A stretch of 64,000 nucleotides of DNA from Salinivenus lutea (GTDB taxonomy: Bacteria; Bacteroidota; Rhodothermia; Rhodothermales; Salinibacteraceae): assembly GCA_002894685.1 (NCBI GenBank), contig NCRC01000002.1, positions 124,001-188,000 of the forward strand. The letters run 5' to 3'. A program made the position numbers and the translations under genes. The stretch's first letter is position 1; each line of letters begins with the position of its first letter. The notes below the pieces were generated by a model that saw only the letters and a program-made list of their open reading frames with translations, made no database searches and was not told the origin of the DNA. Shown here in pieces: positions 1 through 64,000 of the stretch.

Positions 1-1
1 C

Positions 2-415
2 ACCTCCTCCACGCACACCCACGTGAACATGCCGTCGGGAACGATCGTCCAGGCCGACGCAAAACTTACGCCGGGCGTCGCCGACATTGACGCGTGGGCC
101 GGCTTCGCGACCGACGACGAAGACGAGGTAGGAAACGACCGGAACTCGGCGTTCTTCGGTGGCATCGGCGCAAAGGCGAACCTGACGCCGGACTTCTACC
201 TCGCAGGCCGCTTCACCTACGTCGGAAACACCTCGGAGGACGCCCCGGACGATCACACGTCCGTGAGTCGGATTCAGGTCGGGTTCGGGTATGAAGTGTT
301 CGACCGGGCCCTCTTCAAGGTTGAAGGCGTTCGACAGGTGGAAGGCGTCAACTCGTACGGCCAGGTGGGCAACAACTGGTCGGGCGTCACGTCCGAGCTT
401 TCGGTCAACTTCTAG
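2..415 (+). CDS. C-terminal part of a porin-like outer-membrane protein (5' end outside window)
   Basis: The frame is open to the left edge of the window, so only the last 138 codons are seen. The protein alternates short polar and aromatic/hydrophobic strands (for example FYLAGRFTYVG and IQVGFGYEVFDRALFKVEG) and ends in a terminal Phe (SVNF). Both are typical of the last strands of an outer-membrane beta-barrel recognised by the Bam machinery. An Asp/Glu-rich loop (ATDDEDEVGND) fits a halophile. A GTG at 23 and an ATG at 29 are in frame but are unlikely to be the true start, because reading is open upstream. A strong hairpin terminator follows the stop. The substrate and exact family cannot be told from this fragment. 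Confidence 0.6.
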   Translation, partial: TSSTHTHVNMPSGTIVQADAKLTPGVADIDAWAGFATDDEDEVGNDRNSAFFGGIGAKANLTPDFYLAGRFTYVGNTSEDAPDDHTSVSRIQVGFGYEVFDRALFKVEGVRQVEGVNSYGQVGNNWSGVTSELSVNF

Positions 416-459
416 ATGCCCTCCGCCTCAACACCCACTGTCTCGACAGTCGGTCCTCT

Positions 460-502
460 CCCGGGGGCCCGCCCATCACGCGGCGGCGCCCCCGGGTTTT
501 TT
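460..502 (+). terminator. Rho-independent terminator of the porin-like gene
   Basis: A perfect 9-bp GC stem (CCCGGGGGC at 460-468 and GCCCCCGGG at 488-496) is followed at once by six T residues. It lies 45 bases after the porin-like stop codon and serves plus-strand transcription. It is one of very few clear hairpin terminators in the window. Confidence 0.85.
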
Positions 503-562
503 GATTGAGGCCTTCTTTTTCTTCCCCGCAGAGGGACGCGGGACGCCCCCCGCGACTCCGCC

Positions 563-1639
563 TCAGACCCGTTCCGGCTCTCCCTGCAAAAAGGCCTCCG
601 CGCGACGCACCATGTCGGCGCTTCCGATGTAGAGGGGCGTTCGCTGGTGAAGCTTCTCGGGCTGTTTCTCCAGAATGCGCGTGTGCCCGTCGGTGGCCCG
701 CCCCCCCGCCTCTTCCGCAATAAAGGCCATGGGGTTTGCCTCGTACATGAGTCGCAGCTTGCCGGAGGGGCTTCCCTGCGTGGCCGGGTACATGTAGATC
801 CCCCCCTTGATCAGATTGCGGTGGAAGTCGGAGACGAACGAGCCGATATACCGCGTCTTGGCCGGCCGGTTGGATTCGGCGTCGGTTTCCTGCAGCCAGT
901 CGAGATAGTCGCGCAGCCCGCCGTCGAAGGAGTTGTAGTATCCGGCATTAATCGAAAAGATGCGCCCGCGGTCCGGCGTCTTCAGGTTGGGATGCGACAA
1001 CAGGAACTCCCCGATCGACGGATCCAGCGTAAAGCCGTTCACGCCGTTGCCGGTGGTGTACACGAGCATCGTGGAGGACCCGTACACCACATAGCCGGCC
1101 GCCACCTGCTCGGTCCCCGGCTGCAGGGCCGCGTCGAGCTCCGGCTCTTCCTTTTCGTAATCGTCCGGGAGGCGGTAGATGCTGAAGATGGTGCCCACCG
1201 ATACGCAGACGTCGATGTTGGAGGAGCCGTCCAGGGGGTCGAGCAGCACGATGTACTCGCCATCCCCTTCCGAGGTGGTGCTCAGCGGGATCGCTTCGGC
1301 GTGCTCCTCCGACCCAATCAAACAGCACTCTCCCCCTCGACGCAGGGCCAGCACAAACTCGCGGTGCGCCAGAGCATCCATTTTCTGCTGCACTTCTCCC
1401 TGCACGTTCGTCTCCCCGGTGCTGCCGTAAATATCGATGAGCCCCGCCTTGCGCATGTCGCGATTGACGATTTTTGCCGCGAGGCTGATGTCGCGCAGCA
1501 GCCGCGAAAAGGCCCCCGTGGAGTGCGGAAATCGATCCTGCTGCTCTAGAATGAACTGTTCAAGCGTCTCAAAGTCGCCGAGTTCGGAATCGATGGCCCC
1601 ATTACTCTGAGAAGACACGGGCGAGTCAGAAGTAGACAT
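563..1639 (-). CDS. fbp: Class I fructose-1,6-bisphosphatase
   Basis: Hydrolyses fructose-1,6-bisphosphate to fructose-6-phosphate in gluconeogenesis, in the cytosol. The protein of 358 residues shows the class I signature: an acidic pair in GSEEH (about residue 110) and the metal-binding DPLDGSSN (about 134-141). The C-terminal half has SGKLRLMYEANPMAF and EEAGGRATDG, as in plant and bacterial FBPases. I placed the start at ATG 1639 (MSTSDS). In-frame ATG codons at 1690 and 1726 would add 17 or 29 residues of non-conserved sequence. It is followed on the same strand only by convergent DNA, and the DUF2064 gene lies 108 bases upstream. With ppsA at the far end of the window, two gluconeogenic enzymes are present. 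The family is certain; the start is moderately sure. Confidence 0.95.
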   Translation of the reverse strand: MSTSDSPVSSQSNGAIDSELGDFETLEQFILEQQDRFPHSTGAFSRLLRDISLAAKIVNRDMRKAGLIDIYGSTGETNVQGEVQQKMDALAHREFVLALRRGGECCLIGSEEHAEAIPLSTTSEGDGEYIVLLDPLDGSSNIDVCVSVGTIFSIYRLPDDYEKEEPELDAALQPGTEQVAAGYVVYGSSTMLVYTTGNGVNGFTLDPSIGEFLLSHPNLKTPDRGRIFSINAGYYNSFDGGLRDYLDWLQETDAESNRPAKTRYIGSFVSDFHRNLIKGGIYMYPATQGSPSGKLRLMYEANPMAFIAEEAGGRATDGHTRILEKQPEKLHQRTPLYIGSADMVRRAEAFLQGEPERV

Positions 1640-1747
1640 GACGTTGGGGAATTGAGTGGATTCGAGAACCAACGGAGGGTCCGAAGACATCCGGGTAAGG
1701 TAAGCAAGAAGTGGAACCGCTTCCAAGCCTTCGGGGTCCGGTACGTC

Positions 1748-2434
1748 TTATTTCGTGGATGCTTCCGCAAGGCGATCCCGCAGATTCAGCGTGGCAACGA
1801 TCCGGCGGGTGTTGGGCGCCTCGAGGGAGGACTGCTCCAGGTCGCGGAGCATGCGGCGGAGCGCCGCGGGGGTGTCGACGTCGTACCACTCCGGCAGAAC
1901 AGTGACGGCCGCACTCGTGGATTTTGCTCGGGTCAGCGTATCCGCAAACACCCGGTCGTGGCTGTAGCGCATGCCGTCAAAAAGCGAAGGGAACGGCGCA
2001 TTCATGCCCAGGAGATAGAACCCCCCGTCCGCACTCGGCCCGATGCAGAGGGCCGGCTCCTCCGCCAGGGCGTCGAACCCCTTCTCAATGAAGGCCGAAG
2101 GGAGCGTGGGATGGTCGGTGCCGACCACGGCGAGACGCTCATGGCCGGCGTCGAAGCTTTCCGCCAGGGCGTTCTGCATTCGGGCCCCGAGCCCCTCCCC
2201 TTCCTGCTCGTGCACGCTGACGTCCGACGGCATCCCCACGAGCCCGTTTTCGGGGCGGGGCGGCGCGATGTATAGCCGCACCGCGGCGTCGAGCCGTGCG
2301 TACTGGCGGAAGGCGTCGCGGAGAAAGGCAGTGTATACGCGGGCGGCCTCTGCCGGGCTGAGCAGTGGAGTCAACCGCGTTTTGACCTGGCCCGGCCGGG
2401 GGACCTTTGCGAAGACGAGCAGCGCCCGAGTCAT
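1748..2434 (-). CDS. DUF2064 / TIGR04282-type glycosyltransferase-like protein
   Basis: The protein of 228 residues starts MTRALLVFAKVPRPGQVKTRL, the nucleotide-binding entry strand of the DUF2064 family, which has a GT-A-like fold. It continues with VVGTDHPTLPS (the DxD-like acidic site near residue 105) and GPSADGGFYLLGM (about residue 132), both hallmarks of the group. Some members, encoded beside arsS, act in arsenosugar biosynthesis; others have no known substrate. No arsenic gene is seen here. The neighbours are fbp downstream and a cysteine desulfurase 54 bases upstream on the same strand, so co-transcription is likely. The family is well supported; the substrate is unknown. Confidence 0.85.
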   Translation of the reverse strand: MTRALLVFAKVPRPGQVKTRLTPLLSPAEAARVYTAFLRDAFRQYARLDAAVRLYIAPPRPENGLVGMPSDVSVHEQEGEGLGARMQNALAESFDAGHERLAVVGTDHPTLPSAFIEKGFDALAEEPALCIGPSADGGFYLLGMNAPFPSLFDGMRYSHDRVFADTLTRAKSTSAAVTVLPEWYDVDTPAALRRMLRDLEQSSLEAPNTRRIVATLNLRDRLAEASTK

Positions 2435-2488
2435 TGGGGAAAGAAGGGGTCGTTGCGAAGGCAGAACGGATCCGTCGGCGGCCGCCCC

Positions 2489-3664
2489 CTACCCGAGCGC
2501 CTGCATCCGTTGAAGCGTGGTCTGGAGGGCCTCCAGCGCGAAATCAATCTCGTCCTCGGTTGTCTCCGTCCCAAGCGAGAAGCGGAGGGCCGCCGCGGCG
2601 GTCTCGCGGTCAAGGTCCAGGGCCTGCAGCACGTGACTCGGCTCCAGCGCGCCGCTCTGGCACGCCGACCCGGCGGACGCACAAACGCCCTCCATGTCGA
2701 GGTTCAGGATCAGCATTTCGCCGTCCAGCGGATCGTCGTCCCGGGGCGGAAAGGCCACATTCACCACGTGCGGCGCCGTCCGGTGCTCCTCGAGAGGGGT
2801 ATTGAGAATGTACTCGCCCGGGACGGCGGCATCAAGTCCCTCGATGAGGCGGCGTTGCAGGGCCCGCAGCCGGTTGCGCTGATCCGCGGCCGCGGTCGTT
2901 GCTCGTTCCAGGGCCTCCGCGAGGCCGACCACCCCCGGCACGTTCTCGGTGCCCCCGCGCCGCTCCCGTTCCTGCGACCCTCCCTCGACCAGCGGTCCGA
3001 GGTCTACGCCCCCCCGAACGAAGAGCACGCCCACGCCCTTGGGGCCGTAGAATTTGTGCCCCGACAGAGACAGCAGGTCCACCCCGAGCGCGTCAACATC
3101 GAGATCGTACAGTCCCGCGGCCTGCACGGCATCGCAATGCAGCAACACGTCGTGCGCCGAACAGACCTCAGCCACCCCCGCCACGTCGGTGCGCACCCCG
3201 GTCTCATTGTTCGTGTGCATCAGCGACACCAGGGCCGTATCGTCGTCGATGGCCTCCTCCACTTGCGTCGGCGTGACGGCCCCGTGCGCCGCGGGCGACA
3301 GGATCGTCACCGGATGGCCCAGCGCCTTCAGGTAGCGGGCCGGCTCCAAAATCGCCTCGTGCTCGGCCGCCGAGGTGACGAGTCCCGTCGCGCCCCCCTT
3401 CGTCGACGCCGCCGCCAGAACCCCCTTCAGCGCCAGGTTGTCGGCCTCGGTCCCCCCGCTCGTAAACACAATCTCGCTGGCCTCCGCTCCGAGGCACGTG
3501 GCCACTCGCTCACGGGCATCTTCCACGGCCACTCGAGCCTGTCGCCCGAGCTGGTGGACCGAGGAGGCATTGCCGTACTGCGACGTAAAGTACGGCGTCA
3601 TCTCCTCAAGCACCGCCGGATGCGTGGGCGTCGTCGCGGCATGGTCGAGATAAACTCGCGACAT
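2489..3664 (-). CDS. Cysteine desulfurase (NifS/IscS family, class V aminotransferase fold)
   Basis: A PLP enzyme that takes sulfur from cysteine and hands it as persulfide to Fe-S or thio-cofactor assembly. The 391 residues begin MSRVYLDHAATTPTHP, the usual N-terminus, and include TSGGTEADNLAL, HCDAVQAAG and LSGHKFYGPKG with the PLP lysine. The mobile catalytic loop CASAGSACQSGALEPSHVL carries the active cysteine near residue 330. ATG 3664 is chosen because it matches the family start exactly; upstream in-frame sequence is not conserved-looking. No iscU is adjacent, so whether it serves general Fe-S assembly or tRNA thiolation cannot be told. A Nfu N-terminal-domain gene lies elsewhere in the window at 36089. 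Confidence 0.95.
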   Translation of the reverse strand: MSRVYLDHAATTPTHPAVLEEMTPYFTSQYGNASSVHQLGRQARVAVEDARERVATCLGAEASEIVFTSGGTEADNLALKGVLAAASTKGGATGLVTSAAEHEAILEPARYLKALGHPVTILSPAAHGAVTPTQVEEAIDDDTALVSLMHTNNETGVRTDVAGVAEVCSAHDVLLHCDAVQAAGLYDLDVDALGVDLLSLSGHKFYGPKGVGVLFVRGGVDLGPLVEGGSQERERRGGTENVPGVVGLAEALERATTAAADQRNRLRALQRRLIEGLDAAVPGEYILNTPLEEHRTAPHVVNVAFPPRDDDPLDGEMLILNLDMEGVCASAGSACQSGALEPSHVLQALDLDRETAAAALRFSLGTETTEDEIDFALEALQTTLQRMQALG

Positions 3665-3892
3665 CGAGCTAGGCAGTCGCTGGGATGGAGGAACGATTGT
3701 TGCGGAGTATACGCATGGACCGCCGACCTGATTCTCTCGCCCCTGAGGACGTCCGACGCGTCGTAAATCCTCATCGGAGAGTTCCTTCTTATCGAACAAT
3801 GAGTCGGGCCCCTGCATTCATTCTGCAGATTTGATTGGTCGTTGCGGCCGTTCCTCCTCACCTGTTGTGCCACCCGTTCCCCCCCTGCGTCC

Positions 3893-5215
3893 ATGGACAA
3901 GCTCGTCGTGAATGGCGGCTCGCCGCTCACCGGTCCGCTCACCGTTGGCGGATCCAAGAACACCGCCCTCCCCCTCATGGCCGCCACCCTGCTCGCAGAC
4001 GGCCCGTCGCGGATCACAAACGTGCCCGACCTCCGCGACGTCCGCACCTTCTCGAACGTGATCCGGGTCGCGGGCCCCGCGGTCTCCTTCGACGCCGAGG
4101 CCTACACGCTCACGATCGACGCCTCCACGGTGAACCATCCCGTGGCGCCGTACGACCTCGTGAAGAAAATGCGGGCGTCGTTTTACATGCTCGGGGCCCT
4201 GATCGGGCGAACGGGCGAGGCCAAGGTCTCCCTTCCCGGCGGGTGCGCCTGGGGCCCTCGGCCGGTCGACCTGCACATCGAAGGGATGAAGGAGTTCGGG
4301 GCCGAGATTGAGTTGGAGGAGGGATATGTGATTGCCTCCGCCCCCGGCGGTCGCCTCACAGGGGGCTCCTTCCGGCTGGCCCCCTCCAGCGTGGGCGCAA
4401 CCATCAACCTGCTGCTGGGAGCGGTGCGCGCCGCGGGCCCCTCCCGAATCGAAAACGCCGCGAGGGAGCCCGACGTGGTTGCGTTCGGTCGGGCGCTGCA
4501 GGACATGGGGGCCCAGATCGACGGGCTCGGCACGCGGACGATCGAGGTTCAGGGCGTCGACACCCTCTCCCCCATCTCCGTCCGCAACACCCCGGACCGA
4601 ATCGAACTGGGGACGTTCATGCTCATGGCCGCGAGTGCGGGGGCGCCGGGGCACCCCGTTGAGATCAACCGCGGGACCCACGAACACCTCGGGCAGGACT
4701 TCAAGGATCGACTGGCCGAGACGGGAGTCGACGTGGAGTACGAGGACGAATGCGTCACCGTTACGCGCCCCGATCGCATTGCGCCGGTCTCCATCGAGAC
4801 GGCCCCCTACCCCGGATTCCCGACCGACCTGCAGGCCCAGTGGACCGTGCTGCTGGCCACGACAGACGGCACGGCCACGGTCACCGATACGATTTACGAC
4901 GACCGCTTCAAGCACGTCCCGGAGCTTCAGCGGCTTGGCGTCGATATTTCTGTCAACGGAAACACGGCCACCGTTCAGGGCGGACCTCCCATCAAAGGCG
5001 CGCAGGTTATGAGTACCGACCTCCGCGCCAGTGTGTCTCTCGTCATGGCAGGGATGATTGCTGAGGGCACGACCCACGTGCTTCGTGTGTACCACCTGGA
5101 TCGGGGCTACGAGGACCTGGAGGGCAAGCTCCGGCGAGCGGGCATCGACATTTGGCGGGACGAATACGAAGAACTGAGCGACCGCGACGAGACGGAAGCC
5201 CGGGAGGCGGCCTAA
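3893..5215 (+). CDS. murA: UDP-N-acetylglucosamine 1-carboxyvinyltransferase
   Basis: Transfers enolpyruvate from PEP to UDP-GlcNAc, the first committed step of peptidoglycan synthesis. In 440 residues it shows the substrate lysine-asparagine ([11 protein letters not shown]22-N23), [16 protein letters not shown] and the active-site loop [18 protein letters not shown] with Cys118, the residue alkylated by fosfomycin in typical Mur[14 protein letters not shown] with the catalytic Asp is near residue 290. ATG 3893 gives the standard N-terminus; an upstream in-frame ATG at 3842 would add 17 odd residues. It is divergent from the cysteine desulfurase across 228 bases, where promoters for both should lie, and it runs convergent into a giant outer-membrane-protein gene. 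Confidence 0.97.
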
Positions 5216-5243
5216 CGCCGAGCTTTTCGCTGCGCCCCGGAAG

Positions 5244-8200
5244 CTAAAAGGACGCAGTGAGCTTGACCCGCACCGTGTGGATGGGATCGGCGTTCGCGGG
5301 GGCCCGTCCGTCATAGTTGAGGCTGGCCTCGAGGTTGTTCGTAATGACGTAGCGGCCCTGCAATCCCCACAGCAGCGACGTTCCGGGCCCGCGCCCATCC
5401 GTCAGGCGAAACTGCGCGAGTCCCCGGGCATCCCCCTCCAGGTCGACCTGCGCCCCCTCCACCGTTCCGTTTACCCGGAGCCGCCCCGCCCGCGTCCACT
5501 CCACCTCCAGCGGCACGCGCACCCCCTGCGCCCGCCGGTCCTGGAGGCGATCGTGCTTGCGGGACGCCGTCGCCGACAGGCCGACCGTGAGGGACGGCAC
5601 CGGCTGGTACGACACCTCCGGGCGCACGTCGACGCTTCGGATGTCGTAGCTACGGGTATCCGCAAAGGCTTCGCTCCGCGACCGCTCGGTCCCACGCCCG
5701 ACCCGTAGGCGCAAGAGCCAGCCCGTCGCCGGGCGCGCCCGGGCCGTGCCCTCCCAGCGGCTCCGAAACGTCCGCTCCGCCCCGGCCGCCCGCTCGGTGT
5801 AGCCGCGGGTCTGCCGCCACGAAAGGTCGAGGCCGTAGGCGCTCTGCGTCCGAAACAGCTCCACCTCCTGCTCAACCCGCAGGCGGCCGTCCAGCGTGGC
5901 CCCCGCCTGTCGAAAGCGACGGAGATTCAACCCGTAGATCTGCGCCACGGCGTCCGTTCGGGTTTTCTCCTGCACCTCCACCGTCGTCTGCGTCCGCACC
6001 GCCTGGAGCGCGCGCCGCCACCCCCCGGAGGCGTCCTCCCACAGCCGATCCGGCTGAACCGTGAGGAGTGTTCGGGCCTGTAGGTCCACGACCGCCTCGA
6101 GGGAGTCGGACGGGACAAAATTCCGAACGTAGGCCCCTTCGTTGGGGGTGGTCTCGGGCACAAACTCATCCACCTGCTGAATGCCGTCTCCGTTCAGGTC
6201 CCGCCACACGTACTGCCCCAGCTCCGGCCCCGTCCGAATGTAGACCTCCTGCAGCACAGGCGTCCGTGAGGTGGCGGCGTCGTAAAACGTCTCCACCTGC
6301 ACGGCCCGATCCAGCGGCCGGGCGCTTCCCTCCAGCGTCAACAGCACCGATTCGGTGTCCTCCCGCCCCTCCCGCAGCCGAAAGAAATCCGTAACCCGTC
6401 GCCGCCGGTACCCGCCGCGGACCGACACCGAATACGGCGCGTCGGGGTCGTAGGCCACGTCCGACTCCACCGTCCAGCTCGTCGACTCATCTCGGAAGCC
6501 CCCCTGCGCGCCCCCCTCCTCGGTCCGGTACTCCACACTCGCCTCCGCCTCCAGGGCCCCGCGCCGATACCGCACCCCGGGCCGCACCTCGACAAACGAG
6601 AAGGCCTCGCGGGTGAGGCTGTCGGTTCCAAGCACACGCTGGCGACGGCGCTCCCGGTCGAGCGTCAGTCGGGGCGTCAGGGCCCCATCGAGAAGAGGCT
6701 GACGGGCCGAGGCCCGCTGACGAACCCACGTCCCCTGCACCGCCCCCGGCCGGTTGGTGCTCTGCACGTGCTCGCTGCGAAGGTGGAGCCGGGGCCATCC
6801 CGCGGCCCGGAGCCGCAGCGCCCCCTCCTGGCGCCACCCCGTGAAGGCCGACCCGATGGTAAACCGCCCAACCCCGCCCTCCACCCGAGACCCGCCGTCG
6901 GTCTCGAAGCGCAGCCGGGCCCGGTCGACCGCTTCCGCTCCCCGATCGCGAAGCCCGCGGGGCAGGCCCGAGCCGCTGCGCGCAAGGTTCCAGGTCCGCG
7001 CAAACTCGATGGGGCGGGTCTGGCCGAAGGTCTCAAAGTTGCGCCCGCGCACCAGCCGCCGCACGCGCCCGGACACCTCGCCCACCTCCGCCTCGCCGAT
7101 GTCGATCGGCTGCGGCTCCAGTCGAAGCCCGGCCTCGTAGGCCTGCCCCCGGTCGTTGTCCGCGTCCAGCGACGAGAATCGATTCTGGTCATTCAGCGAC
7201 TGCGCCCATTCCCCAAACAGCTCCACGCCCCGGACGGGCTCCACCGTCCCCGACACGTCGACCAGGCGCTGTCGGGTGGGGGCCGGAAGGGGTTGGACGG
7301 GCGCGTACGGCCCCTCCCCCGGGCCGACGTACTCGTACACCACCCCGTTGGCCTGCCGACCGCCCCGCCGGTACGCCCCTTGCCCCGCCCCCACACGGGT
7401 AAATCGGACGCGAAAAACCGACGTCCCCTCCTCCGGCGCGCGGTCCAGCGGCACGAAAACGGTATCCTCCTCGCCGCCCGGCGTACCAACCGTCGTGCGG
7501 CGATACTGCACGTACGGGGCATCCGGGGCAAACTCGACCCGTGTGGCCCCACTGCGGGTGGCGTCCGCGTCGCCCGCCTGAGTGAGGCGGAGCGAGTCCT
7601 GTCGAGACAAATCGAACGCCGTCTGGAAGTCGCGCCCGTCCGCCTGGCGAAGCACCGTCGCCCCGAGGGTCGCTCGGGGGCGGCCCTCGGCATCGGCCCA
7701 GGCCCCCACCTGGGCCTCCCCGCCCACAAAGGTCCGCGTGAAGGGCGTCGCCGAGTATTGAAACTCGACCGTCACCCGGCGGTCCTCCGTAATCAGGCGA
7801 TTCGAGGTGAAGGTGAGCTCCCCCCGTGCGTAGTCGATCACGTAGTCGTTCGTCCGCCCCCGGGCCAGGCGCTCCCCGTCGAGATACACGCGCTCCGAGC
7901 CCGCCACCACAATGATCGGCGTCTCGCCATTGTCTCCGGTCAGCCGGTACGGCCCCTGCACCCCGTCGTCCAGCTCAAGGTCCTGCGTCCGGTACTGGCC
8001 CCGGCTCACCGCCCCCACCGCCTGCACTCGTCCCTCCTCCAGCCCCAGCCCCGGCCCAATCGACGCACTCTCGACGGTGGCGCCCTGCACTTTCCGGGAA
8101 AACTCGCCGAAGGTGTTGCCCCCCATCTCCACGTCCACATCCCCGAGTCGCGCCGTGCCCTGCGGAGCGCCGACCTCCAGGAAGACGCGGTCGAAGTCGC

Positions 8201-8870
8201 GGAGGCGCTGCGTGGTCCCCTCCGGTTGCAGCGGCGTGTTTTCGTCGGTCAGCAACGCCCGAACGGTCACGTCCTCGGCCACCTCCCCGTCGAGTTGCAT
8301 CCGGAGCCCCGACGCCACATTCACGTCCCGATTGGAGCCGCCCACCACGCCGCGCGAGAGGGAGCCGCTGCGCTCAATCTGGACGCCCTCGAACGGGTCG
8401 AATCCGCGCGCGCCGGCCGTGTCGCGTTCAACCACCGCCACGGCCCCGGCGGTGTCGGCCGTCGTGGAGTCGGGGGCCCGGCGGCGGTAGACGGACTCAA
8501 GCGCAAAGGGCAGGGTGCGATAGGTTGCGAACAGCGTGTCCCGGCGCTCGACGAGGGCCTCGCGGTGAATCCACAGCCGGCCCCGGCGGGGATCGAGCCG
8601 ATACTCGGTCGTGTCCAGACGCGTCTGCCCGACCCGGAAGCGCTCGGTGCCGGGGACGATGAGCGGGCGCAGGGCATAGGGTTGGGGCTGAAACGTGTCG
8701 ATCGTATCCCGATGCTCCCCTACGTCGTGGAGGACGAGGGTCGAATCCTGCGCCACCGCCGGCGCGGCCCCGAACAAGAGGAGTCCACACACCATCCACA
8801 GAAGCCTCTGCCCCCCTTCCCTCGAACCGACGCGAAGCGGAACGAACACCAGATCAGAGATGGACCTCAA
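5244..8870 (-). CDS. Giant outer-membrane beta-barrel protein (about 1200 residues), function unknown
   Basis: A signal peptide is clear near residues 20-41 (LLFGAAPAVAQD), and the protein ends in an amphipathic strand with terminal Phe (VRVKLTASF). The second half is dense in alternating Arg/Glu and aromatic strands, so it should sit in the outer membrane. The segment around residues 175-250 (LSRGVVGGSNRDVNV, then LQPEGTTQRLRDFDRVFLEVG) recalls a block I know from large uncharacterised Bacteroidota outer-membrane proteins, some related to SprA of the type 9 secretion system; this is memory of families, not a search. One in-frame block (DLNGDGIQQVDEFVPET) looks like a calcium- or dockerin-like loop. 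The TTG at 8870 is the furthest start; a GTG at 8849 is possible. It is the last gene of a likely operon after purD and the NHL gene, 27 bases away. Confidence 0.8.
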   Translation of the reverse strand: MRSISDLVFVPLRVGSREGGQRLLWMVCGLLLFGAAPAVAQDSTLVLHDVGEHRDTIDTFQPQPYALRPLIVPGTERFRVGQTRLDTTEYRLDPRRGRLWIHREALVERRDTLFATYRTLPFALESVYRRRAPDSTTADTAGAVAVVERDTAGARGFDPFEGVQIERSGSLSRGVVGGSNRDVNVASGLRMQLDGEVAEDVTVRALLTDENTPLQPEGTTQRLRDFDRVFLEVGAPQGTARLGDVDVEMGGNTFGEFSRKVQGATVESASIGPGLGLEEGRVQAVGAVSRGQYRTQDLELDDGVQGPYRLTGDNGETPIIVVAGSERVYLDGERLARGRTNDYVIDYARGELTFTSNRLITEDRRVTVEFQYSATPFTRTFVGGEAQVGAWADAEGRPRATLGATVLRQADGRDFQTAFDLSRQDSLRLTQAGDADATRSGATRVEFAPDAPYVQYRRTTVGTPGGEEDTVFVPLDRAPEEGTSVFRVRFTRVGAGQGAYRRGGRQANGVVYEYVGPGEGPYAPVQPLPAPTRQRLVDVSGTVEPVRGVELFGEWAQSLNDQNRFSSLDADNDRGQAYEAGLRLEPQPIDIGEAEVGEVSGRVRRLVRGRNFETFGQTRPIEFARTWNLARSGSGLPRGLRDRGAEAVDRARLRFETDGGSRVEGGVGRFTIGSAFTGWRQEGALRLRAAGWPRLHLRSEHVQSTNRPGAVQGTWVRQRASARQPLLDGALTPRLTLDRERRRQRVLGTDSLTREAFSFVEVRPGVRYRRGALEAEASVEYRTEEGGAQGGFRDESTSWTVESDVAYDPDAPYSVSVRGGYRRRRVTDFFRLREGREDTESVLLTLEGSARPLDRAVQVETFYDAATSRTPVLQEVYIRTGPELGQYVWRDLNGDGIQQVDEFVPETTPNEGAYVRNFVPSDSLEAVVDLQARTLLTVQPDRLWEDASGGWRRALQAVRTQTTVEVQEKTRTDAVAQIYGLNLRRFRQAGATLDGRLRVEQEVELFRTQSAYGLDLSWRQTRGYTERAAGAERTFRSRWEGTARARPATGWLLRLRVGRGTERSRSEAFADTRSYDIRSVDVRPEVSYQPVPSLTVGLSATASRKHDRLQDRRAQGVRVPLEVEWTRAGRLRVNGTVEGAQVDLEGDARGLAQFRLTDGRGPGTSLLWGLQGRYVITNNLEASLNYDGRAPANADPIHTVRVKLTASF

Positions 8871-8897
8871 CAGAAACCAGACGAGCGGGCCCGGCCC

Positions 8898-9851
8898 TCA
8901 CGACGGAAGCGCGTCGCGCATCCAGAGGCGCGTCCTCGTGAGCAGGTACACCCCGTCGGCGAACGGAACGGCATCCACGAGCGGGGCGGGCAGATCAACG
9001 GGGCGCTCGGCCAGGCGGCGATCCGCGGCGTGCCAGACCAACACGCGGTCCGCACACACGATCCAGAGCTGCCCGGCCCGAAACGTGAGCGCCCGGACGT
9101 CGGGGAGGGGCGGGGTGGGAAGCTGTCGCTCGAAGGTCCCAAATCGATCGTACGCAAGCACCGCCTCGCGTTCCCGATCGGCCACGTACAAGCGGCGGCT
9201 GCCCTGCAGGGCCAGGGCCACGGGCCGTTCCAGTCGTCCCCTCCGCTGGATCTGCCGTCCAATAATCCGCTCCGGTCGCCGCTGCTCGTCCCACTTCAGG
9301 ACGACCCCGGGGCCCTCGTCAATCGCGAACGTATGGTTTCCCACGCTGCTCGCCACCGCGATCGGCCGCCCGTCCCCGCGCTCGTCGGCTCCGTCGCGCC
9401 CGTCGTCCAGGGCCCGCCGGTTCCGCTCCGTCCCAAAATCGCGGCCCACGGGAAGGCTCTCCAGGTACTGTTGCTCCTCGGAAAAGCGCTGCAACCGGCC
9501 GTTCCCGGCGTCCGCCACAAGCAGGGTCTGTCCATTCGTCGGGTCCACCTCCAGCGGGTCCAGGAACTGCCCGGCCCGCGTGCCCGCGCCCCCCAGCACC
9601 GCCTGCTCCTGTCCCTGGGGCGACAGGATGACGACCGCGTCGCGCCCGGCATCCGCCACGTACAGCCGCCCCCGTGGATCCCGGGCCAGGTCTGTTGCCT
9701 CCTGAAAGCGGACCTGCTCGACGGTGTCGGACGCGGAGGCCCCGGCCCGGCGGTCCGGAGCGGGGCGCTCCCCCGCAGGAAGAGCCGGGCCGAACAGGGC
9801 CGGCACAGCGCCGCCAACGAGCAGGAAGAAGAAAAGTGTACGGGACCACAC
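8898..9851 (-). CDS. Secreted NHL-repeat (six-bladed beta-propeller) protein
   Basis: The 317-residue protein begins at a GTG and has an N-terminal hydrophobic signal (FFFLLVGGAVPALFG). Several NHL-type blades follow, of the form DPRGRLYVADAGRDAVVILSP, VDPTNGQTLLVADAGNGRLQRFS and LALQGSRRLYVADREREAVLAY, spaced about 45-60 residues apart. Such propellers bind proteins or ligands and are usually exported. It lies 25 bases after purD and 27 bases before the giant barrel gene on the same strand, so it probably works with that barrel at the cell surface. No catalytic motif is visible; the fold is well supported and the role is inferred. Confidence 0.8.
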   Translation of the reverse strand: MWSRTLFFFLLVGGAVPALFGPALPAGERPAPDRRAGASASDTVEQVRFQEATDLARDPRGRLYVADAGRDAVVILSPQGQEQAVLGGAGTRAGQFLDPLEVDPTNGQTLLVADAGNGRLQRFSEEQQYLESLPVGRDFGTERNRRALDDGRDGADERGDGRPIAVASSVGNHTFAIDEGPGVVLKWDEQRRPERIIGRQIQRRGRLERPVALALQGSRRLYVADREREAVLAYDRFGTFERQLPTPPLPDVRALTFRAGQLWIVCADRVLVWHAADRRLAERPVDLPAPLVDAVPFADGVYLLTRTRLWMRDALPS

Positions 9852-9876
9852 GGGGAAACGAGAGGGCCGTGACGGG

Positions 9877-11166
9877 TTACGTGTCGAGGTGAGCCATTCC
9901 CTTCTGGCCGATGTCTCGGCGCAGGGTCTTTCCCTGGAACTGGATTCGATCGGCCCCTTCGTACGCCCGCTCCAGGGCCGCCGGCAGGTCGGCGCCCCGG
10001 GCCGTGACGCCCATCACCCGCCCCCCGTCCGTTACCAGCACCCCGTCGGGGCGGCGGCGCGTACCCGCGTGGATCACAGACACCTCGGGGAGGGCGTCCG
10101 CGTCGTCGATGCCCGTGATCTCCATGCCCGTGTCGTAGGCGACGGGGTAGCCGTCCGATGCCAACACCACACAGGCCGCCGCGCCCGGGGTCGTGCGGAG
10201 GGAGAACTGCCCGAAGTCCCCGCGGACCAGCCGGTCCAGGACCTCGACCAGATCCGTGTCCAGGAGCGGGAGGATGACCTGGGCTTCGGGGTCCCCAAAG
10301 CGACAGTTGTACTCTACGACCTTCGGCCCCTCGTCGGTGATCATGAGGCCGCAGTACAGAACGCCGCGGTAGGGCACCCCCTCCGCCCGCATGCCCTGCA
10401 GGGTGGGCTCAATGATGCGGCGGCAGACCTCCGTGAGCGCCGTCGCGTCCAGGAGGGGCGCCGGAGCGAAGGCCCCCATGCCCCCCGTATTCGGCCCGGT
10501 CCCGCCCTCCCCGATCGGTTTGTGATCCTGCGAGGGCGGGAGCAGCACGTAGTTCGTGCCATCGGTCAGGGCAAGCACGCTCACCTCCTCCCCCTCCATT
10601 TTCTCCTCAATCACCACCCGGTCGCCGGCGGCCCCGAAGGCCCGGTCGTCCACGATCTGATGGAGCGCGTCGTGCGCCGCCTCCACGCTCGAGCACACGA
10701 AGGCCCCCTTCCCGCCCGCCAACCCATCGGCCTTCACGACGATGGGCGCCCCCACGTCCTCAATGTACGCGGCGGCCGCCTCCCCCTCATCCGCCTCAAA
10801 GACGCGGAACGACGCCGTCGGAATATCGTGGCGGCTCATGAATTGATTGGCGAAGGCCTTGCTTCCCTCCAACCGGGCGGCCGCCTGCGTCGGCCCCACA
10901 ATCCGCAGCCCCTCCGCCTCAAATCGATCGACGATCCCGTCGACCAGCGGCTGCTCCGGCCCAACCACTGTCAGGTCCACGTCCCGCTCCGTGGCGAGGG
11001 CGAGGAGGCCTTCGAGGTCATCGGCCGCGACATCGACATTCGTGCCGCACTGGGCCGTCCCGGGATTGCCCGGGGCGATGAGAAACGTGTCGGTGTGGCG
11101 GCTTTTGGCGAGGGTCCGGGCGAGGGCGTGCTCGCGCCCTCCACTTCCGACCAGAAGGATTCGCAT
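9877..11166 (-). CDS. purD: Phosphoribosylamine-glycine ligase (GAR synthetase)
   Basis: Joins glycine to phosphoribosylamine with ATP, the second step of purine synthesis. The 429-residue ATP-grasp protein starts MRILLVGSGGREHALA, the universal PurD N-terminus. It has KADGLAGGKGAFVC, DHKPIGEGGTGPNTGGMGAF and EYNCRFGDPEAQ with the metal-binding Glu/Asn, all near their usual places. ATG 11166 is fixed by the conserved start, although the frame stays open upstream. The two downstream genes on the same strand encode an NHL protein and a giant outer-membrane protein, with 25- and 27-base gaps, an unusual partnership. No other pur gene is in the window. Confidence 0.97.
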   Translation of the reverse strand: MRILLVGSGGREHALARTLAKSRHTDTFLIAPGNPGTAQCGTNVDVAADDLEGLLALATERDVDLTVVGPEQPLVDGIVDRFEAEGLRIVGPTQAAARLEGSKAFANQFMSRHDIPTASFRVFEADEGEAAAAYIEDVGAPIVVKADGLAGGKGAFVCSSVEAAHDALHQIVDDRAFGAAGDRVVIEEKMEGEEVSVLALTDGTNYVLLPPSQDHKPIGEGGTGPNTGGMGAFAPAPLLDATALTEVCRRIIEPTLQGMRAEGVPYRGVLYCGLMITDEGPKVVEYNCRFGDPEAQVILPLLDTDLVEVLDRLVRGDFGQFSLRTTPGAAACVVLASDGYPVAYDTGMEITGIDDADALPEVSVIHAGTRRRPDGVLVTDGGRVMGVTARGADLPAALERAYEGADRIQFQGKTLRRDIGQKGMAHLDT

Positions 11167-11270
11167 AGGCTTTTCGCTGACGAAGCGTTCGTTGGCTGTT
11201 AATCTGTGGGCGGACGTCCGGGAAGTCGTTTCGGACGACGCTACCAAATGATAGGCGACACCGGACACGG

Positions 11271-12569
11271 ATGCACACACCTTGGTCCCGGCCTTCAATT
11301 TCTCACGGCACGGCTCCTCTCCAAAAACGGAGTCCCCTCCGGGTCGTCTTCCTGGTGGCGGTCCTGGTGGGCCTCCTGGGCAGCGTCCCTCCCGTCCAGG
11401 CACAGGGCTCGTTTCCGGGCAGCGGCACCACGCTGAACACAAATGTCCGCCTGTACCCGCTGGATGTGTGGGGGCCGCGCGTCGGGCCCGGGATCGGCGC
11501 CGGGCTCGTCGTGCACAACCTCGGCCGCCGCCACGCGCAGTGGCTCCTCACGGCCGCCCCCGCCCTCCACGAGCAGGTCGCCACCCTCTCGTTTGCGAGC
11601 GCACACCCTGGCACGGCCCGGCAATACGTGATCGCAACGGCCCGGGCCCTCCACACGGACCGACGCTGGTTCTACGGCCTCGGCCCGGCCGCCCCCCACG
11701 ACGCCCGGCTATCGTTTCGACAACGCACGGGCCGGGTCCACATTGGCGTCGGGCAGGCGGTGTGGGGCCGACGCCTGCACATTCGGCCCCACGTCACGCT
11801 GCAGCACGTTCGCACCACCGGCCGCACGGGCGACGCGTCCGCGTTGCCCCCTCGGAGCCAGCGGCACGCCGAGCGGCTGCGGGACACTGAGGTCCCCGGA
11901 GCTCAGCAGACGGGCGTCCGGGCCGGCGTGAGGATCCGGTACGAGACCCGGTCGTCCGGAGAACGCACCGGATCATCGGCCCAGGTGCAGGGGGAGTGGG
12001 ACCGATACGTAGATCTCAGCGGGGTTCCCCTCAGCTTCGACCAGCTCGACGTGAAGGTCCGCGGCTCCATTCCGCTGTCCAGCCGACACCGGCTTCTGCT
12101 GCGATCGAGCCTCGTGCGCACGTGGTCGCGTGACACCGCGCCGGTTCCGTTCTACCAGCGCCCCACGCTCGACGGCTCGATCGTGCCCGGCTGGGCGCGC
12201 AGTCGCTTCGTGGGGCATGACCGCCTCACCGCCACGGCCCGGTACGAGTTTCCCCTGATCGATACGACGCCCGTCTTCGCCCTCGACGGCCACCTCGGGG
12301 TGCACGCCGCCGGCATTTACGACGACCTCCCCGCTCAGTTCGAGCCGGTTCTCTCCTTCAAGGAGACCCTCTCGCCAGCGGCGTCTACGTACCCGCTCCG
12401 TCCGTCCGCGTCCGTCGGGCTCACGGTGCGTATGCCCATGCGTCCCCGAGCCACAGTGGATCTGGCCCTCGGGATGAGCCCCGAGGGGCTCTCGGCGATG
12501 CGCCTCACCATCGATCAGCCCCTCTCCCTCATCCGTCCGCCCCACCACACCTCGCGGTCACTCCGGTAG
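11271..12569 (+). CDS. Outer-membrane beta-barrel protein, Omp85/BamA-like C-terminal barrel suspected
   Basis: The 432-residue protein has a long N-terminal basic stretch and a signal peptide (VAVLVGLLGSVPPVQAQG, cleavage near residue 45). The rest is antiparallel beta in appearance. The block SSRHRLLLRSSLVRTWS, followed by PTLDGSIVPGWARSRFVGHDRLTATARYEFPL, has the order 'strand, glycine-rich turn, R-G-like loop, strand, aromatic end' seen in the last strands of Omp85-type surface antigens. I see no POTRA domains, so a stand-alone barrel is likely. It is divergent from purD (104 bases) and begins a short plus-strand group with the glycosyltransferase-like gene 24 bases on. The Omp85 link is inference. 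Confidence 0.6.
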   Translation: MHTPWSRPSISHGTAPLQKRSPLRVVFLVAVLVGLLGSVPPVQAQGSFPGSGTTLNTNVRLYPLDVWGPRVGPGIGAGLVVHNLGRRHAQWLLTAAPALHEQVATLSFASAHPGTARQYVIATARALHTDRRWFYGLGPAAPHDARLSFRQRTGRVHIGVGQAVWGRRLHIRPHVTLQHVRTTGRTGDASALPPRSQRHAERLRDTEVPGAQQTGVRAGVRIRYETRSSGERTGSSAQVQGEWDRYVDLSGVPLSFDQLDVKVRGSIPLSSRHRLLLRSSLVRTWSRDTAPVPFYQRPTLDGSIVPGWARSRFVGHDRLTATARYEFPLIDTTPVFALDGHLGVHAAGIYDDLPAQFEPVLSFKETLSPAASTYPLRPSASVGLTVRMPMRPRATVDLALGMSPEGLSAMRLTIDQPLSLIRPPHHTSRSLR

Positions 12570-12593
12570 GGGATCTGTTCATTCCCCTCGTCG

Positions 12594-13673
12594 GTGAAAG
12601 GATCTCTCGCTGCTTTCTCGACGCGTCCCGCCAATTCCGTGCCGACCAGTGTTCTTCTTTTGCTGAGCGCCGTTGTCGGCGTCTACATCCTGTTTGTGCT
12701 CGGCACCGCCGTGGCCTTCTTTCGCGCCCAACGCTCGGCCCCCTCGTCGAGCACACCGGAGGCCCCGTTCCTCTCCATCGTGATCCCGGCCTCCTCCGAC
12801 GCGTCCCTCGACGACCTTCTCGACCCCCTCCGAACGAGCGACTACCCCGCAGATCGCTACGAGGTGCTCGTCGCCACCCCCGACGAGACGGGCCGTTCTG
12901 CACCGCCGACGGCATCGTTCGCCGCGGACCGGGAGCCGTCCGTTCGGGTCATCGAGACTGACGCCTCCCCGGGCTCCGGTGCCGCATCCGAATCCATTGC
13001 GGACGACGCGTCGGGCGACGTCCGGGTCCGCCTCCCCCCACACGCCACGCTTTCCCCGGAGTGGCTCTCGGCCGTGGCCGCCCATGCCGGGCCCGACACC
13101 CGTCGACTGGCGACCGCCGTCACCTACGAGCACAACGACCGCTTTCTGCCGCGCCTCCAGGCCCTCGAGCAGGTTGGGCGCACGGCCGCAGCGGTCGGCG
13201 TTCGCCGCGGATTCGGCGGATCTACCCGGGACGGCCCTCCGTCCGGGGCGGACCCTCCCGCCGAGACCGTCTCCGCCACGGCCGCCCCGGAAGCACGGGT
13301 CCAACGCCCCGCGCCTGCTGCGTCCCTCGGGGCGTACGTGGAGGCCACGGCCCAGCGCTTCCGGCACACGGTCCGTCGGTCCGAACGCGGGGGCGCCTTC
13401 GCCGTCTCCCTCTACTGGCTGACCCACGCCCTCTTCCTGATCACGGGCACGGTGGCCGTCGCCCTTCCGGCCTGGCGCCAGCCCGTCCTCCTCGCCTTTC
13501 TGGCGAAGATGGGAGCCGACCTGGTGTTGGCCGTCCCGGCGGCCCGTCACTTCGGACAGCGCGGGTTGTTGCGATCCATCGTGCCCACCGAGCTGTTCCT
13601 GGTGCTGGCGGTGCCCGCCAGCGGACTCCTTGGTGCCTGGACCCACCTCCGCGACGCCCTTCGGTCTGACTAG
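12594..13673 (+). CDS. Membrane-bound GT2-like protein, probably degenerate
   Basis: The shape matches Bacteroidota family-2 glycosyltransferases: an N-terminal membrane helix (LLLLSAVVGVYILFVLG), a GT-A entry strand (APFLSIVIPAS), the middle phrase SPEWLSAVAAHAGPD, and two or three C-terminal membrane helices preceded by TAQRFRHTVRRSERGG, as in the Q/R-x-x-R-W region. The acidic TDADC-type motif that binds the nucleotide-sugar metal is missing; the aligned place reads RLPPHATLSPEWL. GTG 12594 is taken as start, and a GTG at 12639 just before the first helix is equally possible. The next gene, 12 bases on, is a polysaccharide deacetylase, so a role in surface glycan export or assembly is likely even if transfer activity is lost. 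Confidence 0.6.
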   Translation: MKGSLAAFSTRPANSVPTSVLLLLSAVVGVYILFVLGTAVAFFRAQRSAPSSSTPEAPFLSIVIPASSDASLDDLLDPLRTSDYPADRYEVLVATPDETGRSAPPTASFAADREPSVRVIETDASPGSGAASESIADDASGDVRVRLPPHATLSPEWLSAVAAHAGPDTRRLATAVTYEHNDRFLPRLQALEQVGRTAAAVGVRRGFGGSTRDGPPSGADPPAETVSATAAPEARVQRPAPAASLGAYVEATAQRFRHTVRRSERGGAFAVSLYWLTHALFLITGTVAVALPAWRQPVLLAFLAKMGADLVLAVPAARHFGQRGLLRSIVPTELFLVLAVPASGLLGAWTHLRDALRSD

Positions 13674-13685
13674 CCCGCGCCGTTC

Positions 13686-14333
13686 ATGCGCCTCCTCGTT
13701 CCCTACCTTGCGACGCACGGCCTCCGCCCGTTCCAGCGTTTCTTCCCGGACCTGCTGTGGCGGGTGGAGGCCCAGTCCCGCACCGCCTACCTCACATTCG
13801 ACGACGGGCCCACGACGGAGATGACGCGCACCTTGCTCGACCTCCTGGCGACGTACGAGGCCCGCGCAACCCACTTCCTTCTCGGCAGTCACGCCCGCCA
13901 GCACCCCGACCTCGTCCGGGCGATCGTCGAGGCCGGCCACCAAATCGGGAACCACACGTTCACCCATCCGGACCCCTGGCGCGTCTCCAGTGATTCTCTC
14001 CGCCGGGAGGTGAAGCGAACCACGTCGGTCCTGGAAGACCTTGCCGGCCGTCCGGTGCGCGCCCTCCGGCCCCCGTACGGCCATCCCACGGGCGCCCTGC
14101 GGCGCTGGTGTGCCGAGCATCGACAGCGCATGGTGATGTGGGACGTGATGCCCGGCGACTACCTCCAAACGGCCACCGCCCGCCGCGTCTCGCGGTTCGT
14201 CCTCCGGCACATCCGCCCGGGGTCTGTCATCGTGCTGCACGACAATCCGACGTGCGAGGAGGTGACTCCCCAGGCGCTGCGCACCATCCTGAACACCCTG
14301 ACCCCGCGGGGCTGGTCCTTCGACGCCCTCTGA
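13686..14333 (+). CDS. Polysaccharide deacetylase (NodB homology domain)
   Basis: A 215-residue carbohydrate esterase family 4 protein that removes acetyl groups from amino sugars of a polysaccharide or peptidoglycan. All five motifs are present: TFDDGP (residues 38-43), NHTFTH (about 93-98, the metal histidines), RPPYGHPTG (about 123), WDVMPGDY (about 151) and VLHDN (about 183). There is no clear signal peptide, only a moderately hydrophobic N-terminus, so it may act at the inner face or be membrane-tethered. It follows the GT2-like gene by 12 bases. It ends one base before the convergent gene at 14335, leaving no space for a terminator. Confidence 0.92.
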   Translation: MRLLVPYLATHGLRPFQRFFPDLLWRVEAQSRTAYLTFDDGPTTEMTRTLLDLLATYEARATHFLLGSHARQHPDLVRAIVEAGHQIGNHTFTHPDPWRVSSDSLRREVKRTTSVLEDLAGRPVRALRPPYGHPTGALRRWCAEHRQRMVMWDVMPGDYLQTATARRVSRFVLRHIRPGSVIVLHDNPTCEEVTPQALRTILNTLTPRGWSFDAL

Positions 14334-14334
14334 C

Positions 14335-14790
14335 CTACGAGCTGCCCTCCGGCACGGGCGTGCCCTGCAGGGCCTCCTCGTAGCGCTCCTCCCACGCCTC
14401 CAGGCTCTCCTCCGACAGGGTGTCGACTTCGTTCGCAATCTCCCGGATCGAGGTGCGAATGCCCTCCACCTCCCGTCGCAGGAGCTCCGGATCGTCGTCC
14501 TGCGGCAGGTACATGTCGATGGCGGTCAGGCGGTTTTTGATGACATCCGCCAGCATGGCCTGGATGTTCTGGATGGCCTGCCGCCGCACCTGCCGCTGGC
14601 GCCGGCGCACCCCCCAGAACAACACCCCGTGAAGGCTCCCCACCACCACGGCAATGATCGCTGTGATCCGCCAAAACTCCGTCCCCGACGGGCCCAGAAG
14701 CTCCGGAATGCCGAAGATCAGAATCAGGGCCGCCCCGCTCAGCCAGAGTTCGATGTGGTCGAGAAAGTTCTGCGGCAGACGATCCAGCAT
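14335..14790 (-). CDS. Small membrane protein with cytoplasmic coiled coil, function unknown
   Basis: The 151 residues hold two predicted membrane helices near the N-terminus (LWLSGAALILIFGIPELLG and WRITAIIAVVVGSLHGVLFW), then a long charged helical region. The stretch IQAMLADVIKNRLTAIDMYLP resembles the first helix of a histidine-kinase dimerisation domain, but Asp stands where the phosphorylated His would be. The C-terminus is Glu-rich coiled coil. ATG 14790 is used; an in-frame ATG at 14838 would add 16 residues before the hydrophobic part. It is convergent with the deacetylase gene, with one base between the stops. No function can be assigned. Confidence 0.65.
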   Translation of the reverse strand: MLDRLPQNFLDHIELWLSGAALILIFGIPELLGPSGTEFWRITAIIAVVVGSLHGVLFWGVRRRQRQVRRQAIQNIQAMLADVIKNRLTAIDMYLPQDDDPELLRREVEGIRTSIREIANEVDTLSEESLEAWEERYEEALQGTPVPEGSS

Positions 14791-14997
14791 GCGTGAAGGG
14801 GGCGATGGAAAATAATCTTGCCCCCACCAACGGACCATCGGTGAGAGGGTTTACACGGCCGAACACGAACCACGGGAACGGCTTCCTTGGCCCTCACCGT
14901 ACTACCTGATCCCTGACCTCCACGGAGGTCCGGGGGGAACACCGAAGCGCCCCCGGACTCTCCCTCCCGTCCTCTCTTTTCTCAAGCCTGTCGTTCT

Positions 14998-15354
14998 ATG
15001 GCGTCGTCCCGTCGGTTCCTTCACCCATCCAGCGGCCTCGCCATTCTGGGGCTCGACTGGCTGTTCTTCTCCGGAAACGTGCTGTCTCTTGGCCTCTCCA
15101 CCCCGGCCCTGGTCCTCGCCGGATTTGCGCTCGGCACCCTGGGCACCGGCGTCCTGCAGTCCCGGTACGGCGGCGACGGCCCGTGGATGAGCGTGGGCAA
15201 GGGCCTTCTGGGCGGCATCGCGGTGGGCATTCCGCTTCCGATTGTCGGGACGGCGGTGGGGGGCGCCATCCTTGCCCTCAGCGGCCTCGACCGCCGCGCC
15301 CTGCTGGGCCGGGACACCCCCGATTCGGATCGTACGGATTCTTCCTCGGCGTAA
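14998..15354 (+). CDS. Small hydrophobic membrane protein, function unknown
   Basis: The 118-residue protein has three hydrophobic segments: LAILGLDWLFFSGNVLSLG, ALVLAGFALGTLGTGVLQ and a glycine-rich GLLGGIAVGIPLPIVGTAVGGAI. It ends in an acidic Ser/Asp tail. The glycine zipper recalls small channel or stress membrane proteins, but no family is recognised. It stands alone on the plus strand: 207 bases separate it from the preceding divergent gene, and the stop is 39 bases from the convergent lipoprotein hydrolase gene. Confidence 0.6.
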   Translation: MASSRRFLHPSSGLAILGLDWLFFSGNVLSLGLSTPALVLAGFALGTLGTGVLQSRYGGDGPWMSVGKGLLGGIAVGIPLPIVGTAVGGAILALSGLDRRALLGRDTPDSDRTDSSSA

Positions 15355-15393
15355 CCCCTCCCGAGGGTTCCGCTCGCCCCGGCCGCCCTCTTC

Positions 15394-16260
15394 TCATCGA
15401 GTGCTTCCGTCCCTCGCACCGCGTTCGTTCGCCGTGGGCACCGCCCGGTTGAGAAGCGTCCGGTAGGCCTCCTGCACGGCCGGGGCGTCGTAGAGGCCGT
15501 TGTGGGTCCCCTCCTCCACAATGACGAGGTCCTTCTCGGACGACCCGGCCGCCTCGTGCAACTCGCGGGCCATGTCCGGATCCGTCACATTATCCTCCGC
15601 CCCCCCGATGGTGAGCAGGGGGACCTCAAGCGCCTGAACGCGCTCGCGGTTGCTTTCGCTGCGGAGCACCGGGTCCACGTCGACGCCCAGAAACAGGCGA
15701 ACGTACCACGGGATCAGGTGGCCCACCCAGTCGTCCACGGTGGTGGCCGGATTCTCGAGCACAACGCCCGCAACCGAGCGGTTCGCCGCCACGTGGGTGG
15801 CCAGAAAACTGCCGAGCGAGTGGCCCCACACCACCAGTCGGTCGGGGTCCACGCCGCGGGCCTCCACGAGATGGTCGTACATCGCAAGGGCGTCCGCACG
15901 AAACGCCTCCACACTGGGAGCCCCCTCGCTCCGCCCGTAGCCCCGGTAGTCCCAGAGGAGCGCGTTTGCCGACGGGCGGGTAAGGGCGCGGAGATAGCCG
16001 CGGGACTGGACGAGGTAAAAGCCATTGCCACCAAAGAAGAGGACGGTCGCCCGCGCATCCGGCTGCGAGAGATGCCACGCGTTCACGTCCACCGTGTCGG
16101 TTACCGCCACCGACGTGTCGCGCAACGCCACATCATCGAGGTCGAACGTCTCGGGCGTCACCGACGGCTTCGGGTAAAAAACGTCCTGCTCCCCAATCGT
16201 GATGGAGGAGCAGGACACCAGTACGACACTGGCGCAGAGAAGGCTCAGGAGGAGGCGCAT
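15394..16260 (-). CDS. Alpha/beta-hydrolase lipoprotein
   Basis: A 288-residue lipoprotein: signal peptide MRLLLSLLCASVVLVSC with a lipobox ending at Cys17, so it should be anchored to a membrane outside the cytosol. The hydrolase core has the oxyanion region LFFGGNGFY, DYRGYGRSEG, the nucleophile elbow VWGHSLGSF (Ser about 149), the acidic residue in GGAEDNVTDPD and the final His in EEGTHNGLYD. This set is that of BEM46/ABHD13-like serine hydrolases. The substrate is unknown. It is followed by convergent DNA; the gamma-carbonic anhydrase gene lies 95 bases upstream on the same strand. Confidence 0.88.
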   Translation of the reverse strand: MRLLLSLLCASVVLVSCSSITIGEQDVFYPKPSVTPETFDLDDVALRDTSVAVTDTVDVNAWHLSQPDARATVLFFGGNGFYLVQSRGYLRALTRPSANALLWDYRGYGRSEGAPSVEAFRADALAMYDHLVEARGVDPDRLVVWGHSLGSFLATHVAANRSVAGVVLENPATTVDDWVGHLIPWYVRLFLGVDVDPVLRSESNRERVQALEVPLLTIGGAEDNVTDPDMARELHEAAGSSEKDLVIVEEGTHNGLYDAPAVQEAYRTLLNRAVPTANERGARDGSTR

Positions 16261-16355
16261 GAGGAGGTGCGAATTGCGGAACGTGCATGTAGGTCAATCA
16301 GACGCGCCCGGACGCCCGACGTTGGCGGTTCGGTGCAATTCCCTCGTAATGCCCC

Positions 16356-16946
16356 TCACCGAGCGGGCGCGTCCGACGGGTCGTACCAGGGATTCGCATC
16401 CGGCTGCGCCCGGCCATCGTGCACAGCGCTGTACCGGACATAGTTGGCGGCCCCCTCCTGAATCGACGCCACCTCCTCCTCCGTCAGCTCCCGCACCACC
16501 TCGGCCGGCTGCCCCAGCACCAGGGACCGCGGCGGAATCTCGGTGTCCTTGGTGACGAGCGCCTGCGCCCCCACGATGCTGTGCCGCCCGATCTCCGCGT
16601 GATCGAGGATCGTCGCGCCCATGCCCACCAGCACCTCGTCGGCGATGGTGCAGCCATGAATAATGGCGCTGTGACCAATCGTCACGCGGGCCCCGATGCG
16701 GGTCGGCGCGGTGCCGTGCGTCACGTGGACGACGGTATGATCCTGCACGTTGGTCTCTTCCCCAATGTGGATCCAGTTGACATCGCCACGGAGCGTGCAG
16801 TGATGCCACACGCTCGCGTCCGTCTCCAGGGTCACATCGCCCACCACGACCGCCGTCTCGGCAATGTAGTTGGACTCGTCGTAGACCGGCTCGGTCCCGA
16901 GAAAGGAGTCAATCATACCGTTCGGCCGTCGGTTTCTGAAATCCAT
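16356..16946 (-). CDS. Gamma-class carbonic anhydrase / hexapeptide-repeat protein
   Basis: A left-handed beta-helix protein of 196 residues with hexapeptide repeats. VVGDVTLETDASVWHHCTLRGD, VQDHTVVHVTHG and VTIGHSAIIHGCTI hold the three metal-binding His positions of gamma-carbonic anhydrases (the PaaY/YrdA group). It probably binds Zn or Fe and either hydrates CO2 or is a related, inactive relative. ATG 16946 has a weak AGGA six bases upstream. ATG 16916 (MIDSFLG) aligns better with the family's usual first residue, so the start is open between the two. It lies downstream of mutS on the same strand as the neighbouring hydrolase gene. Confidence 0.88.
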   Translation of the reverse strand: MDFRNRRPNGMIDSFLGTEPVYDESNYIAETAVVVGDVTLETDASVWHHCTLRGDVNWIHIGEETNVQDHTVVHVTHGTAPTRIGARVTIGHSAIIHGCTIADEVLVGMGATILDHAEIGRHSIVGAQALVTKDTEIPPRSLVLGQPAEVVRELTEEEVASIQEGAANYVRYSAVHDGRAQPDANPWYDPSDAPAR

Positions 16947-17070
16947 GCGCGTCCTGCGGGCGGAAAAGCCCCGTGTCCGCTGGGTCGAGGCCCCGTCCCC
17001 TGAGCGACCGGTCGACAGGGGCCACACGGACCCTTGTCGTTTTTCTCCCACCGCTTTACGAGGACGGGCG

Positions 17071-19791
17071 CTAGTCGCTCACCTTCTCCTTCATCTCGGC
17101 GAGCTTCATCAGCGCCTCCACCGGCGTGATGCGGTTCGGGTCAATCTCGCTCAGCATCTCCTTGATCTCCTCGGCCACCGGATCGGGCTGGGCAAACAGG
17201 TGCATCTGGTTGGCCTGGCTGTCCTCAAGGTCCGGCACCGCGTCGGCGTCGCCCTTTTTCGCCCGCATGCCGTCGCCCGACGGGGTCTCGGCCTCCTCCG
17301 TCCCCGTCTCGCCATCCCCCACCTCCAGGTGCTGGCTCTCCAGATTGTGGAGCACCTCGCGCGCCCGGGCAATCACGGCGTCGGGGAGACCGGCCATCCG
17401 CGCCACCTCAATGCCGTAGGAGTGGTCGGCCCCACCCCGGATGAGCTTGCGGAGGAAGACAATCTCGCCCTCGTGCTCGCTCACCTGGATGCGGTAGTTG
17501 TGCACCCGGTCCAGGCGATCGGCCATCGCGTTGAGCTCGTGGTAGTGCGTCGCAAAGAGGGTGCGCGCCGCCACTTCGGGCCGCTCGTGCAGGTACTCCA
17601 CGATGGCCCAGGCGATGGAGAGGCCATCGAACGTCGAGGTGCCACGGCCCACCTCATCGAGTAAGATGAGGGAGCGCGACGTGGCGTTGTTCAGGATGTT
17701 GGCCGCCTCGTTCATCTCCACGAGGAACGTGCTCTCCCCCGCCGCCAGGTTGTCCGACGCCCCCACACGGGTAAAGATGCGATCGACCACACCGATGTGC
17801 GCGGCGTCGGCGGGCACAAAACTGCCCACCTGCGCCAACAGCGTGATGAGGCCCACCTGCCGGAGCGCCACACTCTTCCCGGCCATGTTCGGACCGGTGA
17901 TGATCAGGATCTGCTCGTCGTCCGGGTCGAGGTACGTATCGTTCGGGATGAACGGGTCGCCCGGCTCCAGGGTCTGCTCCACCACCGGATGACGCCCCTC
18001 TTCGATGTCGATGGTCAGGCTGTCGTCGACCGTCGGGCGGACGTAGTCGTGCCGCTCGGCGACCGCGGCGAGGCCCGTGTAGCAATCGAGGTGCGCCAGG
18101 AGCTCGGCGTTCTTTTGGAGAACCGGCGTCCGCTGGGCGAAGCGGTCGCGGAGGTCGTTGAAGAGCTCCAGCTCCAGGGTTTCCATCTTTTCCTCCGCCG
18201 TCAGGATCTTCTCCTCCATCTCTTTTAGCTCGGGCGTCACGTAGCGCTCCGAGTTGACGAGCGTCTGCTTGCGGATGTAATCGTCCGGCACCTTGTCGGC
18301 GTGGGTGTCGGTGACCTCCAGGTAGTAGCCGAACACCTTGTTGAACCCCACCTTGAGCGAGGGAATGTCGGTGCGCTCGCTCTCTTCCTTCTCCAAGTTG
18401 GCCACCCAGTCCTTCCCCTCCTGTGCAATCGTCCGCAGCTCATCGAGCTCCTCGGAGTAGCCGTCGCAGATGAGCCCGCCCTCGCTAATCTTGGCGGGCG
18501 GATCGTCCACGAGTGCGTTGTCGATCTGCTCGACGATCTCGGGACACAGCTCCAGTTCGTCCTCAATCTCGTCGATCGCCGCACAGCCCGTGTCGCTGAG
18601 CCGCGCTTTGAGGTCGGGGAGGCGGCGGAGCGTGTGTTTCACCGCGTTGAGGTCGTCGGGCGACGCGCGGCCGGTGGCCACCTTGCCCGCCAGCCGCTCC
18701 AGGTCGCCCATCTGCCCCAGTTGCTCCTGCAGGTCCTCGCGCAGGTGCCGGTCGTTCACAAACGCCTCCACGGCGTCGAGACGATGCTGGATCCGATCCA
18801 CCTCGCGCAGCGGCCGCACGAGCCAGGCGCGCAGGCGACGTCCCCCCATCGGGGTTTCCGTCTCGTCCAGGATTTGGATGAGGGTCCCCTCGTGCCCGTC
18901 GTCCTGGATGGACTGCACCAGCTCCAAATTCCGCTTGGTCGCGGGATCAAGGGCGATGTGCTCCTCCTTCGAATACCGCTTGATCTTACGCACGTGGGGC
19001 AGCTTGCCCTTTTGCGTCTCCCCCAGGTAGTAGAGCGCGGCCCCCGCGGCCACCACGCCCTGGTCCATGTCGTCTACGCCGAACCCCTTCAGCGAGTGGG
19101 TCTCAAAGTGGTCGAGCAGCGTCTGGTAGGCGAAGTCGTACTTGAACACCCAATCCTCCTGCTCCGTCACCGTAAACGGAATCTCGCGAAGCTGCGCCTG
19201 CAGCCGGTCGGTCCGTCGCTTGTCGAGGATGACCTCCGACGGCGCTACGGTCTGGATCAGGTCCGTGAGTTGCTCCTCCGGCGCCTCCGTCACACTGAAC
19301 TCCCCCGTCGTCGCGTCGATGAACGCGAAGCCGATCGTCCCCTTGTTCCGCCCGGTCCCAAAGTGCACCGCCGCCAGGAAGTTGGACTGTTTGGGCGTGA
19401 GCAGCTGATCGTGAAAGGACACCCCCGGCGTCACGACCTCCACCACGTCGCGGTCCACCACCTTCCCGCTCGAATTGTCGGCGTCCTCGGTCTGCTCACA
19501 GATCGCCACGCGAAGGCCCGAGCGGATCAGCTTCGGCAGGTGACTGTCGACGGCGTGGTGGGGGAAGCCGGCCATCGGCACATCGTCGGCCTCCCCGTTG
19601 TTGCGCTCGGTGAGCGTGATGCCGAGGATGCGGCTCACCGTTTTCGCGTCGTCGTCGAAGGTCTCGTAGAAGTCCCCCATCCGAAACAGCAGGATCGCCT
19701 TGGGGTGGCGTTCCTTGATCTTGTAGTACTGCCGCATCAGGGGCGTGCGGCCCTTGTTGGTCGTGGAGGAGTCGGTTTGCGCGTCCGCCAT
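17071..19791 (-). CDS. mutS: DNA mismatch repair protein MutS (MutS1)
   Basis: Recognises mismatches and small loops and starts repair with MutL. The 906 residues carry the mismatch-contacting F-x-E (MGDFYETF, residues 39-45), the connector and lever domains, the ATPase Walker A ITGPNMAGKS (about residue 630), Walker B in SLILLDEVGRGTSTFDG and the His of FATHYHEL. The C-terminal tail has an acidic linker followed by the small dimer/tetramer helix (EIKEMLSEIDPNRITPVEAL). ATG 19791 fits the family start; 65 further open codons upstream are not conserved-looking. mutL is not in the window. The J-domain-like gene ends 195 bases upstream on the same strand. Confidence 0.97.
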   Translation of the reverse strand: MADAQTDSSTTNKGRTPLMRQYYKIKERHPKAILLFRMGDFYETFDDDAKTVSRILGITLTERNNGEADDVPMAGFPHHAVDSHLPKLIRSGLRVAICEQTEDADNSSGKVVDRDVVEVVTPGVSFHDQLLTPKQSNFLAAVHFGTGRNKGTIGFAFIDATTGEFSVTEAPEEQLTDLIQTVAPSEVILDKRRTDRLQAQLREIPFTVTEQEDWVFKYDFAYQTLLDHFETHSLKGFGVDDMDQGVVAAGAALYYLGETQKGKLPHVRKIKRYSKEEHIALDPATKRNLELVQSIQDDGHEGTLIQILDETETPMGGRRLRAWLVRPLREVDRIQHRLDAVEAFVNDRHLREDLQEQLGQMGDLERLAGKVATGRASPDDLNAVKHTLRRLPDLKARLSDTGCAAIDEIEDELELCPEIVEQIDNALVDDPPAKISEGGLICDGYSEELDELRTIAQEGKDWVANLEKEESERTDIPSLKVGFNKVFGYYLEVTDTHADKVPDDYIRKQTLVNSERYVTPELKEMEEKILTAEEKMETLELELFNDLRDRFAQRTPVLQKNAELLAHLDCYTGLAAVAERHDYVRPTVDDSLTIDIEEGRHPVVEQTLEPGDPFIPNDTYLDPDDEQILIITGPNMAGKSVALRQVGLITLLAQVGSFVPADAAHIGVVDRIFTRVGASDNLAAGESTFLVEMNEAANILNNATSRSLILLDEVGRGTSTFDGLSIAWAIVEYLHERPEVAARTLFATHYHELNAMADRLDRVHNYRIQVSEHEGEIVFLRKLIRGGADHSYGIEVARMAGLPDAVIARAREVLHNLESQHLEVGDGETGTEEAETPSGDGMRAKKGDADAVPDLEDSQANQMHLFAQPDPVAEEIKEMLSEIDPNRITPVEALMKLAEMKEKVSD

Positions 19792-19986
19792 GCAAAAACG
19801 GAGATTGTGCCTGCGAAGAGCTGCGGAGAAATTAACGTAGCGCACGGCCACGGCAGTTACAACGGCCCTGCGCGTCGCGACGGAGGATCTGTACGACTTT
19901 TCTTTTGCAATAACAGAACCCCAGCGTCCCCACCGGAGCCGTGCGGCCGACACATCTCCCCTCCGCTCGAGGTCGCGTCGCCCCAA

Positions 19987-20628
19987 CTACTCCGTCGTCA
20001 ATTGACGCACCCGGCGACGGAGACTCCGAATCCAGCTCTCGATGGCCGCGTCCAGCGTCCCGGCTTCTTCCAACACCTGGTGCGCCTCCGATTCCCGCAG
20101 CCGCCGAATGGAGACGTCGAGCTCCTCCACCGCCTCTCTGAGCGCCTCCGAGTCGCGGCTCTCCTGGGCCTGCGACTGCGTCGGGAATCCCCAGTCCTCC
20201 AGGGCCTGGGCCGTTGCCTGCACCGCCTCGGTGTATCCCGACGCGTGGGCCCGCTCCAGCGCCTGGAAGGTTGCCTCCGCCTCGGCCCGATAGTCTTCCG
20301 GGACCCGGTCCGGATGGCAGTGCTTGCTTGCCTGCCGGAACGCCGCCTTTGCCTCGGACTCGGACGGCGCCGCGCCGGCACGGGCCTCTCGGAAGGAATC
20401 ATACGCCCGCTGCGCATCGTGGTAGGCATTGCGAAGGCGAGCACTTCGCATTCGGGCCTGAGCGGCGGCCCGCAGACGCTCCACCCCGAGGCGAAGGACC
20501 TTCTCCTTCAGCGGGGCCACCTCCTCTCGGTACCGCGCCTCCAGGCCACGCACGCGCCGCTCCAGCACGGCCTTCTCCTGCTGCCGCTCGGCCAATCGAC
20601 GACGGAGGGTGTGTCTCTCGGTATTCAC
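19987..20628 (-). CDS. J-domain-like protein with coiled coil
   Basis: The 213-residue protein starts at a GTG. Residues 1-85 are a highly charged Arg/Glu coiled coil. Residues 90-125 read like the core of a DnaJ J-domain: an aliphatic helix AKAAFRQASKHC, then HPD (105-107), then AEATFQALERAHASG. The HPD motif is what stimulates the ATPase of DnaK. The first J-domain helix is not recognisable, so it may be a degenerate or type III J protein. A second helical region fills residues 150-213. It is divergent from the UspA gene across 145 bases. The J assignment is moderately sure; the client is unknown. Confidence 0.65.
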   Translation of the reverse strand: MNTERHTLRRRLAERQQEKAVLERRVRGLEARYREEVAPLKEKVLRLGVERLRAAAQARMRSARLRNAYHDAQRAYDSFREARAGAAPSESEAKAAFRQASKHCHPDRVPEDYRAEAEATFQALERAHASGYTEAVQATAQALEDWGFPTQSQAQESRDSEALREAVEELDVSIRRLRESEAHQVLEEAGTLDAAIESWIRSLRRRVRQLTTE

Positions 20629-20773
20629 GTCGGTGTCAGGGACTCGTCCCAGAGAACCCGCAGTGCAAATACAAAAATCTGAGGACTGAGATCCGATTGC
20701 GCGCTTCCTATATTGCCGATCGGTCCCCCTCTGGCGACCCGCACTCTTCTTTCATCAATTCCCTGAGCTCGCC

Positions 20774-21217
20774 ATGTACGGCACCATTCTCATTCCTGTC
20801 GACCTCTCCACGAACAACGTCGCCGTGATCAACACGATGCGTCGGCTCGGCACCCCGGGCGACACCACCGTGCTCCTCCACCACGTCATCGAGACCCTTC
20901 AGGAGGACGAGCCGGGCGAGATGGACGACTTCTACGAGGAGCTTCGCGCCGAGGCCGAGGAGAAGATGGCGCGGTGGGCCGATCAGATTGCCAACGATGG
21001 ATACGAGGTGCGTGCCGAGATCACGTACGGCCAGCGGGCCCCCGAGATCACGCGGTTCGCGGAGGCGGAAGGGGTCGACCTTATCGTGCAGCGCTCCCAC
21101 CAGGTCGACCGCGACGACGACCCGGAGACCAGCGTGGGAACGGTGAGCCACCAGGTCGCCATCTTCGCCCCGTGCTCCGTCCTGCTCGTACGCGACGACG
21201 CAGAAGCAGAGCGTTAG
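20774..21217 (+). CDS. Universal stress protein (UspA family)
   Basis: A 147-residue single Usp domain: MYGTILIPVDLS is the standard first strand with the nucleotide-contacting Asp, and the C-terminus TSVGTVSHQVAIFAPCSVLLVRDD matches the last motif (G-T-V-S then C-S-V-L-L-V). The ATP-binding G-x-x-G loop usually found before it is replaced by QRSHQVDRDDDPE, so nucleotide binding is uncertain. Very acidic. Its TAG stop shares four bases (TTAG at 21214-21217) with the TAA stop of the convergent reductase gene. Confidence 0.88.
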   Translation: MYGTILIPVDLSTNNVAVINTMRRLGTPGDTTVLLHHVIETLQEDEPGEMDDFYEELRAEAEEKMARWADQIANDGYEVRAEITYGQRAPEITRFAEAEGVDLIVQRSHQVDRDDDPETSVGTVSHQVAIFAPCSVLLVRDDAEAER

Positions 21218-23553
21218 GCGGCCTGCCCGGACTCCTGCTCCTGGATGCGGGCCAGCGACGCCTCCAGCGCATCGGTGGTGATTACCTGACCGGTGTTGGG
21301 ATCCACCTGCCCGAACTCCAGCACACCCGTCGGGCAGCTCTGCACGCAGGCCGAGCACCGCACGCACTGCGGGTCGTCCATCGGCTCCCCCTTCTGCGCG
21401 AACGACATGACGTCGATGCCCTGGTGGCAGACGCTGGTGCACACGTTGCAGGAGATGCACTTCTTCTTGTCCGCCAGGATGCGGAAGCGGCTGAACCGGT
21501 GGTAAATGTGCATGAGCGCGGCGAGCGGGCAGAAGAAGCGACACCAGAACCGCCCACTGAGCCAGAAATACACCCCAAAGCCGACCATCCCGGCCAGGAT
21601 GATGTCGACCACCCAGCTGTAGTTGAGTTGGAGCCCGAACCATTCGCCGGTGAGCCCCGCCCAGAACAGGGCCGTCGCGCCCGACCCCGGCCAGATCCAC
21701 CCCACGATTCGAAGGGCCAGGAGCACGAAGGCCAACGCCATAATCACCTGCCCTGCGAGGTTCAGCTTATTCCATCCCTCGCCGTGCGGCATTTTCTCGC
21801 GGTGTTGGTCGCCCAGGGTTTCGGCGAGCGCGCCGCAGGTGCAGATCCAGCCGCAGTACGCCCCTTTGCCCCAGAAGTAGATCATGCCCGGGATCAGGAC
21901 GAAGGTTTGCACGAAGCAGATGGCGAGCCACCACCAGAGGGGATCCGACGTGAAGACATTCCAGATGAAAAGGGGCCACGCCAGGATGAAGCCGTACGCC
22001 CGCCAGTACTGCCGCCCGTGAACGGCCGACTCGCTCACCGGAAAGAGGGCGTCCAGCAGCCCCGTGGGGAGCAGCCCATTGACGCCGAGATACGGAAGCA
22101 CGATTTCCGGCAGAATGAAGAGTGGCAGCGTCTGCACGGCCATCAGCGTCAGGGTCTGCACCCGGATGTACGGCGTCTTCCGCCGGCGAATGCGCTTGAC
22201 CCCGAAAACAACCACGAGGGCGGAGTACGCGAAGGTGTAGTAGAACCCCGGGTTCGACATCGACGCGAGCGTGACGTCTACCAGTCCGGTCCCGCTCCCG
22301 GGCGTCCAGCCAAACGGGAAGAGCTCGGCCGACTGCGCCAGCCGCCCCAGCCATCCCCCATCCTTCCAGCTGTAGATGGCCGCCATGAAGAGGAAGAAGG
22401 AGGCAAACGCCCCGATGCGCCCCCAGTTGAGCCGCCCCAGCCAGTCGAGGGAGGACACGGCGTCGCCAAGGGACTCGGGGACGTCGCCCCAGTCGTTGCG
22501 TAGTTGGACCCCGGATCGCCGGAAAAAGTCGAGCGGCGCCTCCCGTCCAATCATTGCGAACACCTCCCGCGCCGGCACCCGGTCGGTCGTTCCCTCCGCG
22601 TCCGAGAGCACCACGGCCTCCTCCTCCACCGCTTCCACGTCGGTCGGCATCCGAAGGGTGAGCGTGCCCGCAGCGTCCTCCCCTGCGGCCAGTTCGTGTA
22701 GCCGCTCCACGTTCTCTTCTTTCGGGCGGACAAATTCCGCCCGGCGGTACGAGAGCGTGACGTTCGCCCCGTGTTCGGTGAGCGCGATGGCCGCCTCCGC
22801 CGCCGAGTCGCCGCCGCCAATCACCACCACGTCCTCCCCCTCGCACCGGGTCGGGTCGTACAACCGGTGATGCACGTGGTCTCGGTCCTCGCCCGGCACC
22901 CCCAAGTCCCGAAAGTTCCCGCTGCGGCCGATCGCCACAACCACATTGGCCGCCGACACCCGCTCCCCCTCGCTCGTCACCACGTCCACTCCGGTCGCCG
23001 TTTTGTCGATCCGGTGGGCCTCGGCGTGGCGAACCGGAATGTCCTCCGTTTGCGCCTCCAGCTCTTCAATCAGCGCTTCCCGATCCTCGGCAGTGACCTG
23101 CAGGTCGCCCGCCGGCGTCATATCGTTCGGGTAGGTGTAGATCGGCTTTCCCTTCTGGAAGTCGTGGATCGTGGCGAAGCGACGGCGCGCCTCGAGCACA
23201 CAGTAGGAGAGCCCCTGCTTCTCCGCCTCTCGGGCCGCCGCCATGCCCGACGTCCCGGCGCCCAGGATCACCACGTCGTACGGCTCGTCGCCCGGGGCCC
23301 CTCCCTCCGCCGCTCGTCCGTGCGAGGCCAGGTGCCGGACCGCCTTCACGCCGCCGTCGACCGAAAACTTGAGCAACGGCACCCCCGCGAGATCGCCCAC
23401 GACGTACACCCCGTCCACATTTGTTTGGAAGTACTCATCGACGCGGGGGAGTTGCTCCACGTCCCCGGCCGGCCATTGCAGGTGCAGCCAGTGGGCATAC
23501 CGTGCCAGTGGGCGCAGGAGACGCTGGATCCCGTGGAAGAGAAAGGAAAGCAT
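21214..23553 (-). CDS. Flavin/NAD(P) reductase fused to NapH/CcoG-like membrane module and two 4Fe-4S clusters
   Basis: A 779-residue fusion. Residues 36-75 (QTNVDGVYVVGDLAGVPLLK) look like the C-terminal FAD segment of a thioredoxin-reductase-like enzyme. A normal FAD-binding start follows (PYDVVILGAGTSGMAAA, about 92-107), then an NAD(P) site (VVVIGGGDSAAEAA, about 240) and MIGREAPLDFF (about 340). About five to six membrane helices come next with cysteine motifs of NapH/CcoG/NosR type (YCGWICTCG, FWCRFFCP). Two ferredoxin motifs, CISCNVCTSVCHQG and CVRCSACVQSCPTG, stand near the C-terminus. It should move electrons from NAD(P)H through FAD and Fe-S to or from a membrane partner. The flavin domain looks circularly permuted. 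ATG 23553 is chosen before MLSFLFHG. The stop overlaps the convergent UspA stop by four bases. Confidence 0.85.
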   Translation of the reverse strand: MLSFLFHGIQRLLRPLARYAHWLHLQWPAGDVEQLPRVDEYFQTNVDGVYVVGDLAGVPLLKFSVDGGVKAVRHLASHGRAAEGGAPGDEPYDVVILGAGTSGMAAAREAEKQGLSYCVLEARRRFATIHDFQKGKPIYTYPNDMTPAGDLQVTAEDREALIEELEAQTEDIPVRHAEAHRIDKTATGVDVVTSEGERVSAANVVVAIGRSGNFRDLGVPGEDRDHVHHRLYDPTRCEGEDVVVIGGGDSAAEAAIALTEHGANVTLSYRRAEFVRPKEENVERLHELAAGEDAAGTLTLRMPTDVEAVEEEAVVLSDAEGTTDRVPAREVFAMIGREAPLDFFRRSGVQLRNDWGDVPESLGDAVSSLDWLGRLNWGRIGAFASFFLFMAAIYSWKDGGWLGRLAQSAELFPFGWTPGSGTGLVDVTLASMSNPGFYYTFAYSALVVVFGVKRIRRRKTPYIRVQTLTLMAVQTLPLFILPEIVLPYLGVNGLLPTGLLDALFPVSESAVHGRQYWRAYGFILAWPLFIWNVFTSDPLWWWLAICFVQTFVLIPGMIYFWGKGAYCGWICTCGALAETLGDQHREKMPHGEGWNKLNLAGQVIMALAFVLLALRIVGWIWPGSGATALFWAGLTGEWFGLQLNYSWVVDIILAGMVGFGVYFWLSGRFWCRFFCPLAALMHIYHRFSRFRILADKKKCISCNVCTSVCHQGIDVMSFAQKGEPMDDPQCVRCSACVQSCPTGVLEFGQVDPNTGQVITTDALEASLARIQEQESGQAA

Positions 23554-23716
23554 GCGCGATTGAGCTTTGAAATGAAGGGGCTCCCTCCACACTACGGTAA
23601 GGGGCCCGACAGGAGGGGAACGTTACGCCGCCGCCTTGCTATCAGGGTCGGCGGTGCTCTTGCCGTCGTGCCTTTCTCTTAACGGCTCCGAGCCCACTGG
23701 GCTCCACACCTTGCCA

Positions 23717-24652
23717 ATGATCTACGGTCTTGCGGGCAATCCAACCAAATCTGCCATCTGGGGCCCCGTGGCACAAACCATAGACTGGCTCCGAGAGCAC
23801 GACCTGGACTTTTGGATTCATGACCCGATCGCCAAGGGCCTGCTCGAACACGACTATAGCCCCGACGGGCTCGTCAACGACCGACGCGTCGACGACATTG
23901 CGGCCGCGAGCGACCTCGTCCTCTCATTCGGCGGAGACGGGACCCTGCTCCGCACCGCCCACCAGACCGGCCCCAACGACACGCCCCTCCTGGGCGTCAA
24001 CATTGGACGGCTCGGCTTCCTGGCCGACATTGAAGTCGACCAGTTGCCCGACGCCCTACAATGCATCGAGGCCGGGGAGTACACGGTGGAGGAGCGGATT
24101 GCCCTCCAGGTGCAAACCAGCAACCAGCAGGCATTCGACAGTGAATGGGCGGTGAACGAGTTTGTCCTAAACCGGAGCGGCTCAGCCGGCCTCATCAAAG
24201 TCAAAGTCGCCGTCGACGGGACGCCCCTGAACACGTACTGGGCCGACGGCCTCATCATCGCCACCCCGACCGGCTCGACCGCCTACTCGCTCTCCACCGG
24301 AGGCCCCATCATCACACCCGGGGTCGACGCCATCATTCTCACGCCCATCGCCCCCCATACGCTGACCGTTCGCCCCATGGTGTTGCCGGCGGACGCCACC
24401 ATCACGTGCCGCGTGCTGGGCGACGAGCTGCCCTACGTGTTCGCGGCCGACGGCCGCAGCACCCTCTTCGATACGTTTCAGAACGAGTTTCGGATTCGCC
24501 GGGCCGCCCACACCGTAAACCTGGTGAAGCTACCGGGTCAACACTTTTTCCATACGCTGCGATCGAAACTGATGTGGGGCGCGCACCGTTCGTCCGATCC
24601 GTCTGAGGGGGCGTTCCCTACCGACGAGCGCAACGACGAGTACGGGGCGTGA
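23717..24652 (+). CDS. nadK: NAD kinase
   Basis: Phosphorylates NAD to NADP with ATP or polyphosphate; cytosolic. The 311 residues show LSFGGDGTLLRTA with GGDGT at 72-76, NIGRLGFLAD (about 100), the middle block LNRSGSAGLIKV, and TPTGSTAYSLSTGGPI (about 190), followed by APHTLTVRPMVLP. ATG 23717 gives MIYGLAGNPTK, the usual beginning; the frame is open upstream to an ATG at 23636. It is divergent from the reductase gene (163 bases between start codons). The tRNA-Phe gene follows 91 bases downstream with its own promoter-like signals. Confidence 0.96.
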   Translation: MIYGLAGNPTKSAIWGPVAQTIDWLREHDLDFWIHDPIAKGLLEHDYSPDGLVNDRRVDDIAAASDLVLSFGGDGTLLRTAHQTGPNDTPLLGVNIGRLGFLADIEVDQLPDALQCIEAGEYTVEERIALQVQTSNQQAFDSEWAVNEFVLNRSGSAGLIKVKVAVDGTPLNTYWADGLIIATPTGSTAYSLSTGGPIITPGVDAIILTPIAPHTLTVRPMVLPADATITCRVLGDELPYVFAADGRSTLFDTFQNEFRIRRAAHTVNLVKLPGQHFFHTLRSKLMWGAHRSSDPSEGAFPTDERNDEYGA

Positions 24653-24678
24653 AGGGGGCATTAAGCCCCGGTGCACCC

Positions 24679-24710
24679 GTTGATTCCGCCTCTCGATGTC
24701 GGTACCTTCG
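24679..24710 (+). promoter_or_regulatory. Candidate Bacteroidota-type promoter of tRNA-Phe
   Basis: GTTG at 24679-24682 and TACCTTCG at 24703-24710 are 20 bases apart. This fits the Bacteroidota housekeeping pattern TTTG, about 19-20 bases, TAnnTTTG, with one mismatch in each fixed part. Transcription would start about 24717, some 27 bases before the mature tRNA. A GAGTT-GACC-AACTC hairpin lies at 24721-24734 in the leader. The match is by eye only. Confidence 0.4.
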
Positions 24711-24743
24711 GTGGTGGAATGAGTTGACCAACTCCACATTCCG

Positions 24744-24816
24744 GGTCAGGTAGCTCAGGTGGTAGAGCAACGGCCTGAAAAGCCGTGTGTCGGCGGTTCG
24801 AATCCGCCCCTGACCA
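24744..24816 (+). tRNA. tRNA-Phe (anticodon GAA)
   Basis: All four arms fold: acceptor GGTCAGG/CCTGACC, D arm with GCTCAGGTGGTAGAGC, anticodon stem ACGGC/GCCGT around loop CTGAAAA (anticodon GAA), and T arm GGCGG-TTCGAAT-CCGCC with discriminator A. It is 73 bases long. The 3' CCA is not encoded: the discriminator is followed by a run of eight C. A hairpin terminator follows. Confidence 0.97.
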
Positions 24817-24825
24817 CCCCCCCCA

Positions 24826-24873
24826 CCCTCGCTTTTCGCCGCCAAGCGGCGCTGAGCGAGGGTTTTTATTTTT
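24826..24873 (+). terminator. Rho-independent terminator after tRNA-Phe
   Basis: An 8-bp stem CCCTCGCT (24826-24833) / AGCGAGGG (24855-24862) contains an inner GCCGC/GCGGC helix. It is followed by TTTTTATTTTT. It begins nine bases after the tRNA end. Confidence 0.88.
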
Positions 24874-24967
24874 GACTCGTGTCATTTCCCGCTCGCGGGA
24901 ACGTCACGCTCACCGCGGCCTGTCCCGTACAGCAAGACGCCCACGCCTAGTCCCAAGCCAACTGCCT

Positions 24968-25291
24968 ATGCCCACGCCCAACGGTTCGTCCGACCCCGCC
25001 TCCCCCGACGAGTCCGACCGCGACACGGTAGCAGACCGCGAGTTTACCGGCGAGCGCCTCGTCATTGACGGGAAGCACTTCGTGGATTGTCGCTTTGAGA
25101 CCTGTACCCTCGTCTTTAAAGGGGGAACGCCGCCTCACTTTATTCGATGTGAGTTTGCCGCGCCGCAGTTTGTGTTCGAGGAAGCAGCCAAGAACACCGT
25201 TCAGCTGATGAGTGCGATCTACGACGGCATCGATCCGCGAATCATCGAACGCACCTTCGATGTCATCCGCGACGGAATCGGCGACGAATAG
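24968..25291 (+). CDS. Small acidic protein with pentapeptide-like strand, unknown function
   Basis: The 107-residue protein starts at ATG 24968 with a disordered Ser/Asp-rich N-terminus. A strand-rich core follows (GERLVIDGKHFVDCRFETCTLVFKG and HFIRCEFAAPQFVFEEAA). The regular 'F-x-x-C-x-F' spacing resembles a short right-handed beta-helix or pentapeptide-repeat piece. A C-terminal helix ends the protein. I do not recognise a named family. The next gene, 42 bases on, is another small unknown on the same strand, so the two may be co-transcribed. Confidence 0.6.
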   Translation: MPTPNGSSDPASPDESDRDTVADREFTGERLVIDGKHFVDCRFETCTLVFKGGTPPHFIRCEFAAPQFVFEEAAKNTVQLMSAIYDGIDPRIIERTFDVIRDGIGDE

Positions 25292-25333
25292 CGGCCCGCT
25301 CACCGACAGCCTTCCCATCACACTCCGCCGCTC

Positions 25334-25744
25334 ATGTCTTCCCCCGACCGCCCCGCACCGAACCTCCCGCCCGACGGGTCTTCGTCTGCCGAGTCAAATG
25401 CGACCGAGGTCGCGGTTGGCGAAAGCCTGCCCACCCGGCAGAAGGGAGGGCTGGAGATCAAGACGACGCGCTCGAAAGAACACCTCTTTACGACGGTCTA
25501 CGCCGACGCGGACACCGGCGAGGTCCGCCTTGCCCTGCAGGTGGACATCCGAACGGGGCAGACGGCCATCGATCCCCGGCGACTGGACCGCTCCTTCTGG
25601 ACCCTGGTTGTCGAAGAGGACAGGTACCCGGCCTCAAAACTGGAGCGCGTGCTGGGACACGTTCCCTCCCCGGGAATCGAGGTGCACCCCGAGCCCCGCG
25701 AGCTCCGAATCTATTCCGATCGAGACGCCCCCAACGCCCAGTAA
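25334..25744 (+). CDS. Small conserved-looking cytosolic protein, unknown function
   Basis: The 136 residues have a disordered N-terminal 35, then a compact alternating core (GGLEIKTTRSKEHLFTTVYADADTGEVRLALQVDIRTGQ), helices with DRSFWTLVVEEDRYPASKLERVLG, and a final strand. There is no signal peptide or metal motif. It follows the gene at 24968 by 42 bases and is convergent with the MerR gene after 60 bases. Coding potential is good because the acidic, GC3-rich codon pattern matches its neighbours; the function is unknown. Confidence 0.55.
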   Translation: MSSPDRPAPNLPPDGSSSAESNATEVAVGESLPTRQKGGLEIKTTRSKEHLFTTVYADADTGEVRLALQVDIRTGQTAIDPRRLDRSFWTLVVEEDRYPASKLERVLGHVPSPGIEVHPEPRELRIYSDRDAPNAQ

Positions 25745-25804
25745 GCACTCCCCCGGGCGGCGCCCCTCTCCTTCCGCACCACTGCCTCCACTGGCGGGAG
25801 CCGA

Positions 25805-26119
25805 CTAGATCGCATCGCGGAGGTCCTCCAGAAAGGATCGGAGGTCCTGGAGCTCGTTCCGAATCTGCGTCCGCGGATCCGCCCCCTGTTTCCCCCGCCG
25901 GATCGCCTGCTTGGCCCCCTCGATGGTGTACTTCTCATCCTTGAGCAGGGCGCGGATCTGCTCCACCACCGCAATGTCCTCTTCCGTGTAGACCCGTCGC
26001 CCCGCCCGATTCTTCCGGGGGTCCAGCACGTCGAATTCCTGCTCCCAGTAGCGAAGAACGTGCGGCTCATGCCCCACGCGCTCGCTGACCTCGCCGATCG
26101 AGTAATAGAGTTTTTCCAT
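25805..26119 (-). CDS. MerR-family transcriptional regulator, short form
   Basis: A 104-residue DNA-binding protein: helix-turn-helix and wing KLYYSIGEVSERVGHEPHVLRYWEQEF (residues 3-29), then RRVYTEEDIAVVEQIRALL and a short coiled-coil helix. There is no cysteine-bearing or ligand-binding C-terminal domain, the usual state in the short Bacteroidota MerR proteins. ATG 26119 matches the family start (ME-KLYYSIGEV). It lies 71 bases after sbcC on the same strand. Its targets cannot be told from the sequence. Confidence 0.9.
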   Translation of the reverse strand: MEKLYYSIGEVSERVGHEPHVLRYWEQEFDVLDPRKNRAGRRVYTEEDIAVVEQIRALLKDEKYTIEGAKQAIRRGKQGADPRTQIRNELQDLRSFLEDLRDAI

Positions 26120-26190
26120 GGGGGATTGGGGCCGAAATACATCGTGGATCGATAGGCGTACCCGCCCGGCCAAGGGCGTCCGCTTCCTTC

Positions 26191-29100
26191 CTACCCGCGC
26201 ACCACCTCGAAGGTCGATCCGGTGGCCGGATCTTTCTCGACCTCAATGCGAACGGGGAACGCCTGCTTGAGTCGCTCAAGGTGGGTAATGACGAGCACTT
26301 TCGCAAAGTCTTCCCGAATAGACTGAATGGCCTCCACCAGCCGCTCAATTCCTTCCTCGTCCTGGGTCCCAAACCCCTCGTCGATCACAAGGGTCCGGAC
26401 GCGCACCCCGCTCCGCTCCGCCAGCAACTGCGCGAGGGCCACGCGGAGGGCAAAGTTGACCCGAAAGCTCTCGCCGCCCGAAAACGTTTCGTAGGGCCGG
26501 GGCATGCCCTGTTCGTCGGTGATGATGATTTCGAGCGTCTCTTTCGTTCCGCCGCTCTTCTTTTCCTTCAGGGTCTCAAGGCGTACGTGCATGCGCCCGT
26601 CGGTCAGGCGGTCGAGGATGCGGTTGGCTCGCTCCTCAATCTCCGGCAGCGTCTCCTCAATGATCAGCGACGGAATGCCGTGCTTGCCGAAAGCCGTCCG
26701 CAGGTGGTCGTAGAGCTGGCGGTCGTGCTTCGCCTCGTCCCGGTCCGCCTGCGCCTCCGCCAACGCCGCGCGGTCGCGCTCGGCCTGGTCCAGGCGCTCG
26801 CTCAACATGCCGAATCGCTGCTGCAGTTCGTTGAGCGTGGCCTCCGCCTCCGCGACCGCCTCCGACACCTCTGAGAGCTCGTCCTCCAGCTCCTCGGTCG
26901 CCGCGACCGAGGCCTCGAGCGTCTCCAGGCGCTCCTGGGCCTCGGCTTTTTCCTGGCGCAGGTCCTCAACTTGGTCCCGTAGCCGCTGTCGCTGGTCGGC
27001 CCAATCGTCCCGGTTCTGCTGGGCCTGCTGGAGCTCGCTGTAGCGGGACGGCGCGTCGCTTAGCGCCCGCAGCTCCTCCCGCACCTCCTGGAACCGGTCC
27101 GGACTGAACCCGACCTCATCGAGCTTCTCCTGGAGGTCGGCCAGCTGCTCCCGGAGGGACGCAAAGGCCGTGTCGTCGTCGAGCGTCTCCCGGAGCTCCT
27201 GGATGTCCCGATCGTGCTGGTCGATTTTTCGTTCCAGCTCCTCCTGGCGCCCCTCCGCCTCCTCCAGTTCACGCAGCCGGTCCCGGTACCGGTCGACTTG
27301 AGCGGCCTCGTCCTGCAGGGCGTCGTACGCGGAGGCGTCGAACGAAAGCTCCGCCAGGCGCTGCGCGCAGTGCTGCCAGGTGCGGCGGGCCTCCGCGGCG
27401 TAGTCCCCCGCCTCCAGCCGCTCACGGAGACGGTGGGCCTGCTCCGTATGGGCCTCCAGTGCGTCGGCGGTATCCTCGAGGGCCCGGAGCTGCTCCTGGG
27501 CCGTGGCCCGCTTCTCCCCTACGTCCGAAAGGGCCTCCAGCTTCTTCCGCACCTCGGCGTACTGCGATCGCAGGGTCGCTCGCCGCTCCTTCTTCTCCTG
27601 GAGGTCGGCCCGGCGATCCTGAATCTGCTGCTCCAGCCTGTCGATCTTCGAGGAGAGCGTCGCCTCAACCTCCCGCCGGTGCGCCTCCGTCAGCTCCGAG
27701 CCGCAGGTCGGACACGTCTTGCCGTCCGCCGCCCGAAACCGCTCCAGCTCGGCCTGCTCCTGGGCGTGCTCTTCCTTTCGGGCCTCCAGCTGCCCTTGCT
27801 GTTCGCGAATGGCCTGTGAGACCGTCTTCCCCTCTGCCTCCAAAGACGCGAGGCGGTCCTCCAGCGTCCCTCGTCGCTCATCCTGTTCCGACAGCGTCGC
27901 CAGCGTCTCCTGGAGGTCCGACCGCTGCTCGAGCACCGTCCGCTCTTCCTCAATCTGGTTCCGTAGCCCCTCCAGCTCTCCGCGCAACTGTTCGCGCCGC
28001 CCCACGAGGGTGCGGCGCGCCGACTCTTTCCGTCGCTTCAGTTGCTCGCGTTGGTCTTTCCGGGCCGACAGTTCGCGCACTTTTTGCCGGGCGGCCCGGG
28101 CCGAGCGCAACTTGTCCTGCACCAGGGGCCGCTTCGCCAGCTTCGAGGCACACTCGCTCAGGGACTCCTCGAACCCCTCCCGTTCGACCTTCAGGCGGTC
28201 CAGGCGCCGCTCCAGCTGATTCGTCCGCTCGCGAAGCGTCGCCCGCTTTTGCTCAATCTGTTTTTCGAGCCCGCGGTGGAGGTCGCGCTTCTCGTCCAGC
28301 GCATCCCGCTCGTCCTGCAGCGCCTCGTATCGCTCGTGCGCCGAGCGGATCTCCTCGCCGTGGGCCAGAAGCGCATCCGCGTCTTCAATTCGCTCGTCCA
28401 GCGCGTCGATGTCGTCCGTCGCCTCCTCAATCCGATCGTCGATCGAGGCGACCGTCTCCCGAACCGACGCCGCCTCGCGGGCCTTCGCCTCAAGGTCCGC
28501 CCGCCGCTGGGTCAGGGTTTTCTCCGTTTCCCGGAGCTCCGCTAGGGTGCGTTGTTGCTCCTCGATGGCGGCCCGCAAATCGTCCCGCTCCTCCTCCCAC
28601 TCGTCCACATCCTCGAGCGCCTCCTGCAGGCGCTCCACCTCCGCCTCCGCCCGCTGCAGTTGCTGCTTGGCGGACCGCCACCGGTCGCGGGCCCGGTCTT
28701 CGAGCGCCTCATATCGACTGAGGTTCAGGATGCGCACCAGGATGTCCTTGCGCTGGCTCGGGCTCTTCTGCGTAAACTCGTCCGAGCGCCCCTGGAGCAA
28801 GAAGGCCGAGTTGATGAACGTGTCGTAGTCGAGGCCGACCGCATCGTCGATCCGCCCCTGGGTCTCGCGCTGCGTGGACCCCGTGAGGGGGCGATACGCT
28901 TCCTCCTCCGGCGCGTACACCTGGAATTCCAGGTCCGACGTCGTCGTCTTCCCCGTGGCCGACTTCGAGAAAGAGCGCGTCACGCGGTAGCGGGTGCCCT
29001 CGAGGTCGAAGGTGAAGGTCACCTGCATGTGGCGCGTGCCGATGCGGATGAGCTCGTCGTCGGGCTTGCGCTTGCCACTGGACTTGCGGGCCTCTCCCCA

Positions 29101-29250
29101 GATGGCCCACGTCATCGCGTCGAGGAGGGCCGACTTGCCCTCCCCGTTGCCGCCCGAGAGGCACGCCACGTCGAATGCCTCAAAGTCGAGCGGCGGGGCA
29201 TCCGTCCCGTAACTCAGAAAGTTCTTTAGCTCCAGACGAACGGGGACCAT
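26191..29250 (-). CDS. sbcC: SbcC/Rad50-type exonuclease subunit
   Basis: The SMC-like ATPase subunit of the SbcCD nuclease, which opens hairpins and processes double-strand ends. The 1019 residues begin with the Walker A region (CLSGGNGEGKSALLDAMTWAIWG, about 30-50). Two long Glu/Arg coiled-coil arms surround the zinc hook CPTC (about residue 512). The C-terminal head has the ABC signature TFSGGESFRVNFALRVAL, Walker B TLVIDEGFG and the D-loop TQDEEG. It is a complete gene. The nuclease partner sbcD, normally adjacent, is not next to it: an unknown gene precedes it by 66 bases and merR follows. Confidence 0.95.
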   Translation of the reverse strand: MVPVRLELKNFLSYGTDAPPLDFEAFDVACLSGGNGEGKSALLDAMTWAIWGEARKSSGKRKPDDELIRIGTRHMQVTFTFDLEGTRYRVTRSFSKSATGKTTTSDLEFQVYAPEEEAYRPLTGSTQRETQGRIDDAVGLDYDTFINSAFLLQGRSDEFTQKSPSQRKDILVRILNLSRYEALEDRARDRWRSAKQQLQRAEAEVERLQEALEDVDEWEEERDDLRAAIEEQQRTLAELRETEKTLTQRRADLEAKAREAASVRETVASIDDRIEEATDDIDALDERIEDADALLAHGEEIRSAHERYEALQDERDALDEKRDLHRGLEKQIEQKRATLRERTNQLERRLDRLKVEREGFEESLSECASKLAKRPLVQDKLRSARAARQKVRELSARKDQREQLKRRKESARRTLVGRREQLRGELEGLRNQIEEERTVLEQRSDLQETLATLSEQDERRGTLEDRLASLEAEGKTVSQAIREQQGQLEARKEEHAQEQAELERFRAADGKTCPTCGSELTEAHRREVEATLSSKIDRLEQQIQDRRADLQEKKERRATLRSQYAEVRKKLEALSDVGEKRATAQEQLRALEDTADALEAHTEQAHRLRERLEAGDYAAEARRTWQHCAQRLAELSFDASAYDALQDEAAQVDRYRDRLRELEEAEGRQEELERKIDQHDRDIQELRETLDDDTAFASLREQLADLQEKLDEVGFSPDRFQEVREELRALSDAPSRYSELQQAQQNRDDWADQRQRLRDQVEDLRQEKAEAQERLETLEASVAATEELEDELSEVSEAVAEAEATLNELQQRFGMLSERLDQAERDRAALAEAQADRDEAKHDRQLYDHLRTAFGKHGIPSLIIEETLPEIEERANRILDRLTDGRMHVRLETLKEKKSGGTKETLEIIITDEQGMPRPYETFSGGESFRVNFALRVALAQLLAERSGVRVRTLVIDEGFGTQDEEGIERLVEAIQSIREDFAKVLVITHLERLKQAFPVRIEVEKDPATGSTFEVVRG

Positions 29251-29316
29251 GCCCGGGGCAGAACAGCGCGGAAGCGTGCGATCATCGGGCCAACGAGCAG
29301 GGCTCGGGGGGAGATC

Positions 29317-29748
29317 CTACCGAAACTCCACGGGGGTGACGCTCACCGTCACGCGCACCTTGCGTTCGAGATCGGACGTCGACAGGAAGTCGCGGACGGC
29401 GTCCTCCACGGCCTCCGCCATGTCTGCCCGCGCCGGCATCGCAAACGCCGAATCGACCGCGGCCAGGGTGTCTTTCTCCCCCTCCACGTCCAGCTCCGCG
29501 ACGATGCGCTCGCGGGGGACCCCACGGATCCGCTCGTCGACCAGTCGCACCGAGGGCGAGAGGCGAACCTCGGAGACGTCCTGGGCCTCCAGTACACGAG
29601 CGGCCGCTTGCTCGACGGCCTCGCGGACGCGGGCGGACACGGTGGGGTGGAGGCGGCTCCCGTCGCGCACCGCGTCCCGAATGGAGCCAATGCCCACCTG
29701 TTCGTTGCTATGAATATCGATGGTGACGTTGCTCCCGACGACAGCCAT
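29317..29748 (-). CDS. Conserved-looking 143-residue protein, unknown function
   Basis: Two similar halves can be seen: each has an amphipathic helix (SARVREAVEQAAARVLE and ADMAEAVEDAVRDFL) next to a strand ending in V-x-V or V-x-L (VSEVRLSPSV and RKVRVTVSVTPVEF). This suggests a duplicated alpha/beta ferredoxin-like or Asp23-like fold, but the resemblance is weak. There is no signal peptide and it is strongly acidic. It sits between the CvpA gene and sbcC on the same strand, 66 bases before sbcC. I cannot name a family. Confidence 0.6.
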   Translation of the reverse strand: MAVVGSNVTIDIHSNEQVGIGSIRDAVRDGSRLHPTVSARVREAVEQAAARVLEAQDVSEVRLSPSVRLVDERIRGVPRERIVAELDVEGEKDTLAAVDSAFAMPARADMAEAVEDAVRDFLSTSDLERKVRVTVSVTPVEFR

Positions 29749-29856
29749 GGCGCACCGGACATCGTGTGGGAAGAACGACCGCTGGAAGGGCGACTCGGCT
29801 TCGCCTTGTGTTACATGATTGGGGAGCCCCCGGATGGTTTCAATCCGCTCGCAGGG

Positions 29857-30408
29857 CTACTCCGTCCCGTCCACCCGCGACTCGACCGACGGCCGCACCT
29901 CTTCCCCGAAGGATTCGGCGGCCCGCCTCACCGACGGCACGTAGTCGGCCACGACGGTCAGCGTGGTGGGGAGCGCCCCGGCGATGGGCCCATACAGCAC
30001 CGACTGCTCCTGCGTCTCCCGCTCGGGAATGTCCACCTCCGCGAGGACCAGAAAGAGCACGCTTAGCAGAAGCGCCGCCTTGAGCGCCCCGAGCGCCCCC
30101 CCGGCGGCCCGGTTCACAATCGTGAGCGACAAGGCTTCGAGCACCTGTTCGAGCAGCCGCGAGATCGCAAAAAAGATCAGCCACACCCCGCAGAAGAGCA
30201 CGACAAATCCGACGATCGGCGCGATCGACTCGGACAGCCCAAGGCTTTGCACGGCGAGGGCCCCCACCGCGTGCATGAGTTGGGCCGCAACCAGCAGCGC
30301 AAACACCAGTCCGATCAGGCTGGCCAGTTGCCGAAGGGCCCCGGCCGATACTCCGTGAAGGAGTCCCCCGGCAAGGACGGCCACAATAAATCCGTCGAGA
30401 AGGGTCAT
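29857..30408 (-). CDS. CvpA-family membrane protein
   Basis: A 183-residue inner-membrane protein. Four hydrophobic segments are seen (LDGFIVAVLAGGLLHGVSAG, LASLIGLVFALLVAAQLM, APIVGFVVLFCGVWLIFFA, GALKAALLLSVLFLVLAEV). The conserved N-terminal 'D-x-(I/V) ... G ... G' and the mid helix N-R-x-x-G-x-x-x-G (IVNRAAGGALGALKA) are those of CvpA (colicin V production) proteins. The C-terminal tail is periplasmic or cytosolic and acidic. Family members are linked to envelope maintenance, but their mechanism is unknown. It is part of the minus-strand run after the YqeY gene. Confidence 0.88.
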   Translation of the reverse strand: MTLLDGFIVAVLAGGLLHGVSAGALRQLASLIGLVFALLVAAQLMHAVGALAVQSLGLSESIAPIVGFVVLFCGVWLIFFAISRLLEQVLEALSLTIVNRAAGGALGALKAALLLSVLFLVLAEVDIPERETQEQSVLYGPIAGALPTTLTVVADYVPSVRRAAESFGEEVRPSVESRVDGTE

Positions 30409-30486
30409 GACGTACGTGGAGGCGGTGACGGGGACGCGCGGAAGGTACGCAAACCAGCCCGCCCATCCGGAAGACCGTGTGGGGCC

Positions 30487-30960
30487 TCACTCGGACAGCA
30501 GGGCCTGCACCTGCTTCCGCACCCGATTCCCATCCACCCGCCCGCGGAGGGCATCCATCGCCCGTCCCATCACGGCCCCCATGTCCGCCATCGACTCGGC
30601 GCCCACCTCGTCGATGATGGCGCGGAGTTTCGCCTCAAGCTCCTCGTCCGACACGGCGTCGGGCATGTACGTGTCTAGCACCTCGAGCTCGTCCTGCTCC
30701 TTCTGCGCCAGGTCCTCGCGGCCGGCGTCCTCGTACTGTTCGATCGAGTCCTTCCGTTGATTGATCTGCTTCCGGAGCACGGCCAGCTGATCCTGCTCCG
30801 TGAGCGTCGTTTCGGTGCCCTCTGTGCGCTGGCCAATCTCCTCATTCTGGAGGGCGGCCCGGAGGGAGCGGAGGGTTCGGAGGCGCACCTTGTCCTTGTC
30901 ACGCATGGCCTGCTTCAGGTCGTCGGTAATGCGCTCGAGAAGGGAGGGAGAGTCGGACAT
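30487..30960 (-). CDS. GatB/YqeY-domain protein
   Basis: A 157-residue all-helical protein. The start LLERITDDLKQAMRDKDKVRLRTLRSLRAAL is the YqeY hallmark, and the second half (LEVLDTYMPDAVSDEELEAKLRAIIDE, MGAVMGRAMDALRGRVDGNRV) matches the tail domain shared with GatB, which binds tRNA. The role of stand-alone YqeY is unsettled; it is often encoded near rpsU or CvpA. Here it lies 78 bases before the CvpA gene and 19 bases after ptsI on the same strand. ATG 30960 is chosen as the family start. Confidence 0.92.
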   Translation of the reverse strand: MSDSPSLLERITDDLKQAMRDKDKVRLRTLRSLRAALQNEEIGQRTEGTETTLTEQDQLAVLRKQINQRKDSIEQYEDAGREDLAQKEQDELEVLDTYMPDAVSDEELEAKLRAIIDEVGAESMADMGAVMGRAMDALRGRVDGNRVRKQVQALLSE

Positions 30961-30979
30961 GAGAATGGGAGTTGGATGG

Positions 30980-32782
30980 TTACGGGGAAGAGACGTCGGG
31001 GGCGTCGAGAACGGCGTCGTCGACGTGTTGCGCGATCCATTCGCGGGCCTGCCGGCGCACCGTCTGGGCGTCGGAGGCCGCACAGGCGGCGGTGGCCAGC
31101 GCGTCCATCTCGGCGCGGGATACGTGTTGAATTAATCGCTTGAGGCCCGGCAGATGCGACGGCGTCGCACTGAGCGCCGTGACCCCCAGCCCTATCAGGA
31201 CCGGAACGGCGTGGACGTCGCCGGCGCTTTCTCCACATACGGCCACGGGCGTCCCGGTGTCCCGTCCGGCGGCCGCCGTGCGCTGCACCAGCCCGAGCAC
31301 GGCGGGGTGAAGGGGATCGTACCGGCTGGCCACGCGGTCGTTGTCGCGATCCACCGCCAGGACATACTGCGTGAGGTCGTTCGTGCCGATCGACAGAAAG
31401 TCGGCCTCCTCGGCAAACGCCCGCGCCTGCAGGGCCGTGGCGGGCACCTCGACCATGGCCCCCACGGGAAGCGTGGGGTCGTGCGCACGGCCCTCTCGCG
31501 ACAGCCGGTCGGCCTCCTCCTGAATCATCGAGCGGACGCGTCGCACCTCGTCGAGATGGGTCACCATCGGCAGCAGGACGCGCAGGGTCCCCTCGGTGTT
31601 GGCGCGGAGGAGGGCGCGCACCTGGGGGCGCAGCAGCTCGTCCGGCCGGTCGAGCAGCAGGCGAATGCCGCGCCAGCCCAGGGACGGGTTCGCCTCGCGG
31701 GGCCCCTGGGAGAGCGACTTGTCGCCGCCCAGGTCCAGCAGCCGAACGGTGGCCGCGTGCGGATGCGCGGCCCGGGCCGCCTTTCGGTACACGGCCACCT
31801 GCTCCTCTTCCGTAAACGCCCCCGCGGGCCGGCTCAGAAACAAGACCTCCGTGCGAAGCAAGCCAATGCCGTCGGCCCCGTACTCTTTGAGGATCTGCAG
31901 CTCCTCCTCGAACTCCACGTTGGCCTGTACGCTCAGGGAGTGCCCGTCCGTCGTTTCGGCCGGCGCCGACGCAGCCTGTGCCTGCTCCGCCCAGAGGGAT
32001 TGCTGACGGGCGCGACGGCGGCGGTAGTCCTCGAGCGTGTCGGCCGACGGGTGCACGATGAGACGCCCCGCCTGCCCGTCGACCACGGCCCGGTCGTGGG
32101 TTTCTACGGCCTCGAGGCGCTCCTCCGCCCCGATCACCGCCGGAATGTGCAGGGCGCGGGCCAGGATCGACACGTGCGAGTGGGGGCCGCCCCCAGTCGT
32201 CACGCAGCCGAGCAGTCCGTGCTCGTGGAGCTGAATGAGGTCGGTCGCCGTGAGGGCGTCGGCCACCACAATCGCGTTGGGCTCAATTTGCGCCACCGTC
32301 CGGCCCCGTTCCAGGGCCCGGAGCACCCGGGTTTCGACCTCCAGGAGGTCGTCGGTCCGGTCCCGAAGATAGGCGTCCTCGCTCTCCCCAATCCGTTCCC
32401 GATACCCTCGCAGCACGGCCTGGAGCGCCTGTCCGGCCGTCACATGGTCGGTCCGAATGCGCTCCCGCACCGGGCCGAGGAGCGCCTCATCGTTCAACAT
32501 CATGCGCTGGGCCTCGACAATGGCCGCCTGCTCCGCCCCCAGGATGCGATCGGCGATGGTGCGCGCCTGTTCGATTTCTTGCTCCGCTCGCGCAAGGGCA
32601 TCCTCGAGCACAGCCAGCTCGTCCTCGACCGCCTCCGGGGCAATCGGGGTGCGATCCACCTCCGGCGGGCCCACGTCGTAGCGATAAAGGGCCCCGATGG
32701 CAATGCCCGGCGCGACCCCCGTTCCCTCGATGATGCGTTCGGGGCCCGCATCGGATGTCGACGGGTCGGGAGGGGACGACAT
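30980..32782 (-). CDS. ptsI: Phosphoenolpyruvate-protein phosphotransferase (PTS enzyme I)
   Basis: Takes phosphate from PEP and passes it to HPr. In 600 residues the N-terminal phosphohistidine domain has GGGPHSHVSILARAL with His203 at the active position (the usual text is GGRTSH-x-(A/S)I). The PEP-binding barrel has GIGLLRTEVLFLSR, LRLLDLGGDKSL-like VRLLDLGGDK, FLSIGTNDLTQYVLA and the catalytic Cys in PVAVCGESAGD. The length is normal. It lies 45 bases after ptsH on the same strand. No enzyme II gene is in the window, so a regulatory PTS is possible. Confidence 0.96.
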   Translation of the reverse strand: MSSPPDPSTSDAGPERIIEGTGVAPGIAIGALYRYDVGPPEVDRTPIAPEAVEDELAVLEDALARAEQEIEQARTIADRILGAEQAAIVEAQRMMLNDEALLGPVRERIRTDHVTAGQALQAVLRGYRERIGESEDAYLRDRTDDLLEVETRVLRALERGRTVAQIEPNAIVVADALTATDLIQLHEHGLLGCVTTGGGPHSHVSILARALHIPAVIGAEERLEAVETHDRAVVDGQAGRLIVHPSADTLEDYRRRRARQQSLWAEQAQAASAPAETTDGHSLSVQANVEFEEELQILKEYGADGIGLLRTEVLFLSRPAGAFTEEEQVAVYRKAARAAHPHAATVRLLDLGGDKSLSQGPREANPSLGWRGIRLLLDRPDELLRPQVRALLRANTEGTLRVLLPMVTHLDEVRRVRSMIQEEADRLSREGRAHDPTLPVGAMVEVPATALQARAFAEEADFLSIGTNDLTQYVLAVDRDNDRVASRYDPLHPAVLGLVQRTAAAGRDTGTPVAVCGESAGDVHAVPVLIGLGVTALSATPSHLPGLKRLIQHVSRAEMDALATAACAASDAQTVRRQAREWIAQHVDDAVLDAPDVSSP

Positions 32783-32827
32783 GGACGTGTAGGGGGTCGG
32801 TTCTGGACGATGGGCGTCGCGGATGGC

Positions 32828-33097
32828 CTACAGTTCTTCCCCAAAGCCGTCCTCGAACAAGTCGGCGATGGCATTGGCCGCATCTTCCTCGTCCTCCCCC
32901 TCGACGAGCAGCGTGAGCGTGGCCCCCTGCTCGGCCGCCAGCGTCATCACGCCGATCACGCTCTTTCCGTTGATCTCATAGCCGTCGCGGCGAAGGAAGA
33001 TTTCGGCGTCGAACTGGGAGGCGGTGCGGACCAGCATGGAGGCGGGCCGGGTGTGCAGTCCCGCCCGGTTCCGCACCGTGACTTCGCGCTCGATCAT
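32828..33097 (-). CDS. ptsH: Phosphocarrier protein HPr
   Basis: The 89-residue carrier that accepts phosphate from enzyme I. It has RNRAGLHTRPASMLV with the phosphorylated His15, and INGKSVIGVMTLAAEQG with Ser46, the residue used by HPr kinase for regulation in many phyla. Both residues are at exactly the textbook positions when ATG 33097 is the start; a TTG five codons further upstream is rejected for that reason. It is followed by ptsI after 45 bases and preceded by the polyprenyl synthase gene. Confidence 0.96.
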   Translation of the reverse strand: MIEREVTVRNRAGLHTRPASMLVRTASQFDAEIFLRRDGYEINGKSVIGVMTLAAEQGATLTLLVEGEDEEDAANAIADLFEDGFGEEL

Positions 33098-33165
33098 GAC
33101 GCCGAGGGGCAAGGCGAGAGAGAACTAGGCGTGAAGGGGCAGCGGCTCCGGCCCCGGATCCCCGG

Positions 33166-34155
33166 TCAGTGCCGTCGGTCTTCCATCTGGTCGATCAGCC
33201 AGCGGAGCGCCTCCGCGGGGGGCCCCTCTGGCAGAACCGACAGGGACTCGTGGGCCTCGGTTACGTAGCGCGAGACCGCGGTTTCCGCGTCCGAAAACAC
33301 GCCCAGGCGGGCCATTCGTTCACGGGCCTCCGGCACGTCCTCCGGCGGCAAGCCCCCATCGGTGACGATGCGGGCAAACCAGTCGTGCTCGTCCCCGTCG
33401 GCCCGCTCCAACGCCCGAAGGGTGAGAAAGGTCTTCTTCCCGCCCACCAGATCGCCGCCCACGGCCTTTCCCCACGCCTCCGACTCGGCCGTAAGGTCCA
33501 GGAGATCGTCTTGGATCTGGAAGGCGCGGCCCACCGAGCGGCCCGCCTCCCGGAGCGCGTCCCGCGCCGGCGGGGGCGCCCCGCCCACCACGCCGCCCAG
33601 CTCAAACGCCGCCGCTAGCAGCGCCGCCGTTTTCCCGTCAATCATGTCGAGGTACGCCTCCACAGAGACGGCCTCCTGCGCCTCAAAGGACGCGTCGAGG
33701 GCCTGTCCGCGGCAGAGATTCTCGACCATCGGGTGGTAGACGTCGTAGAGCGCCTCGTCGTCTCCCGCCTCCACGCGCCCGAGGAGGTCGTAGGACAGCC
33801 CCATCATCAGGTCGCCCACCAGGATGGCCGTGCCCTCATCCCAGCGCACGTGGACCGTGGGGCGCCCCCGGCGTTCCTCCGCCCCGTCCATGATGTCGTC
33901 GTGGACGAGGGTAAAGTTGTGAAAGACCTCGACGGCCAGGGCGGCGGGCAGGGCCCGCTCCGCGGACGCGCCAAAGGCCTCGGCCACCAGCAGGAGCATT
34001 GTCGGCCGCACGCGCTTGCCGCCCCCCTCCAGGACATACTGTACGGGCTCGTACAGGACCGCCGGCTCGCGGTCGGAGACGAGGGTGGCGAGCGCGGTGT
34101 CAATTCGGTCTCGATGGGCCGACACGCGGTCTTCGGGGGAGTCCGGGGCAGACAT
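33166..34155 (-). CDS. Short-chain polyprenyl diphosphate synthase (FPP/GGPP type)
   Basis: Condenses isopentenyl diphosphate with allylic diphosphates. The 329 residues have GGGKRVRP (about 44-51), the first Asp-rich motif HDDIMD (86-90) and the second QIQDDLLD (about 215) with GKAVGGDLVGGKKT after it. There is a Phe (F81) five residues before the first DDxxD and no two-residue insertion in the motif, the pattern of GGPP-type enzymes such as that of Sulfolobus. GGPP would feed carotenoid synthesis. The gene sits between adk (26 bases) and ptsH (68 bases) on one strand. Confidence 0.92.
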   Translation of the reverse strand: MSAPDSPEDRVSAHRDRIDTALATLVSDREPAVLYEPVQYVLEGGGKRVRPTMLLLVAEAFGASAERALPAALAVEVFHNFTLVHDDIMDGAEERRGRPTVHVRWDEGTAILVGDLMMGLSYDLLGRVEAGDDEALYDVYHPMVENLCRGQALDASFEAQEAVSVEAYLDMIDGKTAALLAAAFELGGVVGGAPPPARDALREAGRSVGRAFQIQDDLLDLTAESEAWGKAVGGDLVGGKKTFLTLRALERADGDEHDWFARIVTDGGLPPEDVPEARERMARLGVFSDAETAVSRYVTEAHESLSVLPEGPPAEALRWLIDQMEDRRH

Positions 34156-34181
34156 ACCGGGGAAACGGGGTGACGAGATGA

Positions 34182-34826
34182 TTAGGCCGACGCACGGAGA
34201 TCGTCCAGGACCTCCTCCACCCGGTCGTACACGTCCCCAATCCCCCCGGTCCCGTCTACAGTCTGGAGGAGGCCGCGCTCCCGGTAGTATTCTTCCAGCG
34301 GCTTTGTCTCGTCCCGGTACACCGACAGTCGGTTGCGCACCGTCTCGGGCTGGTCGTCGTCCCGCTGCACAATGTGCTGGGGGTCCACGTCGTCGGGGGG
34401 CGGGTCGTGGTCCAGGTGATACGTCTCGCCCGTTTCGGTGTGGACGCGGCGACGCGAGAGGCGCCGGACAATGACCTCGTCGGGGACGGCCAGGCTAATC
34501 ACGGCGTCGAGGGGACGGTCCTTCTCCTCGAGAAACTCCGTGAGCCACGCCGCCTGCTGATCCGTGCGCGGATAGCCGTCGAGCACAAAATCGTCGTAGC
34601 CTTCGTCCGCAATGGCGTTTTCGGCAAGGTCTCGGACCAGAGAGTCCGGGACGAGTTCGCCCGCCTCCACGTAGGATTTTGCCTTTTTTCCGAGTGGGGT
34701 TTCATTCTTGAGGGCCTCCCGAATGATGTCTCCGGTCGCAATCTGGACGAGGCCCCGGCGCTCGGCCAGCAGTCGGGCCTGCGTTCCTTTTCCGGCGCCC
34801 GGCGGGCCAAAAAGCACAAGTCGCAT
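34182..34826 (-). CDS. adk: Adenylate kinase
   Basis: Interconverts ATP + AMP and 2 ADP. The 214-residue protein has the P-loop FGPPGAGKGTQA (G7-T15), the AMP-binding IATGDIIREAL, and FVLDGYPRTDQQAAWL. The LID region (SRRRVHTETGETYHLDHDPP) lacks the four cysteines of the zinc form. The length equals that of E. coli Adk. It leads a co-directional group (adk, polyprenyl synthase, ptsH, ptsI, YqeY). Confidence 0.97.
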   Translation of the reverse strand: MRLVLFGPPGAGKGTQARLLAERRGLVQIATGDIIREALKNETPLGKKAKSYVEAGELVPDSLVRDLAENAIADEGYDDFVLDGYPRTDQQAAWLTEFLEEKDRPLDAVISLAVPDEVIVRRLSRRRVHTETGETYHLDHDPPPDDVDPQHIVQRDDDQPETVRNRLSVYRDETKPLEEYYRERGLLQTVDGTGGIGDVYDRVEEVLDDLRASA

Positions 34827-34870
34827 AGAAGAGAAGCGTTGGTGGAAAATGTCGTTCTCGGAGGAGGCAC

Positions 34871-35389
34871 CTACTGAAGCGCCTCCTCATCAATCAGTTC
34901 GTCGATGTCGGTGTTTGCCAGAAGCCCCTCGAGGATGTCGCGCGCAAACAGGCTCACGCCCGTCCGAAACACAATGCGGGCACTGTCGCCCAGGAGACGC
35001 GTCCACCCGTCCCCCGAGCGCCCGGCCTCCTCCGAATACACGATCATCGGCACGCGGTCGCGCAGGGCCTTCTGAAGAGCCGGCCCGGGCTCCTCGCCCC
35101 GGTCGACAGCCGTTTCGACCTCCGCCCGCAGGGCCTCGAGGTATTCCTCCACCAGTTCCTGGTGGCGACGGCGGCGACGCGAGCGCCCCCCACCGAAGAG
35201 AACCCCCACGGCCAGGCCCGCCGCCAGCATGCCGCCGACACTCTTGAGGGGATTGTTGGCCACCCAGTTGCGGATCGAGACGCCCGTCGATTCAACCTCG
35301 TCGCGGATCGAGTCGAGACGGCCGGACATGGCCTCCGCGGTTTCGTTCAGCTGGGCTTCAACGTCCGCCTTTTTCGATTCCGAATCCAT
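34871..35389 (-). CDS. DUF883/ElaB-like membrane-associated stress protein
   Basis: The 172 residues start with a coiled coil (DVEAQLNETAEAMSGRLDSIRDEVEST). A short glycine-rich membrane helix follows (VGGMLAAGLAVGVLFGG) with a basic anchor RSRRRRRHQ, then a long acidic helical tail. 'WVANNPLKSVGGMLAAGLAVGVLFGG' is close to the YqjD/ElaB C-terminal anchor, which ties stationary-phase ribosomes to the membrane in E. coli, but here the anchor is central and a further 90 residues follow. The next gene upstream encodes a YqjE-like holin-superfamily protein, the same pair as yqjD-yqjE. Confidence 0.7.
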   Translation of the reverse strand: MDSESKKADVEAQLNETAEAMSGRLDSIRDEVESTGVSIRNWVANNPLKSVGGMLAAGLAVGVLFGGGRSRRRRRHQELVEEYLEALRAEVETAVDRGEEPGPALQKALRDRVPMIVYSEEAGRSGDGWTRLLGDSARIVFRTGVSLFARDILEGLLANTDIDELIDEEALQ

Positions 35390-35431
35390 GATGGGACGGT
35401 GTAGGGGGTGTCAGAAAGGGCAGCGATTGTG

Positions 35432-35917
35432 CTATTCCGAGGGTGGGGCCTCGGACGTCTCGGGAGGGCGGGCCTCGCGGGCGGGCCGGGCCGACGAGGC
35501 CTCAGGGTCGGAGTCGCCCCGCAGTCGCTCAAACAATTCGGACGGGGGGACGAGCGCGGGGCGGGCCGAGTACAGGGCCACCACGATCAGGACGAGGGCA
35601 ATGGAGACCGCAAGGAACCCCCAGAAGGGGTGCCCCAGCAACCACCCGACCCCCAGGGCCACCGTCGTGAGAACGAAAAACACAGAGAAGAGGCCAAAAA
35701 AGGCCAGGGTGAGCCCAAGGGCGACCTCGTTTCGGAGCTCATCGACCTTCTCCTCCACCTCCAGCAACGCCAGGTCGAGGCGAAGGTCCATCCATTCGCG
35801 CAAATCCTCCACGAGGCCCTGCGTGTGGCCCGCGATTCGCCCCAGTGGTCCCCCTGTGGACGGTCGGGCGGGCGGCTCCGAATCAGGCCCTGAAGATTGG
35901 TCGTCAAGCGTCTCCAT
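35432..35917 (-). CDS. Phage-holin-superfamily III / YqjE-like membrane protein
   Basis: The 161 residues have an amphipathic helix (LREWMDLRLDLALLEVEEKVDELRNEV) leading into two membrane helices (LGLTLAFFGLFSVFFVLTTVALGVGWLLG and FWGFLAVSIALVLIVVALYSA), as in YqjE/DUF1469 proteins. Both ends are acidic and disordered. It is not a phage lysis gene here, because no phage genes are near; such proteins are widespread in bacterial envelopes. It lies 42 bases upstream of the DUF883-like gene, likely the same transcript. Confidence 0.78.
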   Translation of the reverse strand: METLDDQSSGPDSEPPARPSTGGPLGRIAGHTQGLVEDLREWMDLRLDLALLEVEEKVDELRNEVALGLTLAFFGLFSVFFVLTTVALGVGWLLGHPFWGFLAVSIALVLIVVALYSARPALVPPSELFERLRGDSDPEASSARPAREARPPETSEAPPSE

Positions 35918-36088
35918 ACCAACCGGGCGAACTGGAATGAGGAAGGCGATGTGGATGCGTTAAAAACAACACGGGGCGGGCCAGACGCAAGTGAATTCGA
36001 CGTCTAACCCGCTCGCTGAACCCGCACCGGTGCGGGGCGTACGTGAGGGGCAAATTCCGTCTCGTTCCAAGGTGTTCGTGATCGTTCC

Positions 36089-36367
36089 ATGCCCACCATT
36101 CACGCCGAGTCCACCCCCAATCCGCATAGCCTGAAATTTACGGCGGTCGACGGCTCGTTTCGAGACGAGGGCGTCGCCGCGTTCTCGTCGGCGGCGGAGG
36201 CGGAGAACCACCCGCTTGCGCACCAGCTATTCTCAATCGGCGGCGTTGAGGATGTGTTCATCACGCCGACGTTCGTGACCGTCTCGAAGGACGCGAGTGT
36301 GGACTGGAGCGCGGCGCAGCCCGAAATCAAGTCGGTGCTGAGCGCGTACCTCGACGGGCAGGACTAG
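36089..36367 (+). CDS. Stand-alone Nfu/NifU N-terminal-domain protein
   Basis: A 92-residue Nfu_N domain: IHAESTPNPHSLKFTA at the start and LFSIGGVEDVFITPTFVTVSKD in the middle are the family signature found at the N-terminus of eukaryotic NFU1. The C-terminal CxxC Fe-S domain that follows in full-length Nfu is absent, which is common in Bacteroidota. It is likely an accessory in Fe-S cluster transfer. The TAG stop overlaps the TAG of the convergent LuxC-like gene through a shared CTAG (36364-36367). Confidence 0.9.
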   Translation: MPTIHAESTPNPHSLKFTAVDGSFRDEGVAAFSSAAEAENHPLAHQLFSIGGVEDVFITPTFVTVSKDASVDWSAAQPEIKSVLSAYLDGQD

Positions 36368-37473
36368 GCGTCGGGGGCCAGGAACTGAGCGATGGCCCGC
36401 CCCTCCGGGTCGTCCAGCGGCGGGACCTGTCCCCCGCCGGGCGTCCGCAGGGGGACGTCGACGTCGAGCTGATCGTGCAGGTGGCGTCGCGCGATGAGGG
36501 CGCACACGTCGTCGCCCTGCTCGCGGAGCCACGCGCCCACCTCGTCCCGCTCCTCGTATTCGGCCCAGCGGATGTGGGCGGGCTTCTGGGGCGCGGGGTC
36601 GCCGCGGCTTTCGAGAAACTGGAGGTCTTCTGCGTAGGCGTGCGACTGGTCCTGGGCCTCCAGGAACGCCTGTTGCATCTGCAGGGTGCCGGGCGTATCG
36701 GGATGCGCCGGGTAGAGGCCGCGGAAGTGGGCCATCGACTCCAGGTAGGTGTCCGGCGCCAGCCCCTGGGGCGCCCACACCACCGCCAGCCGCCGGCGGC
36801 CCGTGCCGTCGAGAAGAAGCATGTCCTCTGCGAGTCGCTCCCGCTCGTCGTCCGTCTCGTGACCATCCACGACCCCCACGCTGTACACCGGCCCCTGCAG
36901 GAGCCGGTCGGAGGGGGGCACCCCATGCTTCTCGCACATTGCCCGAATGGTGTCGGCCGCGTCGTCTCCCGCCGGCCGGGCAAGCACACGATCGGCCGTC
37001 GCAAGTGCCTCCTCCGGCTCCGCAAAGGAGACGTCGAGCCCCGGGAGGGCCTCCGATAGGTCCTTCGCAAACGCCCGAACGAGCGCGGGCGAGCCGTCGG
37101 GAAGGGCGCAGGCGGTCGCGTAGCCGTGCCCCCAGGCGGCCAGCGCCATCCGAAAGCCATCCAGGGGCCCGGCAGAGCCGAAGAGCACCGCGATCGTCGG
37201 GGCGGACTCCGCGGCCCGTTCGCCGAGCCACTCCTCCAGCGCCTCGGCCGTAATCGATTGCATGCGCCGGTTGAGCACGTGCGCGAGCCCCTCCTCCGTC
37301 CAGCGGTTCGGCGCGTCGAGCGTCGCCTGCACGGCGCTGGCCCGCGGCTCATACTCCGGGTCGCGCCAGCGAGCAGCGGTGTCGGCGAGGGCGTGAAGGG
37401 GCGTGTTGGGCTCGTCGGTCACTCGACTGTCGGCAGTTGGGAAAAGTGCGTGCGTCGGATGCCCCGGTGGCAT
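36364..37473 (-). CDS. LuxC-like acyl-CoA reductase homologue lacking the active-site cysteine
   Basis: The 369-residue protein follows the layout of Bacteroidota acyl-CoA reductase (LuxC/DUF1487-like) proteins. NRWTEEGLAHVLNRRMQSI is near residue 56, PTIAVLFGSAGPLDGFRMAL near 92 (in place of the usual 'GNIPLVGF'), VYSVGVVDGHETDDERERLAEDM near 196, then GTGRRRLAVVWAP near 223. In the family the last motif reads G-x-G-C-R-N-V-S-K and its cysteine forms the acyl-enzyme; here Arg226 stands at that place. It may therefore bind but not reduce acyl-CoA, or act otherwise. ATG 37473 is taken; TTG 37494 and GTG 37422 are options. Family by recalled motifs only. Confidence 0.6.
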   Translation of the reverse strand: MPPGHPTHALFPTADSRVTDEPNTPLHALADTAARWRDPEYEPRASAVQATLDAPNRWTEEGLAHVLNRRMQSITAEALEEWLGERAAESAPTIAVLFGSAGPLDGFRMALAAWGHGYATACALPDGSPALVRAFAKDLSEALPGLDVSFAEPEEALATADRVLARPAGDDAADTIRAMCEKHGVPPSDRLLQGPVYSVGVVDGHETDDERERLAEDMLLLDGTGRRRLAVVWAPQGLAPDTYLESMAHFRGLYPAHPDTPGTLQMQQAFLEAQDQSHAYAEDLQFLESRGDPAPQKPAHIRWAEYEERDEVGAWLREQGDDVCALIARRHLHDQLDVDVPLRTPGGGQVPPLDDPEGRAIAQFLAPDA

Positions 37474-37602
37474 CTGGCCCGATGTATCGATCAACGGGGC
37501 GCAAGATTCTGCGGCCCTGCGGTCCGGTTCGGAATTTCGAATTCGCCTCCCTACATTGGCATCGGCTCACCTCCGCGACGACACTCACCGACACGCACAC
37601 CC

Positions 37603-39045
37603 ATGGCTGACACAGACGTTGAGCTTTCCCGAGCGCAATGGGGCTCTCGGTTCGGCTTCCTGATGGCCATGCTGGGGGCCATGGTCGGAGCCGGCAACAT
37701 CTGGCGCTTTCCGTACATCGTCGGCCAAGAAGGGGGCGGGGCGTTCATTTTGGCGTATCTGGTATTGCTTCTCATCCTGGCCATCCCCGGCCTCATTGCG
37801 GAGGTGGCACTGGGACGGTACACCGGCCGCGGCGTGATTGGGGCGTTTCGGGCCGTCACCACCCGGCGCGGCCTCGCGGGATTTGGGGTGGTGGTGCTCC
37901 TGGTCAACGTTGCGCTGATGTCCTACTACGCCCCCGTCGTGGGGTGGACCCTCTACTACGCCGTCCATTCGGTACTCTTCACGTTTACGTCGGCCGGGTT
38001 TGCCCCTGAACCCTTCTGGACCGGCTTTCAGTCCACCCCCCTCCTTCCGCTGGGGATGCACACGGTCGTGATGGCCCTGGTCGGCTTCGTGCTGTACTTC
38101 GGGATTCGCCGCGGCATCGAGCGGCTGGTGGTCTACGCCGTGCCGGGCCTCGTGCTGGCCCTGGCCGCCATCGCCCTGCGGGCCGTCACGCTCCCCGGCG
38201 CGAGCGAAGGCCTGGTGTTTACGTTCGGGGTGGACTGGGGCGCCCTCCTGCGCGGAAGCACCTGGATTACCGCGCTGGGGCAGGCGCTCTTCTCAACCGG
38301 ACTGGGCTGGGGCATCGCCCTCACCATTGGGAGCTACCTCCCCGAGTACGACGACATTCCGATCGGGGGCGGCATCTTTACCGTCCTGGGGAACTCCAGC
38401 GTGGGCCTGCTGGCCGCCTTTTCCATCTTCCCAATCGTGTTTGCCTTCGGGATCGACCCCGCCTCCGGCGCGGAGCTGACCTTCGTCTCCCTGCCGAAGG
38501 TCTTCCCCAACATGGCCGGCGGCGGCCTGTGGGCCCTGCTCTTCTTTGTCGGGTTCTTCCTCGCCACCTTCACGTCGGCCATCCTGATCACCGAGGTGGG
38601 CGTAAGCACCCTCGACGAAGAGACAAACTGGAGCCGCGAACAAACCGTCTTCGGGGTCTGCGGCGCCGTGTGGCTCCTGGGCCTGCCGAGCGCCTACTCC
38701 GGGAGCGTGCTCAACTTCCTCGACTTCGTGTTCGGCAACTTCGGCCTTCCCCTCGCCACCCTCGCCATTATCGGGCTCATCGGGTGGAGCCTCACCCCCG
38801 AAAAGCTCCGCGTCCTGGAGGTAAACCGAAACGCTGGGCTGTACGTGGGTCGCTTCTGGAACCCGATGATTCGATTCGTCATCCCCGCCGTGATGACCTT
38901 CATCGTCGGATACTACGCGTGGACCAACCTCGGCACGCCCGAGATGCTGGGGGGCGTCGCGGTGTTTGTTCTCTTTCCGCTCCTCGGCGCCGCCACCATC
39001 GGCCTGCTCGATACGCCCCGCGATCCCGCCTCCGGCTCCTCCTGA
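37603..39045 (+). CDS. Sodium-dependent transporter of the neurotransmitter:sodium symporter (SNF/NSS) family
   Basis: A 480-residue membrane protein with about eleven to twelve helices. The first helix has AMVGAGNIWRFPYIVGQEGGGAFILAY, the Na+ and substrate site of LeuT-type transporters, followed by AEVALGRYTGRG. Other landmarks are SYYAPVVGWTLYY, FSTGLGWGIALTIGSYLPEYDDIP (helix 6-like unwound site) and EVGVSTLDEETNWSRE. It carries an amino acid or similar solute in with Na+, sensible for a halophile. ATG 37603 fits the family start. The small gene 47 bases downstream resembles the MetS small subunit of the MetPS type. Confidence 0.93.
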   Translation: MADTDVELSRAQWGSRFGFLMAMLGAMVGAGNIWRFPYIVGQEGGGAFILAYLVLLLILAIPGLIAEVALGRYTGRGVIGAFRAVTTRRGLAGFGVVVLLVNVALMSYYAPVVGWTLYYAVHSVLFTFTSAGFAPEPFWTGFQSTPLLPLGMHTVVMALVGFVLYFGIRRGIERLVVYAVPGLVLALAAIALRAVTLPGASEGLVFTFGVDWGALLRGSTWITALGQALFSTGLGWGIALTIGSYLPEYDDIPIGGGIFTVLGNSSVGLLAAFSIFPIVFAFGIDPASGAELTFVSLPKVFPNMAGGGLWALLFFVGFFLATFTSAILITEVGVSTLDEETNWSREQTVFGVCGAVWLLGLPSAYSGSVLNFLDFVFGNFGLPLATLAIIGLIGWSLTPEKLRVLEVNRNAGLYVGRFWNPMIRFVIPAVMTFIVGYYAWTNLGTPEMLGGVAVFVLFPLLGAATIGLLDTPRDPASGSS

Positions 39046-39092
39046 GCCCCGTCCCCGCCTGCGCACACGTTCCTCACTTCCCCCCTCCCGCC

Positions 39093-39413
39093 ATGTTCGG
39101 ACTTCCCGTCGACGCCTGGGTCATGATGACCTTCAGCATACTGGTGTTCTTCGGCGGCACCCTCTGGGCCCTGCTGCACACGCTCCGCGAAGAAGATCGG
39201 AAGCTGCGCCTCCTTCGGTCGCAGTCGTCCATCGACCCCCTCTCCCCCCGGGCCCTGCGGGACCTCCGGGCGTGGATGCAGGCGCACCCCAGCGACCCCG
39301 ACCTCGACGACGGAGAGGCCCTCTACCGCGAGTGCATTGAGACGCTCCGGGCCACCGATCGGCACTTTTACGACTGGTCCGAGGCGGAGATCGAGCGGCT
39401 CGACACCCCGTAG
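39093..39413 (+). CDS. Small NSS-transporter subunit (MetS-like) with extended cytosolic tail
   Basis: The 106-residue protein has one membrane helix (AWVMMTFSILVFFGGTLWALLHTL, residues 8-31) followed directly by a basic EEDRKLRLLRS. This matches the small subunits that accompany bacterial NSS transporters (MetS with MetP). Those are usually about 30-60 residues; here some 70 extra residues form a cytosolic helical tail (SPRALRDLRAWMQAHPSDPDLDDGEALYREC). It sits 47 bases after the transporter gene and ends ten bases before the convergent penicillin acylase gene. Assigned by position and helix pattern. Confidence 0.7.
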   Translation: MFGLPVDAWVMMTFSILVFFGGTLWALLHTLREEDRKLRLLRSQSSIDPLSPRALRDLRAWMQAHPSDPDLDDGEALYRECIETLRATDRHFYDWSEAEIERLDTP

Positions 39414-39423
39414 GATCGCCCGC

Positions 39424-41904
39424 TCACTCCTGCGCGGCGGGGTCCACGTGCAGGACGGAGCGCCCCTGCGCCGAAGGTATGTCCGCGGGGGTGGGCGGCA
39501 GGCGGTAGGGCTCGTAGTCCCCGTTGAGGTAGGTGCTGATCTGATGGTCGTAGTGCGTCGGATCGAGCGGACGGCCCGACGGTCCCCCTGGATACACGCC
39601 CCGCCCCGTTGGGGGCGTCGTCGAGAAGTCGATGATCACGCGCTGGCTCGCGCTGTGGGTGGCCGTGCGCCCCCGGCTCGGCCACAGCGTGGAGGCAAAG
39701 CCGGGAATCTCGAACGGCCCCCGCCCCAGCGGCCGAAGCGCGTCGCTGCCGGTGAGGTGGTTGAGGCGGAGGCGGTGATGGTCGCCCCATCGCCACGTCT
39801 GCGGCGTCCACCCATACGTTTCGGCCATCGTGTCCGCCACGGCCTCCAGGGTGTGAACCAGGAGGTCATCGGCCGTCTCGCGCTGCTCCGTCGCCTGGAT
39901 GTCGAGCCATCGAGAGCGGGGGGCGTTTCGGAGGAGATCAACGAGCACGGCGTCTTGGGGGTCGGGGGCCGCCGCAAACACCGATTCATCCCACGCAAAT
40001 TGACGGAGCGCCGACAGAAACTCGTCCATCACGAGCGGCGCGCCCTGATCGACCGACGCCGTGCCGCCCCATTCCTGTAACAGTCGGCGCAACGTATCGG
40101 CCCGGGGCGACAGCCCGGAGCGCCCGTCCAGGAGCGGCACAAACACGTCCCGCTGCACCACCTGCACGTCCGTCTGATACGCCTTGAAGTCCGACGTGTC
40201 GTGGGCCGGGCGCGCCCGAAGCAGCTCGTTGATGCGCAGTGAGCGGTACCCATCGCCCCAGTCGTGGCCGAGGTAGTAGGGAAACGCCGGTCCCGTGGGC
40301 ACCTGATTGGCGGCGGCGAGGTAGTTCTGACGAGGGTTCCGGGCCGCGGGAAGAGAGTCGAACGGCACACGGCCCGTCCAGGCGTGGGTGTCCGTCGAAC
40401 CGTCGAGGAGGCCCCGCCCGTCGCCCGACCGTCGAACCGGGAGGTGTCCCGCGACCTGAACCGCAATATCGCCGTCCGTGCCGGCGTACATCACATTTTG
40501 CATCGGCGTGTCCCAGTCCCGCAGGGCGTTCGTGACCTCCGTCACACTCGTCGCCCGATTCATGTCCCAAAGGGCGCGCAGGGTGCGCGAGGGCTTGTGG
40601 GCCACCCACCGCTCCGCAATGGCCGTTTCGCCCCCGGTGTCCGAAAAGTGCACCGGGCCGTGGTGCGAGAAGAAGAGCGTGTCTCGGACCGGCGGGCCGT
40701 TGTTCACCTCGATCGTATCGACCGACCGGCGGAGGGCCCGCCATTCTCCTTCGAATTGGTAGCGCGTGCGGGTCGAATCGAGGGCCAGGGAATAATGGTC
40801 AATTTGGTCGGCGCCCGTGTTGGTGAGGGTCCACCCCACATGCTCGTTGAAGGCCTGGATGAGGACAGGCGCCCCGGGAATCGTGAGCCCGTACGCGTTG
40901 GTCGTGGGCGTGACGATGTGGGCCTCGTACCAGATGGACGGAAGGGAGAGCGACAGGTGCATGTCGCCGGCCAGCAGGGGCGCGCCCGTTGCGGATTTCT
41001 CATTCTGCACCGCCCAGCTGTTGGACCCGTTGGCGGGATCCGGTCGGATGCCCGTGTGGCGCTGGAGTTGCTCCAGGGCACGCGCTCGTGCCCCCAGGAC
41101 GCGGGCCCCCTCCCCAGTTGCATCCGGCCCCGAAGCTGAACGCGCGTCGCGCTTCCCGCCCTGCTCCCCCGGCGGAACGACGGGCTCGAAGACGCCGGCG
41201 GGATGCTCAGGGTAGAGGGTGCTGTAGTCCGACTCTGATAGGTGCCGTCGCAGTCGGGTGTAGGCGGGGTCGTCCGTGTTGTACGTCAGGTCGAAGGCCA
41301 TGTACTGGAGCAGACGAAGCCCCTGGATCGGCGCAAAGCGATCGGGCGCATAGCCCAGGAGCCGGAACTCCAGGGGAAGGTCGGCCGGGGCGGTGGCCTC
41401 CAGATACGCGTTGACGCCGCGGCTATACCAGCGGAGGGCCTGGTGCTCAATCCCATCGGCGGCCCGAATCCGCTCCAGGTTTTTCTGCGCGCCCCACTCC
41501 ATCCCCGTCCGGCGCAGAAACCGATCCGTCGAGACGGCCGCCGGCCCCAGTGCCGCCGCCAGCCGCCCGGACGCCACCCGCGGAAGGAAGTCGAGCTGAA
41601 ACAGCCGATCCTGAGCAACCACGTACCCGAGCGCGATCGTGGCGGCGCGGTCCGACGGCGCAAAGATGTGGGGCACGTGCCGCCCATCCCGCACGATGGT
41701 CACCGGCCGCTCCAGCCCCGGGAGCGACACCTCCGTCGTGTCGTCGGCAGGGGATGCCGAGCGGGCCGTCCGATAAAGCCCGTCCGCCGGGTCCAGAACC
41801 GTGGCGATCGACGGCCCGCCGCCGACCGGCACCGTCAGCCCGTAGAGCAGTCCGCCGGTCAGGAGCAGCAGGACGATCAGAACGAGACCAGACCGAACAG
41901 ACAT
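39424..41904 (-). CDS. Penicillin acylase family protein (N-terminal nucleophile hydrolase)
   Basis: An 826-residue amidohydrolase precursor with an N-terminal signal or anchor (LVLIVLLLLTGGLLYGL), so it is outside the cytosol. The alpha-chain part has VRDGRHVPHIFA, ALGYVVAQDRLFQLDF and MEWGAQKNLERI. The autocatalytic cut is at NGSNSWAVQ, making Ser294 the new N-terminal nucleophile. The beta chain has GDMHLSLSLPSIWYEAHI and the final blocks typical of the family. Members open beta-lactams, N-acyl homoserine lactones or other amides; the substrate cannot be told. The gene lies 28 bases after parA on the same strand and is convergent with the transporter pair. Confidence 0.94.
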   Translation of the reverse strand: MSVRSGLVLIVLLLLTGGLLYGLTVPVGGGPSIATVLDPADGLYRTARSASPADDTTEVSLPGLERPVTIVRDGRHVPHIFAPSDRAATIALGYVVAQDRLFQLDFLPRVASGRLAAALGPAAVSTDRFLRRTGMEWGAQKNLERIRAADGIEHQALRWYSRGVNAYLEATAPADLPLEFRLLGYAPDRFAPIQGLRLLQYMAFDLTYNTDDPAYTRLRRHLSESDYSTLYPEHPAGVFEPVVPPGEQGGKRDARSASGPDATGEGARVLGARARALEQLQRHTGIRPDPANGSNSWAVQNEKSATGAPLLAGDMHLSLSLPSIWYEAHIVTPTTNAYGLTIPGAPVLIQAFNEHVGWTLTNTGADQIDHYSLALDSTRTRYQFEGEWRALRRSVDTIEVNNGPPVRDTLFFSHHGPVHFSDTGGETAIAERWVAHKPSRTLRALWDMNRATSVTEVTNALRDWDTPMQNVMYAGTDGDIAVQVAGHLPVRRSGDGRGLLDGSTDTHAWTGRVPFDSLPAARNPRQNYLAAANQVPTGPAFPYYLGHDWGDGYRSLRINELLRARPAHDTSDFKAYQTDVQVVQRDVFVPLLDGRSGLSPRADTLRRLLQEWGGTASVDQGAPLVMDEFLSALRQFAWDESVFAAAPDPQDAVLVDLLRNAPRSRWLDIQATEQRETADDLLVHTLEAVADTMAETYGWTPQTWRWGDHHRLRLNHLTGSDALRPLGRGPFEIPGFASTLWPSRGRTATHSASQRVIIDFSTTPPTGRGVYPGGPSGRPLDPTHYDHQISTYLNGDYEPYRLPPTPADIPSAQGRSVLHVDPAAQE

Positions 41905-41931
41905 GGAAGGCCAGACCCCCAGAACAAGGCC

Positions 41932-42768
41932 TTACGAGTTGACAACTTCATTGGGAAGCGGCACATCGCCGGGCACCGCGCCGGTCGCCTCGCGGTCCTG
42001 CTCTTCCGTCTCCCCCCGAATGCGCCGCACCAGTTCGTCCGCCGCGTTCGCGTAGTCTCGCGCCCCTCGGGCCCGCGGGTCGTGATCGAACACCGTCGTT
42101 CCCCCCTCCCGCGACTCTGCCAGCGCCGTGCTCGTCCGAATGACCGACTCCAGCACGGCGGGCCCGTACTTCTCTCGAAGGTACTTCTTGTAGGTGCGGT
42201 GAATCCGTTTGCGCCCGTCCACCTGCGTGAGCAAAAACCAGCGCGACTCCAGCAGCGGATTGAGTTTGTCCTGCACCAGGTCCACCGTCTGGAACGTCTG
42301 CTCCGCCCCCACCACGGACTGGTACTCCGGCAGCACCGGCACCACCACGTGCTGACTCGCGACCAGTGCATTCAGGCTGTAGACGGTCACCGCCGCCGCC
42401 GTATCGAAGAGCACGACGTCGTACGGGAGATCGGCCCGCTGCAGCGCCTCCCGCACCCACAGGACGTCGGTCGGCTTGTTGAGGTCGCGCATCCGCTTCG
42501 TGAGCGTGTCGGACGACGGCAGCAGATCGAAGCCGCTGCGCTCCCAAAAGGGAAGCGCGTTCAGGTCGACCTCCGGATCAAAGAGCTGAGCGACCGTGCG
42601 CTCCGAGGGCGGGGCCTCAATCCCCATCGTGTGGGACAGAAACCCCTGCGGATCAAGATCGATAACCAGCGTACGCCATCCCGAGAGCCCCAGGGATGCC
42701 GCAAGGTGAATGGCCGTCGTGGTCTTCCCTGTCCCCCCTTTATGATTACAAACCGACAGGACTGTCAT
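41932..42768 (-). CDS. ParA/Soj-family ATPase
   Basis: A 278-residue deviant Walker A ATPase: VCNHKGGTGKTTTAIHLA (K10 signature lysine and K15), VIDLDPQGFLSHTMG, DVVLFDTAAAVTV and LPEYQSVVGAEQTF are the expected motifs. It may partition DNA, or place a protein cargo at the pole or midcell. No ParB or parS-like gene is adjacent: the neighbours are penicillin acylase downstream and divergent maf. An orphan ParA of this sort often serves a cargo other than the chromosome. ATG 42768 is used; a GTG two codons upstream is possible. Confidence 0.93.
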   Translation of the reverse strand: MTVLSVCNHKGGTGKTTTAIHLAASLGLSGWRTLVIDLDPQGFLSHTMGIEAPPSERTVAQLFDPEVDLNALPFWERSGFDLLPSSDTLTKRMRDLNKPTDVLWVREALQRADLPYDVVLFDTAAAVTVYSLNALVASQHVVVPVLPEYQSVVGAEQTFQTVDLVQDKLNPLLESRWFLLTQVDGRKRIHRTYKKYLREKYGPAVLESVIRTSTALAESREGGTTVFDHDPRARGARDYANAADELVRRIRGETEEQDREATGAVPGDVPLPNEVVNS

Positions 42769-42894
42769 GTGCACTAAGACCGGTGAGCATCAACATGGAC
42801 CCTAAAGTATGCGCCGGGGGCACCCGTGTCAAACCCACACCCGGGGGCCCTTGACAAAAAGGAATATAGTTCTCCTCCCGTTCCTCTCGTCCTC

Positions 42895-43500
42895 ATGTCG
42901 TTCCCGATTCAGTTCACGTGTCCGTTCCTCCTGGCGTCCGAGTCGCCCCGGCGGCGGGCCCTCCTTGAGCAAATTCAGGTTGCGTTCGACGTTACCCCGA
43001 GCCCCGCGGACGAGGCGGTGGACGGCACGCCGTCCCCGCCCCCCCTGGTTCGTGACCTCGCCGGTCGCAAGGCCGCCCCCGTGGCCGACGCGCACCCCTC
43101 GGCCCTCGTCCTGGCCGCCGACACGGTGGTGGCCCACGGCCCAGACGTGCTCGAAAAACCGTCCGCTCCCGCCCACGCCCGGCGGATGCTCCGTCGCCTG
43201 AGCGACACCACGCACCAGGTCCACACGGGCGTCGCCCTCCACCACGCCGCCTCCGCCCGACAGGTGGAATGGGTCGCCACGACGGAGGTCACCCTGGCCC
43301 CGCTCACCGACGGCGAGATTGAGGCCTACGTCGACACCGGATCGCCCCTCGACAAGGCGGGCGGCTACGGGATTCAAGACCACACGGCGCCGTTTTTCAT
43401 CGAGGACATTGTGGGCGACTACTACACGGTCGTCGGGCTCCCCCTCCGCTCCCTCTACGAACGTCTTCGGGACGACTTTTCGGACCTGGTGAAGCCCTAG
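42895..43500 (+). CDS. maf: Maf-family nucleoside triphosphate pyrophosphatase
   Basis: Cleaves non-canonical or canonical NTPs to NMP and pyrophosphate, a house-cleaning enzyme also tied to septum inhibition. The 201 residues have LLASESPRRRALLEQI (residues 12-27), VLAADTVVAHG (about 77), SDTTHQVHTGVAL and the C-terminal DKAGGYGIQDHTAPFFIEDIVGDYYTVVGLPL. ATG 42895 is the family start. Divergent from parA; the GATase gene follows 99 bases later on the same strand. Confidence 0.95.
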   Translation: MSFPIQFTCPFLLASESPRRRALLEQIQVAFDVTPSPADEAVDGTPSPPPLVRDLAGRKAAPVADAHPSALVLAADTVVAHGPDVLEKPSAPAHARRMLRRLSDTTHQVHTGVALHHAASARQVEWVATTEVTLAPLTDGEIEAYVDTGSPLDKAGGYGIQDHTAPFFIEDIVGDYYTVVGLPLRSLYERLRDDFSDLVKP

Positions 43501-43598
43501 TTCGTTCATACGGAGTCAACTTCTCCCCCGGGTGAACGTATAGGGATGTGTTCGACTCGCGGTCGTCCCGCAGCCGCCCCTCCTCCCGGCCCCTCGCC

Positions 43599-44438
43599 AT
43601 GATCCGTTCGCCCCTCGCAACCACTCGCCCTCAGCTGCTCCTGATTCAGGCCCGGAGTGCCCCGGACATGGAGCAGCAGGAGCAGGAATGCTTTGTTGAG
43701 CGGTGTCGGGTGGGCCCAAACCAGTTTTCCCTGCTCAACGTGGCCCGGGGCGACATTCCCGACCCGGCCGTCCTGCGCGACATCGACGCGGTCTTGATCG
43801 GCGGGGCCGGCAAATACTCGGCCGCCAACGATTACCCGTGGATGGATGGGCTCCTTGCGCTCGTAGAGGACGCCGTCGATCGCGGATGCCCCACGTTTGG
43901 CTCCTGCTGGGGCCATCAGATCATCGCACGGGCCCTGGGCGGGCGGGTCGTTCACGATCCGGACCGGGCGGAGCTGGGCTGTCGATGGGTGGAACTCACG
44001 GATGACGGACGGGCCGATCCGCTCTTCCGCTGCTTCTCCTCCCGCTTTCAGGCCAACATGGGCCACCACGATCGCGTGGTCACCCTGCCGCCCAATGCCG
44101 TGGAGCTGGCCCGCAATGAACAGCCGAACCAGGCCTTCCGGCTCAACGAGGCCCCCGTGTACGGCACGCAGTTTCACAGCGAGCTGGACGCCAAGCGGGA
44201 GCGGGAGCGCATCCTCGCGTATCGGGAGTACTACCAGCAGGCCCTGCCGGACGACGCGACCGTGCAGAGCGTGATCGACGATCTTGCAGAGACGACGGAG
44301 GTCGACTCGCTCCTCTACGACTTCCTCGCCACGTACGTCGCAGGCCCTGCCCGCCCCGACGGCGCCGCCACCCTGTTGGCCCCGTCCTCTTCGGTCCGGC
44401 GTCCGCCCACCGACCAGCGCCGGACGCCGTCCACCTGA
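43599..44438 (+). CDS. Class I glutamine amidotransferase-like protein
   Basis: The 279 residues form a GATase1 domain: AVLIGGAGKYSAAND, the nucleophile elbow TFGSCWGHQIIARALGG with Cys103, and YGTQFHSELD with the His-x-Glu partners near residue 195. This is the arrangement of GMP-synthase-like stand-alone glutaminases (such as YfeJ-type proteins). No synthase domain is present, so it may act on another gamma-glutamyl compound or supply ammonia. The N-terminal PQLLLIQARSAPDMEQQE and the disordered tail are variable. It ends nine bases before the convergent folB gene. Confidence 0.88.
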   Translation: MIRSPLATTRPQLLLIQARSAPDMEQQEQECFVERCRVGPNQFSLLNVARGDIPDPAVLRDIDAVLIGGAGKYSAANDYPWMDGLLALVEDAVDRGCPTFGSCWGHQIIARALGGRVVHDPDRAELGCRWVELTDDGRADPLFRCFSSRFQANMGHHDRVVTLPPNAVELARNEQPNQAFRLNEAPVYGTQFHSELDAKRERERILAYREYYQQALPDDATVQSVIDDLAETTEVDSLLYDFLATYVAGPARPDGAATLLAPSSSVRRPPTDQRRTPST

Positions 44439-44447
44439 GACGGCGCG

Positions 44448-44885
44448 CTACCCCTCGCGCGACGGGTTGTCGATCTGGTACGTTGCCTCGGCCCGGTCGC
44501 AGGGCCCGCCCACCGGCGGATTGGGCTTTCGCACCGTCACCTCGATGCCCTCCACATCCGGGTACTCCTCCTGCACCGTGTGGGCAATGCGGTACGCCAG
44601 CTTCTCAATCAGGTAGAACTCATTTTCCGTGACGAGCCGCCGAATGAAGTCGTAGACCGTCTCGTAGTCCACCGTGCGGGTGAGGTCGTCGTGGCGGGCC
44701 GCCGCCTCAAAGTCCAGCTCCACCCCCACGTCGACCTCGTACCGCCCGCCGATCCGGTGCTCTTCCTGCATCACGCCGTGATGGCCGTAGAAGACGGCGT
44801 TGACCAGCCGCACGTAGCCGGTCGTGGAGTCCGAGGCGGCAGGCGCCGGCGAGGCGTCGTTGGATGGGGAGGAGGAAGTCGACAT
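44448..44885 (-). CDS. folB: Dihydroneopterin aldolase
   Basis: Splits dihydroneopterin to 6-hydroxymethyl-dihydropterin and glycolaldehyde in folate synthesis. After a 22-residue disordered leader the 145-residue protein reads YVRLVNAVFYGHHGVMQEEHRIGG, then TVDYETVYDFIRRLVTENEFYLIEKLAYRIA with the conserved Glu and Tyr, and IEVTVRKPNPPVGG with the catalytic Lys: the whole FolB motif set. ATG 44885 starts just before the leader. It lies 37 bases after the PfkB gene on the same strand, so the two are probably co-transcribed. Confidence 0.93.
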   Translation of the reverse strand: MSTSSSPSNDASPAPAASDSTTGYVRLVNAVFYGHHGVMQEEHRIGGRYEVDVGVELDFEAAARHDDLTRTVDYETVYDFIRRLVTENEFYLIEKLAYRIAHTVQEEYPDVEGIEVTVRKPNPPVGGPCDRAEATYQIDNPSREG

Positions 44886-44922
44886 CGATTGAGGGCGTCC
44901 GGATCCAGGAGGCAAGGGGGCG

Positions 44923-45861
44923 CTACGCAGGCTCTCGTTCCAGGGGGACGAGGTTGGGGATGGCCGCCAGCTCACGGAAGGCCTGGGCGCGCTCCCCAAT
45001 ATCGATCGGGCTGAGATCGAGCAGGCGGTCCGGGCCGAAGGCCTCAACGACGTAGGACGCCATTACGCTTCCGTACACGACGGCGCGCCGCAGGGTCTTC
45101 TGGTCGGTCGACTCCGCACGAATGAGGTGGCCCGCCAATCCCCCCGCGAAGGCATCCCCTGCCCCGGTGGGGTCCTGGATGTCCTCCAAGGGATAGGCCG
45201 GCGCGCTGAAGACCGACTCGTCGGCAAACAGGAGCGCCCCGTGCTCTCCCTTCTTGATGATGAGCGTATCGGGCCCCATGTCCCGGATCTGGTCGGCGGC
45301 GCGCACCAGGTTCGGTTCGTCGGCCAGCTCACGGGCCTCCGCGTCATTAATCACGAAGCAATCCACCCGCCGCAGGGTCTTCTGCAGACTGTCGGGCGTG
45401 TTTTCGATCCAGAAGTTCATCGTGTCGGCAATCACGTACTCCGGCGCGTCGACCTGCCGGAGCACGTCGCGCTGCACCTTTGGGTCCAGGTTGCCGAGGC
45501 AGACGATGTCGCTGTCGGTGTACGCCTCAGGTATGGTGGGGTCAAACGCCTCCAGCGCATTGAGCTGGGTGTCGAGCGTATCGCGCTCATTCATGTCGTA
45601 GCGATAGCGCCCGTGCCAGAAGAAGGTCTCCTGCGACTCGTCGACCTCCAACCCTTCGAGGTCGACCCCGCCATCGAGAAGCATCTCCCGATAGCGGTCG
45701 GGAAAGTCGTGTCCCACCACGCCGACGAGGCGCACGTCGTCGGTAAAGTGTCGGGCGGCAAGGGTGAGGTAGGAGGCGCTCCCCCCCAGGACCCGCTCGG
45801 CGGAGTCGAAGGGGGTGTCGATCGAATCGAACGCAACGGTGCCGACGGCAAGTATGCTCAC
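44923..45861 (-). CDS. PfkB-family carbohydrate/nucleoside kinase
   Basis: The 312-residue kinase starts at a GTG (SILAVGTVAFDSI). The N-terminal half has VLGGSASYLTLAARHF and VGVVGHDFPDRY; the C-terminal half has NDAEARELADE, LIIKKGEHGALLF and the anion hole and catalytic base IQDPTGAGDAFAGGLAGHL (about 250). It phosphorylates a sugar or nucleoside, but the exact substrate is not readable. The frame continues open upstream without conserved sequence, so GTG 45861 is preferred. It precedes folB by 37 bases. Confidence 0.9.
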   Translation of the reverse strand: MSILAVGTVAFDSIDTPFDSAERVLGGSASYLTLAARHFTDDVRLVGVVGHDFPDRYREMLLDGGVDLEGLEVDESQETFFWHGRYRYDMNERDTLDTQLNALEAFDPTIPEAYTDSDIVCLGNLDPKVQRDVLRQVDAPEYVIADTMNFWIENTPDSLQKTLRRVDCFVINDAEARELADEPNLVRAADQIRDMGPDTLIIKKGEHGALLFADESVFSAPAYPLEDIQDPTGAGDAFAGGLAGHLIRAESTDQKTLRRAVVYGSVMASYVVEAFGPDRLLDLSPIDIGERAQAFRELAAIPNLVPLEREPA

Positions 45862-45967
45862 GAAAGGGGGGGCTCCGGCGAAGAATAACGAACAGTCGAA
45901 CGTACGAAGGCGCGGGCGGGAGGGTACGCGCACAATTGGAATTCTAGGACAAAGTCGACCCGCCTTG

Positions 45968-46699
45968 TTAGAGCCACTGGCGGAGCTTGGTGGCCAGGTA
46001 TCCCCCCGCCGCGAGGCCCCCAACGGTGAGCAGCACCTGCGCGACCGATCGCCCCTCCTCTTCCGCGTCCGCCCCGGCCGCCCCGGTAAGGGCCTCCACC
46101 TGCTCCTCGACCGCGGCCTCGGCCTCCGACGTCGCGGATGAGCCGGCGTCGCGGACCCGCTGCGCGGCGGACTTGGTGGCCTCCCGGACGGACGCCGAGG
46201 CGGCCCCACTGGTCTTCCGGGCCCGCTCAGAGGCCGACTGTGCCTCCGTCGCCAGCTGCTGCCCGATGTCCGCCGCGCGCTTCCGGAGCTCTTTGCCACT
46301 CTTGGCCGCCCGGTCGCCCCAGTCGCCCTGCAGGCGCTTGGCAATCTTCGAGGCATCCTCGGTAAACTGCTCCAGCCGCTTTTTGGCGCGCTCCGAGAGG
46401 GTGCGCGGCGGGCGGGCCCGCAGTCGCGAGATCCCCACGCCGAGCGCGACCCCGGCCCCCGCCGCGAGGGACGCGGACAAGACGGGATGGCGCTGGAACC
46501 AGCTGCCGCCCCCGGATTCGTTGCGGACCTGCTGCGCCCGGAGGCGCGTCACCTCGGCTCGCAGTTCGTCGAGGCGCTCTCGGAGTTCGGCGCGCGAGGG
46601 TTCTGTCTCTGAAGGGGCCGCGGACGAAGGGTCCGTTCGCTCCTCCGAGGGAGAAGAGTCGGTCGATTCCGGGGACGAGGTGTTGGAGTTGTCAGTCAT
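45968..46699 (-). CDS. YtxH-like/apolipophorin-like coiled-coil envelope protein, unknown function
   Basis: The 243 residues open with a 35-residue Ser/Glu/Pro-rich region, then a leucine-zipper-like coil (RAELRERLDELRAEVTRLRAQQV) and a glycine-rich membrane helix (VLSASLAAGAGVALGVGISRLRA). A long Ala/Lys/Glu amphipathic repeat follows (such as ASKIAKRLQGDWGDRAAKSGKELRKRAADIG), and a second short helix near the C-terminus (VAQVLLTVGGLAAGGYLATKL). This resembles YtxH or DUF883-like stress proteins. The gene lies 60 bases after the small membrane protein gene at 46760 on the same strand. Confidence 0.6.
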   Translation of the reverse strand: MTDNSNTSSPESTDSSPSEERTDPSSAAPSETEPSRAELRERLDELRAEVTRLRAQQVRNESGGGSWFQRHPVLSASLAAGAGVALGVGISRLRARPPRTLSERAKKRLEQFTEDASKIAKRLQGDWGDRAAKSGKELRKRAADIGQQLATEAQSASERARKTSGAASASVREATKSAAQRVRDAGSSATSEAEAAVEEQVEALTGAAGADAEEEGRSVAQVLLTVGGLAAGGYLATKLRQWL

Positions 46700-46759
46700 G
46701 GGTCAGGAGCTGAGGTGGTCAGAAGAAGGAAGTGGTGGCCGGGAGTCGACGCCCCCGAA

Positions 46760-46984
46760 TCAATCGCGGAGCCAGGCCCCGGCAAACACGCCCACCGCGA
46801 AGGCCCCGAGCATAGAGGCCTTCTGGTGTTCCCGAACCCACATCCGCGCCATGTCGACCGAAAGGGACACCTGCGGCCCCATCGCACTCCTCAGGTCGGA
46901 GAGGGGATCCGACTCATCGGGGCCTTCAACGTCCGAGAACGGGTCTGCGGGCGCCGAACTTGCGCTTTCTCGTGATTCGGTCAT
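46760..46984 (-). CDS. Small single-helix membrane protein, unknown function
   Basis: The 74-residue protein has a disordered acidic N-terminus (SDVEGPDESDPLSD), an amphipathic helix (VSLSVDMARMWVREHQKA) and one C-terminal membrane helix (LGAFAVGVFAGAWLRD). ATG 46984 is chosen; the open frame runs further upstream over the start of the divergent TPR gene, which argues for the shorter form. It lies immediately upstream of, and probably with, the coiled-coil membrane protein gene at 45968. The pair resembles the DUF883/YqjE pair at 34871-35917 in design. Confidence 0.55.
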   Translation of the reverse strand: MTESRESASSAPADPFSDVEGPDESDPLSDLRSAMGPQVSLSVDMARMWVREHQKASMLGAFAVGVFAGAWLRD

Positions 46985-47159
46985 ACCATGGAGGAAGAAT
47001 AGACAATCGGAGCGGCGAACAGGTGCGGAGTGTGTGCGGGCCGGGGCGGCGTCTCCCATCGGGCGCTTGGCCCCGCCGGACAGTGTTCGACGGCACCTCC
47101 GGCTGTCCCCTCCGTAAGGGAAGGGTGCGAAGCCCGTCCGTGCGTGCACTGCCGCGAAT

Positions 47160-50100
47160 ATGATTCCCACTCCTGCTGAAATGGTTCCCCGACGGTTTCC
47201 GCTGTTGTTCGTCTCGGCGCTTGTCGCCCTCTTGCTCTCCGCCCCGCTGGTGAGCCAGGCCCAAACGGCACCGGATCCGGAGGCGGCATTTGCGCACGCC
47301 GTTCGGCTCCACGAACAACGACTCTACGCCGAGGCAATGACGCGCTTCGGCGCCTTCCGCGGCGATCACCCGCACCACATCCTGGCCGGAGAGGCCCTGT
47401 ACCGCCAGGCCCAGTCGGCCCTCGCACAGGGATACGACGGCGAGGCGGTTCGCCTCTTTGAGGAGCTCGAGGCCTCCTACCCGTCCCATCCCCAGGGGAC
47501 GAACGCGCAGCTGGGGCTCGCGCAGTACTACCTGGAGGAAGGAGAGACGGACGCGGCCCAACGGCAGCTCGACGCCGTCATTGCGGACGGGACGGGCCCG
47601 CAGGTGGCCCGCGCCCTGTACCTTCGGGCGAGGACGGCCCGTGACGCGGGCAACCTGACCGCCGCGCTCCAGGACTTCCAGCGCGCACAGGAGCAGCACC
47701 CCGACACGGACATCGCCCCGGCGGCCCTCTACGCGGCCGGCGCAACCCAGGTGCGACTAGAACGGTACGACGCCGCGGCGACCTCCTTCGAGCGCCTGGG
47801 CGCAACCTACGCCGACTCGCCCTACGCCGAAAATGTCGGGACGGCCCTGGCGGAAGTCTACTATCGCCTCGACGATTACGAATCGGTCCTCTCGGCCCTC
47901 GACGGCCGCGTGTCCTCCTTGTCCGGCGAGGAGCGCGCCCGGGCCCTCTTTCTGAAGGCCGAATCCCACAACCAGCTCCGGCAGGGGGAAGACGCGGTCG
48001 TACACTACCGGCGGGTGATTGACGACCACCCCGACAGTCCGTACCGCACCCCCGCTCGCTACGGGCTCGCCTGGCAGTACTACCAGGCCCAGCAGTTCGG
48101 CTCGGCCGCCGACGCCTTCGCCGCGGTCCGGGACGGCTCGGACGGAGCCCTGGCCGACCGGGCCACCTACTACGAGGCTGTGAGCCGCGCCCGCGCCGGC
48201 GACCTCTCCCAGGCGCTCGACCTGTATCGGGAGGTGCCCGACCGGCTCCCGGGGGATCGGCTGGCAGCGGAGGCGCTCTACGAGTCCGGCCTTCTCCTCT
48301 ACCAACAGGACCGCTACGACGAGGCCGTCGAGGCCTTTCGGACGGTGACGGAGGAATATCCGGACGCGCCCCGGCAGGGGGACGCCACCCAGTGGCTGGG
48401 GCACGCCCTGCTCGCCGCCAACCGACTTGAGGACGCCGTTGGGGCGTACGAGCAGGCCCGCTCGCTCGATGCCGCCCCAGACTCGCTTCTTCAAGAAGTG
48501 CGGTTCCAGGAAGGGTGGACCCACTACCAGAAGGGCCGATACGACGCGGCGGCCTCGACCTTCCTCTCCCTGGCCGACGAACAGCCGCAATCCAAACGCG
48601 GCGCGGACGCCCTCTTCTGGGGCGCGGACAGTCAGTACAACCTGGGCAACGTGTCGGCGGCCCGGCGGCTCTTCCAGCGCTACCTCGACCGGTACCCGGA
48701 CGGGGCCCAACGGGCCGGCGCGCAGTACGCCCTGGCCTGGACCCACTTCAAACAGGAGCGCTACGAGTCCGCCGCCCGGTTCTTCGAGCATTTCCTGAAC
48801 ACCTACGGAGGGACGGACGCCGACATTCCCTACCGACAGGATGCCCGCCTGCGCCTCGCCGACACCTACTTTGCCCTCAAGCGCTACGACGACGCGGTCG
48901 AGCTGTACCGCCGGGTGGAGGGCGACGGCGCAGACTACGCCACCTACCAGACCGCCGAGGCCCTCAACTACGCCGGGCGCTCCGACAAGGCCGTTCGGAC
49001 GCTGGATCGGTTCCTCGATCGGTTTTCCTCAAGCTCCTGGCGCCCCGAGGCCCTCTACCGGCTCGGCACGATTCACTTTCAGGAACAGGAATATGCGGCC
49101 GCCCGGGACGCCTACCGGCGCTTCCTTGAGGCCCACGCCGATCACCAACTGGCCCCGAAGGCCCAGTACGACATCGCGGACAGCTACTACAATGCCGGCG
49201 CCATGTCGGATGCCGTCGAGGCCTACCGTGCGGTGCTCGAAACCTACCCCGACAGCCCGACGGCTGGAGAGGCCGCGTCGAGCCTCTTCTTCGCCCTCAG
49301 CGCCGCGGGCCAACAGGATCGGGCGGAGGATCTCATCGCCTCCATCGCGGAGGACCACCCGGAGCTAGAGGCCCAGCTGCGCTTTAGCCGGGCCCGCGCT
49401 GCCTTCCAGAGCGGCGAGTCGGAGCAGGCCCTCTCGCTATTTCGGGCGTTCGTCCGCACCGCCGACGCCGAGTCCTACCTCGCCAGCGCGTACTACTATC
49501 TCGGCCAGCTCTACGCCGATCAGGAGCAGTACACGGAAGCCATCAACTACCTCCAGCAGCTGGTGGACCGGCACCCCGAGAATGAGCAGTTTCCGGAGGG
49601 GGCGCTGCGCCTGGGCGATATCCATCTCGACCAGGAAAACCACGAGGCGGCCCTCAACGCCTACCGCGCCGCCGCGGAGAACGACCAGACGGGCGAATCG
49701 CTCCGGGCACAGGCCCGATACGGCGAAGCTGTTGCGCTGCTGCGGCTCGGGCGAAATGACGAGGCCCAGTCGCAGCTGAACGCGCTGCTCGACGAGAACC
49801 GTCAGGGGCCCCTCCAGGCCTCCGCCCGCCTCGGCCTCGCCCGCATCGCGGAAACCGAGGGCCGGACGCAGGAGGCCCTCTCGCTCTACCGCGAGGTCGT
49901 GGAGGCCTCGGACGGGCAGACGGGCGCCGAGGGCCTCTACCGGCTCGGCCGCCTCCTTCGTCAACAGGAACGGCCGCGGCGCGCAATCCAGGAACTGGAC
50001 CGCATGTCGTCCCTGTTTGGGGGCTATCCGGAGTGGGTGGCCCGCTCGCTCCTCGAACAGGGGCGCGCCTACCAGCAACTCGGGGAGACCGGACAGGCGG

Positions 50101-50183
50101 CCCAGCTGTTCGACGAGGTGGTGGAGTCGTACCCCGGCACGCCGTTTGCCGACTCGGCCCGCACCGCCCGCGAGTCCCTCTAG
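47160..50183 (+). CDS. Large secreted tetratricopeptide-repeat protein
   Basis: The 1007 residues start with a signal peptide (LLFVSALVALLLSAPLVSQAQ, cleavage about residue 35). More than twenty TPR-type helical pairs follow, with the repeating sense 'A-x-x-x-Y...G.Y..A...F......P......A.Y..G'; examples are EALYRQAQSALAQGYDGEAV and EALYESGLLLYQQDRYDEAV. Such long periplasmic TPR proteins scaffold other envelope proteins and are related in style to BamD/YbgF. ATG 47160 or ATG 47181 may be the start. It begins an operon: the barrel gene follows after 54 bases, then HU, HU-SPOR, ExbB and ExbD genes. Confidence 0.88.
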   Translation: MIPTPAEMVPRRFPLLFVSALVALLLSAPLVSQAQTAPDPEAAFAHAVRLHEQRLYAEAMTRFGAFRGDHPHHILAGEALYRQAQSALAQGYDGEAVRLFEELEASYPSHPQGTNAQLGLAQYYLEEGETDAAQRQLDAVIADGTGPQVARALYLRARTARDAGNLTAALQDFQRAQEQHPDTDIAPAALYAAGATQVRLERYDAAATSFERLGATYADSPYAENVGTALAEVYYRLDDYESVLSALDGRVSSLSGEERARALFLKAESHNQLRQGEDAVVHYRRVIDDHPDSPYRTPARYGLAWQYYQAQQFGSAADAFAAVRDGSDGALADRATYYEAVSRARAGDLSQALDLYREVPDRLPGDRLAAEALYESGLLLYQQDRYDEAVEAFRTVTEEYPDAPRQGDATQWLGHALLAANRLEDAVGAYEQARSLDAAPDSLLQEVRFQEGWTHYQKGRYDAAASTFLSLADEQPQSKRGADALFWGADSQYNLGNVSAARRLFQRYLDRYPDGAQRAGAQYALAWTHFKQERYESAARFFEHFLNTYGGTDADIPYRQDARLRLADTYFALKRYDDAVELYRRVEGDGADYATYQTAEALNYAGRSDKAVRTLDRFLDRFSSSSWRPEALYRLGTIHFQEQEYAAARDAYRRFLEAHADHQLAPKAQYDIADSYYNAGAMSDAVEAYRAVLETYPDSPTAGEAASSLFFALSAAGQQDRAEDLIASIAEDHPELEAQLRFSRARAAFQSGESEQALSLFRAFVRTADAESYLASAYYYLGQLYADQEQYTEAINYLQQLVDRHPENEQFPEGALRLGDIHLDQENHEAALNAYRAAAENDQTGESLRAQARYGEAVALLRLGRNDEAQSQLNALLDENRQGPLQASARLGLARIAETEGRTQEALSLYREVVEASDGQTGAEGLYRLGRLLRQQERPRRAIQELDRMSSLFGGYPEWVARSLLEQGRAYQQLGETGQAAQLFDEVVESYPGTPFADSARTARESL

Positions 50184-50237
50184 CGTTCCCCCTTGCACCG
50201 CGAGACGTTTCAGTCGCTCTCCCGCTTTCTCCTGTTT

Positions 50238-51977
50238 ATGCCGTCCCTCCCCCGCTCACTCCTGGCCTCCTGCCTGCTGCTCCTCCTGTTTCCCCTATCC
50301 GCCGCCCTGGCACAGGAACAGGACGCCGACCCAGAATCGGAGCAGGACCCGGCCGACGCCCCCCAGCTCCCTGAGATCGCTCCCCGAGAGTTCGAAATTC
50401 GGGGCGAGCTCCAGATCGCCTTTCCGGAGCTGAACCGACAACCCCTCACGGGCTTTGCCTCGCCCCCCTCCCGCCCGTCGGTTCCCACGAATCGGACGCC
50501 GTACGTGGCGCCCTACAAGCAAGCGCTGGAGGGCCTGCCCGACCGCCTTCCGGTTCCCGAAACCGTTTCGGCCCCGGTGCAGTCCGCCCCGTCCCCGCGC
50601 ACCGGATTTCTGGAGGCGGGCACCGGGCGCTACTTCTCGCGCTTCGCCACGGGCCACTTTTCGGTTCCGCTCTCCCCGCACGAGCAGGTGTCCGTGCGGG
50701 CCGATTACACCGGCACGGAAGGATTCACCCCGTTCTCCGACCGCACCCTTGAAACGCCCTCGGACGCCCTCGACGGCCACATCCGACTCGACAGCCGGCG
50801 TGATCCGGTGCACCTATCGGTCGCCGCGGACGGCCTGATCGACGACTACACCCTGTACGGCGTCGCGCAGTCGCCGGGCGCCTCGTTCATCCCCGACCGC
50901 ACCTTCTACTCCGGACAGGTCTCGGGGCGCCTCCAGACCGTCGGCACGACCCCGGCCGAACTGGGGGTCCGCTACGGGCAGAATCAGTACACCACCACGC
51001 GCTCGTCGACTGCAGAGACGACGTTTCGGGAGCGACGGGTGAGCGTGGACGGGGCGCTTGAGCTGTCGCTCAATGGCCGCGAGGGCCGCGTGGACGGGCT
51101 GTTTTCCCGCTCCGTCCTCGGGGGCGATGTGCCCGGCGGCACCGAGTTCGACCTCGACGCCGGGGCCTCCGCGCAGGTGCTCCAGTCGTCCGGGCTGACC
51201 GTGCGGGCGGGGGGGCGCGTGCTGTGGACGGAAGGCCCCTCGTTCCCCGAACAGGCGCAATCGCCAACGTCGTCCTCGACCTTCGTCCTCCCCACGGCCC
51301 GGGCGGAGTGGGACGCCGCGCCCTGGGCCACGGTATTTGCGGAGAACACCCCCCGCCTCGACGGCTCGTCCCTCCGGACGTACCACCACCAGAACCCCTA
51401 CACCGAGCTCGCCCCCCCGGCCCGCCCCACCGTCTACACGACCGACGCCCAGGCCGGGGTCGACCTCACCCGGGGCTGGCTCCGCGTCCAGCTTGACGCG
51501 GGCTACCGCTATTCCCCGTCCTACCGATTCTACCAGCCCCAGAGGGGGCAATTTGCCGTGGCCTACGAATCCGCCCGCATCTTCCACGGGGGCGGTCGCC
51601 TGGCCCTCCAGGGCCTCGACCACGTGCAGGCCGCCCTGGGCCTGTCGCTCCGCGACGGCTCGCTTCCCGCCCGGGACACCGACATTCCTTACTTTGCTTC
51701 GGTCCGGGCCAACGGCATGCTGTCCGTCACCTTCGCGGACGGCGACGCCTCCCTTCAGGCGACCGGCACGCTGGAAGGGCGGCGCACCACGGACCTGACC
51801 GGAGCCGATGAGCTCGACCCCTACCTTGCTGTTGACGTCGAAGGGTCGTATTCAGTAACCTCAACGATTGACCTCATTCTCCGAGCCGAAAACCTGAGCC
51901 CCAACGCTCCGGAGCAATGGCTCGGGTTTCCCCGCCCGCCGACCCAGATTACGGGGGGGTTTCGGATTCGCTGGTGA
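50238..51977 (+). CDS. Outer-membrane beta-barrel protein, TonB-receptor-like barrel without plug
   Basis: The 579 residues have a signal peptide (LLASCLLLLLFPLSAALAQ) and a Glu/Asp/Pro-rich linker. A strand-rich barrel region follows, with a final segment like the end of TonB-dependent receptors (STIDLILRAENLSPNAPEQWLGFPRPPTQITGGFRIRW). No plug domain or TonB box is seen, so it may be a barrel that closes by other means or partners the TPR protein. ATG 50238 is chosen just before the signal; an upstream TTG at 50193 is possible. It is second in the envelope operon. Confidence 0.75.
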   Translation: MPSLPRSLLASCLLLLLFPLSAALAQEQDADPESEQDPADAPQLPEIAPREFEIRGELQIAFPELNRQPLTGFASPPSRPSVPTNRTPYVAPYKQALEGLPDRLPVPETVSAPVQSAPSPRTGFLEAGTGRYFSRFATGHFSVPLSPHEQVSVRADYTGTEGFTPFSDRTLETPSDALDGHIRLDSRRDPVHLSVAADGLIDDYTLYGVAQSPGASFIPDRTFYSGQVSGRLQTVGTTPAELGVRYGQNQYTTTRSSTAETTFRERRVSVDGALELSLNGREGRVDGLFSRSVLGGDVPGGTEFDLDAGASAQVLQSSGLTVRAGGRVLWTEGPSFPEQAQSPTSSSTFVLPTARAEWDAAPWATVFAENTPRLDGSSLRTYHHQNPYTELAPPARPTVYTTDAQAGVDLTRGWLRVQLDAGYRYSPSYRFYQPQRGQFAVAYESARIFHGGGRLALQGLDHVQAALGLSLRDGSLPARDTDIPYFASVRANGMLSVTFADGDASLQATGTLEGRRTTDLTGADELDPYLAVDVEGSYSVTSTIDLILRAENLSPNAPEQWLGFPRPPTQITGGFRIRW

Positions 51978-52032
51978 CCCCGACGCACGTTCCGCTGGAC
52001 TCGACACGCCACTTTCCCTGCCCCCGACACTC

Positions 52033-52242
52033 ATGAGTGATCCGTCCCCCGAAGAACTCGTTGAGGCTGTCGCCCACCTCATCCGCGATCAACTTGAACA
52101 GGGCACATCCGTAGACCTGCCCACGCTTGGGACGTTTTCCGTCGAGCACCGGCCCAGCCAAACTACGGAGGACGGGGCCCGCCTCCCGCCCCGAAACGCC
52201 ATCACCTTCACTCCGGCCGACGCGGCCTCCTCTGACCAGTAA
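52033..52242 (+). CDS. Small HU-like (HU/CCDC81-type) DNA-binding-fold protein
   Basis: The 69 residues read like one truncated HU subunit: a helix pair with PEELVEAVAHLIRDQLEQGTSVDLPTLGTFSVEHR and then a short arm ending PPRNAITFTPADAA, matching the HU pattern 'G-x-G-x-F ... N-x-x-x-G ... F-x-P'. It is shorter than HU (about 90) and the basic arm is weak, with few Arg/Lys, so DNA binding is uncertain. It stands 12 bases before a gene whose N-terminus has the same fold, suggesting a pair that can form a heterodimer. A protein-binding role is also possible. Confidence 0.65.
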   Translation: MSDPSPEELVEAVAHLIRDQLEQGTSVDLPTLGTFSVEHRPSQTTEDGARLPPRNAITFTPADAASSDQ

Positions 52243-52254
52243 TCCGCCGGCGTC

Positions 52255-53283
52255 ATGCCTTCTTCTCTTTCCTCTCTGCTTGCGGACACGCTGGGCCTCT
52301 CGGAAGAGCACGCCCATACGCTCCTGGAGCGGTTGGCCCAGGCGATCCGGGATCATGCGGATGAGACCGGTGTGCACGTCTCCGGGCTCGGGACCTTTCG
52401 TCGCCGCGACGGGGCACTCACCTTTGAGCCCGAGGACGACCTGGCCCAACGGGTCAATCAGCGGTATGAGGGCCTGGAGGCCGAAGCGGCCCCCTCTCCG
52501 CCACCGCCCGCCGAGGCAGACGACTCGTCGTCCCCGGCCGTCCCGCTCTTCTCCCCGCGCTTCTCTCCGCCGCCGCCCAGCCGTCTGACAGCGCCCCTTG
52601 CCCTGACGGCACTGGACGAGTCGCCGCCCGGCCCCCCCGCGGTGTGGGAGCCTCGCCCGGACGGCGACGCCGACGAGGATGCATCCGACGTCCCCCCTTC
52701 CGCCCCGGCAGACGCCCCCTCGGCGGAGGACGAGGCCGGCACGGCGCCCCAGCGTCCCGCCCGCGACCGGTCGACCGGCCCCCGCGTGGCGGCCGCCGTG
52801 TTCGTTGTCTTGTTCCTGTTGGGGGCCGGCTGGCTTCTCCTCGGCCAGCAGGGGATTGTGTCCACGCCGCAGTCGGTCGTCTCGGGGGAGTCGCCCCCCC
52901 CGACCGCGGAGTCGAGCGAGGGCGCCGCCTCCAGCGCCTCCTCCGCCCCCACCGATACCGCCCCCGCCGATACCGCCGCCGCAGCCGACGACACAAGCGG
53001 TGCGCCCGGCGCTTCGTCGGACGAGCCGCCCGCCGATGCCCGATGGGGCCTTGTCGTCGCCTCCCGCGACACCCGTACGGCCGCCGAGGGTCAGGCCACT
53101 ACCTTCCGGGACCGCCTCGCCGACAGGGCGCTCTCGGTGACCATCCAGACGGGCGAGGCCGACAACACAACGCGCCACCGGGTGGTCGTTGGGGACTTCT
53201 CTTCACGAGATGCCGCCTTGGAGGCAATGGACGAATACGACGCCCTGCTCCCCGAGGGCGTGTGGCTCCTCCGTCTTGAGTAG
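52255..53283 (+). CDS. HU-like domain, transmembrane helix and SPOR-domain fusion protein
   Basis: A 342-residue bitopic protein. Residues 3-70 form an HU/CCDC81-type fold (LSSLLADTLGLSEEHAHTLLERLAQAIRDHADETGVHVSGLGTF in part). Residues 75-175 are a Pro/Ser/Asp-rich linker. Residues 178-196 are a membrane helix (VAAAVFVVLFLLGAGWLLL). Residues 200-258 are a second low-complexity linker. Residues 260-342 form a SPOR domain (WGLVVASRDTRTAAEGQA to RHRVVVGDFSSRDAALEAM). SPOR domains bind peptidoglycan lacking stem peptides at the septum. The topology puts the HU domain in the cytosol and SPOR in the periplasm. It follows the HU-like gene by 12 bases and precedes exbB. Confidence 0.8.
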   Translation: MPSSLSSLLADTLGLSEEHAHTLLERLAQAIRDHADETGVHVSGLGTFRRRDGALTFEPEDDLAQRVNQRYEGLEAEAAPSPPPPAEADDSSSPAVPLFSPRFSPPPPSRLTAPLALTALDESPPGPPAVWEPRPDGDADEDASDVPPSAPADAPSAEDEAGTAPQRPARDRSTGPRVAAAVFVVLFLLGAGWLLLGQQGIVSTPQSVVSGESPPPTAESSEGAASSASSAPTDTAPADTAAAADDTSGAPGASSDEPPADARWGLVVASRDTRTAAEGQATTFRDRLADRALSVTIQTGEADNTTRHRVVVGDFSSRDAALEAMDEYDALLPEGVWLLRLE

Positions 53284-53330
53284 TTTCTTCAGACCTCGTA
53301 GTGACCGTGTCCTTTTACCTCCCCTCCTTT

Positions 53331-54059
53331 ATGCTCCTCCAGTCGCAATCCGCCGTCGACTCGGCACAGGCCGCGGCCGATTCCGCGCAGGCCGCGTCAC
53401 AGGCCGCACAGGCCACCTCCGTCCTCGACGTGCTCATCCTGGGCGGGTGGGTGATGGTGCCGCTTCTCCTGCTCTCGCTCCTGACGATCTACCTGTTCGT
53501 CGAGCGCCTGATCACCATTCGGCAGGCCGCCTCGAACCCTGAGACGATTACCGATCGGGTGCGGGACTTTGTGCGAAATGGGGACGTAGACGGCGCCATT
53601 GCGTACTGCGAGCGCAAGGATGTCCCCATCACTCGCATCCTGAAGCAGGGGCTGGAACGCCTGGGCCGCCCCATCTCCGAGATTCAGGACGCCGTGCAGG
53701 CCGCCGGCAAACACGAAACGTTTGAACTCGAGCAGCGGACCAACCTCCTGGCCAGTGTGGCCGGCATCGCGCCCATGCTCGGCTTCTTTGGCACCGTGCT
53801 TGGCATGATCCGCGCATTTCAGGAAATCCAAAACCTGCAGGGCAACGTGAACCCGAGCGTGCTGGCCGGCGGCATCTGGGAGGCGCTGGTCACGACGGCC
53901 ACCGGACTGCTGGTGGGCATTCTGGCCCTCTTCGCGTACAACTTCCTGATCGGCCGCATCCGCCGCCTCACGAACGACATGGAGCGGTCCGCGACCGACT
54001 TTATCGACCTCCTGCAGGAGCCCGTCTCGGCCGACGAGCGTAGCGAACCCGTTGGGTAA
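53331..54059 (+). CDS. MotA/TolQ/ExbB proton-channel family protein
   Basis: A 242-residue inner-membrane protein with three helices. The N-terminal Gln/Ala-rich stretch is followed by VLDVLILGGWVMVPLLLLSLLTIYLFVERLITI. After the cytosolic part (ERKDVPITRILKQGLERL), the two pore helices carry LASVAGIAPMLGFFGTVLGMIRAF and GIWEALVTTATGLLVGILALFAYNFL with the conserved Thr. These are the hallmarks of TolQ/ExbB, the stator of proton-motive-force-driven envelope machines. ATG 53331 is preferred over GTG 53301. It is followed by exbD/tolR after 45 bases. Confidence 0.93.
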   Translation: MLLQSQSAVDSAQAAADSAQAASQAAQATSVLDVLILGGWVMVPLLLLSLLTIYLFVERLITIRQAASNPETITDRVRDFVRNGDVDGAIAYCERKDVPITRILKQGLERLGRPISEIQDAVQAAGKHETFELEQRTNLLASVAGIAPMLGFFGTVLGMIRAFQEIQNLQGNVNPSVLAGGIWEALVTTATGLLVGILALFAYNFLIGRIRRLTNDMERSATDFIDLLQEPVSADERSEPVG

Positions 54060-54104
54060 ACGTCCCCCCCGCCCCGTCTCTCCTGAGCGACCCCCGACCG
54101 CGGT

Positions 54105-54515
54105 ATGCCCCTCGACTTCTCTCCCTCCCGGGAGCCGATGACGACGTTCAGCCTCGCCGGCATGACGGACGTCGTGCTCCTCCTCCTGATTTTCTTTCTC
54201 CTCACCTCCAGCTTCATTCCCCAGATGGGGATTCAGGTCGACCTGCCCCAGGTCGACAGCTCGGCCCCCCTGGAAGAACAGTCGATCACGGTAGCGCTGA
54301 CGGAGGAGGGCTCGTACTACGTGAACGGCACCTCCGTCCCCGCCGCCCGGCTGCTCGACGAAATTCGCGCCGCCCGGACCTCCCAGCAGCAGTTCCTCAT
54401 CCTCCGCGCGGATGAAGGCGCGACGATCGGACAATTTTCGTCCGTCGCCTCGGCGGCCCGCGCCTTGAACCTTCGGATTCTGGTCGCCACCGAACGTGCC
54501 GGTCGCACCGACTGA
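54105..54515 (+). CDS. ExbD/TolR biopolymer transport protein
   Basis: The 136 residues have one membrane helix with the essential Asp (SLAGMTDVVLLLLIFFLLTSSFI, Asp near residue 24). A periplasmic TolR/ExbD domain follows (IQVDLPQVDSSAPLEEQSITVALTEEG, then DEIRAARTSQQQFLILRADEGATIGQF). It pairs with the ExbB/TolQ gene 45 bases upstream to form a proton-driven motor. No TonB, TolA, TolB or Pal gene follows; the next gene, 17 bases on, is convergent comM, so the effector must be elsewhere or one of the operon's own proteins. Confidence 0.92.
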   Translation: MPLDFSPSREPMTTFSLAGMTDVVLLLLIFFLLTSSFIPQMGIQVDLPQVDSSAPLEEQSITVALTEEGSYYVNGTSVPAARLLDEIRAARTSQQQFLILRADEGATIGQFSSVASAARALNLRILVATERAGRTD

Positions 54516-54532
54516 CGCGCTCGGGGCCTGTC

Positions 54533-56080
54533 CTATCCGTTCCACCACCCCCGGTCGAGGGAGCGGTACTGAATCGCCTCCGATACGTGATTTGACTGAA
54601 TGTGGGGAGCCCCCTCCAGGTCGGCCACCGTCCGGGCCACCTTGAGGATGCGCGTGTAGCCCCGGGCGCTCAGGCCCAGCCGGTCCGTCGCCCTCCGCAG
54701 GAGATTTTCGCCGGAGTCGTTGATCCCGCAATGGGTCTGCACGGCCTGTGCCCCCATCTGCGCGTTGCAGTGCGTCTTCGTGTCGGAAAATCGTGCGCCC
54801 TGCCGCTCTCGCGCCCGCACCACCCGCTCGCGGACCGCGGCCGAGGACTCCCCCTCCCGGTCCGCACTCATCTCGTCAAAATCGACCGGGGCCACCTCCA
54901 CGTGCAAGTCGATCCGATCCATGAGCGGCCCACTGATTTTGCCGAGGTACCGCTGCACCTGCGCCGGCGTACAGACACACTCCCGGTTGGGGTCGTTCAG
55001 GTGCCCGCACGGACACGGGTTCATGGAGGCCACCAGCATAAACCGGGCCGGGTAGGTAACCGTCGACTGGGCCCGGCTGATGGTGATCTGCCCCTCCTCC
55101 ATCGGCTGCCGGAGCACCTCCAGCACGCGTCGCTGAAACTCCGGCAGCTCATCCAGAAACAGCACCCCGTTGTGGGCCAGTGAAATCTCGCCGGGCGACG
55201 GGTGGGCCCCGCCGCCGCACAGGCCCGCGTCGGAGATGGTGTGATGGGGCGCTCGGAAGGGGCGCGTGGCCAACAGTCCATTCTCGGACTGCAGCTCTCC
55301 ACTGACGGAGTGGATTTTCGTGGTTTCCAGGGCCTCGTCGGACGAGAGCGGCGGGAGAATGGTTGGCACGCGGCGCGCCAGCATGGTCTTTCCCGATCCC
55401 GGCGGGCCCACCATGAGGGCATTGTGCCCCCCGGCCGCAGCGACCTCCAGCGCCCGCTTCACATTCTCCTGTCCGCGCACCTCCCGAAAGTCGACGGTGT
55501 GCTGGCGCGCCTGTTCGTAGAGGGACGCCATGTCATTTTCGTACGGCGTCGGCCCACTGTGATGGCCCGGGCCCTGCAAGACAGCGAACGCGTCGCGCAC
55601 GGTCTCCACGGGATACACCGTCAGGTCCTCCACCACGGCCGCCTCCGCCGCATTTTCCGCGGGCACGAGCACGCCCTCGCAGCCCTCCTCGCGGGCCTTC
55701 ATCGCCATCGGCAGCACGCCGTTGACGGGGCGCACGGTGCCGTCCAGCGCCAGTTCGCCGGTAAGCCAGTAGCGATCCAGCACGTCTTCCCGGACCACGT
55801 CGGTGCTCGCCGCGACCCAGCCCACGGCCATGGGCAGATCGAACGCGGCACTCTCCTTCGGCACGTCGGCGGGGGCGAGGTTGATGGTGATCCGGCCCCA
55901 CTCCACGGGAATGCTATTGTTTTCGAGGGCCGCCCGCACGCGGTCAAAGCTCTCGCGCACGGCGGCCCGCGGGAGGCCCACCACGGAGAGTCCGCGCATC
56001 CCCGACGCCACGTTGGTTTCGATCTCGACGGGAAGCGCCTCCACCCCATGCGTGGCGCTGCTCCAGACTTGACTTAGCAT
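54533..56080 (-). CDS. comM: YifB/ComM Mg-chelatase-like AAA+ ATPase
   Basis: The 515-residue protein has the N-terminal Lon-like S5/ChlI fold (ALPVEIETNVASGMRGLSVVGLP), the AAA+ domain with Walker A VGPPGSGKTMLARRVPTILPPL (about residue 228), Walker B GVLFLDELPEF, and the insert RFMLVASMNPCPCGHL with its Cys pair. The C-terminus ends GLSARGYTRILKVARTVADLEG. ComM in other bacteria extends heteroduplex joints during natural transformation. Complete and typical in length. It is convergent with exbD, 17 bases between stops. Confidence 0.95.
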   Translation of the reverse strand: MLSQVWSSATHGVEALPVEIETNVASGMRGLSVVGLPRAAVRESFDRVRAALENNSIPVEWGRITINLAPADVPKESAAFDLPMAVGWVAASTDVVREDVLDRYWLTGELALDGTVRPVNGVLPMAMKAREEGCEGVLVPAENAAEAAVVEDLTVYPVETVRDAFAVLQGPGHHSGPTPYENDMASLYEQARQHTVDFREVRGQENVKRALEVAAAGGHNALMVGPPGSGKTMLARRVPTILPPLSSDEALETTKIHSVSGELQSENGLLATRPFRAPHHTISDAGLCGGGAHPSPGEISLAHNGVLFLDELPEFQRRVLEVLRQPMEEGQITISRAQSTVTYPARFMLVASMNPCPCGHLNDPNRECVCTPAQVQRYLGKISGPLMDRIDLHVEVAPVDFDEMSADREGESSAAVRERVVRARERQGARFSDTKTHCNAQMGAQAVQTHCGINDSGENLLRRATDRLGLSARGYTRILKVARTVADLEGAPHIQSNHVSEAIQYRSLDRGWWNG

Positions 56081-56169
56081 CGGGCGGCAGGGATGTGAAA
56101 ACAGGAGCAGGCCGGACAGCCGATAGACACGAGGCGCCCGCCCAGTCTAACGTCTCCGGCCTGCCGCCC

Positions 56170-57519
56170 CTACCCGCGCACCTCTTCCGTCCGAGGAGGC
56201 GCGTCCCCATGCGCATCCGCCACCGAGCGAGCCCCCGCCCCTGCTCCCGAGGCATCGGCCTGCTCCTGCAAAAAGTCCTCGAGCTGCTCGTGCTTGCGGC
56301 GGGCATCGTGGTATCCGATGTCCAGCAGCCGGTCGATGTACGTCGGCGCAAAAAGAAGGACGCTGAGCCAGTCCGGACTCTGCGTCTCCTCCACGCCCAG
56401 CCCCGTGGTTAGGTACTGAAAGGCGTTGGGAATCTGGTCCTGGTAGTCGCGGGCCAGTCGCCCTAGGTCGACCGACGGCCGAATCTGCAGGATGTCCACC
56501 GGCTTCATCCCATGGCGCTTGCGGTCCGGGAGCTCCCGCAGCAACGCGTTCACCCGGCGGAGCGTGTGTGCGTCCTGGTCCATGGCGTCGACAAAGATCG
56601 AGTTCATGATCACCCCCATGATTTGCGCCGCGGGCGGGTAGGCCCGACCGTTGGCGGCCTGTTCGCGCTCGGGGCGGGTGCGCTGGTACCGCGTCGAGAT
56701 GGCCAGGATGCGATCGGCCCCCAGGTGCACCGCCGGGGCCAGCGGGGCCGAAAGCCGAATGCCGCCGTCGCCGTACCAGTCGCTGCCGATCTGAACCGCC
56801 GGGAAGATGAGAGGGATCGCCGTAGAGGCCATCACGTGATCGACCGTCAGTTGGGTCTGCACCCCAATGCGATCCGGCCGCTCCCAGGCATCGAAGTCCT
56901 TCCCCTCCACCCAGGTCACCGTCTGGCCGGTGGCGTACCGGGTCGTCATCACGGCGAGGGCCTGGAGGCGGCCGTCGTCGAGATTGGCCTCCACCCCCGT
57001 GAGGTCGCCCGTCGGCGCGTCGAAACGGTCTCGGAGGTACTCCGCAAGGGGCGTGGTGTCGAGCAGTCCGTGGGTCCGGCGAACCGTGTCCGGGTCGAGC
57101 CCCGCCTCGGGGTCGAGCGGCCACTGTCGGGCCACCAATCCCCAGAGCATTCCGAAGCCCGACTCCGGCGATACGACCTGGCCGAGCTCCAGGCCCTCCC
57201 AGCTGTCGACCAGGTCGTCGGTCGCCGCCTCGAGCGTGCCGGTGTGGTTGCCCAGGTGGGCGGTGTTGATGGCCCCCGCCGACACGCCCGTCAGGATGGG
57301 CAGATACGTTCCCGGGAAGGCCTCTCCCATGTACCGCAACACCCCCGCCTGGTAGGCCGATCGGGCCCCGCCGCCGTTCAGAACCAGGGCATAGGTCGGC
57401 TCGTCGGGCGAGGGGTCCGTCTGCCACGCCCCCAGGCCCAGGGCGCGAAGGGCATCTCGAAACACGTGAACGCACTTGCTTTCGGAAAGAAGACCACGAT
57501 CCGCCAACTTCAACGCCAC
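56170..57519 (-). CDS. Patatin-like phospholipase family protein
   Basis: A serine lipase-like protein with an N-terminal oxyanion loop LVLNGGGARSAYQAGVL, the nucleophile elbow GVSAGAINTAH, and the catalytic Asp in WYGDGGIRLSAP: the whole patatin dyad. The C-terminal 200 residues are helical and unlike the core. The start is unsure: there is no ATG near the beginning, and a GTG at 57519 leaves 82 bases to the divergent gene for promoters. A GTG at 57576 (19 codons longer) and GTG codons at 57471 and 57465 are also in frame. It may cleave phospholipids of the inner face of the membrane. Confidence 0.88.
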   Translation of the reverse strand: MALKLADRGLLSESKCVHVFRDALRALGLGAWQTDPSPDEPTYALVLNGGGARSAYQAGVLRYMGEAFPGTYLPILTGVSAGAINTAHLGNHTGTLEAATDDLVDSWEGLELGQVVSPESGFGMLWGLVARQWPLDPEAGLDPDTVRRTHGLLDTTPLAEYLRDRFDAPTGDLTGVEANLDDGRLQALAVMTTRYATGQTVTWVEGKDFDAWERPDRIGVQTQLTVDHVMASTAIPLIFPAVQIGSDWYGDGGIRLSAPLAPAVHLGADRILAISTRYQRTRPEREQAANGRAYPPAAQIMGVIMNSIFVDAMDQDAHTLRRVNALLRELPDRKRHGMKPVDILQIRPSVDLGRLARDYQDQIPNAFQYLTTGLGVEETQSPDWLSVLLFAPTYIDRLLDIGYHDARRKHEQLEDFLQEQADASGAGAGARSVADAHGDAPPRTEEVRG

Positions 57520-57601
57520 CTGGGACAAGCGCAACCGCCCCTCGATCCCCCCGTAGAGAAGAGCCCCGCCTTGCACTCCTCGTCCGATACGCGTTCCCCC
57601 C

Positions 57602-58534
57602 GTGAAACGCCTTCTGTTCGTCTTTCTTGATGGGGTCGGCATCGGCCCCGGCGGACCTCAGAACCCGCTGGACTCCGCCGCCCACACGGCCCTTCGGCGC
57701 CTGGCCGGCGGGCGTCGCTGGACGGCGCCGTTCCCGACCGACACGGCGCCCCATCACCACATCGGGACCCTCGACGCCACCCTCGCGGTCGATGGACTGC
57801 CGCAGAGCGGGACGGGACAGGGCACCATGCTCACCGGCCACAATTGCGCGGCGCTGGTGGGTCGCCACTTCGGCCCCTACCCCCACTCCAGCACCCACGA
57901 CGTTCTGGACCAGGCCGGCCTCTTCCAGCGGGTGCAGGCCCTCGACCTCGACTCGCCGGCCTTCGCGAACGCATTCCCCCCGCAGTACTTCGACCCCGAT
58001 CGGCGGCACTGGGAGAGCGTCACCACCCGCTGCGTCCGGGCAGCCGGGCTGTCCCTCCGCGACCTCCCGACCCTCCTGGCAGAGGAGGCCCTCGCGGCCG
58101 ACCTCACCGGACAGACGTGGCGCGACCAACTCAACCTGCCGGTCCCCTTGCGACGGGAGGGCGAAGCCGCCCGTGTGCTGGCGGACGTGACGCGTGCCCA
58201 CAGCCTGACCTTCTTCGAATACTTCCTGACGGACAAGGTGGGGCACAACCGAATCGACACGGCGCCCGCGGCTCTTCTCGGCACGCTCGATCAGTTCTTC
58301 GACGCCCTCCTCGACACGCTGGACCCGTCGCAGGAGGCGCTCCTAGTGACGAGCGACCACGGCAACCTGGAAGACACGTCCCACACCCAGCACACGCGGC
58401 ACCCGGTGCCGCTGCTCGTGTACGGCTGGGCCGCCCCGTACTTTGCCGGGGCCACCAGTCTAGCCGATGTCACCCCCGGCATTGTCGAGGCCCTGCGTGC
58501 AGAAAATGGGCGACGCCCGACGCCGTCACCGTGA
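57602..58534 (+). CDS. Metalloenzyme-superfamily protein (phosphopentomutase/iPGM/alkaline phosphatase fold)
   Basis: The 310 residues start at a GTG (KRLLFVFLDGVGIGP). They carry the metal-binding D10, the nucleophile region LPQSGTGQGTMLTG (Ser69 or Thr71), FFEYFLTDKVGHNRID with the His/Asp ligands, LLVTSDHGNLEDTSH and HTRHPVPLLVYG with the last His. The set is that of PF01676 metal-dependent phosphatases and mutases, in a short form without the large iPGM insert. The substrate is unknown. The stop overlaps the convergent S46 peptidase stop by nine bases. Confidence 0.85.
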   Translation: MKRLLFVFLDGVGIGPGGPQNPLDSAAHTALRRLAGGRRWTAPFPTDTAPHHHIGTLDATLAVDGLPQSGTGQGTMLTGHNCAALVGRHFGPYPHSSTHDVLDQAGLFQRVQALDLDSPAFANAFPPQYFDPDRRHWESVTTRCVRAAGLSLRDLPTLLAEEALAADLTGQTWRDQLNLPVPLRREGEAARVLADVTRAHSLTFFEYFLTDKVGHNRIDTAPAALLGTLDQFFDALLDTLDPSQEALLVTSDHGNLEDTSHTQHTRHPVPLLVYGWAAPYFAGATSLADVTPGIVEALRAENGRRPTPSP

Positions 58535-60760
58535 CGTAGACGCACCGGCCGGACGTTCTCCGGTGAGCTCCCGCACCAGCGGATCGGCCCCGTATACCGC
58601 CTCAAGCGCCTCCAGGATGCCGCGGCCGTCCACCGAGATGGCCCGCCCCTGCTGGGTCCGGTAGAGGTATTGATTCGGGAGCGCCTCCATGTTGCTGTCA
58701 AACACGAGCCCGACCACCTCGAGATCGCGGTTCAGAAGCGGCGACCCCGAGCTTCCGCCCGAGATGTCATTCGTCGAAACCATGTTGAGTGGCGTGCTGA
58801 GATCGAGCGAGTCCGGCGCCGGAACCCATTGCTCGGGCAACGCCCAGTCGCCCCCGCTTCGCGAGCGGTGCTTCTCATACATTCCGTCGTAGTCCGTAAA
58901 GGCCGGCACGGGGTCGCCTCCCTCCGACTGATACCCCTTCACGACCCCGTCGGAGATGCGGAGCGAGAACGTGGCATCTGGCGGGACGGACGCCCCGTAC
59001 ACCGCACGGCGGGCCGTAGACAAGCGCCGGTTCAGTGTGGCCTCCGAGCTGCGAAGGTCTCCCATCTGCCGACTCACGTTGAGGTAGAGCGGCGCCAGCG
59101 CCTCAATGACCGTCACCGACGGGTCGTCGCTCTGGAGATACCCCTCGTCCAGGAGGTCGACAAAGGACGTGGAGTCCATGAGCGCGCTGTTCTCGACCAG
59201 GTGTTGGGCCCAGTCCGAAATGGATCGGTTTCGGAGCAGGCGTTGCATCGTCGGGTGATCCGCCCCGTAGGCCGACCGGATCTCGCGGAACTGGGCCTCA
59301 ATGAAGGCGCGCTCCAGGGACGCAGGCCAGTTGCCTATGGACTCGGCGTCCTCCCGCAGGCTTTCAATCTGTTGCGGATTGCCCCCACGAGTCCGCAGGA
59401 AGTCGTAGTAGTACCCGTGGACCGCCCGGCCAAGAATGCGAGAGCCCAGCTGGAGACTGGCAAAGGTCGTAAACGCCTTTTCTTTTTCGGCCAACACGCG
59501 CTTCGACTGCTGAAGCCGCTGGATCTCCCGCACGGCCTGACCGAGGGCTTTGAGCGAGTCCACGGACTGAATGGAGTCCTGCAGCGACTGGACGGCCTTG
59601 GCCCGACGCGCCATCAGGTACGGATCTTCAAGCCCCCGCAGCTGCCCCTGCAGGCTTTTGACGGTATTCTGGATGGAGAAATATGCATTTTGGAGGTCGT
59701 ACGCCGCCGCCGTGTCGGGGTTGTTCGTGATGTACTCCCCCATCAAGGAGCTCCGGGAACGAAGGACGTCGAGCCGGCCGGGCAACCGATGATCGCGCTC
59801 GTACTCAAACTGCGACACCATGTCGAGGCGGCTGGTGGTTCCCGGGTTCCCCACCGCGAACACCGCCTCCCCCGCCTCGGCCCCGCCCCGATCCCACGAA
59901 AAGTGGTGCTGATTGCGAAGGGGCTCTCCCTCCTGGTTGTACACCCGGAAAAAGGCCACGTCCAGCGTGTGGCGCGGGTACGTGAAATTGTCCTTCTCGC
60001 CCCCGAAGAACCCGAGGGCCTGCTCCGGCACCATCACGAGACGAACGTCGTCGTACCGCCGGTAGGTGTACGCCGCGTACTGCACGCCCCGATAAAGCGA
60101 CACGATGTCGACCCGCAGGTGCTCATCCTCCTCCTTCGCCTGAGCGGTCATCTGCTCTTCGAGCTGCCGAACCTGCCGCTGTCGCTGCGTCCCCCGCGTA
60201 TCGCCGCTCTCCACCAGATTGTCCGTCACCCGGTCGGTGACCATCTCGATATCCACGAGCTGATCGACATGAAGCGAGCGAGTCCGCTTTTCCTGCCCGC
60301 TCGAGGACGCGTAGAACCCCTCCCGCAGGTAGTGCCCTCCCGAGTCGGGAAGCGCCGTCACGTGCTCCCGGGCGCAATGATGATTGGTCATGACCAGCCC
60401 GCGCGGCGAGACGAACGACCCCGAGCAATTCTCCCCAAACCGGAGGGCCGCCCGCATCGCCTTCGTGCGCCACTCCGCATCGGGCGTGAGATTGTACCGC
60501 TCCTCGAAGTATTGCGAGGGAAGCTCATTCGGCAGCCAGAGCTTGCCTCGATCGAAACGCCCCACCGTGACGGTGTCGTAGTCGCTGGGCACCGTCACCA
60601 GCGGCGCCGCCGAGTCCGTCGCCGGGGCGTCCGTCTCGCTGGGAGCCTCGGGACGGTCGGTGACCGTCACGGTCTCTCGGGGGGTCCCACACCCTGCCAG
60701 CCCCATGAGTCCCAGGAGGACAATCGCCAGAAGGGCAGAAAGCGAGGAGCGTAGCGGCAT
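58526..60760 (-). CDS. S46-family dipeptidyl-peptidase (DPP7/DPP11 type), lipoprotein
   Basis: Removes dipeptides from the N-terminus of peptides. The 744 residues begin with a lipoprotein signal (LAIVLLGLMGLAGC, lipid Cys24) and an acidic linker. The chymotrypsin-fold halves carry the catalytic His in LVMTNHHCAREH (about 127-128) and the Ser in DISGGSSGSPLLN (about 670), separated by a long helical domain (residues about 290-470). This plan is restricted mostly to Bacteroidota and relatives. Whether it prefers acidic or hydrophobic residues cannot be read. ATG 60760 or ATG 60772 is the start. The stop overlaps the convergent gene. Confidence 0.94.
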   Translation of the reverse strand: MPLRSSLSALLAIVLLGLMGLAGCGTPRETVTVTDRPEAPSETDAPATDSAAPLVTVPSDYDTVTVGRFDRGKLWLPNELPSQYFEERYNLTPDAEWRTKAMRAALRFGENCSGSFVSPRGLVMTNHHCAREHVTALPDSGGHYLREGFYASSSGQEKRTRSLHVDQLVDIEMVTDRVTDNLVESGDTRGTQRQRQVRQLEEQMTAQAKEEDEHLRVDIVSLYRGVQYAAYTYRRYDDVRLVMVPEQALGFFGGEKDNFTYPRHTLDVAFFRVYNQEGEPLRNQHHFSWDRGGAEAGEAVFAVGNPGTTSRLDMVSQFEYERDHRLPGRLDVLRSRSSLMGEYITNNPDTAAAYDLQNAYFSIQNTVKSLQGQLRGLEDPYLMARRAKAVQSLQDSIQSVDSLKALGQAVREIQRLQQSKRVLAEKEKAFTTFASLQLGSRILGRAVHGYYYDFLRTRGGNPQQIESLREDAESIGNWPASLERAFIEAQFREIRSAYGADHPTMQRLLRNRSISDWAQHLVENSALMDSTSFVDLLDEGYLQSDDPSVTVIEALAPLYLNVSRQMGDLRSSEATLNRRLSTARRAVYGASVPPDATFSLRISDGVVKGYQSEGGDPVPAFTDYDGMYEKHRSRSGGDWALPEQWVPAPDSLDLSTPLNMVSTNDISGGSSGSPLLNRDLEVVGLVFDSNMEALPNQYLYRTQQGRAISVDGRGILEALEAVYGADPLVRELTGERPAGASTSR

Positions 60761-61133
60761 GTCAGGGGTCATTCGGGGAGAAAAAAAGTGATTCAGAAGG
60801 TGTTGGGACGGGCACGGATGCCCCAACGATCCCTGGGTGGGAGAGAAAAGCCCCGCGGCCTGCCCCATGCCGGTGGTGCACTGGAACAGTCGGGGGTCCC
60901 AGGCGGGAGAAGAATGCCCCCGCTCCTCCGCCGCCCGGTCCGTGCGTCGAGGGTACGCGCCCCCACGCGGCCCTCCGCATCGGCGCTAGCCCCCTCCCGC
61001 AACGGAAGAGGACGCCATTGTGTGCGTGGGTCAACTTCTTTTTTCTGTACCGTCGGTCTTCAAGACAGATCCCCGGAACTATTCGTTGGTTCCCCAATTC
61101 GGTCGATCTGTTACAGCTCGCAAAAGCCAAACA
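60761..61133. other. 373-base intergenic region between the S46 peptidase gene and tRNA-Leu
   Basis: I see no gene here. It is the leader of the minus-strand S46 peptidase and of the plus-strand tRNA-Leu. The short open frames in it lack acidic composition or any family look. A TTGGTT (61086-61091) and TGTTAC (61109-61114), 17 bases apart, lie where a tRNA promoter should be, but the match is weak. From about 61000 the DNA becomes more AT-rich. Confidence 0.6.
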
Positions 61134-61219
61134 GCGAAAGTGGCGGAATTGGTAGACGCGCGAGACTTAGGATCTCGTGGGGGTCCTCCCCCGTGGGGGT
61201 TCGAGTCCCCCCTTTCGCA
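61134..61219 (+). tRNA. tRNA-Leu (anticodon TAG)
   Basis: An 86-base type II tRNA. The acceptor GCGAAAG pairs with CTTTCGC at 61212-61218, with discriminator A. The anticodon stem CGAGA/TCTCG surrounds loop CTTAGGA (anticodon TAG at 61168-61170), a long variable arm GGGGGTCCTCCCCC is present, and the T arm holds TTCGAGT. The 3' CCA is not encoded. A broken tyrosine recombinase gene lies 150 bases downstream, the classical position of an element integrated at a tRNA end. Confidence 0.97.
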
Positions 61220-61230
61220 CCGCCCCGAAT

Positions 61231-61270
61231 GCCTCTCAACGCCTGCAAACGGCAATTTGAGGGGCGTTTT
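61231..61270 (+). terminator. Probable terminator after tRNA-Leu
   Basis: GCCTCTCAA (61231-61239) pairs with TTGAGGGGC (61257-61265) with one mismatch. An inner GCC/GGC helix fills the loop, and GTTTTCTGTTT follows. It begins 11 bases after the tRNA. Confidence 0.65.
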
Positions 61271-61333
61271 CTGTTTGGGCCTGTCTCCCCCAATCTTGCA
61301 ACAAATCGCAGAATATCGCACCAAACTGAAAAG

Positions 61334-61367
61334 TTGTGGGGGAATTATGGGGGAACGCTCCCCCACA
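61334..61367. repeat. Tandem 11-bp repeat with inverted third copy beside the recombinase remnant
   Basis: TTGTGGGGGAA (61334-61344) and TTATGGGGGAA (61345-61355) are directly adjacent 11-mers differing at one base. The complementary TCCCCCA follows at 61359-61365, again 11 bases on. The second and third copies form a perfect 7-bp stem (TGGGGGA/TCCCCCA) around ACGC. Spacing of one helical turn suggests a protein-binding array, for example recombinase arm sites. It ends just before the stop codon of the integrase remnant. Confidence 0.6.
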
Positions 61368-61369
61368 GT

Positions 61370-61564
61370 CTACAACCCCCCGAACGTTTCTTCCATTGCG
61401 CGGTCCATCACTTCCGGGCTGAGGTGGCTATACATCTCCGTGACTTGGGTATTGGAGTGCCCACAAATCTCTGATATCACTCGGAGGGGCACGGTTCGTT
61501 GTCGTTCTTTGCGGTGAAGTCCTCCCGATTGTACACCACGAAGGAGTGGTGCCTCTGAGAGCAT
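61370..61564 (-). pseudogene. C-terminal remnant of a tyrosine recombinase/phage integrase
   Basis: The last about 40 codons (61370-61492) read VPLRVISEICGHSNTQVTEMYSHLSPEVMDRA. This matches the end of tyrosine recombinases: the G-H motif (box II His region) and the nucleophile Tyr in T-E-M-Y-S-H-L. The preceding 24 codons back to ATG 61564 are unrelated, and the catalytic Arg/Lys parts and core-binding domain are missing. The gene is truncated by deletion at its 5' side. It lies next to tRNA-Leu, reading toward it, as an integrase left after decay of an integrated element. Confidence 0.8.
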
Positions 61565-61761
61565 AAATGGTGCTCATGGAGCAAGAGGAGACCGATTGCG
61601 GGGGGCGTCCCTAAAAGGCGCCAGAGTCGGTAGAGGAGACTTGACCCTCTAAGCCGAGCGCCATCTCTTACAGATGAAAGAGAAAGAATTATTTCGGACG
61701 TCAAGACTGGGCTTCTTCCTCACTTCTCTTCATGTCACTTATCACCACATTTTGATTACCG
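61565..61761. other. AT-richer non-coding stretch between integrase remnant and lipoprotein gene
   Basis: I see no gene. Short open frames lack any family look. The DNA is more AT-rich than the core chromosome and holds the upstream region of the lipoprotein gene at 61762, with A/T-rich sequence at about 61676-61760. Further decayed element DNA is likely but cannot be proved by reading alone. Confidence 0.5.
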
Positions 61762-62238
61762 ATGCTTTCCACCTCGATCCGCACAGCCATCCACGCTTCT
61801 CTGCTTACTTTCTTCGTCTTTCTTTCCGGATGCGGTTCACATCCTGAACTCTACGAGAAACGTACTGAGGCCAGTGGATACGACTTCACAAAGTACACTG
61901 ATAGAGGCTTTCTAATCACACCGGAAGGATATTCTGGAGAATATCAGTCAGTTGGTGTTTTAAATGTTACCGTGTGGCCAACAGTAGAAGAATTGAATGC
62001 TGAAGAAGCGCCTCCTCTTACCGACCCTATAGACACAGGCTCCGGGTCAAAAAAGTGGTATATTACAGAGCCGGTCTCTCCTCAAGAGGCTGTAGATAGC
62101 TTATACACACTTGCAGATTCGATGGGCGCAGATGCAATCATCAATTTCGAAACAGAGGCTACCAAGCAGGATCTAAACGGTGGCGTCACGCGCATTGGGA
62201 TCCGGGCGCGAGGATATGCAATTGAGAGATCACAGTAG
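61762..62238 (+). CDS. AT-rich putative lipoprotein, unknown function, probably acquired
   Basis: The 158-residue protein has a lipoprotein signal (LLTFFVFLSGCGSH) with lipid Cys24. Its mature part resembles small secreted Bacteroidota lipoproteins that end in a YbjQ/heavy-metal-binding-like alpha/beta core (YQSVGVLNVTVWP ... ALADSMGADAIINFETEA in sense). Two sampled 60-base lines are 45 % and 48 % G+C, against 72 % in a sampled line of the S46 gene, and AGA arginine codons occur, unlike the neighbours. It is therefore probably horizontally acquired, perhaps cargo left by the element whose integrase remnant lies just upstream. No function can be named. Confidence 0.7.
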   Translation: MLSTSIRTAIHASLLTFFVFLSGCGSHPELYEKRTEASGYDFTKYTDRGFLITPEGYSGEYQSVGVLNVTVWPTVEELNAEEAPPLTDPIDTGSGSKKWYITEPVSPQEAVDSLYTLADSMGADAIINFETEATKQDLNGGVTRIGIRARGYAIERSQ

Positions 62239-62400
62239 AGTGGCTCTGGCCCTTTCCCCTTGAGTCGAATCAGGAGTCAGGGGGCTCGCTCGGCCCTCGG
62301 GGCCAGTCGGTCAAGCACCGGCCGCCCCCTTCGCCCACCTGCCTAAATGCCAAAAAGCTCGACGGTCGTGTCTGGGGCCCTCCCAGTGCCTGCTCGCCCG

Positions 62401-63999
62401 TCACAGGACCCGCGAGGACGTCGCTTGTCGCTGCCGCCGCCGCTCGGCCTCGGCCACGTGCTGAATCACATCTGCGACGCTGTCGGGAATGACGGAAATT
62501 GAGTCGATCCCGGCCTCCACCAGAAACTCGGCGAAGTCGGGGTGGTCGCTGGGGGCCTGCCCGCAGATGCCGACGGGGCGATCGGCCGCGTGGGCCTGAT
62601 CGATAAGGTCGGTGATCATGCGCTTCACCGACGGATTGCGCTCGTCGAACAGGGCGGAGAGGCGCTCGGCGTCCCGCCCCACGCCCAGGACCAGCTGCGT
62701 GAGGTCGTTCGTGCCGATCGAGAAGCCGTCGAACCGCTCGGCGAAGTCGTCGGCCTGGAGCACGTTGGACGGGATCTCGGCCATCACGTAGACCTGGAGG
62801 GTGTTCTCACCGCGCGTCAGCCCGTGTTCGGCCATCACCTCAAGGACACGGTCCGCCTCCTCCGGGGTCCGGCAGAAGGGGACCATCACCACCACGTTCG
62901 TAAAGCCCATCGTCTCGCGCACCCGCCGGATCGCCCGGCACTCAAGGGCAAACCCGTCGCGGTACTCGTCGCTATAGTAGCGAGACGCCCCGCGCCAGCC
63001 CAGCATCGGGTTCTCTTCGTGCGGTTCGAAGGCCTGTCCCCCGATCAGATTGGCGTACTCATTGGTTTTGAAATCGCTGAGGCGTACGAGGACCGGGTGC
63101 GGGTACTGCGAGGCGGCGATCGTGGCGATGCCCCGCGACAGGTGGTCCACGAAGTACTCCGCCTTGTCCGCGTAGCCGCGGGTCAAACGCTCGATTTCCG
63201 TGCGGGCCGCCTCGTCCTCGACCTGCTCGAAGGCGACGAGGGCCATCGGGTGCACCTGAATGACGTTGTTGACGATGTACTCCATCCGCGCAAGCCCGAT
63301 GCCCTCGACCGGCAGCTTCCACCAGTTGAGGGCTGCGTCGGGGCTGGCCACGTTGAGCATGATCCTCGTGTCGGTGTCGGGAAGGGAGTCGAGGTCCAGC
63401 TCCTTGGTTTCGTAGTCCAGACGCCCCGCGTACACGTACCCCTCCGTCCCCTCAACGCAGGAGAGGGTCACCTCCCGACCGTCCGGCAGCACCTCCGTGG
63501 CGTTGCCGGTCCCAATCACGGCCGGAATTCCGAGCTCCCGGCTCACGATGGCCGCATGCGACGTGCGGCCGCCCCGGTCGGTGACAATGCCCGCCGCCTT
63601 TTTCAGAATCGGCCCCCAGTCGGGATCCGTCATCTGCGTAACGAGGATGCCGCCCTCCTCAAAACGGTCAATCTCCTCAGCACTCTGAATCACCTGCACC
63701 GGCCCCTCGGCAATGGATTGGCCAATGCTCAGGCCCGTGACGAGCCGGTCCCCCGTTTCCTTGAGGCGGTACGTTCGCAGCACCCCGGCCGCCTGTCGCG
63801 ACTGCACGGTTTCCGGGCGGGCCTGCACGATGTATAGCTCTCCGGTCTCCCCGTCGTGCGCCCACTCGATGTCCATGGGGCGGTCGTAGTGGGCCTCGAT
63901 GATGCGCCCCCAGCGGGCCAGCGTGAGGATCTCGTCATCGGACATCACGAAGGCCCTTCGCTCCTCCTCGGTCGTCTCGACCGTCGTCGTGGGAGCGTC
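62401..63999 (-). CDS. ppsA: Phosphoenolpyruvate synthase, C-terminal part (5' end outside window)
   Basis: Makes PEP from pyruvate and ATP in gluconeogenesis. The frame is open to the right edge, so about the last 533 codons are seen. MDIEWAHDGETGELYIVQARPETV ends the nucleotide-binding domain. The phosphohistidine domain follows with TDRGGRTSHAAIVSRELGIPAVIG. The PEP-binding barrel has GIGLARMEYIV, FSIGTNDLTQLVLGVGRD and the catalytic Cys in PVGICGQAPSDHPDFAEFL. The stop is at 62401. Together with fbp at the other end, gluconeogenesis is well represented. Confidence 0.95.
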   Translation of the reverse strand, partial: DAPTTTVETTEEERRAFVMSDDEILTLARWGRIIEAHYDRPMDIEWAHDGETGELYIVQARPETVQSRQAAGVLRTYRLKETGDRLVTGLSIGQSIAEGPVQVIQSAEEIDRFEEGGILVTQMTDPDWGPILKKAAGIVTDRGGRTSHAAIVSRELGIPAVIGTGNATEVLPDGREVTLSCVEGTEGYVYAGRLDYETKELDLDSLPDTDTRIMLNVASPDAALNWWKLPVEGIGLARMEYIVNNVIQVHPMALVAFEQVEDEAARTEIERLTRGYADKAEYFVDHLSRGIATIAASQYPHPVLVRLSDFKTNEYANLIGGQAFEPHEENPMLGWRGASRYYSDEYRDGFALECRAIRRVRETMGFTNVVVMVPFCRTPEEADRVLEVMAEHGLTRGENTLQVYVMAEIPSNVLQADDFAERFDGFSIGTNDLTQLVLGVGRDAERLSALFDERNPSVKRMITDLIDQAHAADRPVGICGQAPSDHPDFAEFLVEAGIDSISVIPDSVADVIQHVAEAERRRQRQATSSRVL

Positions 64000-64000
64000 T

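Follow-up and report, generated by a model that had tools for sequence, protein, structure and literature searches.

The gene at positions 21,214-23,553 of the window, the 64,000-nucleotide stretch of Salinivenus lutea DNA that was analysed, encodes a 779-residue chain in which a flavin reductase related to thioredoxin reductase (TrxR) and YpdA, with its last FAD segment placed first, runs into a NapH-like membrane module and a predicted 2[4Fe-4S] ferredoxin. We regard it as probable that this is a single-chain NAD(P)H-dependent, and likely NADPH-dependent, membrane electron-transfer protein, in which the permuted reductase would serve the chain's own ferredoxin and, through it, the NapH-like module. 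In the open-access literature the family appears to be uncharacterised, and no precedent for a permuted TrxR-like flavoprotein was found there.

Gene and domain order

The initial annotation had the coordinates and residue numbers right, and the strand had to be corrected: the 779-residue frame is open on the minus strand, read from 23553 to 21214, and has stops on the plus strand. Several relatives begin nearer the motif RYAxWLH, so that translation may really start some 12 codons downstream of 23553. The features of the gene and its neighbours are as follows.

21214..23553, minus strand: whole gene (779 aa), permuted TrxR/YpdA-like flavin reductase with NapH-like membrane 2[4Fe-4S] module
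23323..23448, minus strand: displaced C-terminal FAD segment, residues 36-77, with strand 49-51, GD 53-54 and helix 61-77 (profile and PDB matches, rearrangement tests, conservation, model)
23281..23322, minus strand: low-confidence linker between the former C- and N-termini, residues 78-91, pLDDT about 54 (model)
23245..23262, minus strand: GAGTSG (98-103), start of the FAD Rossmann fold (Pfam, motif)
22483..23280, minus strand: rest of the FAD domain and inserted NAD(P) domain, residues 92-357, without CxxC (Pfam, alignment, fold search)
22804..22818, minus strand: GGGDS (246-250), NAD(P) dinucleotide motif (alignment)
22726..22749, minus strand: YRRAEFVR (269-276), Arg residues of a putative NADPH preference (alignment)
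21559..22425, minus strand: membrane module, residues 377-665, six predicted helices (model, alignment)
21835..21855, minus strand: CGWICTC (567-573), invariant CX3CXC after TM4, predicted cytosolic (alignment)
21526..21543, minus strand: CRFFCP (671-676), invariant CX3CP after TM6, predicted cytosolic (alignment)
21319..21468, minus strand: 2[4Fe-4S] ferredoxin domain, residues 696-745, with C699/702/705/709 and C730/733/736/740 (Pfam, alignment)
23636..24652, plus strand: NAD kinase, divergent neighbour (also adjacent in related genomes)
20774..21217, plus strand: universal stress protein, convergent neighbour, outside the unit (frame list, neighbour survey)

The chain thus begins with an N-terminal helix, followed by the GD segment, the linker, GAGTSG, the FAD and NAD(P) domains, the six predicted transmembrane helices and the ferredoxin. 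Profile searches agree with the domains initially proposed: Pfam gave Pyr_redox_2/3 at 92-354 (ending short of the profile end), Fer4_5 at 551-584 and a dicluster ferredoxin at 692-744, and NCBIfam gave NapH/MauN matches. The AlphaFold model of the whole chain has a pLDDT of 89.9 and a pTM of 0.86, with values of 86-95 in the displaced segment. The motif MIGREAPLDFF ends near residue 344 and the reductase near 357, only some 20 residues ahead of the first membrane helix at 377; by freeing the reductase C-terminus, the permutation would let the chain run directly into the membrane helices.

The displaced FAD segment and the reductase

In ordinary thioredoxin-reductase-like enzymes the stretch equivalent to TNVDGVYVVGD and its following helix is the end segment, whereas here it precedes the FAD start (NVDGVYVVGDLAGVPLLK at residues 45-62, GAGTSG at 98-103). 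Taken alone, residues 37-76 match the FAD segment at the C-terminus of normal enzymes, at positions 294-334 of NF003585, 297-342 of PDB entry 5jcl and 315-351 of glutathione reductase. G48, G53, G57, P59, L60, K62 and G68 are invariant across 57 aligned relatives from many phyla, and residue 54 is Asp in 56 of them. No further GD segment was found in the chain after the NAD domain, including the region beyond residue 340 where a normal one would have spoken against a permutation. Judging from the conservation of GD among relatives and from its being the sole such segment in the chain, the match is not due to chance.

The permutation had been proposed from the motif order, and rearranging the sequence bears it out. 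When residues 30-80 were moved in silico to the end, with a shuffled segment as control, the TIGR01292 score rose from 74.0 to 85.7 bits and the matched profile end from 247 to 276 (shuffled, 65.1 bits), and the YpdA model score rose from 125.3 to 138.0 bits (shuffled, 123.5). A match to lipoamide dehydrogenase newly appeared at 67.8 bits, the best PDB match went from 60.6 to 69.1 bits with its alignment running on to residue 297, and the rearranged sequence aligns in one stretch with YpdA, TrxR and FNR structures, past the GD region. The reverse test used a profile built from 71 family members in un-permuted order, run against ordinary reductases with five column shuffles as control. Three ordinary YpdA proteins gained from 18.5 to 32.8, from 10.4 to 20.4 and from 21.8 to 34.1 bits, in register over their C-terminal GD segment; the GD part accounts for 10 to 14 bits, and with shuffled columns the score never departed by more than 3 bits from that of the core alone. 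With more distant TrxR and GltD-like proteins this test gave no extension, and a three-sequence YpdA profile run against permuted proteins in differing orders was uninformative, its local alignment ending at about residue 191.

In the model the segment is predicted to form the strand and helix seen in TrxR and the linker 78-91 to be floppy. Residues 36-77 probably sit at the FAD site. It should be noted that sequential structure aligners cannot show a permuted segment; their end matches fell near residues 700-716.

Concerning its affiliation, the reductase has the two Rossmann folds and the GxGxxG and GD motifs of the TrxR-like two-dinucleotide-domain flavoprotein superfamily. Fold searches with the reductase part gave Z scores of 18-24 to YpdA, TrxR and FNR, the best being YpdA (Z 23.9 over 268 residues, rmsd 3.2 Å). 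TIGR01292 (thioredoxin reductase) scores 69.9-74.0 bits, and the 85.7 of the un-permuted sequence still falls short of the curated cut-off of 343; TIGR04018 (YpdA/Bdr) scores about 122-125 bits with a cut-off of 339.9, which is not reached, and the normal FAD order is absent. The NAD(P) site lacks the CxxC of TrxR, as first reported, the position reading H/N-R-L-x-D-P with no Cys pair in 57 relatives. R270 and R276 are conserved and no acidic residue occupies the 2'-phosphate position where the second strand ends, which by known TrxR/FNR chemistry fits NADPH as the likely preferred donor.

YpdA/Bdr (TIGR04018; PDB 7a76, 7a7b), the best match in both sequence and fold, likewise has FAD and NAD(P) domains without CxxC, but its GD segment comes last, as is normal, and it is soluble, with neither Fe-S nor membrane part. 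The TrxR-like ferredoxin/flavodoxin NADP+ reductases (PDB 3ab1, 2zbw, 3lzw, 6gar) work alike, passing electrons from NADPH through FAD to a one-electron Fe-S carrier without CxxC; they differ in their normal order, in having the ferredoxin as a separate protein and in having no membrane module.

Membrane module, proposed electron route and alternative readings

The membrane part had been described as NapH/CcoG-like; NapH-like is retained, although the module is neither NapH proper (TIGR02163, NapH/MauN, 62.6 bits with a cut-off of 213) nor CcoG, TIGR02745 (CcoG/RdxA/FixG) being absent among its 22 NCBIfam matches at E 1e-4. NapH-like modules have been described as modular electron-transfer units (PMC8238504), and CX3CP motifs, of unknown chemistry, are required in NapH and NosR (PMC5928378). 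NapH/MauN and NosR-type membrane ferredoxins, the best NCBIfam matches, likewise have helices with two Cys motifs followed by 2[4Fe-4S]. The fusion differs from them in its sub-cut-off scores, in its six helices, in an in-chain NAD(P)H reductase that replaces the quinol or FMN-domain partner, and in its first Cys motif, which is CX3CXCG in 57 of 57 relatives and not CX3CP; only the second is CX3CP, and the two CX3CP motifs of NapH, NosR and RdhC are therefore not both present.

Thirteen Cys are invariant or nearly so, eight assigned to two 4Fe-4S clusters and five to the CX3CXC and CX3CP motifs. The two cluster motifs noticed initially are confirmed by the Pfam dicluster match and these eight Cys, and they lie behind the membrane helices as in NapH and NosR. 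No conserved His occurs in the transmembrane helices of the aligned relatives, which argues against heme. The model of the membrane module is confident (pLDDT 89.1), and a PDB search with it gave no match at E 0.001, which is not proof of a new fold. Loop charges predict a cytosolic position for the reductase, for the ferredoxin and for both Cys motifs, and no cofactor ligand was found within the membrane; this counts against the reading that we prefer, since passage of electrons across the membrane or to quinone is then unexplained.

The strongest functional clue is a pair of separate genes in relatives. Within the class, a separate NapH-like gene is present in 54 genomes and a partner reductase in 53, and all 53 have both. 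The partner is an ordinary-order Pyr_redox_2 protein with the GD motif SAPGVYAVGD late in the chain, and the two genes are adjacent on one strand in 45 of the 53 genomes (in L156 they overlap in an ATGA). None of these 53 genomes is among the 18 that carry the fusion, and the fusion genomes have neither gene; the probability of zero overlap by chance is 0.0024 if genomes are taken as independent, which they are not. NAD kinase is divergent from the reductase gene in 41 of 47 two-gene genomes and from the fusion in 10 of the 18 genomes that carry it; G179 falls just past the distance limit. In the window's own family one genus has the two-gene form (G131, G165, G191) and other genera have the fusion. 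We read this distribution as one NAD(P)H-reductase/NapH-like unit having apparently been replaced by another in the same slot. The NAD kinase adjacency is lost in part of the window's genus (G002, G003, G005, G006, G010) and may, within one class, reflect shared ancestry. The Rhodothermales pair (L156, L157) shares with the fusion the function pairing, the genomic slot and a related module with CX3CXC and CX3CP, and differs in being two polypeptides with a normal-order reductase of another, NirB/NorW/HcaD-like subfamily. This two-gene unit (L156:5886-8785, L157), a NirB/NorW-like reductase with a NapH-like 2[4Fe-4S] protein in many Rhodothermales families, seems undescribed in its own right.

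Taken together with the likely cofactors, these observations suggest a route in which NADPH would reduce the FAD of a cytosolic reductase of TrxR/YpdA type, circularly permuted so that its last FAD segment stands at the N-terminus. The flavin would hand electrons one at a time to the 2[4Fe-4S] ferredoxin of the same chain, as there is no CxxC to accept a hydride equivalent. From the ferredoxin they would enter the six-helix NapH-like module, which carries the cysteines of CX3CXC and CX3CP, and pass on to quinone or an extracytoplasmic partner. By our estimate quinone is the leading candidate for final acceptor, at somewhat less than an even chance, an extracytoplasmic partner comes behind it, and another acceptor is distinctly less likely than either. 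In G366 the fusion is followed by the genes for glucose-6-phosphate dehydrogenase, 6-phosphogluconolactonase and phosphoglucose isomerase, again pointing to NADPH.

Alternatively, the chain could be a cupric reductase of the CcoG type that brings its own NADPH reductase and reduces Cu(II) to assist oxidase assembly or to confer copper tolerance. CcoG (RdxA/FixG) is also a membrane protein with two [4Fe-4S] clusters, of the same broad class as this module, and its physiological donor is explicitly called unknown (PMC7558416), so that a built-in NADPH reductase would supply what is missing. We nevertheless hold this role to be unlikely: the module matches NapH/MauN models and, at E 1e-4, not TIGR02745, its first Cys motif is not CX3CP, and CcoG, which has no reductase domain, occurs independently: only 6 of the 18 genomes with the fusion have it, the window's is not one of them, and it neither accompanies nor consistently replaces the fusion. 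Identity with CcoG is itself unsupported. The reverse direction, with a quinol or extracytoplasmic donor reducing the clusters and the flavoprotein producing NADPH, is in line with NapH modules being thought to oxidise quinol (PMC5928378), and the nearby NAD kinase and NADPH genes are compatible with either direction. It is improbable in our view, as NADP+ reduction by quinol is uphill and needs membrane-potential coupling, no pump module is seen, and the adjoining pentose-phosphate genes make NADPH and do not need it.

A dedicated biosynthetic role, with electrons going to the ArsS radical SAM enzyme, to arsenic reduction or to a lipid-linked step of an arsenosugar or envelope glycan, has local support. 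At L160, L162 and L116 the fusion lies with ArsS (TIGR04167), TIGR04282/TIGR04283 transferases and TIGR04169, partly also at L101 and L039, and DUF547 and related GT2 genes recur in 15 and 13 loci. The majority of loci are without these genes, though, and ArsS is absent from the window's genome and clear in only 4 of 18 fusion genomes versus 91 of 177 others; we give such a role little chance and have dropped it as a general function. Finally, circular permutations usually arise via tandem duplication followed by trimming, and the N-terminal GD segment might accordingly be the vestige of a decayed tandem reductase, with an incomplete FAD site and a reductase that is defective or uses another domain. 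The placement of the segment at the FAD is predicted, which leaves some room for this; seven of its residues never vary among the 57 relatives from many phyla, and the chain has no other GD segment, which makes the vestige very improbable.

The NADPH-driven membrane electron-transfer protein remains our preferred reading. Motifs and their conservation, the order of the domains, the pairing of the genes and their shared slot are observed; the cofactors, the use of NADPH, the route of the electrons and the topology are predicted. It bears on the open question of what feeds NapH/CcoG-type Fe-S proteins, the donor side here being joined to the module in one chain, and the same two functions in neighbouring genes of relatives make it directly testable that NADPH feeds a NapH-like module. 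A wider proposition is doubtful, if attractive: that these are widespread NADPH-driven transmembrane carriers on a two-domain flavin reductase fold permuted in nature, interchangeable with the ordinary-order two-gene version in the NAD-kinase slot, whose five invariant module Cys would hold additional Fe-S chemistry and thereby move electrons across the membrane without heme.

Distribution and origin of the fusion

Similar proteins had been suspected in other Bacteroidota; they occur there, and the range is wider. A genome-collection scan gave 195 relatives, the best 80 of which were kept, with patterns that contain the GD segment and so favour members having it. The N-terminal placement of the segment is independent of these patterns, because tblastn matches are collinear from about residue 16 to 400, and protein searches without the GD bias agree in distribution. 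Record titles place the fusion in at least 15 phyla, including Latescibacterota, Planctomycetota, Gemmatimonadota, Myxococcota, Dadabacteria, Acidobacteriota, Verrucomicrobiota, Desulfobacterota and KSB1; one fusion protein also comes from Pseudoalteromonas. The protein lies in a single frame in 75 of 82 loci (median 792 aa), nearly always as the entire fusion. A more distant Bacteroidota clade of about 830 aa has the same architecture, with a reductase part 37-40% identical. An uncharacterised protein of this range would be a redox machine and not a mis-annotated reductase. It also offers work on flavoprotein folding and engineering a circularly permuted TrxR/YpdA FAD domain that is natural and deeply conserved.

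The GD segment and last helix also precede GxGxxG in stand-alone ferredoxin-reductases of about 440 aa (for example Emticicia WP_015031197, L026-L036, L137-L155), annotated merely as 'NAD(P)-binding domain-containing protein'. These carry a membrane helix and two 4Fe-4S sites ahead of the reductase and have no NapH-like module. In a quick tree of reductase cores the fusions come together in a single clade (SH-aLRT 96) next to the stand-alone proteins, with ordinary reductases as outgroup and long branches that make the root weak; in a tree of membrane modules the fusions group together against separate NapH-like proteins. As the stand-alone permuted proteins are the nearest reductase relatives in the tree, the permutation probably predates the fusion to the membrane module, which would have happened later and once.

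In other phyla the gene neighbours differ (DUF547, glycosyltransferases, arsenosugar genes), which counts against the preferred reading, and the survey there found only DUF547 and related GT2 recurring. Several loci deserve mention. Glucose-6-phosphate dehydrogenase, 6-phosphogluconolactonase and phosphoglucose isomerase genes lie directly downstream of the fusion at L159:7174-13812. Arsenosugar clusters with the fusion are found at L160:7988-14683, L162:7528-14238 and L116:9047-17677 (Bacteroidota, Phycisphaeraceae). At L074 and L075 (Dadabacteria, Deltaproteobacteria) an RskA-like anti-sigma factor, a 448-aa protein without Pfam match, DUF547, the fusion and GT2 stand in one run. Frames of 975-1353 aa at L057, L072, L093 and L117 have 220-560 residues ahead of the fusion, either extra N-terminal domains or over-long frames. 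A Phycisphaeraceae locus (L108:6941-9292) holds a second fusion paralogue, 30% identical and of the same architecture, in which the NAD(P) motif is shifted (GAGDVA) and YRR is missing. On an Emticicia plasmid (L040:7644-13854) ccsA and two genes for cytochrome c3 lie close to a stand-alone permuted reductase, which may provide a further path from NAD(P)H to cytochrome.
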